In this document: one piece after another, positions 1 to 64,000 of the stretch | How the letters are laid out: each line of letters starts with the position of its first letter | How positions within the stretch are numbered: position 1 is the stretch's first letter | Assembly: GCA_964017235.1 (NCBI GenBank) | Contig: OZ024929.1 | Span: 159,139,609-159,203,608 of the forward strand | DNA: 64,000 bases | From: Sabellastarte sp. h YS-2021 | Lineage: Eukaryota > Annelida > Polychaeta > Sabellida > Sabellidae | Direction of reading: 5' to 3' | The notes under the pieces: generated by a model | What the model was told of the DNA's origin: nothing | Database searches by the model: none | The model's input: the letters and a program-made list of their open reading frames with translations, nothing else | Program-made: the position numbers and the translations under genes

Positions 1-770
1 GATGTAACTAATTTGTAATAATTATTATAATTATGAAACAAGTAAATCAAGTCAGTTGAGCAAAAGTTTTCTTTTATCAGTCCCTGTTTGAAACTGAGTA
101 GCCCACAAAAGTGGTGACAAGTTAATTGCTAAAAATTCCAACATCCAAACACTTTCTTGTTAACTATATCATAAATCATGTTAATGAAGGGAGTATAATC
201 CCCCCCACCCCCCACTCCCTCTCCCCAAAACCAAAGAATAACACTCCTTAATCCCTAAAAGAAATTAATCCAGCCTCCAACTTTTGTAGCCACCCCATAT
301 TGATTGCAATCTTCACAGAAGTTGGCCTCCTTCTTCCTGGTTGGATGAAAAATGTTGTAATTGTGCTGTTAACAGAACAATATCCCTGCCTCTTTAACTT
401 CTCTGTATGGAAGCAAAGTGTTTTAACAAACTCCTAAGCAGCTTTAAGCCACCAGGGGGTGTGGGTATATAATCGACAATCACTTGATGTAATTCAGTAT
501 TATCAAACTTTACCTCTCTACAGAAACAAGAGATTGAGAAAAGGGTAATTTGTATATTAAAACATAAATGGTTAATATTCCTCTCAGTCTCTAGCTGTGA
601 GGTTATTGTACTCATACATGTTCAGTTACTTATTTACTGGGGGAGTCAAATTGTCACGGTGATTACTGGTGGCACTAAGACTTAAATTGCTTGAGTTTTT
701 CTCAGTCATATCTCAGTCTGGATTTTTGGGGGAAGGTGGCACTGATACCAAAATTGCAGTACTACAGCAA
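1..770. other. 5' flank of the p53-family gene, no gene seen
   Basis: AT-rich non-coding sequence with a short C-rich tract near 200-225. No exon with plausible splice sites or recognisable protein similarity was found on either strand. If ERCC4 begins before base 1, this stretch would be intron. Confidence 0.5.
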
Positions 771-778
771 GATACATT

Positions 779-790
779 GTATATAAATAG
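779..790 (+). promoter_or_regulatory. TATA-like box of the p53-family gene
   Basis: TGTATATAAATA lies about 140 bp before the first ATG of the p53-family gene. A start site about 30 bp downstream (near 815) would give a 5'UTR of about 105 nt. No upstream exon is needed because exon 1 carries an in-frame ATG followed by the acidic activation segment. The transcription start is inferred. Confidence 0.45.
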
Positions 791-920
791 AAGTTACTGG
801 CAAGTGGAAAGTCAGAGCATTCTTCACTGAAAACAGAAGCACGCTTTTCTGCATTTTTGCTGTTATTAAGTCTAGAGAATTTCGTGAAAAAATAAAGTTT
901 GAAATAGACAAAAAGACACC

Positions 921-980
921 ATGTTGGGACAGGAAAACAGCAGTGATTTATTTTCTGATGAGTTTTACTCTGAATTAAAG
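921..980 (+). CDS. p53: p53-family exon 1
   Basis: 20 codons from ATG to the donor AAAG|GTAAGT. It encodes an acidic, aromatic segment ([11 protein letters not shown]) resembling the p53-family transactivation motif. The ATG is preceded by GACACC, a fair animal start context. Confidence 0.8.
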
Positions 981-3900
981 GTAAGTTGGACAATATGTCT
1001 ATATTTACTTCCAAAAAAAATTTTTTTTTTTAAAGAGGAGATTTTGAAATGAATTAATATGTTCAATTGATGGAAGAATTTAAAAAAAAATAACTAACTG
1101 GCAAATTTAAATCAGATGAAGTTGTAAAAGTTAATTTCTCTTTAAATTGCAAGATTGTTTAAAGCTGTACAATTGTAAAAGTAATCTGAAAACTAATGTT
1201 TATTGGGAGAGTTTCAAGTGTTTTTCAGCTAATAGGGTCTGCGGGTAAAAGTAAAAAAATCTCGATCACCAGTGATAATGATAATGTTTTAACATTGGTT
1301 AGCAGGATCTCTTAAACAAAATTCTCCGTATTTGTACAAAAGAATTTTTTTTTTATCGTTGACATAAGATAAACTTTTGTTTAAAAGTGTTATGATAGTA
1401 ATATATTGTGGTAACAATAATAAATTAATAATATTAATATTTGTTCTACCATTTTTCTCAGGTGTTTGATGAACAGAACTGGTTTTCTCCTATCGATGAT
1501 GACACCCCTACTAAAGCCAGGGCTGTCACTCCCTGTATGAACTCCTCACTCACTCAGAGTCCTACCAACTTCCACAACACCACTGCGGTCAGTGGTGTGT
1601 CCTCAGCATTGGGAGTGACAGCCCCAATCAGTCCCGACAGTGACAGGTAATTAGAATATTTTATTCATTAGACTGGTGTGCAGATATTGAAAAGTATCAA
1701 ATTTCAATATTAAAATGAAACAGAAAATGGCAAGATGTGCACTTAAAAATAAATACCATACAAATTGTATAAAGTTATGAAAAATTTTGCAGTTAGTTGA
1801 TTATACAATAGCAAGTACATTGCTATAAAGTAATAAATTATTGGTTAATTACTGAAATTTGAAAATTGTAACAGGGGTCAGACCCATTCAATTTATACCA
1901 TAGGAAGAGAAAAGAACTTTTAAGTTTTGAATGACTTAATTAACTGTAGATATATGTAATTCAATTATCACTTGTGGAGATTTATTACCCCTCCCCCTCC
2001 AAAAGTAAATAAATCAATAAAAAACAACAACAAAATGAGTAATTTCTGAGGTATTGTGTAATTCTTGTATCTGATCTTGCATGACACTTTGGTTCCTTCT
2101 TAAAACATATCTAATTTACTGCAATTTATTTTAATATACTTCTTTAACCCCTTATTTCTGTATTACAGTCAGACCGGTTAAGCTTCTTCTGTCAAATATT
2201 AATTCAGTTTCACATGAAAAAACCTGACTACAGCCATATATAATGCAGTCAATCATCCCTATTTTAAAATCATTTCTTTATTTTCCACTAATGCCCAGTC
2301 TGCCTCTGTAGAATATTACTTATTTATTTTGTTTTTATTTTTTTAATAATTGATATAATATTTACATATTCCCTTATTCACATCCCTAATTTTTCACCAG
2401 TCAAAAAATAGCATTTTAACATTTACAACCTGATTAAATTTGATATTTAATGTTGTCATTCCTAATTTGTATTTTTTTCTCTTCATTCCAGTAACATCAG
2501 TTCCACGTCTGCTTACTCCTGTATGTACGACAGCAGCAGTGTGAGTAACTCCCATCGACCCCTGCGTTCCGTCACCTCAGCGCCTTCTAGTGTCTCTTCC
2601 TCTGCACCAGCATTTGGAGCACTCTCGCAAGCTGTTCCATCCAATGTACCCTACACCGGGCAGTTTGGCTTCCAGATGGCTTTTGAAATACAGCCCAAAG
2701 ACACAAAAGCAACAACATGGACATATTCACAGGTAAGGAGAAGGGAAATGCTAGTAATAGTGTAGTTGATAAACAGAGCTTGTTCAAGTAAAATTAATGC
2801 AAGTCCATTTGTCTTTAACTAAAATACTTTTGGATGATAAAAATTCTTTGATAGGAGATTTCCACAATATTCCTTACTTTTGTTTTATTGGTTAGAAACA
2901 TCCAAAGTATATTAAATAAGGACAAAATTTTAACCAAAAACCATGTCGAGTATTTAAGTTAAGTGTAAACATTATGCAAAAACCATGTTATTCAACTTTC
3001 TGTTTTTATTATAAAGATATCTTGTCTTCTGCACAAGTTTTCTTTTTAATACCAAATGATCTTATTTACATTGTTTCTAAGTATTAATTTTCCATTGTCC
3101 AGAGAAGAAGATGTTCTTTCAAATTTGGCCAAAAAAAGTTCACTTCATATATTCACAGAATTTTTCACAGTTTATAGCAGTTTTTTTATGTAACTCTGTT
3201 CATTTTCAGTTCAAAATATACCAACACTTAAAACCTCTATTCCTTACTTTCTGTTGTGTTTATAGGCTCTGAAGAAACTCTATGTGAGAATGGCAACCAG
3301 TTGTCCAATCAAATTTAAGACGTCCTTCCAGCCACCAAAAGGTTCCATTATTCGTGCAACACCTCTTTATGTCAAGCCAGAACACGTTCAGGAAGTTGTT
3401 CAGAGATGCCCAAATCATGCCACCTCGAAAGAGTTTAACGAGTTGCATCCAGCACCTTCCCATTTAGTGAGATGTGAGCATACACTAGCCAAATACTGTG
3501 ACCATGCTTATACTGGGAGACACAGTGTTAGCGTACCCCACGAGGAACCCCAGGCTGGTTCAGATTGGGTTACCAATCTCTATCAGTTCATGTGCTTCTC
3601 AAGCTGTGTTGGGGGTCTCAATCGACGTCCCTTGCAGGTTGTTTTTACACTGGAACACGAGGGAGAGGTGTTAGGAAGGCAGTCTGTGGAAGTAAGAATC
3701 TGCGCCTGTCCTGGCAGGGACAAGAAGGGAGAAGAAAATGCAATTTTTCCAACCCCAAAACCTGTAAAACGTGGCTACTCATCTGCAAGTGCTTTAGGGC
3801 AATCAGTGGCAAAGAAAGCTAAGATGGCAACAGGAGGTTGCAAGGAAGAGTTTACTTTGGTAGTGCGGGGGCGAGAGAATTATGAAATGCTCTGCAGGCT

Positions 3901-3997
3901 GAGAGATTCCTTAGAATTGGCCGCAATGTTGCCACAAGACTGTCTCCAGCAGCTGAAAGGAAATGGAAAGGGTGGACAAGCCAGTAGTTTGAAGTGA
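921..3997 (+). CDS. p53: p53/p63/p73-family transcription factor, complete four-exon gene
   Basis: Coding exons join as 921-980, 1462-1646, 2492-2732 and 3266-3997, all with GT-AG introns and matching phases, giving 405 aa. The protein is a sequence-specific DNA-binding regulator of damage and apoptosis genes. An acidic N-terminal activation segment (residues 9-31) is followed by a Ser/Thr-rich linker, the DNA-binding domain (about 130-315), a basic nuclear-localisation segment (KRGYSS...KKAK) and a tetramerisation helix ([16 protein letters not shown]). Zinc ligands are present (CPNH, and the two Cys of FMCFSSC). The residues equivalent to human R175, R248, R249, R273 and R280 are kept ([18 protein letters not shown]). 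It ends just after the tetramerisation domain with no SAM domain, so it is p53-like in layout. Oddity: one 732 nt exon carries most of the DNA-binding domain, the NLS and the tetramerisation domain. Confidence 0.93.
1462..1646 (+). CDS. p53: p53-family exon 2
   Basis: Acceptor TTTTCTCAG|GTG and donor GACAG|GTAATT; 185 nt, ending two bases into a Ser codon. It continues the acidic segment ([14 protein letters not shown]), then a Ser/Thr/Pro-rich linker. Confidence 0.85.
2492..2732 (+). CDS. p53: p53-family exon 3
   Basis: Acceptor TTCATTCCAG|T and donor TCACAG|GTAAGG; 241 nt. It ends inside the DNA-binding domain with the first strands ([12 protein letters not shown] ... TTWTYSQ). Confidence 0.9.
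3266..3997 (+). CDS. p53: p53-family exon 4 (most of DNA-binding domain, NLS, tetramerisation domain)
   Basis: Acceptor GTTTATAG|GCT; open for 244 codons to TGA. It opens with [18 protein letters not shown] and contains every zinc ligand and DNA-contact Arg named for the gene, then the NLS and the tetramerisation helix. No intron interrupts it, unlike vertebrate TP53/TP63/TP73, which split this region over several exons. Confidence 0.95.
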
Positions 3998-4140
3998 ATA
4001 CGTATTCTGCAAGGTTACAAAAAGACATTATAACAAAGGCCAAAGATAAATTTTAGTTAAACCCTTTTTGATAATCTTGGAATACTACTAAAGGTAAAAC
4101 AAAATACACTTAAGTCCTGTAATGCCAGTACTCAAAGGAT

Positions 4141-4382
4141 CAGAAAAATACTCAAGTTCTAGAGAATAGGATCCTATATAAAATGGAAAAATACTCAAGT
4201 TCTAGAGAATAGGATCCTGTATAAAATGGAAAAATGGAAAAATACTCAAGTTCTAGAGAATAGGATCCTATATAAAATGGAAAAATACTCAAGTTCTAGA
4301 GAATAGGATCCTGTATAAAATGGAAAAATGGAAAAATAGTCAAGTTCTAGAGAATAGGATCCTATATAAAATGGAAAAATCC
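4141..4382 (+). repeat. Tandem repeat in the p53-family 3'UTR
   Basis: Five copies of a unit holding CTCAAGTTCTAGAGAATAGG and a TATATAAAATGG-like tail. Unit spacing alternates 43, 51, 43, 51 bp, because every second unit duplicates AAATGGAA. The array is therefore a 94 bp dimer repeat. Confidence 0.85.
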
Positions 4383-4868
4383 CTCTGAAGAACTTACATT
4401 TAATTTTATTCAGAGGTAATTTTTACTGGACAGAGTTAGTTAAATGAACTCAAAGTTTCAGTGTAAAAGATTCACAAAATGTGCAATTACCTTAAGTTTC
4501 TAAACACACACACAGTAATGTCTGTAAATTTAGCACAAATTTGCTTGCCATTTATATTTTGTGCCAAGGATCATTAACGTGATTATATTTGTCATACTTG
4601 TACAGCTGAATAACATGCATAGTTGAAACGTTATACTCATATAGTGCTATAACAACAGTTTATGTAGATTTTAGAATGTGTTTTTATTCATAAATGTGTA
4701 TATATTGTAAAACGTACTGCTGAAAGATGACAACAAATGTCGCATATAATTCCTTGTTTGTAGCTGAACATATTATTTTGGTGGAGGGATTGAAAATGAA
4801 TTTGTCTAATATGTATAATTATGTACAAAATTAAATCCATCATTGTTATGAATCTGTAAATTGTGAAT

Positions 4869-4886
4869 GAATAAAGAAAATAAAGC
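4869..4886 (+). terminator. Polyadenylation signals of the p53-family gene
   Basis: Two AATAAA motifs (AATAAAGAAAATAAAG) about 875 bp after the stop codon. They probably end the 3'UTR near 4900. Inferred from motif and position. Confidence 0.5.
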
Positions 4887-4899
4887 TATGTTACTGTCT

Positions 4900-5030
4900 T
4901 ATTTGTGAACTTTTCTGTTCAGACTCTTCTTGTCAAATTGTGTTGTAAACTTGTTAAAGTTCAGTTAGACATAGGTGTCATTAAGTCCAAATATTTGTGG
5001 AACAGTTGAAGGGGACAAATTGGGTAACAT

Positions 5031-5061
<31 letters not shown>

Positions 5062-5990
5062 GCCTCTGTCGCTATCTTAAATGGAAAAGTTGTCCAGTGC
5101 TGGCTAATGCCTGGTGGTTTACACAATAAAAACTTCACTGAATAGTATGCACTGCTTTCCTCCATCTCTTCAACTACCTTTGTGATGTAAACTATAAAGT
5201 GTGTTGAAAATGATGTTAAACACAAATCAGTAAAACAACAGTATGTAAATGACTGATATAAGCCGAAGAAACAGTCCCGAGTACTTTTGGAAATTATTAT
5301 TTATTATTGAATTATTTTAGATCTGATGAAATTTCCATTTACATGTCCTGTTATAACCTCATGTGCTCACAAGTAGACAAAGTGTGCAGTTGATTTACTT
5401 CCCTCTAACGCCATGCAGTTTAAAGGTGTATCAAAATTCATCTATTACATTATTATGTTTGATGATATACTAGATAACAAAGTATATTTGTGAAGAGTTT
5501 GAGCAGCTTAAAGTGTCCACCACAAACTCTTAAAATCCCTGGAATTTCCTCCGGTACAATCGAATAATTCTAACAAGCTGGCATTGGGATAAAAATATTT
5601 TTATTGTTCAAGTCTATTTCCCCAGAAATTAAAAAAAATAATAATAACTATACTTTTGGCAAGTATAATGAAGTTTTCCATCTGTGTAAAGTATGTGGAA
5701 AAGCTGAAACTATACTCCATCAAATACAAACTGGAAGTTGATGTGATATCAGTGCTTAAACCGTTTTCCGAGTTCCTACTTTACTCATCAACTTTTGCCC
5801 CAATTATAAAAACCAAAAGTGCGCAAACTACACAAAACAATCAGTGTGCATATTTTTGCGTCCATTTATCAAAGGGGATGATTGTCGATAATAGAGAACC
5901 AAACGATACAGACAAAATATAGTGCACAAAAAATGTGCAGAAAACTTATATTTATAATAATATTTATGGATTAATAAATGAAACGGGTTT
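4900..5990. other. Intergenic or intronic spacer, no gene seen
   Basis: AT-rich sequence with a 26-base C run at 5036-5061. Open frames here have no coding character and no recognisable similarity. Sequences for the ERCC4 N-terminal half were sought and not found. Confidence 0.45.
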
Positions 5991-6160
5991 TTATAATGAA
6001 AATAAAGTCCTCAGGTTTGTACTTTATGACCTCTTTAAAAGGATGGAACTTCCAGCATAATGGACTTGTGCTGCTGCGCTCGTTCATTATCCGCTGGAAG
6101 TACCATCCATTTATAGAGGTCATAAAGTACTCACCCTCGGGCTTTATTTCTACAATATAG
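5990..6160. mobile_element. Palindromic MITE-like element
   Basis: An imperfect inverted repeat with arms of about 70 bp. AATAAAGTCCTCAGG...TTTATGACCTCT at 6001 onward pairs with AGAGGTCATAAAGTAC...GGGCTTTATT ending at 6148. The centre lies near 6075. No coding capacity; a small fold-back non-autonomous transposon is the likeliest reading. Confidence 0.6.
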
Positions 6161-6169
6161 TCAAACCTC

Positions 6170-7990
6170 TAGAAATAGAACCATGAGAAGTAAAAACAAA
6201 TATATTAGCTTCTCAGTGCCTATTTTCCTTGACATTTCCCCTGAACTCTGAAAATTCTGGTTAAGTAAAATTAAAATATCAGATTCTCAGAACATCTGTT
6301 CAATAAATGATAATAAAAACAAAAAAATAATATCGTTTACGCAGTGCCAATACCATGGACTGTTCAAAGGCATTATGACTCTTCTGTACCCATATAGGAA
6401 TCTGAAAATAGTGTTTTTTTCTGAAAATTGGTATGTTTTCATATCCTTTTTAAATTTTTCAAAGTTTCGGGTATCTTTAATTTATCCTGTAAGTTTGTTC
6501 CAATATACAGGGGCAATATGACTGCAAAGGCACATTCTCCATATTTTGAGTATTTTGTTTTTGGAACTGCCAGCGTTAATGCTCCTCTATCTTTTGCCAA
6601 GCTGGTTGGTTGATTGGATGTGTATATAGCCAGCAGAATGCCAGGTACTTTGGACCTTGTCCATGTACTTACTCCATTACTTGGAAGTTGTGGTTAAGTA
6701 AGATATCTGTGTGGTCCTTCAGTTTAAACTCAATAGGATTGCACTGTGGTGACATATCCAGACACATTTCAGTGGAAAACTATAGGTGGCTATGTTGTTT
6801 GGGTATTGGTAAAGATTCTCTTCTTTCTTTCTGATTTCTAATACTCTGAACAATTCAACATTGACATACATGATTGTTAGGGAGTTGAAGAGTTGACCCA
6901 CAGTGTTAAAATGAATAATAAAAGTGGCTTCATCTATTTATGTAATGGTGGAACAAATTTGTTGATCCCAGTATCAGAAAAAAGCAGTATTTTTGTAGGT
7001 ATAAGTGGGAGTTGACCATTACTGGGACCAAATCCAATGAATAGGTCCCAGTTATACAGAATCTACTGTATGTTAAAGTTATGTTTTTGATTGAAGTGTG
7101 CCAAGTAAGTATTTTGTTCATGTGATGTAACAGCATGATACCCTATTGCAGGTACATGCCCTTTGGTGTAAACATTCACAGCTATGTGACCTGTTATGAG
7201 CTTTCAGCCTTTCACCCCACCAAGGCTGAGGGATTATAAATGTATAGCACTGAACATGTAAGAAAATCCCCAACAGAGAATGGAGTAGAAAAGCTGTATA
7301 GGTGTTATGATCTGTAGAAATAATACTGTGTGTAATAGGATTATAGCTATATGCTCTGTTTATTCTAGCATAAAAAAAGAGAAGTCATATTTACATTTTC
7401 TCATCAATAGCTCAGAAATCCTGCAGAGAAGAAAGCAAGAAACTAAGGGGTATTATGAGCAGATTAATTAAAAAATAATATTTTGTGATGTTCTTTTTAT
7501 CCTTAAGTGTTAAACACAAAAGAAAACCAGTAACTATTCACAATCTATAACAAATACAAATCCAAGTATAAACTGAGTGATGGTTGAAAAATAATGAAAC
7601 CTTCAGTATCCAACCCTCTGTTGCATGAACTATTGTGTTTAATGATGATATTTCCACTGCCTGATTTGTATTTTCCTTGTGTTATATATTACGGTAAAAT
7701 ATCTCCTCTATTTTATGACTACTAATATCCCAACAGAGCTTTACCCCTTAGCATTGTCAGATAACAAGATTTAGTGCAATAGGATTAATTTTATTGTCTC
7801 GCTTATTTCCAGTGGTGAATTGAAAGTGACCAGTATTCATCTGAATACATGTGTGCATTGTAAGTTATAAACAGGTGAAAAAGTTAGACCTGTAAACTCC
7901 AGTGACAGTAGAACAGAAAAATTTTTCCACTCTTTCTCAAGCATTGCAGTTATCTCATAAGTTTTAATAGAAAGGCCATCCTTGCTTGTC
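6170..7990. other. Non-coding spacer before the first visible ERCC4 exon
   Basis: No exon on either strand could be supported. The stretch does not encode the ERCC4 helicase-like N-terminus in any segment I could recognise. Confidence 0.4.
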
Positions 7991-7994
7991 ACAT

Positions 7995-8215
7995 TTCAGC
8001 ATGTTAACAACCCTTGACCAATGCCTGCACAGTTAACAACCCTTGTTTGTTCATTACCTGCATGGTTGACATACAAGGTGTCCAATGCCTGCTTGGTTAA
8101 CAACACTTGTTTATCCATTGCCTGCATGGTTGACAAACAAGGTGTTGAATGCCTGCATGGTTAACAACACTTGTTTGTCCAATGCCTGCATGGTTAACAG
8201 CCCTTGCTCATACAA
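7995..8215 (+). repeat. Degenerate minisatellite upstream of the first visible ERCC4 exon
   Basis: About six copies of a unit of roughly 33 bp containing AATGCCTGCATGGTTAACAA and CTTGTTTGTC, with diverged copies. It ends about 190 bp before the exon at 8408. Confidence 0.65.
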
Positions 8216-8407
8216 GCTGTATTTTTTTTTAGCTAGAATGATGATTTTGTTTTATACACTTTAGATTTTGTTGGTACAAAGATTAAGTGTAATAAAAAGT
8301 CTGAGTAGTTCGGATTACCCAAGTATCTTTAAGTGCCAGACGATTTTATAAGCTTATATGATTTTTATTAGCATATGTTATCCCCTACATATTTGAATTG
8401 TTTGCAG

Positions 8408-32575
<24,168 letters not shown>

Positions 32576-32599
32576 CGGATAATAATCAAAATGACTTAA

Positions 32600-33230
32600 A
32601 TCTAAAAAACAAACCTAATAAGGGTCCATAAGATGATGGTTGTGTGTATTATCTAAGAGTTTTTTTAGTGTCAGAGTTTTTTTTTGTTGTGGAGAGGAAT
32701 GAAGGTCATGTGGTTTATCCTCCATGGTATACCAGTTTCTTTCCAACAGACTCCAGTTAGTATTACTCAAGGCATCTATAGTTAGGGTGATACATTGGAA
32801 AAAAATATATATTTTGAATGAATGATCCACATTTCCCTACCTTTTGGGTCACATACATTGTTCGGTGGAAAACAGAATCACAGAGACCACAGCAGAATAA
32901 CCTTTCTGGGACTCTGTATCATAGAATTTCTTCCTTATTATATCCAGTTCACGAATAAATGTTTTGTGAAGCACCAAGGTCTCTAAAAGACAGTCGACAG
33001 GCTTTAATTTAATCGAGATGATAACCAGTATATTTACAGTAAACTGTTAAAGCCATATTTTCAAGGTTTGACATGACCTAAGCTAATAAGTCAAAAAACG
33101 CTCATGTTCAATAGACTTTTGAAAATTCATTGGTCTCTATACAAATCTTATTAAATTTACAACAACCACATGTCAGTGGCTGGGTTAAGGCTTATGCTGC
33201 ATTCTTTCCACTTCACACAGGTAGTAGTCA
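32600..33230. other. ERCC4 3' flank or 3'UTR
   Basis: No second gene seen. No AATAAA was noted close after the stop codon; the first clear ones lie in the tandem repeat from 33245. Confidence 0.35.
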
Positions 33231-33239
33231 CTGGTTCAC

Positions 33240-33645
33240 AACCTGAATGTTGAAAATGTTGAAATAAACTGTTTTATTAAATTGAATTGAGATGTAACTC
33301 GAGAAAGCATCCCTTTCAGTTTGAGTCTTTGACCTATGCTGAAAATTAATGTAAGTTGAAAATGATGAAATAAACTGTTTTATTAAATTGAATTGAGATG
33401 TAACTCGAGAAAGCATCCCTTTTAGTTTGAGTCTTTGACCTATGCTGAAAATTAATGAAAGTTGAAAATGTTGAGATAAACTGTTTTATTAAATTGAATT
33501 GAGATGTAACTTGAGAAAGCATCCCTTTCAGTTTGAGTCTTTGACGTATACTGAAAATTAATGTAAGTTGAAAATGTTAAAATAAACTGTTTTATTAAAT
33601 TGAAATGAGATGTAACTCGAGGAAGCATATCACAAATGAAGGGTG
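33240..33645 (+). repeat. Tandem repeat downstream of ERCC4
   Basis: About 3.7 copies of a unit of 105-108 bp (GTTGAAAATGTTGAAATAAA at about 33249, 33354, 33462 and 33567). Each unit carries an AATAAA-like motif, so polyadenylation could fall in the array. Confidence 0.85.
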
Positions 33646-33649
33646 TATG

Positions 33650-34660
33650 TTTTGTACTGTCAACAGTAAATCATTGCCATCATTTTTGTTTCCTCTTCCT
33701 TTTTCTTTTCATTGTTTACAAGGATACACATGGTGAATACTAGAACACACACAAAACTTCCGGGTTGTGTCTATAACTTCACAAGTTTTGAACAGAAACT
33801 CACAATATACAATGAATGCAGTATTACTTTCAGTAATACCTTTGGAACTATAGCCAATATTTGACCCACTGTTGCAATGAAAGTCGAAATTAGCAAATTG
33901 TGCCTTCTGGACTATTTCTTGTTTAAAGGTCACTTAAGTTTGTAGAAGTGAAATTCCAGACCCAGAATACTTCTGATAAACAAGGATTCCTGGGTGTAAT
34001 CAGTTGTTAATGGTATCCTAGGACCAGCCCAGGATACTATTACTTAAAAAGAATTCTATTTTGTTGAGTTCCACTAAGGGATGTTTTGGTTGTTATCTTG
34101 AAGTGTACTACTGATCATCTTAATTATTGTGTTAACTTTCATTGCTCATTTTCTCCCTTTAAATTTCTGTCAGAAATAGAACAAAAAATATGTGGTGTAA
34201 ATTGGGTTGGTATTTTGTTCAATAACTCCTTAGTTCTAAGAATCAGAGACTGAAAGCAATACTCTGATAACAGGCCGGTGTTGTTGCCATAACTTGTTTG
34301 TGTAATCAGTTGGCTGGATTCCTGCTCAGTTATGAGTAATGTACAAGCAATGTGGAAACAGAAAGTGACTTGAGCCTGTAGTTAACCAAACCCAGCCATA
34401 TTATATAAACTTTTATTGTTAGATTACATATGGTAAAACATTCAGTGTAGTTGCTGAAGCAAGGGCCTAGTTTAGCAAAAGTTTCTAAGCTTATGTATAA
34501 ATTGGAAACATATGCTGTCAAAATATGAATATAGTTTGACTTTTTTCAGACAAAAGTACATTTTGTAATAAGTAAATTTTTGCAGTGTTTAAACCTGACT
34601 TTTTACTAAAACTTTATTCAAAGGAAGGATAACCCACAGAAAACATTTTCAGGTCCACAG
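33650..34660. other. Intergenic spacer, no gene seen
   Basis: No exon or RNA gene supported on either strand. Confidence 0.4.
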
Positions 34661-34664
34661 CAGA

Positions 34665-34860
34665 AGAGCTAGACTTGCTCCAAGTCTTTGTATTTCTCAT
34701 TCCAGCCAATCTGACATACATGAAATCATTATGAACCCACTTGATGAGTGAAAAAAGCTTCTGTCTAGAGAAATACATTTTGTCAGCCCCTCATTCTGGT
34801 AAAAAAGTCATACAGTCCTCATATAATACCTTAGACAAAAGGACTTGATGAAAGTCTACA
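34665..34860. repeat. Dispersed repeat, copy 1
   Basis: Starts CTAGACTTGCTCCAAGTCTT and contains CATTCTGGTAAAA and CAGTCCTC. A second copy lies at 45966-46145 in the same orientation. Element type unknown. Confidence 0.6.
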
Positions 34861-34989
34861 GAATAGCTAAATAAAGAGCATTTGGCATCTCTGTGATATG
34901 TGGTAACCAAAGTGAACATGACAACATATACCTGGCAAGGGCCACATACTTAATGTATCATTGAAAGCTTTATAAGTGCTGTGAACATA

Positions 34990-35132
34990 ATAGGAAAACA
35001 TCCCAAATGACAAATACAAAAATAAGTATATCATAAAGATGACAATATTATGCAAGTGCATGTGGATTGGTTATCTTCATGAGTGATATTGTTGTTTATG
35101 TATGTCTTATGAGGGATGTTTTACTTTTATTG
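34990..35132. mobile_element. Fold-back MITE-like element, copy 1
   Basis: AGGAAAACATCCCAAATGAC on the left is inverted as a GAGGGATGTTTTACTTTTAT-like arm on the right. Same family as 39922-40075. Confidence 0.55.
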
Positions 35133-35139
35133 TCCTCTA

Positions 35140-36110
35140 TTTTGTATAAATAAAAAGTAAAACAAGTCCATATTTAACAAGAAAATGCAGAAAAAAGCAC
35201 AGTGAAACTAGTGTCAGACGTGAATACAAAAACTTTTTGAACTTGCAATTGCTCACAATTTCTACAGATTTCAATGTAACAGAAATGAGTACAAGGCAAA
35301 AATGAAATATAAAAGTACACAACCATGCAGTTCAAACCACCTTGACTGGCTAGTTTTCTCTCATTTACCTTTCATAAATGTCATTTTTTTGTACGGCAAA
35401 ATAGATATACTGTATCTGACAGAGAAAGATTCAGTGTTTGAGTAAATATCCACACGATGTCAGTGTTGGTGAAGGTCAAAAGAAATGAGTAACATCTCTC
35501 TGAAGTAATTGAAATAAATCAAAGAAACACAGGTGAATGACTGGTATACAGGTAAACATTTCTGGTAGTATATTGACCTATAAACTGACATGCAGGATAA
35601 TGTGATTTTTGTGTCTTTTATACTTGTTTCAGGTAATGTTAGAAAAATGTAGAAAGATAACCTTGGGCCTGATTAAAAGCACCACCTTTTGGAATTTGTG
35701 TTGGTAAATATAAGATTTGTGTAAGATTGTGTAAAAAATGTAAGATTTGTGTAAAACTTTAGAAACATTTAGTTAAGTTTGAATATTAACTGTGTGAACA
35801 CCATACTACTAGTGATGCATTTATGTCTTAATTTCAGAACATATTCCTGGGTCTGTTCTTGGCAGTAGTGGATGATAAGTGGTATCTCTTATCTCATTCA
35901 GTAACCTGGTTTCAGGCTGATAAAAAATATGTATGAAATCTTTATGAAATACACTATCCTTTCAACATAACAGCGCACTCTTTACTTATAGTTAAATCCT
36001 GTTAAAGGTCATTAAGTATTACTCATTCTAAATGTGATGTTGTGACATCTTGGTATACACGGGACAAGTGCCTCATAATTATGTAAATATTACAAGCAGT
36101 TTTGTGCCGA
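35140..36110. other. Intergenic spacer, no gene seen
   Basis: AT-rich, no supported exon. Confidence 0.4.
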
Positions 36111-36114
36111 GATT

Positions 36115-36352
36115 TATTTATTTGTTTAGGGTTTCACATCATTTTCATACACTGTACAGGTCATATCACGATAGGTAGTTTTATGGGCAGGGGAAACCAG
36201 TATATACAGTTGGTCAAGGAACATCAAGATTCTGTAGTGTAAACTGCCAACCATAGAAACTACCAACTTTCCCACATCAGGTCCGGGGTTTGAACCACTA
36301 ACCTCAAAGGTGGGAGGCAAGTTTGTTACCACTGTTCCACTGTGGCCCCTAT
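36115..36352 (-). mobile_element. tRNA-derived SINE, second family
   Basis: Same family as 15310-15540, with the shared GGTCATATCACG and AACCAGTATATACAGTTGGT in the body. On the minus strand, starting near 36352, a tRNA-like head has B-box GGTTCAAACCCC. Confidence 0.65.
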
Positions 36353-36359
36353 ATAAATG

Positions 36360-37750
36360 CTGTGAATATAAGGATATATACAGGTTTTCACAGTCGTGAC
36401 GATGCTATGTGGCTGCCCTCTGTTGATTAGTGTCGATAATACCAAGTATTAATGCTGTGAAGATAAGACTTTATAAAAAAAAAGAGTTATAGGTTTCATT
36501 CCAGCACTAAGATCCGATTAAATTTCACTGTTCCCAAAATATAGAGCAATAATCTACAAGAATAAACAAATTCTACTCGATGCTGAGGTATTGCATATCA
36601 TCTTTGTTGCAGGGAAATCCTCTCTAAACACTTCCATATGAATATTGTACTCACTTATTCAACCTCAGGGGAGACTTGCCTCAAATCAGATAATTGGAAG
36701 GTTCAGACAGCAAAGAGTGTGACAATGGTCATGCATTAGGGTATTAGTTATGTGTTAATTATGTACCATTCTTAATTGATATGTTAGGATATTTAATATT
36801 ACATCATGTTTGGCGGTGGAATGAGTGACTTTATGTGCTGTTGGGCCTCTGAACTTTGTGCTTTAAATTGATGTTTACTCGTCTTTAAAGTGTTTTGACT
36901 GCTTTTGCTAAATCTTCTATAATATTGCATTAATCTCTAATATTGAGATTTACTGGAGTTGATACAATCACAATGAGTATATTATATTGGAAAATAATGT
37001 TCTTGGGAAAGGTTAATCTGTATTTGTTATTCATGTTTTTGCCCAACAATACAATATTTGTGAGTCTGTTTACGTCACTGGGACCAGCTAGTTAAGGCTG
37101 AAAAAATGTAGACCCGGGCTTTTTCAGTTCACAATTTATTCCTATTGAGAATTAATCACTATAGACATAAGAAATCAGAACTGGCTACAACCTTATGCAT
37201 AGTTTTGTTCAATTTCTGTGAACAATTGTGAAAACATCATAAGCTTTGTTTTGTTTTTATTGTGTGTGCATATGCTTGCTTGCTGCTCTTTGTTTATACT
37301 TTTTTTTTGGGTAAATGGTACACTGAAAATACCAGGTGTGACACAGAACCAAGTAAGATTTAATATGTTCAATCATTCGAACAAAGGCATATATTCGCTC
37401 ATTTTATGGCACCAACATGATCTACATAATGCACTTGATACATCAGTTTAGTATAGGTTATTTTTTGCCGATGAGTGATAATACAATACTTCCTCTATCA
37501 TCTTGCATGCTGGGAGAGAATTAGTCAAGATAATAGACATAGATGCAACTGATTATTATATGCACTTTTACATAATTGTGCTATTTCCATTGACAGCTAT
37601 TCTCCAATTAATCAATTTTACAGCTTCAAGAAGGTTTGTGAAACAGAAGAGATACTTAGATACAAAACAAGGAAAATACAAAGTTTGCAGAGTCAGGGTA
37701 CGAGTTAATTAAATCAAATACAAGTATTCCAATAGTAAGGTAGTGTAATA
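36360..37750. other. Intergenic spacer, no gene seen
   Basis: No supported exon or element. Confidence 0.4.
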
Positions 37751-37754
37751 TAAA

Positions 37755-37965
37755 ATACTCTAAAGCACTCGTAGAGTGCAGACCTTCACCAGGACACATT
37801 TCTAAAAATTCAAGATTTTTTTGTTTGAATAACGTATCTGGATCTTTCCTAAAGTGAAATCCCGCTTGTTGCCATCAACTGGACTTGTACCCACGACCAT
37901 GGAGGTGAGGGTCGAGTGAGTAATTAACAGATTTGTTAACCTCTTGGCCGTCATAGCAATAAAAG
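37755..37965 (-). mobile_element. Repeat fragments, including a tRNA-like head
   Basis: 37755-37855 matches, in reverse, the right end of the 9969 element (AGTGCAGACCTTCACCAGG). Next to it, the minus strand from about 37960 reads like a tRNA-derived head (GGCCAAGAGGTTAA, then GGTACAAGTCC). Both decayed. Confidence 0.35.
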
Positions 37966-37969
37966 ACAG

Positions 37970-39900
37970 GGTACCAGTACAAGTAATTTATTTGATCATC
38001 TTACTTCATACCTATAATGATTGGCATATGATTGAGTACAAAAAAATCATCTTAAAGATATTTAGTAAAAAATGTTAAACACATAATTTTAGATATGACA
38101 TTACTATTGCATCATTTGATTTTTATGTAATACATATACATAGAATTGCATAGTAGATTGATTGCGAATAAAAGTTTTAAATATAACTCTTAAATGAATA
38201 ATACTGCAAGTAAAACATTCATCAAACTGCTATGACTTGACATATTGCTCAAATTATTTGAAACATTAAATACAAAATCATTAAAGTTTAAAAGCTTGTT
38301 AATTAATAACAATGTTATAAAAGAATAACATTTTTATTGCAACTTTTATAGATGATGCATGAAACATGTTATAAATAAATTTTTAAAAAAAATTCAAAAA
38401 CCAAAACCAAATTATAATACAACATGTCAACTACAATACCAAACCAAGTAAATCAAAGTCTGCAACGGAACATTCTACACAACCCATTTATTATCAGAGT
38501 TAACTTTAAAAGTACATCAATCAATAATTTCATTTTTACTATAATTTTGGTTATTGATTTGTTTAACTATGTGTTTATATGTTAGCTTCATGCCTATCTA
38601 CACCAAAAGTAGCACCAAAATATCAGTGGTAGATGAACCTGCTTAGCTGATGGACCGATGGGGAGCGTTCTCTGGTGTGTGACTGTGTCACTGGGTTTTA
38701 ATATATCTTTATGTTATTTAAAAATGACAACAAATGAGAGAAGACTTATCATAAAATTATCATATGTTTTCAAAAGTTAATCTGAACAGCTTCAATTACC
38801 TCATAAGTATGAAATGTTAATTTCAATGAATCTCCTGAATAAAAGTAAACAGAAAAGTTGATGTAAAACCTGATTTCTTTTTAGATACATTTTAATTCTA
38901 TAAATTACAAAAGAAATTAACTTGAAAATGACATACTAAAATATCATTGTATTTATAAAATAAACAAATATCTATTGGTACATCCTTCAAGAGGTCACCC
39001 ATCAGCCACCAGACACAAAGTTCATCTTTAGAAATGACTAGATCTTTCACATGTACACATAAATAGTATATGGGATTACATACCAGTGATTGAGAAAGTT
39101 TTAGTTAAATAGTTAGAATCAATGAAAGCAGTATCAGCACTAATGGTACAGGGTTACTCAGAAAAGGTTAATTACTTTTCAAGATAGTATGAAAAACACT
39201 AAAATTCAATGACAACTTATAAATAAGCGACCACAACTTAAAGGCTGACATAATAAACTTTAACTTTTTTCAAGTGAAAGACTGGAATTATACACATTAA
39301 TGATATTTTTAATAAGCAAAACTGACACATACAATAAATAAGTTAAAATGTCACCTCTGAGCCTTTCAGATTATTTATTTTGACAATATCTACAGGTATG
39401 GCAGTGATTAAGAATAATATTTCTACAAAGTGTTTTTCCCAAGTCCTTGTGTGGGTATATGTAAAAATATTTTTAGATATCATTACTTCTTTATTTGTAC
39501 ATTTCATCAATTATCAAAACTTGTGCTATGTAAATTTGAAACTGTTGAATACACTTAACAGTGAGGAGAAGATATAACCTCCCATACATGCATGAAGACC
39601 AGTGACTCTTGAACTTTAGCTCAACACGTTCATTACCAGACTTTTATTTATTTCACCAAGATTTCTTGTCACATATTCCAGGTGGCCAAAATCTCCATAT
39701 AAACCATGTCCTGTATGTTTATAATACAGCAGCAACAGTACATTGGTGACGAAGACCCATGAATCAATGTGCCAATGTGTGATTCAGTAATCTATATAGA
39801 ATCACGTGACAAAGTACAGTAGCTGTAGTGTGAACAGTGTAGTAAGATACAAAATTTCAAGATATTAGTCTCTGAAGATAGAGATATACCAAAAGTTTGG
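37970..39900. other. Intergenic spacer, probably including the LIM gene 3' flank
   Basis: AT-rich. Possible minus-strand AATAAA signals at 39644-39653 could serve the LIM gene, about 900 bp past its stop. No other gene seen. Confidence 0.35.
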
Positions 39901-39921
39901 CATCATATTAACGTGAGTTAC

Positions 39922-40075
39922 AATAGGAAAACGTCCCGAATGACATATACAGAAAAAATATATCACGAATGAAGATAACAATATTATACGAGTGCGTAGC
40001 ACGAGTATTATATTGTTAATCTTCATGAGTGATATATTTTTTCTGTATATGTCTGATGAGGGATGTTTTACTTTT
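39922..40075. mobile_element. Fold-back MITE-like element, copy 2
   Basis: A near-perfect inverted repeat with arms of about 70 bp around 40000 (ATATACAGAAAAAATATATC and its complement). A further inverted pair, TTTATTATCCACCA (40073) and TGGTGGATAATAAA (about 40430), suggests it is part of an element running to about 40445. Confidence 0.65.
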
Positions 40076-40556
40076 ATTATCCACCATTTTGTGTGATTTA
40101 TGGGTCAAATAATATGAATATTTAATGAGAAAACGTGAAACAGACTGTCAAAAAGGATGAGCAACACTGAATATAAAACTTCAATCTTTACCTTGCAATA
40201 TCTCAGTCATTTCTGCATGGATATTTATGCAACATACATGAGCAGAAGCGCTAGAATAACACCTTTTTAATGATATATTATACATATTTTTAAGTTACAT
40301 ACTTTCCGAGATATTGTTGAAAAACCGGAAGTTAATCACACTCAATATCCATAGTACCGGGGCGCCGGTGTATACAAAAAAAATACATCCCGGTCTGTAT
40401 TTCCCCGTATTTAGGGCAAATACGTCGCGTGGTGGATAATAAAAAATTTTATAATGATAAAACTTTAAAAAAATTGAAGTAATCTTGTTTATAGCAAGCC
40501 TGCATTTGACAACTATACACTGATGCAATAGTCCTTTTTGTGGATTGGCTATCTCT

Positions 40557-40650
40557 TTACATGGTTATCTGTGCATTCTGAGAGGTAACACACTTCAGAA
40601 AATCATTTGCACAGTACAGATTGCCTCCATCTTGCTTGTAATTTTGGAGC
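40557..40650 (-). CDS. LIM protein last exon
   Basis: 94 nt; completes the LIM domain with TLQNYKQDGGNLYCANDFLK and a short tail (CVTSQNAQITM) before TAA. Confidence 0.85.
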
Positions 40651-41995
40651 CTGCAAAACAAAATACAAATAACATAATAGTGACTCACGATTACATGTTG
40701 TAAAGGTGCAAATGACTATTAAAAAGGCTATTTTGCTTCATTTAATTGAAAATTTTAGCCCCCCCCCCCCCCCCCCCCCCTCTTACTGATCTTTTGCTAA
40801 ACATTTTCGGATACACAGCTCAGATGAATAAAATAGAAAGCCAGAAATACATTGATGCAAAACTAATTCTTATTCCCATTTCTATTTTGTCTATTTCTTG
40901 AAATTTTGACAAACCTCTTAATTCATTAGATAACAGTATTCTCAGATTTCTATTGGTTCAATGAAAGCATACACTTCAGGAGAGTCGGGTATTCCTGGGT
41001 TAGATTTATAATTGCACACCAGTTATTGGTTGAATTACACGCCGAGGTTGAAAAGAATTTACTCTTGACATCACCAGAGAAACAGTTTCTTGGTAATGCC
41101 CAGTGGTTGAAAGTGATGAAGCTTGACCAGCATGCAAATAGTACCTACTGGGATCCACCATTAAAATAACCATTGTTGCGTGAATAAGATAATGTGCAGG
41201 CCTTTGTATACCTGCCTCACTGAAGTATGAGTTTCTGACTGAAAGTTAGCTTTGCTATATATTGTGTTATTACTAGTAACTACTGAATTAATTTTTCATA
41301 TGTTTTACCACCAGGAAAACTCCAGGAAACTTGGGCTGAATTTTTTGGGCAAAACATTGTAACATTACTGTTGCAATGGTAACATATATTTCTTTGCATT
41401 ATCACTGGTGGGTATTGTGCAGACCAAACACTTGTACAACTTTCCTCTAAAATGTGTGATATGGTTATCACTAGAAAAACCTTCACCGATTTGCTTTTAG
41501 GAAATATCAAGAAGCAGAAATGTTGCAATGGCAAAACTCCATGTATTTCTTTTTATCATGATTTTGTAAAATGTAAGCATTCTACAGACAAAATCCCTAC
41601 ATGGAATTCAGTCATTCAAATTAACAGTTGTTTTGATATAAATTAGTCATAGGTGTGCTGTTGTAGGTTTGGACATTACATCTCTTGTGTGGGGAAAACC
41701 CTTTTCAGTAGAATTCTCCTTTCCAGTAATTTCTTTATTCTTTTGAGTCAAGGTGTATCTTTTCTGCAGAAAGTAGCCTATTATCTGGTATAGTTGTTGA
41801 ACAAAAACAACTTATTAACCCCCTGACATTCACATTAACAGGGTTTACCTGCGTCTTAAGTATTACTTACGTAAGTTTCATTTTGCATTCCACACACTTG
41901 AAGCACAGTTTGTGATAGATATTTTTTCCAGCCTCCATCCTCTCTGCCTGGTATACTGCCTTACCACAGGTAGTGCACATCTCACGCTTGGGTGG
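40557..41995 (-). CDS. Single-LIM-domain protein, C-terminal two exons
   Basis: Minus-strand exons 41995-41871 (acceptor TATTACAG|CCA, donor CTTAC|GTAAGT) and 40650-40557 (acceptor TTTTGCAG|GCT, stop TAA) join in frame. They encode one complete LIM domain: C-x2-C-x17-H-x2-C-x2-C-x2-C-x17-C-x2-D, starting MCTTCGKAVYQAERMEAG and ending GGNLYCANDF. LIM domains are double zinc fingers for protein-protein contacts, often at actin structures or in transcription complexes. The protein ends 13 residues after the last zinc ligand. The first visible exon opens in phase 0 with PPKRE, so more 5' exons lie at higher coordinates and were not found. The domain resembles actin-associated single-LIM proteins (LASP or EPLIN types), but the family cannot be fixed from this part alone. 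Confidence 0.85.
40980..41169 (+). other. Exon-like open stretch of unknown identity
   Basis: After an acceptor-like ACTTCAG, one frame is open for 62 codons with a balanced composition (HAEVEKNLLLTSPEKQFLGN ... STYWDPPLK) to TAA at 41167. It lies inside the LIM gene intron on the other strand. No family recognised; could be chance, a pseudogene piece, or an exon. Confidence 0.2.
41871..41995 (-). CDS. LIM protein exon, first zinc finger and start of second
   Basis: 125 nt, good GT-AG sites on the minus strand. Encodes CTTCGKAVYQAE ... YHKLCFKCVECKMKL. Confidence 0.88.
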
Positions 41996-42308
41996 CTGTA
42001 ATAGTAAAAACCAAGAGAAAACTTGAGTTACATAAGAATTAAGTGCATATTTCGATTATGCAGTAATACTTTCACAACGCTGTTTGGTGAATATCTCGCA
42101 TCAGTTTGCCTATAATGATAAAAAGTGACTTGAAATGACAATAGAAAATTTGAATGGCTTCGTGCCAGTACTGCCTCAAAAAATCTGTGCAAAGACACAA
42201 ATTCAACACATACACATACCACAAGGTGGTCCCATCTGACATTTGGATGGCTACATAATAATGAAAAGCAACATGAAACTAGACCTAGCGCATCGGAAAA
42301 CCGATGCA

Positions 42309-45300
42309 AATTGTATCCACCGTAAAGACAATGCACCAAAACCTCTAGGACCAATAATAAGCAAGTTATAAGCACTTTTAAGTTTGGCTGTCCTCATTTG
42401 ACCTTCAAGGAGGGGCCCAAGGTCAAATCTGACCACGCCAGAAGATTCCCAGCCCATGATTTCCTATATGTTGGTTTACCATCCCAAACATCTAGGACCA
42501 ATAATAAGCGAGTTATAAGCACTTTTAAGTTTGGTTGTCCTCATTTGACCTTCAAAGAGGGGCCGAAGGTCAAATTCGACCACACCAGAAGATTCCCAGC
42601 GCATGATTTCCTATATGTTGGTTTACCATCCCAAACCTCTAGGACCAATAATAAGTGAGTTATAAGCACTTTTAAGTTTGGCTGTCCTCATTTGACCTTG
42701 AATGAGGGGCCCAAGGTCAAATCCAACCACACCAGAAGATTTCCAGCCCATGATTTCCTATAGGTTGGTTTACCATCCCAAACCTCTAGGACCAATAATA
42801 AGCGAGTTATAAGCACTTTTACCTTTGGCTATCCTCATTTGACCTTGAAGGAGGGGCCCAAGGTCAAGTCCGACCACACCAGAAGATTCCCAGCCCATGA
42901 TTTTCTATATGCTGGTTTACCATCCCAAACATCTTGTACCAATAATAAGCGAGTTATAAGCACTTTTAAGTTTGGCTGTCCTCGTTTCACCTTGAAGGAG
43001 GGGCCCAAGGTCAAATCCAACCACGCCAGAAGATTCCCAGCCCATGATTTCCTATATGTTGGTTTACCATCCCAAACCTCTAGGACCAATAATAAGCAAG
43101 TTATAAGCACTTTTAAGTTTGGCTGTCCTCATTTGACCTTGAAGGAGGGGCCCAAGGTCAAATCCGACCACACCAGAAGATTCCCAGCCCATGATTTCCT
43201 ACATGTTGGTTTACCGTCCCAAACCTCTAGGATCGATAATAAGCGAGTTATAGGCACTTTTAAGTTTGGCTATTCTCGTTTGACCTTGAAGGAGGGGTCC
43301 AAGGTCAAATCTGACCACATCAGAAGATTCGCAGCACATGATTTTCTATATGTTGTTTTACCATCCCAAACCTCTAGGATCGATAATAAGTGAGTTATAA
43401 GCACTTTTAAGTTTGGCTATCCTCGTTTGACCTTGAAGGAGGGGCCCAAGGTCAAATCTGACCACGCCAGAAGATTCCCAGCCCATGATTTCCTATAGGT
43501 TGGTTTACCATCCCAAACATCTAGGACCAATAATAAGCGAGTTATAAGCACTTTTAAGTTTGGCTGTCCTCATTTGACCTTCAAGGAGGGGCCCAAGGTC
43601 AAATTCGACCACACCAGAAGATTCCCAGCGAATGATTTCCAAAATGTTGTTTTACCATCCCAAACCTCTAGGACCAATAATAAGTGAGTTATAAGCACGT
43701 TTAAGTTTGGCTGTCCTCATTTGACCTTGAATGAGGGGCCCAAGGTCAAATCCGACCACACCAGAAGATTTCCAGCCCATGATTTCCTATAGGTTGGTTT
43801 ACCATTCCAAACCTCTAGGACCAATAATAAGCGAGTTATAAGCACTTTTACCTTTGGCTATCCTCATTTGATGTTCAAGGAGGGGCCCAAGGTCAAATCC
43901 GACCACACCAGAAGATTCCCAGCCCATGATTTTCTACATGCTGGTTTACCATCCCAAACATCTAGGACCAATAATAAGGGAGTTATAAGCACTTTTAAGT
44001 TTGGCTGTCCTTGTTTGACCTTGAATGAGGGGCCCAAGGTCAAATCCGACCACACCAGAAGATTCCCAGCCCATGATTTTCTATATGCTGGTTTACCATC
44101 CCAAACCTCTAGGACCAATAATAAGTGAGTTATAAGCACTTTTAAGTTTGGCTATCCTCGTTTGACCTTGAATGAGGGGCCCAAGGTCAAATCCGACCAC
44201 GGCAGAAGATTCCCAGCCCATGATTTCCTATATGCTGGTTTACCATCCCAAACCTCTAGGACCAATAATAAGTGAGTTATAGGCACTTTTACCTTTGGCT
44301 GTTCTCGTTTGACCTTGAAGGAGGGGCCCAAGGTCAAATCCGACCACACCAGAAGATTCCCAGCCCATGATTTCCTATATGCTGGTTTACCATCCCAAAC
44401 CTCTAGGACCAATAATAAGCGAGTTATAAGCACTTTTAAGTTTGGCTCTCCTCATTTGACCTTGAAGGAGGGGCCCAAGGTCAAATCCGACCATGCCAGA
44501 AGATTCCCAGCCCATGATTTCCTATATGTTGGTTTACCATCCCAAACCTCTAGGACCAATAATAAGCGAGTTATAAGTACTTTTAAGTTTGGCTGTCCTC
44601 ATTTGACCTTGAAGGAGGGGCCCAAGGTAAAATCTGACCACGCCAGAAGATTCCCAGCCCATGATTTCCTATATGTTGGTTTACCATCCCAAACCTCTAG
44701 GATCGATAATAAGCGAGTTATAAGCACTTTTAAGTTTGGCTATCCTCGTTTGACCTTGAAGGAGGGGTCCAAGATCAAATCTGACCACATCAGAAGATTC
44801 GCAGCACATGATTTCCTATATGATGGTTTACCATCCCAAACCTCTAGGATCGATAATAAGCGAGTTATAAGCACTTTTAAGTTTGGCTATCCTCGTTTGA
44901 CCTTGAAGGAGGGGTCCAAGGTCAAATCTGACCACATCAGAAGATTCGCAGCACATGATTTCCTATAGGTTGGCTTCACATTGCAAACATCTAGGACCAA
45001 TAATAAGGGAGATATAGGCACTTTTCAAGTCCTCTATGTGGGTTACTTCGGCACTCCGTGGATGACCTTGAGTTAGGAGCTTCAAGGTCAAATGTGTGTA
45101 AGGTTGTAGAGGACATGTATATGTGTCATAATATCACCTATGAAGAGATTCAACTTTCTACCTATGAGGAACAGCCAGTAGAAAAATGTAGATTATTTTC
45201 AAAGAAATGCCCATGGCGGCCATCTTGTTTTTCAGAATGAGGCTATTTTCCTTCCCAGAGAAGCTTACCCCCCCAATGAAGATATCCTGCAAATTTGGTG

Positions 45301-45422
45301 AACCTGGCTGCTGTTGTTTTCCTCTTAGAGCGTTAACGCCGAAAATCTCTCTACGCGCGGCGGCGGCGGCGTAGCGAACGCTAAACCAAAGTATCCACCG
45401 GATGCTTCCGGTGGATACAATT
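42309..45422. mobile_element. Tandem-core element with 14 bp inverted ends, 147 bp units
   Basis: AATTGTATCCACCG (42309-42322) is perfectly inverted as CGGTGGATACAATT (45409-45422). About 18 units of 147 bp lie between (CTTGAAGGAG at 42844, 42991 and 43138). At the right end the inverted arm is preceded by its own complement, forming a perfect 12 bp hairpin (45391-45418, loop TGCT). 147 is a multiple of 3, so long false frames appear on both strands. Located 5' of the visible LIM exons, probably in a LIM intron. Confidence 0.75.
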
Positions 45423-45960
45423 AGCACAGAGGGGTCAAGTGCACTGCATCGTAATGATACTCCTTTCCCTCGACCACCGAAGAAGATTGGTGAGGTATTG
45501 TAATCACATCTGTTTGTTGGCACACATAACCCAAAAGGTATACGCCGGATTGGGGTCATATTTCACATGAGGTGGGATCTAACTGTGGCTTGGTCTGCCC
45601 CAAAGATGATCTGAAGTGTATCTATATATACACCAACATGCATATAACTTATAAAATATTCCAAACATTTAGGTCATACTTGTTTTATTCAAAAGATTTA
45701 GGTTATGCTTTTTACACAAGCTTGGGACTGCCCCACCACGGTCCTCCTTAAACTTGATCCTGATCCAGACCAATAATCCTGATTTGGACTAAAAATCAAA
45801 CCAAAAAGAAAAAAATTCAGCACTACCATAGACGAGGGCTTGTTTATTCTTAGGCACTGCTTCTTTTGGGTGTAAAAATATCGGAACATAAGTAATTGTG
45901 CATTAGTGGGTACAATAAAAAAATTCACAACAGTGTTTTTATCAGTACAATTTATTCATT
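45423..45960. other. Spacer, no gene seen
   Basis: No supported exon. Perhaps LIM gene intron. Confidence 0.35.
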
Positions 45961-45965
45961 CCGGC

Positions 45966-46145
45966 CACTAGACTTGCTCCAAGTCTTTGTATTTCTTATT
46001 CCACCAAATCTGACATACACGTGAGCATTATGAATCCATATAATACAAAGACCTATCTGAAATATACCTCACATTCTGGTAAAAGAGTCATTCAGTCCTC
46101 GTACAATACCAAAGACAAAAGTATTTGAGGAAAATCTACCCGGCC
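45966..46145. repeat. Dispersed repeat, copy 2
   Basis: Matches 34665-34860 (CTAGACTTGCTCCAAGTCTT, CATTCTGGTAAAA, CAGTCCTC). Confidence 0.6.
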
Positions 46146-46916
46146 ACTTGAACAAAAGAACACCCATCTTATGACTTTATTGCATTCTGAAACACAATTT
46201 AGCCACATTGAAGTGACATGAATGTGGTTGTGAATGTGGTTTCAGCATTAGACCTCATAACCATGGGAAGTTGCGATGTGATAGTGTATTACACTTTAAA
46301 TAAGTCTCAATTTTTTATACCGATACACACTGAAAAAGAGTATGTCAAAGTATCTAAAAGAGCACATAATGAGTCAATGACTATCCATAGATACTTAAGT
46401 GGATACATATTTACCAACATTAGAAGTCTGCTTTCTGACGTCATGATGCCTTGAGGTAGGGTAGACACAGTAAAAACACATTTCATATAGCCTATTAGAA
46501 GGTTCAGTGAAAGTGGTGGTGCATATAGGAAGAACATGACATTTTTCTTACTTACTTAAAATCTTGGTGTAATGTCTCTGCCAAATGTATTGCATCAACT
46601 CAATGCTCATATAATTTGGCCTTCAGCATCTTTAACAGAACAATGTTGGAATCTTAGAATACAAAATTTGAACGATATTGTATTGTCTGTGTAGACCAGT
46701 GGTGCGCTCGCACACACAGTGTTGGTCTTTGAAACCGATATATTCTCTGTATGATGTATTCCATATGATGGGGATTATAAGTAATCCATCATATCATTAT
46801 ATAGACAGGTGTTGTATGTAAATAGACCAAATGCCTGGTGGGTAATGGGTGTGGCAAAAAGCAACATGCTTAGACTGGGCTATGGTGTATTATTCGCTGA
46901 AAACAAGTCTCAGATG

Positions 46917-47490
46917 CCAGTTACACATGGCCGGATGTACCACCAGATCGAGGCAGGTTACCTAATATGGAAAATGTTGAAAAATGTTGAGTGATTTACG
47001 GATCATATTCTCCGTCCATAAGGGCATCCGTAATGTCCTTGTGAGACCTGTAATGGCATGCAGCGATCCGTAGCGGCATGCTTAAAATCAGATAAGATCC
47101 CTAGACCATTACAGAAAAATCAAACATGCCTGATTTGTCCGGGAAGTCCGTACGGACACGGTATCCATAGCTCATCCGTGAGTGTCCTTATTGTCTGTAT
47201 ACCCATCCTGGATGTCCTTGTGGCATCCCTTTCATCCGTTACGCTTCCATGCCAACAATTATCACCCAAAACATAGCTGGATCTAACCAGATCTGCTACG
47301 TATTGACACAGAAAGGGTTTGCAGATTAAAAAAATTGTCAAAAGGACATCCGCAAACCTGTCCTTGGATCACTGTAGCACTCTGTAGGAGATCCGTAAAT
47401 CTTTTACATGATCCACCCTCATCCGTACGGTTTCCATATATGGAACCGTGGCCTATATCCGTGATCCAGGATCCGTGAAAGTGTAACTGG
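46917..47490. mobile_element. MITE-like element with inverted ends
   Basis: CCAGTTACAC (46917-46926) is inverted as GTGTAACTGG (47481-47490). The 574 bp interior is rich in repeated ATCCGT/ACGGAT motifs. No coding capacity and no clear target duplication. Confidence 0.6.
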
Positions 47491-47494
47491 CCCC

Positions 47495-48650
47495 TAATGG
47501 ATTATGAGGTTTACTCGACCAAAGAGTTTTGCAATATTCATTCCAGTATTTCTGATTTTATGAGTCAAAAAGAGCAATCCTACCCTGGAAAATAGGATTT
47601 CTAGGACAGGAATATTTTTACTTGAAGTAAAACTCACACTAACAATATATAGAAAACCAGTAGTAGGGTAATCGGAAACCTGACCAGGGAGGGATAGCTA
47701 GAGGTAAGCAAAACAAGCTCTGTTTTACACCAGTCCCCACAAACCGTATCATGGTTTTCAACTAATCATATCCATGCATATGGGCCAAACACTGGTTAAG
47801 GAACTACAGTAAGGACATAAAAGCCAGGCATTTCTGTAGGTTTTATACAATGTTAGCTATCCTGAAAGGTGGTCTTGGCTGTATCTGGATAAAGAAGCAA
47901 TCTGATAACGTTTTTAGTTAAAATACTAGAACCATAGGCAAGACTACCACATTAAAATCAACTCGGTTTGTGATCTTGTAATAAAATTTCTCATAAAATT
48001 TAGCAGTTTCTGGATGGAAAAGTACTCTATGTAAACTGATGAAGTTTTTTCAGTTAAAAAATCCTGGAGCCATAATCAAGACTAAACTAATTAATTACAC
48101 CTCTTGAAATTTGTGAATTATTGTCGGTTTTCAGTTTCATACATATTACAAATATACACTGTAAAAATAAGTAAATTCTGAAAGAAATAATTTTCAGTTA
48201 GCAAAAGCCACTTTTGTGTAACATCCAAGTATTACTGTTTACTCTGAGATATCATGTTTAGGAAAGGTTAGAAAATGAGGAAATGACCTTTTGAGAGAAA
48301 GGTTAACATTCACAGATGCATACCGTTTCCAGGTGAAGAGTTCAAGTGTGGCACAGAAAAAATACAGAACATGTGTACTCAGATAATTACCTTCTCTTCT
48401 CAATTATAATCAATGTTACTTTAGACAGTACCATAGTTTCCCAGAATATCACCTGGGAAGTACTTATTTAAAAGCATGTAGAAGTAATGCAATTGAAATC
48501 ATCAATTGGAATTATTAAAACATAGAAGGCTCTGCACAACATGTAGGACCAGGCTAAATCAACGCAGTTGTCCTGTATGTCCCTTCCAACAACTAAGGCA
48601 ATAAAAAGATAGACCCACAGTGCATCCCACATGCTGACATGAGCTGGATT
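47495..48650. other. Spacer, no gene seen
   Basis: No supported exon or element. Confidence 0.35.
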
Positions 48651-48654
48651 TGAA

Positions 48655-49520
48655 CCTAAGACCACACAGGTGAAAGCCAAGTGATCACAGGTAAAAACCA
48701 AATGACCACATAGGTGAAAGCCAAGTGACCACACAGTTGAAAGCCAAGTGATCACACAGGTGAAAGCCAGGTGACCACACAGGTGAAACCCAAGTGACCA
48801 CACAGGTGATAGCCAAGTGACCACACAGGTGAAAGCAAAGTGATTACACAAGTGAAAGCCAAGTGATCACACGGGACGGGGTGAAAGCCAAGTGACCAAA
48901 CAGGTGAAAGCCAAGTAACCACACAGGTGAAAGCCAAGTGACCACACAGGTGAAAACCAAATGACCACACAGCTGAAAGCCAAGTGGCTACATAGGTGAA
49001 AACCAAATGACCACACAGGTGAAAGCCAAGTGATCACACAGGTGAAAGCCAGGTGACCACACAGGCGATAGCCAAGTGACCACACAGGTGAAAGCAAAGT
49101 GATCACACAAGTGAAAGCCAAGTGATCACACGGGTGAAAGCCAAGTGATGAGACAGGTGAAAGCCAAGTAACCACACAGGTAAAAGCCAAGTGACCACAC
49201 AGGTGAAAACCAAATGACCACACAGCTGAAAGACAAGTGGCCACATAGGTGAAAACCAAATGACCACACAGGTGAAAGCCAAGTGATCACACAGGTAAAA
49301 GCCAGGTGACCACACAGGTGATAGCCAAGTGACCACACAGGTGAAAGCCAAGTGACTACACAGGTGAAAGCCAAGTGATCACACAGGTAAAAACCAGGTG
49401 ACCACACAGGTGATAGCCAAGTGACCACACAGGTGAAAGCCAAGTGACCACACAGGTGAAAGCAAAGTGATCACACAAGTGAAAGCAAAGTGACCACACA
49501 GGTGAAAGCAAAGTGATCAA
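48655..49520. repeat. 23 bp minisatellite
   Basis: About 37 copies of GTGAAAGCCAAGTGACCACA plus CAG with point variants. Minus-strand frames (WLSPVWSLGFHLCGHLAF-like) are artefacts of the array. Confidence 0.95.
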
Positions 49521-50097
49521 GAGCCCAACTTGTGTATTATTCAACCACTGAGGCTTTTATTGCACGCCAAGTTTAATTGTTTTTTAACTTCTATTTAATA
49601 TGATGTATTTTGTATGTATAAATGGAAATTATCTATAACTAGAACTATAGAGTTACCGGCCTGATAGAAATAAATGTTATCTGCAACAGGCCTTCATTTG
49701 AATCAGTTGTTGGTGTGAACAAGGGAGTGATATATCAGCATAATTTATGGCATTATGTGTTCTTGGAAGTTTCTGTCTTGTGAATTTTTGTTACAGAATT
49801 ATATAAAGAGTTTCTGGGGCCAACTTTTAAAAATGTAAAATAAAACTTGAAAAAAAAATCAATTTTACATTACCACCAATGTTAAAACAGGGCAAATGTT
49901 AGATGAAACAAAGATGGCTTTTATTTCTGCTTCATATTTAATCTGAATATAATATTTTTGCAAATCTTATTTAAACATTCCCAGTCCGGCTAATCTTGTA
50001 TGTGTTCTCTATCTCCAAAACTTTTTGTTATTATTTTGATTATTTGATTAAGCAGAACACTTTGCACATAAGATCTCTTTTCTTTTCTAGACTCCCA

Positions 50098-50290
50098 GAA
50101 GATTCAGACAGGCAGGCTGCTTCCATCACTCAACACAAAATTCTCTGAAAGCAACTCCCTATGACCCTCAGACAGATGTTTTTCTCACTCCATGGGTCAC
50201 TACTGGAGTAAAACGTACAATTTACCCAGAGTGTCTAAAATTTGCCAACGGAAGAATCCCCAAACTTTACCTTAAAAACTGGACCTTATG
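50098..50290 (+). other. Exon-like open stretch of unknown identity
   Basis: Follows a good acceptor (CTTTTCTTTTCTAG) and is open for about 63 codons to TGA at 50288-50290, with exon-like composition (YDPQTDVFLTPWVTTGVKRT, then RIPKLYLKNWTL). It might be the last exon of a plus-strand gene, but no family is recognised and no partner exon was found. Confidence 0.3.
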
Positions 50291-50299
50291 ATTACCACA

Positions 50300-52510
50300 G
50301 ATCAGATTTCGGGACAAGTTTAAGCCTGAATATGTTGCAGAATTTCTGTGCAATTTTGCCTTAAGAATTATTTGGAGGTTCGGCCCGTGTGACTAATTTT
50401 GTAAGTGTTGTGGCAAATTTGACACTTATTAGTCTAACTGTATGTTTTATTTTTCCCAGAAAGAAAGTCCAATATCCGTTGGAAGCAGAATAAGATAGAT
50501 TGCTAATATATCAACTGAGGAATAAAGAACCTAATGGGTTTCTTGTATGAACAAAGTATATACATTAGCTGAACCTCAGCTGTTAGCTGGTTAAGTCAAA
50601 TCTGTAAGAAATTGCGAGAAATAATTCTACTTATTCGGGATTTCCAGGTAACAGGGTTCAATTTTAAGTGGAATGGCCCTCTATGTCTCATTATCCTAGA
50701 TATTTAACTTATTCTATGAATTAATTCCCAGATTATCAGACAGGATAATTAAATTACATAACTTTAGGAAGTGTAAAATATCATGGAGGAACACAAAAGA
50801 AAGCATATAATTTGCCTCTGCATGTTTGATTTTTTTTTGTGTGTGTGTGTTGGAAATATACACAAATATAAAGAGTATATATATCCATGAAACTTTAGGT
50901 ATCAGAACCATTATTTTTTAAATCCTTCTCCCTATAATGAATTTTTATTAAAAAAAATCTCGAAACAGCCTTTTTGTCGTTTATTTTCTGAGAAATCTTG
51001 ATCAGACTCCAACCAAAAAAGATAACTCAGTCTGGTTCCTTTATATATTTTGAATTATTATATTTTCAGCGTCATCACTCAGAAAACCTTTGTACTAATC
51101 TGAAAGTCTGGTATTTCTCAAGAATTTATTTTGTGTAGAACAGGCAACCAGTGTTGTTTATTGCTGACATAGTTACTGTACTTCTTGAGATCTGGGTTTG
51201 TAAACGACTGTGTTCTGCATCAGTGTTGATTTGTAGGGACATAAACAAGGTCAGGAGCATACTTATCCAAAATCTCTTCCGGGGAAAAAACACAAAATAT
51301 ACCTGTTAATTGGTTCTCAGTTCTTTTCATGGGAATTTAGTTTTTTTTCAGGGCTAATGAAACACAAACTTAATTTACAAAGCTGGAGTGAGTAATTCAA
51401 CATTGTGAGTTTTCATTAAACAATAGCAGATTTTATTGCTGAATGGTTGGTGTAAGCCAGTTAGATATCTTGTGCAATTATTAACAATTTTTGAGTGTTC
51501 AAATAAAAGTGTCACAGTATACAAATGTGCTTTAAACTAGTTCTTGAGTGTCAGAGTAGAAGAATACCAAGATCAAATAGAATTCTGATAATTCACTACT
51601 AGTCCCCAATCTGCATCAATCCAGGTCAAACTGAGTAAGTTCACTCGTACATTACAGGTTTTATCTCCCATTGCAGTTGGAAAGAGAATTAATTCCAAAT
51701 TGGAGTCTTGTTACCAGACTAACGCTTAATACAACAAACCTTAATTATAAATGCACATGGGTACAGATAATAACATAAGCGGTTTGGCCAGAAGTGAGCA
51801 ATCAAAATAATGATAACATCAAGCTGCTTCACACTCAATACACTATAAGTATCACAAGAAATAACTATGCAGGAAGCCATAATGCCTGGAAGTTTTTCGA
51901 CTCCATAAACTTCTCTATGTATAAAGATTTATGATAACCACAGTAATCAGGATCATAATACAGTGTTGCTAATAGTTACCGGTACTTTATACACTGTATA
52001 GCATATTATGAGCTTTCTTATGAAACTGTAAATAATATCAGTAGATACAAAGAATAAATGCTTCAAGTCTGTACACATACACATTAACACTACACAGGGT
52101 AGATCCTGCATAAGTAGAACCTACACACTGTACTGTAACAATAGTATTTGGTTCTTATTTGCACCCATTCTTCATTACAAAACACCATCTTCTGGTGTTG
52201 GCACCTGAAATTAGACTGGTTCCACTTCCATCTACTTTGACTTATACTGGTTCTACCTCTAGAGTGGTTGCTGTCGTTTAAAAATAAGACTTAAAGTGAG
52301 TGATACTGACCTTAAAGTCTTGGTATAAAAATACAGTTGGAAGTTTCAGTTGCTGCAAGTTGGTGATTTTCTGTGTAGGCTCTTAACTATCGAAATGATT
52401 AAACAGCTGTTGAAAAAAGCTACTGTAACTACCAACCTTTCCTAATAAGTGTAGATGACATTCAAATCCATGATGTGAGAGATGTGAGCCAACCAGATTA
52501 ATTGATTAAC
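50300..52510. other. Spacer, no gene seen
   Basis: AT-rich; no supported exon, RNA gene or element with clear ends. Confidence 0.35.
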
Positions 52511-52514
52511 TGAT

Positions 52515-52738
52515 GATTGGGTTCACTATCACTTTTGACACACAGAAAAGGTCATGTCACAATTTAAAGTTGAGAGATGGGGGAAAACATTGCATACTCG
52601 TTCGTCAACATTCTTCACTGAACAAAGTTGGGTGCCAACAAACAACTACTAACTTTTCCACTTGGTCCAGAAATCAAATGCAAGAACTGAGAGTCGTTGT
52701 GTTAACCATATGCCAGCTTCCCCCGGAAAGCTAATCAG
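52515..52738 (-). mobile_element. Decayed SINE of the second family
   Basis: Shares the order of short matches with 36115-36352 (TTCACTATCAC, AAGGTCATGTCACA, a TTCCACTTGGTCC-like segment). The tRNA-like head at the right is heavily worn. Confidence 0.4.
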
Positions 52739-52739
52739 A

Positions 52740-55700
52740 ATTTATTAATTCAATTTCCAACCCCGTAGTGTGTTATACCCTTACACGGATCGCATAGTAA
52801 AATCTCATGATATAAGATCTGCATTTTGTTTCAAGAAATGAATCAGAATATATTGACACAAGAAATGTGACACAATGCAGATTGCTCCATCAAAGTGAGT
52901 TGTGCTTTGGTTTTCAAAAAAAAAAAACGTTCTGTAAAAAAGTGTATTTTTACTTTACATTTACCCATTTTCTCAAAAAATGGTTTTACCCATTTCTTAG
53001 AAATAAATCTGAAAGCCCAATTTCTAATTTAGAATAAAATATGCAAAATCATGTGTCTAAATAACCACCAGATTATCTTACAAATACTCAGGAATGTAAG
53101 GAACACCTGCATGTATGTATACATGTATAAATATACATGTGAGGTTTCCATATATAAATATGTATTGTATGTCATATAATAATGTATAAAATGCAAAAAA
53201 AGAAGCAATTTTTTCATTGATTTTTTATATCAATTAATCAGACTTAAGTAATTTATCTCAGCATTTTTCAAATTTAATGTCACATACAAATCTAAATGTA
53301 ACATTAAAATTCATAATTTTAATTTAAACTGTAAGATTCGCTCAATATCTGTATTTGTTAAATACACAAACAAGATAGTAAGCAGTTTAGCTTCTAACTA
53401 GATCTTAAAGAACTTGTTGACCCATTTCTTCAATATTGGATAAATACGTTTAGTTGTGACACAATACCTAACTTGAATAAATGAGCCTGTGTTACCCTCT
53501 CATCTCAGCAAGGGTTTGAACCCACAACCAATAAAGCTTAAAAAGGTCCATTGTAGCTATACTTAGCTATAAATGTTTAATAATATGACCCGCAAAAACA
53601 TCACTTGCACTCACATTGATGGCTTTATGCTGAAAAACGATTAGCAAACCATATTTATACTTTTCTAACGGCATAATTAAAATTATGTTAAAATGTCATC
53701 AGAACCATCAAAGACTTATAATCACACGGTTACTTTACAGTATAAAAAATATGTAAATTATTCTATAAAGTACGTTACAAGTTACTATAAAAATACTACG
53801 ATGCATACCTTTGACAGATGTAGCTATTCCAAATTCTCTGCCTTACATGTTCACCCCTGCACAAATTCAAACATATAATACGACCCACCTCCGTCTGTGT
53901 CACAAATGCATTTAAAGGACCATTTATGGAAGCCAGAGCCATAAAGGCTGTGCAAGCCTATGCCAACTGAATAGTAAGTTGACTTAGAGAAGATCCATTT
54001 CATTCATATATAGCAAAACTTCAGACTGTGTGCATAGCATACTTGTACAAATTTGAAGAGAGCGTCAGAAGTGCTTTAAGGTCAGACAGTCAATTGAGAC
54101 CAGTGTCACCAATGAAATGAACATTTTTCTGAGGCATCTGAAGGCTTTTAAGACAACCCCAACCATGCACCTGCATATTTATCATGAAAAACCTGTGTGA
54201 CTTGAAAATACAGCCCGACTGTTTTAACCAAACAAAACATGATATATATGTATAATAGAGTTAATGTATGCACAGAGATAAATTGATAGATCTTTTTTAC
54301 TATAAATCAAGACAGAGAAGAATGTTCGTGAAGCAATTTATAGGCATACCTTAATAAATACAAAACACTACCTTACACAATATGAGATGCTCAGGGTTTT
54401 TTTGTTGTTGTTTTTCTCTTATTCATTTTACTTATAATTATTATAAATTGGTAGATTCAGTGTCATAAAGTCATAAGTTTATGTGTGCCCAGCATTTTCC
54501 TTTTTTCTAAAAGTGATATCTGAAATGTCAAAAGTCAGGGTAACTCCTGTAAAACTTGGTTGAGATACAAAGATATCTATAAAATAGATAAATTATATTG
54601 TAAAAGTAACACATGCTTAAATATTTTCCCAAATGATTGTATGTTGTTAAGAATATGTTCAGAAAAGTTTCACGGTAACCTTAAATTGAATAGACTTTTA
54701 TAGACACTTTGCATTGGTATACAACAACAATATGACAGCCTTGGGGCAAATATAGAAACTTCCTAAATGGTTAACATTGTTGTCAGAATAAATTACACCA
54801 GCCTTTTATAATGTTAAGGAATATCCATTCATCACAATAAGGATTGCTGAAGGTTTGACACTACTAAAAGAAAAAGTCTAGTTTAGTAAACAGACAGAGT
54901 CTATTTATATGAATGTGCTTTTGTGGACAGAATAAATATGAGGAAAGCAACACCCTGCAAAAGTTAAAGGTGTAATGGAGAAAAACATTGGCCCAATTTG
55001 TCCGAACTGATTTCATTTAAAGTGACACCTGAATAAGAAACTTTACCTCAGAGTACGTCAGCGTTTCCACCTGTCTGGACTGGAAACACAAGCCCCACAA
55101 TTAACAAGATCAAGTTCTTGAAATAAATCTACAGCCACATAATTTTGAAGTCAAGTGTCCAATTATGGAGACAAAGAATATTTAAGGGCTTTATCTTGAT
55201 TCTGACTAAAGTGAAAATGATACCTTCACACTAACTGGTAGCGTAAGCTTTCATGTGTAATTTAGTATAACAAAATCATCTCTGTTATATATGACATAGT
55301 TGAAAAAGATTCACAAACAAAAAAGAAAAACATGCTTTGGTATTTCCTACCACAAAAATTACATAAAAAGCCTGAAAACAATTACCTTGTATGCCAAACA
55401 TAAAGCTTCCTTGTAATAATTTGTGAAACACTACCTCTGTTTTGATACCATAGAAGCTACACACATGAACAATGTAAAATACTTTAAAATATATGTTAAA
55501 GAAAAAATTCTTAGTAGGCGTTCCACACATATTTCCACAAAGAGACGGAGAAAGGCCCTTATTTGAAAAATCTCTCAGGATAAATTCCTCAAATTTCTCC
55601 TATACATGTATAGAGAAAACTCCTTAGCCAGTTTTGCAGTCTGTTCAACAAACCCCTCACCCTGTTTTGGAGCTTACATAGAAAAGTTTTAGAATTAACC

Positions 55701-58700
55701 TTAATTATGTTACATGAAAAATTAAGCTGCTTCAGTTAAATCTGATAATTTCAATTCCTTGCTTGATTAAAACAAAACTGTCATCTACATGTTATATCCA
55801 AGATTAAGCTTATTGAAGCACTTTATCTTTTTACTTCAATACATCTTTTTTATGCGATATTGGAAAATACTTTTAATCATAAATTTTTAACTTAAAAGGA
55901 TTAAAGTAGGGTTTTTCTTGAAATCCAAACAATATTAGTGTTATAACTAGATTAATAATGTGAATTTTTTAATAATAAAAGGGTGAAGAGGGGGTGGTCG
56001 TCCTACCTCAAAACAGAGAGGGGGCTTTGTCCCTACTGTGCAAAAAAGTGGTAGGGGAGCTTCTGTCGGGGCGGGGGGGGGGGGGGGGGGGGGGCTTTTT
56101 CCACCTATGTGCATTTTAGTTCTCCATCCCTATAGCATTAACTTTAAACAAATCAGCGGTTAGTAGGTAAACAATAAAAAATTTACATGTATAATAAAGG
56201 TAAATATGGATTTCAGTATACATAAGCATCTTTTCGTTATGAGGATGCTCTGTCATCATGCTCTGTCAGGAAATAGGAATGTTATGCTTACACAATAATC
56301 CATTATGCAAAAATAAGCTTTAAAAATAATAGGTTTTTGTCACATAAAGACACAATTGTTGACATTTGAACCTTCTGTAAGGACAGTCTGATCTCAGGAA
56401 TTACATGCTTTTGATGTGGCAAACTTACTGCCAACAGGTCAGTGACATATTTTCAAGTGGCTTTCTTCCAGACATATGTGGGAGACAACATTAGCCTTGC
56501 TTACAGCTCACATTTGTACAAAATACTACAGCACTCACATATATCATGAGACACTAGCTCGTCACACTTTCTTTGCACTATCTTGATTTAAAAGCTAACC
56601 ATAGGCCAACAAGGACCTGAGTAGGTTACTATGCGTGACCTGCTTATTTTTAGATCCATACGAGTCACCTTGGATGTTTTAATCTGTGAAAACTATTGAG
56701 TCACAAGTCTAAAATATAGCCGTCTTTGCTGTTTTGGTCATGCAGTGATCACTTTTCATGATTCACTAATGCTTTTGGGATCCACTAATGCAAGAATAGC
56801 ACTGCTTGACCTATGTTGATGAAACAGTCCCACATGTTAACAGTCTATTATGTCCAGTTTCATTGTCACAAAATATGAAAAATATGGAGTCATATGTCCA
56901 CATAGCTAAATACTTGTAGATTTTATCCCTTGATCTCAGCTGCCCTGATGAGCCCTGAACAACAGATAGTAGACCAGATAAGTGTGAACCAAGCATAAAG
57001 AGAATTAAAATTTCCAAAATATTTTGAAAACTGTTTTTATCAATACCATCAATTATTCTATGTGCACTCTGTCTAAGCACAGGGTATGATATTACAGTTA
57101 AAAAGACTGCTTAGATAATGCTGGTCCTGTAATATTTTAAACATAAAACAATTTTTTTAAAGTCGGCCAACATGAGGCAATGACATTGGGTAACTGTATA
57201 TATATGTAAGTTCTTCTTGTTGTGTACAATATAAGTTTTGCAGTGAACAAAGCAACAGAGAGTGTTCTTGTGAACAGGGCAACTGTTCAGTAATGTTTAT
57301 GACAAGAATAAAGTTTGCCATAAACTTGGCCTAAACAATGCTACTCTGACCTACCTTTCTGTGTTATTCTGAATGTAATTTCCATTTTAATATTTTTAAA
57401 GCAAATATCATCAACATTCTTTAAATAGTATACTATAATAAATGTATCCTCTAATACACACACTTCTGTTGTGATAATGAAATAGTTAAGCAAAGACTCA
57501 TTCAAAGTGCTAATTAATGCATCTGCTTATACAAAGCACAGTATAATTTACCTCCATTTACAGTATCAATTTGATGAATGAATGTAAGAAGAAATCTCTG
57601 AAGAAAAATATGAGAAACTTCTTCAACTGAAGATATAAAGTTAGCCACTTAAATACTGTCAACACTTCAGTTTACATTATATAATGTTAATTTATCAGTC
57701 TAAATTTACAACAAATGGAAGACACAGTATAATTTTTTATGCCCGTCCATTTAACATTCATACACTTGTAAACCCTCAAATGACAGAAAAAAGAAGACAA
57801 TGGTATAAGTATCTGACTAAACATTGATAAAGCACTTACTTGGAAAGGCATGCTTTCGAGTATGTGTGTATATATAAGTGTAACAGAACTGTAGTATCAA
57901 TCACAAACTGGTTACAATCCAGAGAGAGTGGTACTTGTTGTCAATGAGAGAAGCTGGCATAGAATGACTTGGTATCAGCTTGTACACCGCAGTTCTTCAA
58001 ATCTACTACCCACACCTCCCTTCTGGCAGGCCAGTACTTTCAACTGCTGTGATTGACTGGGTTAGCCTTTGCCATCCTTCATTTTTATAGATTTACTAAT
58101 AAAGAAATCTAATCTAATGTATGATTTTTATAGTGCTAAATCTCCACTGTCAAGTGATCCAATCTAATCTATCTAATCAATCTAACACCAGCTCCTGAGA
58201 AACAAGCAAGGTCCAAAATAGCTCAGAGAGTCTCTATGAAGGTATTTATAAAGACAAGCATAGTAGTTTTGAAGACACAAAGAAACTGATTCTAATCTAA
58301 AGAACTAGTTCAAGACTTTTAGATTAACTTTCACTGAAAATACCAGCCAAGAACATGGCAGATAGTTATAAAGAAGAAATACTGTTGTGAATTTGAGGGT
58401 TTACAGAGGATTTCACGGTCAAATGCAAGATATGCAATATACCAAAACAAGTCAGTTTTTTTTCTTCATTTTTTGTGGAGAACACCTATAAATATATCAA
58501 AATTGAGTTTTAACAGGATATTCACCCCAGTTCTAACCTTGTGCTCTAATTATTTATATATACAAGTAATGTATCAGTTGATTAAAAGGGCAATTATAAC
58601 CGACTTGGGTGGTCTAGTATTTGTGAAAATAGACATATTATTGAAAAATAATTGTAGTAAACAAACTAGCGAACTCTACTGTTGTTAACTTAATGCAATT

Positions 58701-59740
58701 TGTTTTCCTAATAGAGTGTATTTAAAATGTGTGGAACATATATCCGGTATGTTTGGATGCAGATTCCATTACTTTTCACTATTATTTTCCAACATAAGAC
58801 TTTGAGCTGTGACAAGGCTTGATTAAATGGAGGTTCCATACACAAGAATGAGTAGCCTGTGCTAAATATAGAATTATTAGTGATTAATATTACAGCTAAA
58901 AACTGCACCCACACAGACCCTGTCGGGACAGTACAAGACTTGGCATTTTGGAAGTGCTGTATACACTCATACCGTAATCAAATTATTACTGACAAGGGGC
59001 TGGTATTCTTGAAAATTACTTGCAAAAAAGTCTTAAATCAATTAGTACTGCTACAGATCTGTATGCATCAGCCTCCTGACTAAGCACAACCGGTATTAAC
59101 TAATTAGGCAGAAGTAGAAATAACTTTAAGGTCTCAACACATAAAACTATCTTAATTTTGTGGGTAAATGCGACAGTCCAAACTGCATGCAAATGCTGTG
59201 GAAATTGAAGGTTCCCGCTAGAGTACACAGTATTCAACTGTCACAAATAGTTCAGGAGCATCTCCCGAAAATCATAAACTTTTTTTCTTTTCTTCCTGGA
59301 TATTCTTTTGCAAATTCCTCTCTTACCATGAACCAATCCTGAAAATATGCCAAACAATGAATAATGTCAAGGAAGGAGTGTGCAATGAATCTGTGATGGT
59401 AATAAATAAATAGAAACAGCTCCAGAAGAGTACTATTACCGAAGTGATACTGCCATGTTCTGTTACAGTCGTGAGCAGTTTGGTATATATTTTGGAGACT
59501 GAAGCATTGCAAAAGACAACAGAATTGATTAGGAATACTGAAAAATTGGATTTTTATCCAGGAAGCAAAACTTTTCCTGAGTAAGCAAAGTAAAGTTGTG
59601 ACTGGGTTATCAACTCTGTTTATCCTAGAGTAAAATGCAGGTTATTTCCTGTTGAGACATACCTCTGTGTAGTTTAATCTCATTGCCCAGGGGGAGCAAG
59701 CAAATTATTCATACAATAAAGAACAATAGCTCATATATTC
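52740..59740. other. Long gene-poor spacer
   Basis: AT-rich sequence; the only notable features are a tRNA-like B-box fragment near 53500-53530 and a G22 run at 56073-56094. Minus-strand LIM 5' exons were looked for and not recognised. Confidence 0.35.
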
Positions 59741-60216
59741 AAGGAATTGTGCACTTTGTGATAAAAGTACCAAAATTCCCAAACATGTAGACCAACATAT
59801 TACAAAAATTCTGGATATTTGGCCATTGATGACTTGGCCTCTGGTAGCCATGGCAACCATTTTACAAAATGGCCGTTGGCGGATTATAAACTTGCAATCC
59901 TTTTGGTCTACCAATGTAAACTTACAGATATATTTACTACAACAGACTACCCATGCATGGCTCAAAATGTATAGACTAATTAGACTATGTTACTATAGAC
60001 TTTAGTACTAGACTCTATTATGTGTATTCACAGATAACATACATTACAGTACACTAAGATAATCCAAACTTTGTTTTGCCAAAAATGACTATAAAATTGA
60101 CCTGAAACAGTTGGCTAAACTGTCTATTCTCCATAGTCTATACATATTTACAAGATAATTTAAACAAGGTGAGAACCCATTTCTTCTTCTATCCATCTTG
60201 CGCGTGCTGCTGAATC

Positions 60217-62850
60217 GTGCACTGCAGCATGTTTGAAGAGGCACAGCCTTTCAGTGGGTTCTCTCAAGGCTCTCAAGAGAAGTCGATGCCACCTCTGCTG
60301 CTTGCCCTGGTCAGTATGATCTTAGATGGACCCAGCATCAAGGACCAGATGACAGACACAATCACTGCAGCAGTTACCATTGCTCAGATGTTGAAGTTCA
60401 ATTGTGTGAAGCACAAGTGTAAGCAGAGCACCTCAGCATCCTCAACTGTAAGACATAGACCTGCACAAGAAACGCCTGTCCCCATATACATAGGTATGAT
60501 ATTGCACGCCCACACACACAAGAGGGAACTGATGGGCAGGCTATCACAACTTGGCCTCAGTATTTTATATAACTGTGTTCTCCGCCTCACAACCCAGATA
60601 GGGAGCAGCGTCTGCCAGCAGTTTCACCTGGAACAGGTGGTATGTCCACCAAAGATGTGTGGGGCAGTTTTCACTACTGCATCAATGGATAATATAGATC
60701 ACAATCCAAGTGCAACAACAGATAAGTCCTCATTCCATGGCACAGCTATCTTCCTCATCCAGCACCCCAGCTTCACTGGAGAAGGAGTGGATTGAACCAC
60801 AGTGTTCTCTGGAGGATCAGGGGATGGAAGTTCCACGTTTATCCACCAACTGTTACAGTATCACACAGACATGCCTTCTGTCACCAGCAGTATCAAGAAT
60901 GTGTCTCTTCCAGCAGCTAGGGTAACTTTGCTGGCCAGAGAGGTCAAACTGCACAAAGAGGAAGAATGTCTGTGGCTACACAAGGCAAGGCAGGTTCTAG
61001 ATGGCAATGATGGGCAGAAGATAGCATATCATGGACTGCATTTCATGCCAGCCTTCAGCCACCAGAAACTCAACCCATTTGTTCCACCGCACTGCTTCCG
61101 ATGTTCCAGGAAAGTGCCCACACAGTGGCTATGATCTAAAACTCCCTAGATGTAGTGAAGAATGCTGTGCAGTGGTCACCTTTGATCAGCCTGTGTTTAC
61201 CTTGGCCAAGCAAATTCAGTGCAAGTGGCCAGAGGACTATGGTGAAGACAAGGTTGTGGTGATGTTTGGCGGTTTCCATATTGAGATGGCTGCTCTGAAA
61301 ACCTTTGGGAGACTGGCTGGATGGGAGTGGTTGGGTGCAGGCACTAGTTCAAGCTGAGATTACCACCCCCAGAATGGCTACTCTTCCTGCGTGCAGCCCA
61401 TGTCACCTGCACAACATGAGCTCACCAAGTCACTGCACTCTTTATCCTGCAGCACTGTGCCTATGACTGCTACTGTGAGAGAGAAGCTACAGAGGCAGAT
61501 GATCAGCTCAAGTTTAAAGACTAGAGCTACCAGAGAGGACAAGACATCCCTCAGTTCCAGTACTGGTCAATCGTGCTGGAACTAGAGCTGCTGTTGCACA
61601 TTTATGTGTGTTCCCTGCGAGAGGCATCCTTTAATATGTACTTAGATGCCTTGACAGAACTGGCTGGATGGTTCCATGCCCTGGACCACACCAAGTATGC
61701 CAGGTGGATTAAAGTTCATTTGAAGGACATGGCTGAAAGACATCCAGAAATAGCCAGAATGTTCAGAGAAAACAGCTTCACAGTACATAATACAACAAAG
61801 GTCTTCTCATCAATCCCAATCGACCAGGCACATGAGCAGAATAATGGCTGCACCTTTCGGAAGCTTTCATCCAGTGGTTTGACATTGAAGACAAGCAAAC
61901 TGTAATTACTAATGGGGAGGAAGTCTTCAGCAAGCCTCTACTACTGCCAGATCTAGCTTCATTGACTCCTTTTAACCATGAGGAAGCAGATAGCCGAATG
62001 TTGCTCCATGCATATCATGCAGCCCAGCATGGCCACCAAACGGTTGTCATCCGAACTGTTGACACCGATGTTGTGGTATTGGCTGTGTCCATGGCTCAGC
62101 ATCTGCAGCCAGCAGATGAACTGTGGGCGGCTTTTGGGAGTGGAAAGGGGTTCCGATATCTTGCAGCTCATGAAGTATCTACTGGACTTGGTCCAGAGAA
62201 AGCATGAGCACTCCCGATGCTCCATGCACTCACAGGGTGGGACACTGTATCCAGTTTTGCAGGTCACAGAAAGAAGACTATCTGGGCAGTGTGGAACTTG
62301 CTGCCAGAGCTAACTAAAGCTTTGCTGAAGCTATCATCTGCACCTTAGTTCATAATAGGAGATGTTCTACACACCATTGAGAGGTTTGTCATTCTGGTCT
62401 ATGACAGGACATCCACATGCACAGACATAGACAAGGCTCGAAGGAAACTCTTTGCAAAGAAACATGATGTACAGCATATTCCACCAACCAAGGCTGCTCT
62501 GGAGGAACATGTAAAGAGGGCAGCATACCAGGCTGGTCATGGTTAGGGCCAGATGCTGCTCCCTGCACCAGTACTGCCGCCAGCAACCAGTTGGCGACGG
62601 ATCAAGAGTGAGGAGGGAGGGTACAAGCCATACTCGACTTCTACCTGAAGCAGCCCACACCTTCCGTGAACTACTTTCATGCAAATGTAATAAAGGTTGC
62701 GTGAAACGCTGCAAGTGCAAAAAAGCTGCACTTGACTGCACTACCCTGTGCCAGTGCGAACTGATCATGCTCATCACTCATAACCATGATAACCTACTGC
62801 TGAAAGGTCTGCAAATTATGAGGCCAGTGAGCATTTGCAGATACTAGGGA
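60217..62850 (+). pseudogene. Decayed multi-copy gene: conserved N-terminal region, FEN/PIN-like motifs and CXC domain
   Basis: A family I recognise as widespread and uncharacterised in molluscs and cnidarians. Blocks in order: PVPIYIGMILHAHTHKRELM; MDNIDHNPSATTDKSSFHGT (near 60690); FDQPVFTLAKQIQCKWPEDY and VVMFGGFHIEMAAL (61180-61300); ALDHTKYARWIKVHLKDMAE (from 61678); IPIDQAHEQNN; FNHEEADSRMLLHAYHAAQ then VVIRTVDTDVVVLAV (61965-62095); and a CXC zinc-binding domain (62680-62757; eight Cys, C-x-C-x3-C-x3-C-x-C-x6-C-x3-C-x-C), the DNA-binding fold of tesmin/TSO1/LIN54. Stops at 60793, 61417, 61522 and 62205 and frame changes near 61110 and 61900-61960 show it is inactive. The stops at 60793 and 61417 fit CGA to TGA changes. 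The nuclease role is inference. Confidence 0.75.
62680..62757 (+). other. CXC (TSO1-like) domain segment
   Basis: CKCNKGCVKRCKCKK followed by LDCTTLCQC: eight cysteines with the spacing of CXC DNA-binding domains, at the C-terminus of the decayed gene. Confidence 0.8.
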
Positions 62851-63335
62851 TGGGTCGGTAGGTCTGGTATCTCAGTATCGAGAGCATTTTACTGAAATAC
62901 CATGACAAGATTTTAAAACTGCCACTTCGCTTGCTAACATATATAATGGAAGGAAGAATTAAAATATTAGAAACATACCCAAAATCTGAAGAAATAAAAG
63001 CTTTAATCCCGATATTTCCATCTATTTGCAGACTTTAAAGTGACACATTGAGCAGAACTGCCATGTTTTGGTTACGACACTTTATAACCTAAATGTCGCT
63101 TGACAACACATATAATGGAAGGAAAACTTAAAATATTGGGAATAAACAAGAAGTCTGAAGAAATTATCCAGGGTTCTCTCATATTTTGTGCATTTGGGGA
63201 CTTTTATTGCAATGTCATTAAGAGGAAATGTCAATTTTTGATTACTGTGTACTAAAACGCGGAGTCCCGAAATCGGTACAGTTTTGCATTGGCTACGTCC
63301 CGATGTACACATTTTTGATACAGACCCATCCCTTG
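62846..63335. mobile_element. hAT-like MITE
   Basis: AGGGATGGGTC at the left (62846) is inverted as GACCCATCCCTTG at the right (ending 63335). Flanks CAGATACT (62838-62845) and TAGATACT (63336-63343) match at 7 of 8 bases, the target-duplication length of hAT elements. The interior holds two copies, about 167 bp apart, of an ATATATAATGGAAGGAA-containing segment. Confidence 0.7.
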
Positions 63336-63349
63336 TAGATACTAAAGAG

Positions 63350-63850
63350 AAACTAGCAATATTATCACTTCTTTTGTCCTGAATTAAAAGCCAGATATTC
63401 CCATTTTCGTTTTAACTGTATTCAGTTTAATATAGTGCATCTCTAATCAACAATATTAACTGTTGAGATCATAGAAGACTTCATTATTCTTTCAAGCAGT
63501 GCTTGAAAGTACATGTGAATGTAGGGAGCTTACTGCAGCAAATTAATGGTAATACATGTATTTATTGGTTCTATAAGAGCTTTTCCATAAGAGCTATAAG
63601 AGTGGTTAGTTTTCACGTAAATAGAGTGTAAAGATGGGTTCTGTTAATCGCATCACTAGAATAAAACTGGTTCTGGAATTTCTGTTTTTTCGTGTTATCT
63701 GTCCATTTTAATCATGTTAACAGTGAAATCAAAACACATACACATTGCCTATTACTTTGCATAGTTTATTTAGAGCTTATGATGCTAGCTGACTCCATTT
63801 GAAATCACATAAGACTTCTTGGGACCCTATTCTGAACATTGGTTTAATTG
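63350..63850. other. Non-coding stretch inside the putative transposon
   Basis: Between the hAT-like MITE and the right inverted repeat. No coding similarity seen; probably 3' non-coding sequence of the element. Confidence 0.4.
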
Positions 63851-64000
63851 AACTGGTGGCCATTTTGGAAAATGGCTGCTATGGCCATTAGGGACCAAAT
63901 TGGCAGTGGCCAAATATCTAGATCTGTTCAGAATATGCTTTTCTACAAATGTGCCAAGTTTGGTGCTTTTATCACAAAATGCACAATAGGTCAGCTATGC

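Follow-up and report, generated by a model that had tools for sequence, protein, structure and literature searches.

Near the right-hand end of the window (the whole 64,000-nucleotide stretch of Sabellastarte DNA analysed here), a decayed gene lies between two inverted repeats. Its family usually carries no name other than uncharacterised protein. The locus raises the question of whether this family belongs to a mobile element and, if so, whether that element is of a new kind, as the first-pass annotation had proposed. As set out below, the element in the window is very probably a dead, non-autonomous copy of a terminal inverted repeat (TIR) DNA transposon of the Academ superfamily, belonging to the nuclease-carrying AcademX lineage and matched by published descriptions.

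Ends, copies and insertion sites of the element

Among the 22 inverted pairs found in 58000-64000, those at the top of the list are the arms around the decayed gene: an outer pair at 59746-59801/63932-63987 (80% complementary) and an inner pair at 59810-59874/63858-63922 (78% complementary). The gene is multi-copy: 63 matching pieces in the genome were grouped by hand into 28 places, the window copy among them, spread over eight contigs, and the copies from this same genome were used for the analysis of ends and duplications. In the 27 other copies that were fetched, homology begins at exactly window position 59726 in 23 cases and stops at 64010-64020 in 20. The true ends of the element are TAGTCAGGCAGC...GCTGCCTGACTA, which take the form TAGTC..GACTA and belong to inverted repeats of ~150-165 bp. 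In other copies TAGTCAGGCAGC lies immediately outside position 59726, and it is these outermost 12 bp that no longer match at the left end of the window copy; on the right, locus L001 places the element end at 64012, 12 bp past the window. The two repeats are:

59726..59876, + strand: left terminal inverted repeat; start shared by 23/27 copies, outermost 12 bp (TAGTCAGGCAGC elsewhere) unrecognisable here
63858..64000, - strand: right terminal inverted repeat; extends to GCCGCCTGACTA, 12 bp past the window edge, with 20/27 copies ending at 64010-64020

The inverted repeats that the first-pass annotation had seen around the gene are thus real, with identical ends recurring in other copies, although the limits given there (59746-59874/63858-63987) were slightly short. 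The interval 59746..63987, taken there as one element, does lie within one, but 62847-63336 within it is a separate nested insertion.

Matching 3-bp target duplications flank 11 of the 16 testable copies and are absent from the remaining five. The corresponding shuffled mean is 1.69, and 0 of 2000 shuffles gave a count as high as 11, which was the best result of 45 boundary/length combinations tried. The duplicated triplets are mixed in sequence (TAT, TGA, AGA, TAG, AGT, CAA, TTA, TAA, TAG, CAT and TAA). For one copy, L029, the empty site was found in homologous repeats of L036 and L038, and the reading frame that L029 interrupts is open across the joint in these two relatives of the target; the other 15 of the 16 joined sites had no match across the joint among the fetched loci. 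Ends, terminal repeats, 3-bp target duplications and one empty site are demonstrated for the element, and its fixed ends with terminal inverted repeats, shared across independent copies, are those of a TIR DNA transposon of the cut-and-paste kind.

The same data bear on the idea of a host multi-gene family that expanded through segmental or tandem duplication, the inverted repeats being unrelated dispersed repeats. Such an origin would suit a family that the first-pass annotation knew only as uncharacterised, but we find it scarcely credible: most copies share the bases at which homology ends, there are target duplications and an empty site, the copies lie on eight contigs, and 25 of the 29 left-end matches fall in gene copies. 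The last figure also answers the concern, raised in the first-pass annotation, that the repeats might be mostly independent dispersed elements; copies without repeats at comparable positions had been the other concern, and the other copies carry them at the same positions. Shared ends (23/27 and 20/27), duplications (11/16) and the empty site together uphold the proposal that genes of the CXC-motif family encode the protein of a DNA transposon with long TIRs.

A deletion derivative with a nested insertion

The window copy is a deletion derivative of roughly 4.3 kb with a nested MITE. Its internal features, with tblastn matches to intact relatives from the same genome (P0001-P0004, described in the following section), are:

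60217..62838, + strand: decayed putative transposase gene, interrupted by stops in each of the three forward frames; aligned by tblastn with intact relatives; 28 genome places
60271..60789, + strand: remnant of the front transposase-like region, with a DNID motif picked by eye; P0002 residues 364-543, E 8.7e-11
61555..61836, + strand: remnant ending at a candidate catalytic Glu (DQAHEQ, by eye); P0004 residues 469-565, E 5.3e-9
61852..61853, + strand: junction of an internal deletion of ~970 bp, in which the nuclease domain lost its front half
61878..62642, + strand: FEN1/XPG-like nuclease, remains of its rear half (HEEAD, DTDVVVLA and TG-DT motifs); P0001 residues 316-570, E 3.8e-61
62668..62760, + strand: C-terminal cysteine-rich CXC motif; P0001 residues 580-610
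62847..63336, strand not assigned: nested hAT-like MITE of 490 bp (inverted repeat I5); found at an identical position in 8 copies, counting the window copy

The stops, the tblastn matches and the 28 places confirm an earlier description of the gene as decayed and multi-copy. Pfam scans of the window pieces and of pieces of other copies returned nothing above cut-off.

The identical deletion junction is found in 12 copies (the window copy, L009-L017, L019 and L020). L018 also lacks the segment, its junction bases having been lost as well, and the segment is mostly kept (830-967 of 967 bp) in L021-L024, L026, L027, L029, L030 and L033. Several deletions, or gene conversion, rather than amplification of one deleted master, seem to us a rather doubtful explanation of this pattern: the free tree does require 3 changes between deleted and full copies, but all 12 copies with a readable junction have the same one, and the tree constrained to a single origin scores 2.6 log units higher, so that such an origin for the 13 segment-less copies is not rejected (p-AU 0.6).

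The MITE is flanked by the 8-bp duplications AGATACTA at 62839-62846 and 63337-63344, and its hAT-like type was judged from these and from its ends. In the tree, the seven copies that carry the MITE cluster together (one change, support 99), and they sit at separate places on the chromosomes: copies of the element spread after the nested MITE had landed.

Intact relatives and a nuclease-like domain

Intact relatives in the same genome encode proteins of 618-1604 aa. The four designated P0001-P0004 each contain a transposase-like region and a FEN1/XPG-like nuclease, with a C-terminal CXC motif in three of the four. P0002 and P0004 come from loci L039 and L038, respectively, and the N-terminal region of P0002 is, by eye, cysteine/histidine-rich. 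None of these four proteins scores above the cut-off of any Pfam or NCBIfam family; Pfam TCR (CXC) matches two of them at E 0.4-0.6 only, below its cut-off. PDB sequence searches gave no credible match and no transposase, and a search of viral contigs and phage records gave no relative of the gene family.

The transposase-like region is a candidate DDE transposase, as suggested by a D (DNID), a D (FDQPL) and an E (DQAHEQ) that were picked by eye and are aligned among the relatives, and by a sub-threshold similarity to Pfam DUF6589 (PF20231): residues 219-611 of P0004 align with positions 17-404 of 410 at E 1.4e-4, and P0003 matches at E 0.0018, although both matches fall below the family cut-off. 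DUF6589 itself has 37 matches in the genome; inspection by eye of one such copy over 2.5 kb revealed no second domain beside it, so the family could not be tied to Academ, and no paper found by literature search names it.

For the nuclease, the residues that are invariant in the four relatives run in the FEN1 order. Because a comparison with one host XPG gave too little signal (P 0.05-0.065 over 16-17 columns), we turned to archaeal FEN1-motif loci, of which 120 were fetched and 80 used (L042-L121); of these, 76 yielded a protein of 280 aa or more, and 70 of the 76 were aligned. In the profile alignment with these 70 archaeal FEN1 proteins, D259-K267-R274, HEEAD, DTD and TGSD fall on their FEN1 counterparts. 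The score is 27.8; the 200 column-shuffled profiles averaged 15.6, and none of them scored as high, but 1 of 200 block-shuffled profiles did; the HHalign probability for FEN1 is 5% (P 0.0076). Pfam XPG_I matches none of P0001-P0004, and its 10 matches over the whole genome, which include the host XPG/ERCC5-like gene, include none at the gene-family places or the fetched relatives. Searching prokaryote genomes with the host XPG turned up no relative. At the profile level only, a nuclease appears to be encoded together with the transposase, as in AcademX.

These domains suggest how the element may have moved. The transposase would bind the 150-165 bp terminal inverted repeats, excise the element and reinsert it with a 3-bp stagger, the nuclease may trim or resolve DNA flaps, the CXC motif may bind DNA, and deleted copies would be mobilised in trans. 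The locus shows that an "uncharacterised" animal gene family is a mobile-element gene, to be masked in gene annotation. It also provides a concrete example of a transposon protein with a flap-nuclease-like domain, and another of a deletion derivative that has multiplied, presumably in trans.

Placement among known transposons

The domain set of the relatives, combined with the 3-bp duplications, fits Academ and, within it, the AcademX lineage, whose nuclease is of the XPG type and which was reportedly defined by Kojima in 2020, as cited in PMC10045372. PIF/Harbinger and EnSpm/CACTA elements also generate 3-bp duplications, as seen here, but an element of either group is very unlikely: at E up to 1, P0001-P0004 hit none of the Pfam transposase models, the duplications are of mixed sequence and not only the TWA that accompanies a Harbinger transposase, and the ends are TAGTC..GACTA rather than CACTA. 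Mixed 3-bp duplications do not fit Kolobok either, which duplicates TTAA. KDZ elements (Zisupton and kin) carry a KDZ transposase with CxC domains, and P0001-P0004 have no such Pfam match at E up to 1.

The superfamily name Academ is the most likely one, by comparison with published descriptions rather than with named Academ sequences. That basis would also accommodate a TIR superfamily distinct from Academ, in which a FEN1/XPG-like nuclease and a CXC motif were acquired independently, as would the lack of any above-cut-off Pfam or NCBIfam match in the four relatives; we nevertheless regard it as improbable, given that Academ and AcademX, as described in PMC10045372 and PMC10294476, have a matching duplication length, nuclease cargo and size. 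Similarly small is the chance that a non-Academ superfamily, with a DDE-like transposase, a FEN1/XPG-type flap nuclease and a tesmin/TSO1-like CXC in one protein, lies hidden among animal "uncharacterised CXC-domain proteins". If the Academ assignment is true, the element is not a new type. The "undescribed transposon type" of the first-pass annotation gives way to a superfamily already described in these two papers, and one that the tested features fit.

Compared with FEN1/XPG flap nucleases (PIN-like), the domain in the relatives shares the order of catalytic residues, a similar spacing and an in-register profile alignment, but is too diverged for Pfam XPG_I and sits in one protein together with a transposase-like region and a CXC motif. 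Within the Academ superfamily, AcademH has a helicase and 9-10 bp duplications (PMC10045372), whereas the element here has 3-bp duplications, which do not fit AcademH, and a nuclease-like domain; Pfam gives no helicase match in P0001-P0004. AcademX, by contrast, makes 3- or 4-bp duplications, a feature that the author connects with its nuclease (PMC10045372), and the 3 bp seen here lie within that range. Academ elements are abundant in bivalves, with a mean length of 5565 bp according to PMC10294476, and the published size of ~5.5 kb is a further likeness. The window copy differs from AcademX in being roughly 4.3 kb long, deleted and with a nested MITE inside, and resembles it in being a TIR element with an encoded nuclease.

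Ends of the element and its link to the gene

The inverted arms around the CXC-motif gene remnant (60217-62838) of the window (C3:159139609-159203608 in the 1.79 Gb assembly) top the list of 22 inverted pairs within 58000-64000. A nucleotide search with 60217-62850 found 63 matching pieces; grouping them by hand gave 28 places, the window among them, spread over eight contigs. All 27 other copies (loci L009-L035) were retrieved together with their flanks. Homology to the window starts exactly at 59726 in 23 of the 27 (exceptions: L012, L033, L034 and L035) and stops at 64010-64020 in 20 (exceptions: L010, L014, L017, L018, L023, L024 and L034). The other copies have TAGTCAGGCAGC directly outside 59726 and GCTGCCTGACTA as their right end, with some variants; in the window copy the right end reads GCCGCCTGACTA and lies 12 bp past the window edge, and the terminal 12 bp at the left can no longer be recognised. 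In four of seven compared copies (L009, L016, L021 and L026) the left and right ends are 74-75% identical over an alignment of 153-163 bp that has a 9-bp offset close to the tip; the alignment is shorter in the window copy and L020 (129-130 bp) and in L013 (64 bp). At L019:2366-2649 a right end has a left-like tip, its outermost 150 bp matching the left repeat (83%) and a longer stretch the right end (88%); L018:5838-6140 holds three tandem units of part of the right terminal repeat (approximately window 63887-63982).

The first-pass annotation had proposed that the CXC gene family is the gene of a transposon, and had named independent dispersed repeats as the alternative. Searching the genome with the 161-bp left end gave at least 40 matching places, a lower bound from scoring 40 of 51 candidates. 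Twenty-nine of these start at the first base, 25 within gene copies (L019 counted twice) and four outside them (C4:12627000, C4:12629815, C4:36569063 and C4:145146689); 11 further matches are right ends, nine of them within gene copies. The repeats are therefore the ends of the element, which bears out the proposal and rules out the alternative; a gene family otherwise called "uncharacterised" is explained as a transposon gene. The left-end matches at C4:12627000 and C4:12629815, in facing orientation and separated by about 3 kb, have no accompanying gene match and are possibly a gene-less derivative.

Target-site duplications were sought in the 16 of 27 copies with exactly one terminal motif per orientation (at most 2 mismatches), over 45 boundary/length combinations and 2000 shuffles. 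The best combination, T|AGTC..GACT|A with 3 bp, matched in 11 of 16 copies (shuffles: mean 1.69, maximum 6); the two others that also reached 11 each cover 2 bp of this duplication, and all the rest gave 5 or fewer. No matching 3-bp duplication was found in L009, L019, L022, L025 and L030. Two homologous repeats that lack the element (L036:772-1068 and L038:260-556) match the joined flanks of L029 at 84% identity, with the frame that L029 interrupts open across the joint; these are the empty site of L029. The other 15 joined sites had no match across the joint in any other fetched locus. The frame in which L029 sits belongs to a retroelement that we take to be tyrosine-recombinase/DIRS-like, and the repeats in L036 and L038 are two other copies of this retroelement. 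With fixed ends, duplications and one empty site, it is close to certain that the element is, as first proposed, a real transposon.

Intact relatives and a probable FEN1-like domain

Used as a protein query against the genome, a 125-aa nuclease fragment gave 110 matches, among them distant relatives (27-48% identity) with long open frames. Four of these were retrieved, and the window remnant matches the proteins of all of them.

Proteins of intact relatives
P0001, locus L036, 618 aa
P0002, locus L039, 1604 aa
P0003, locus L037, 861 aa
P0004, locus L038, 1230 aa, extends off the locus

The cysteine-rich CXC motif forms the C-terminal end of P0001, P0002 and P0004, and the Pfam TCR model picks it up in two of the four proteins, at no better than E 0.4-0.6. 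One distant relative has the same uninterrupted 861-aa frame, with near-equal scores, at C11:75342326, C1:124440013, C3:148440966 and C5:6830355, which suggests recent activity. For P0004 there is a sub-threshold match to DUF6589 that spans nearly the full length of that model (E 1.4e-4). A DUF6589 protein with uninterrupted frames of 546-587 aa occurs in five copies of near-equal score (C11:1413566, C11:98218154, C18:7320105, C7:21876765 and C7:4864059), which possibly represent another active transposon family.

Invariant in all four proteins are, in P0001 numbering, D216, D259, K267, R274, E349, E350, D352, D376, D378 and D436. The catalytic residues of human FEN1 (D34, D86, K93, R100, E158, E160, D179, D181 and D233) occur in the same order and with similar spacing. 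When the profile of the four proteins was aligned with that of 70 archaeal FEN1 proteins, D259-K267-R274, HEEAD, DTD and TGSD fell on their FEN1 counterparts, with D216 outside the aligned part. HHalign gave this alignment P 0.0076 and a probability of only 5%. Its score of 27.8 was reached by none of 200 column-permuted profiles (mean 15.6, maximum 24.4), by one of 200 permuted in 10-column blocks, and by neither the reversed profile (15.3) nor the transposase region (13.8). A comparison against one host XPG sequence gave a weak result, and Pfam XPG_I found nothing in P0001-P0004. Overall, the evidence for a FEN1-like nuclease domain in the family is good but not final.

Decay, a shared deletion and a nested MITE

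The window gene has stop codons in all three forward translations. It and L009-L020 lack a segment of about 970 bp, with an identical junction (61852/61853) readable in the window and in 11 of those 12 copies; in L018 the junction bases are lost too. Nine other copies mostly retain the segment (830-967 of 967 bp), and L025 and L028 have only parts of it. The missing segment codes for the first half of the nuclease domain and, since 967 is not divisible by 3, its removal also causes a frameshift; movement in trans is therefore presumed for the deleted copies, a case of multiplied deletion derivatives. Phylogenetic analysis of 26 copies does not reject a common origin for the 13 segment-less ones (p-AU 0.6); the constrained tree scores 2.6 log units above the free tree, which needs three changes between deleted and full state. 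The window copy's nearest relative is L009 (93.8% identity, 3383 columns), and the closest pair is L026/L029 (99.0%).

Nested element
62847-63336, hAT-like MITE, 490 bp, 8-bp duplications AGATACTA

The MITE, whose interior holds an imperfect direct repeat (62905-62995 and 63074-63164), occupies a site common to the window and seven copies (L009, L010, L011, L013, L016, L020 and L034). The tree places its seven MITE-bearing copies together in a single group (support 99, one change), and thus the host element moved repeatedly after the MITE had landed.

Probable relationship to Academ

The nuclease of AcademX elements is of the XPG type. The element is most likely a member of this lineage of Academ, an assignment that follows from duplication length, nuclease cargo and size as compared with published descriptions, sequence identity to named Academ elements forming no part of the basis. 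Instead of the undescribed transposon type suggested in the first pass, it is most likely of a known kind, and would be a new type only if the Academ comparison failed. In the relevant passages of one source, Academ is bivalve-rich, with 100 curated families averaging 5565 bp (PMC10294476). Those of another give AcademX duplications of 3 or 4 bp and AcademH duplications of 9 or 10 bp, and tie these lengths to the encoded nuclease and helicase, respectively (PMC10045372). The duplications in the window element's family, 3 bp in 11 of 16 copies, agree with those of AcademX.
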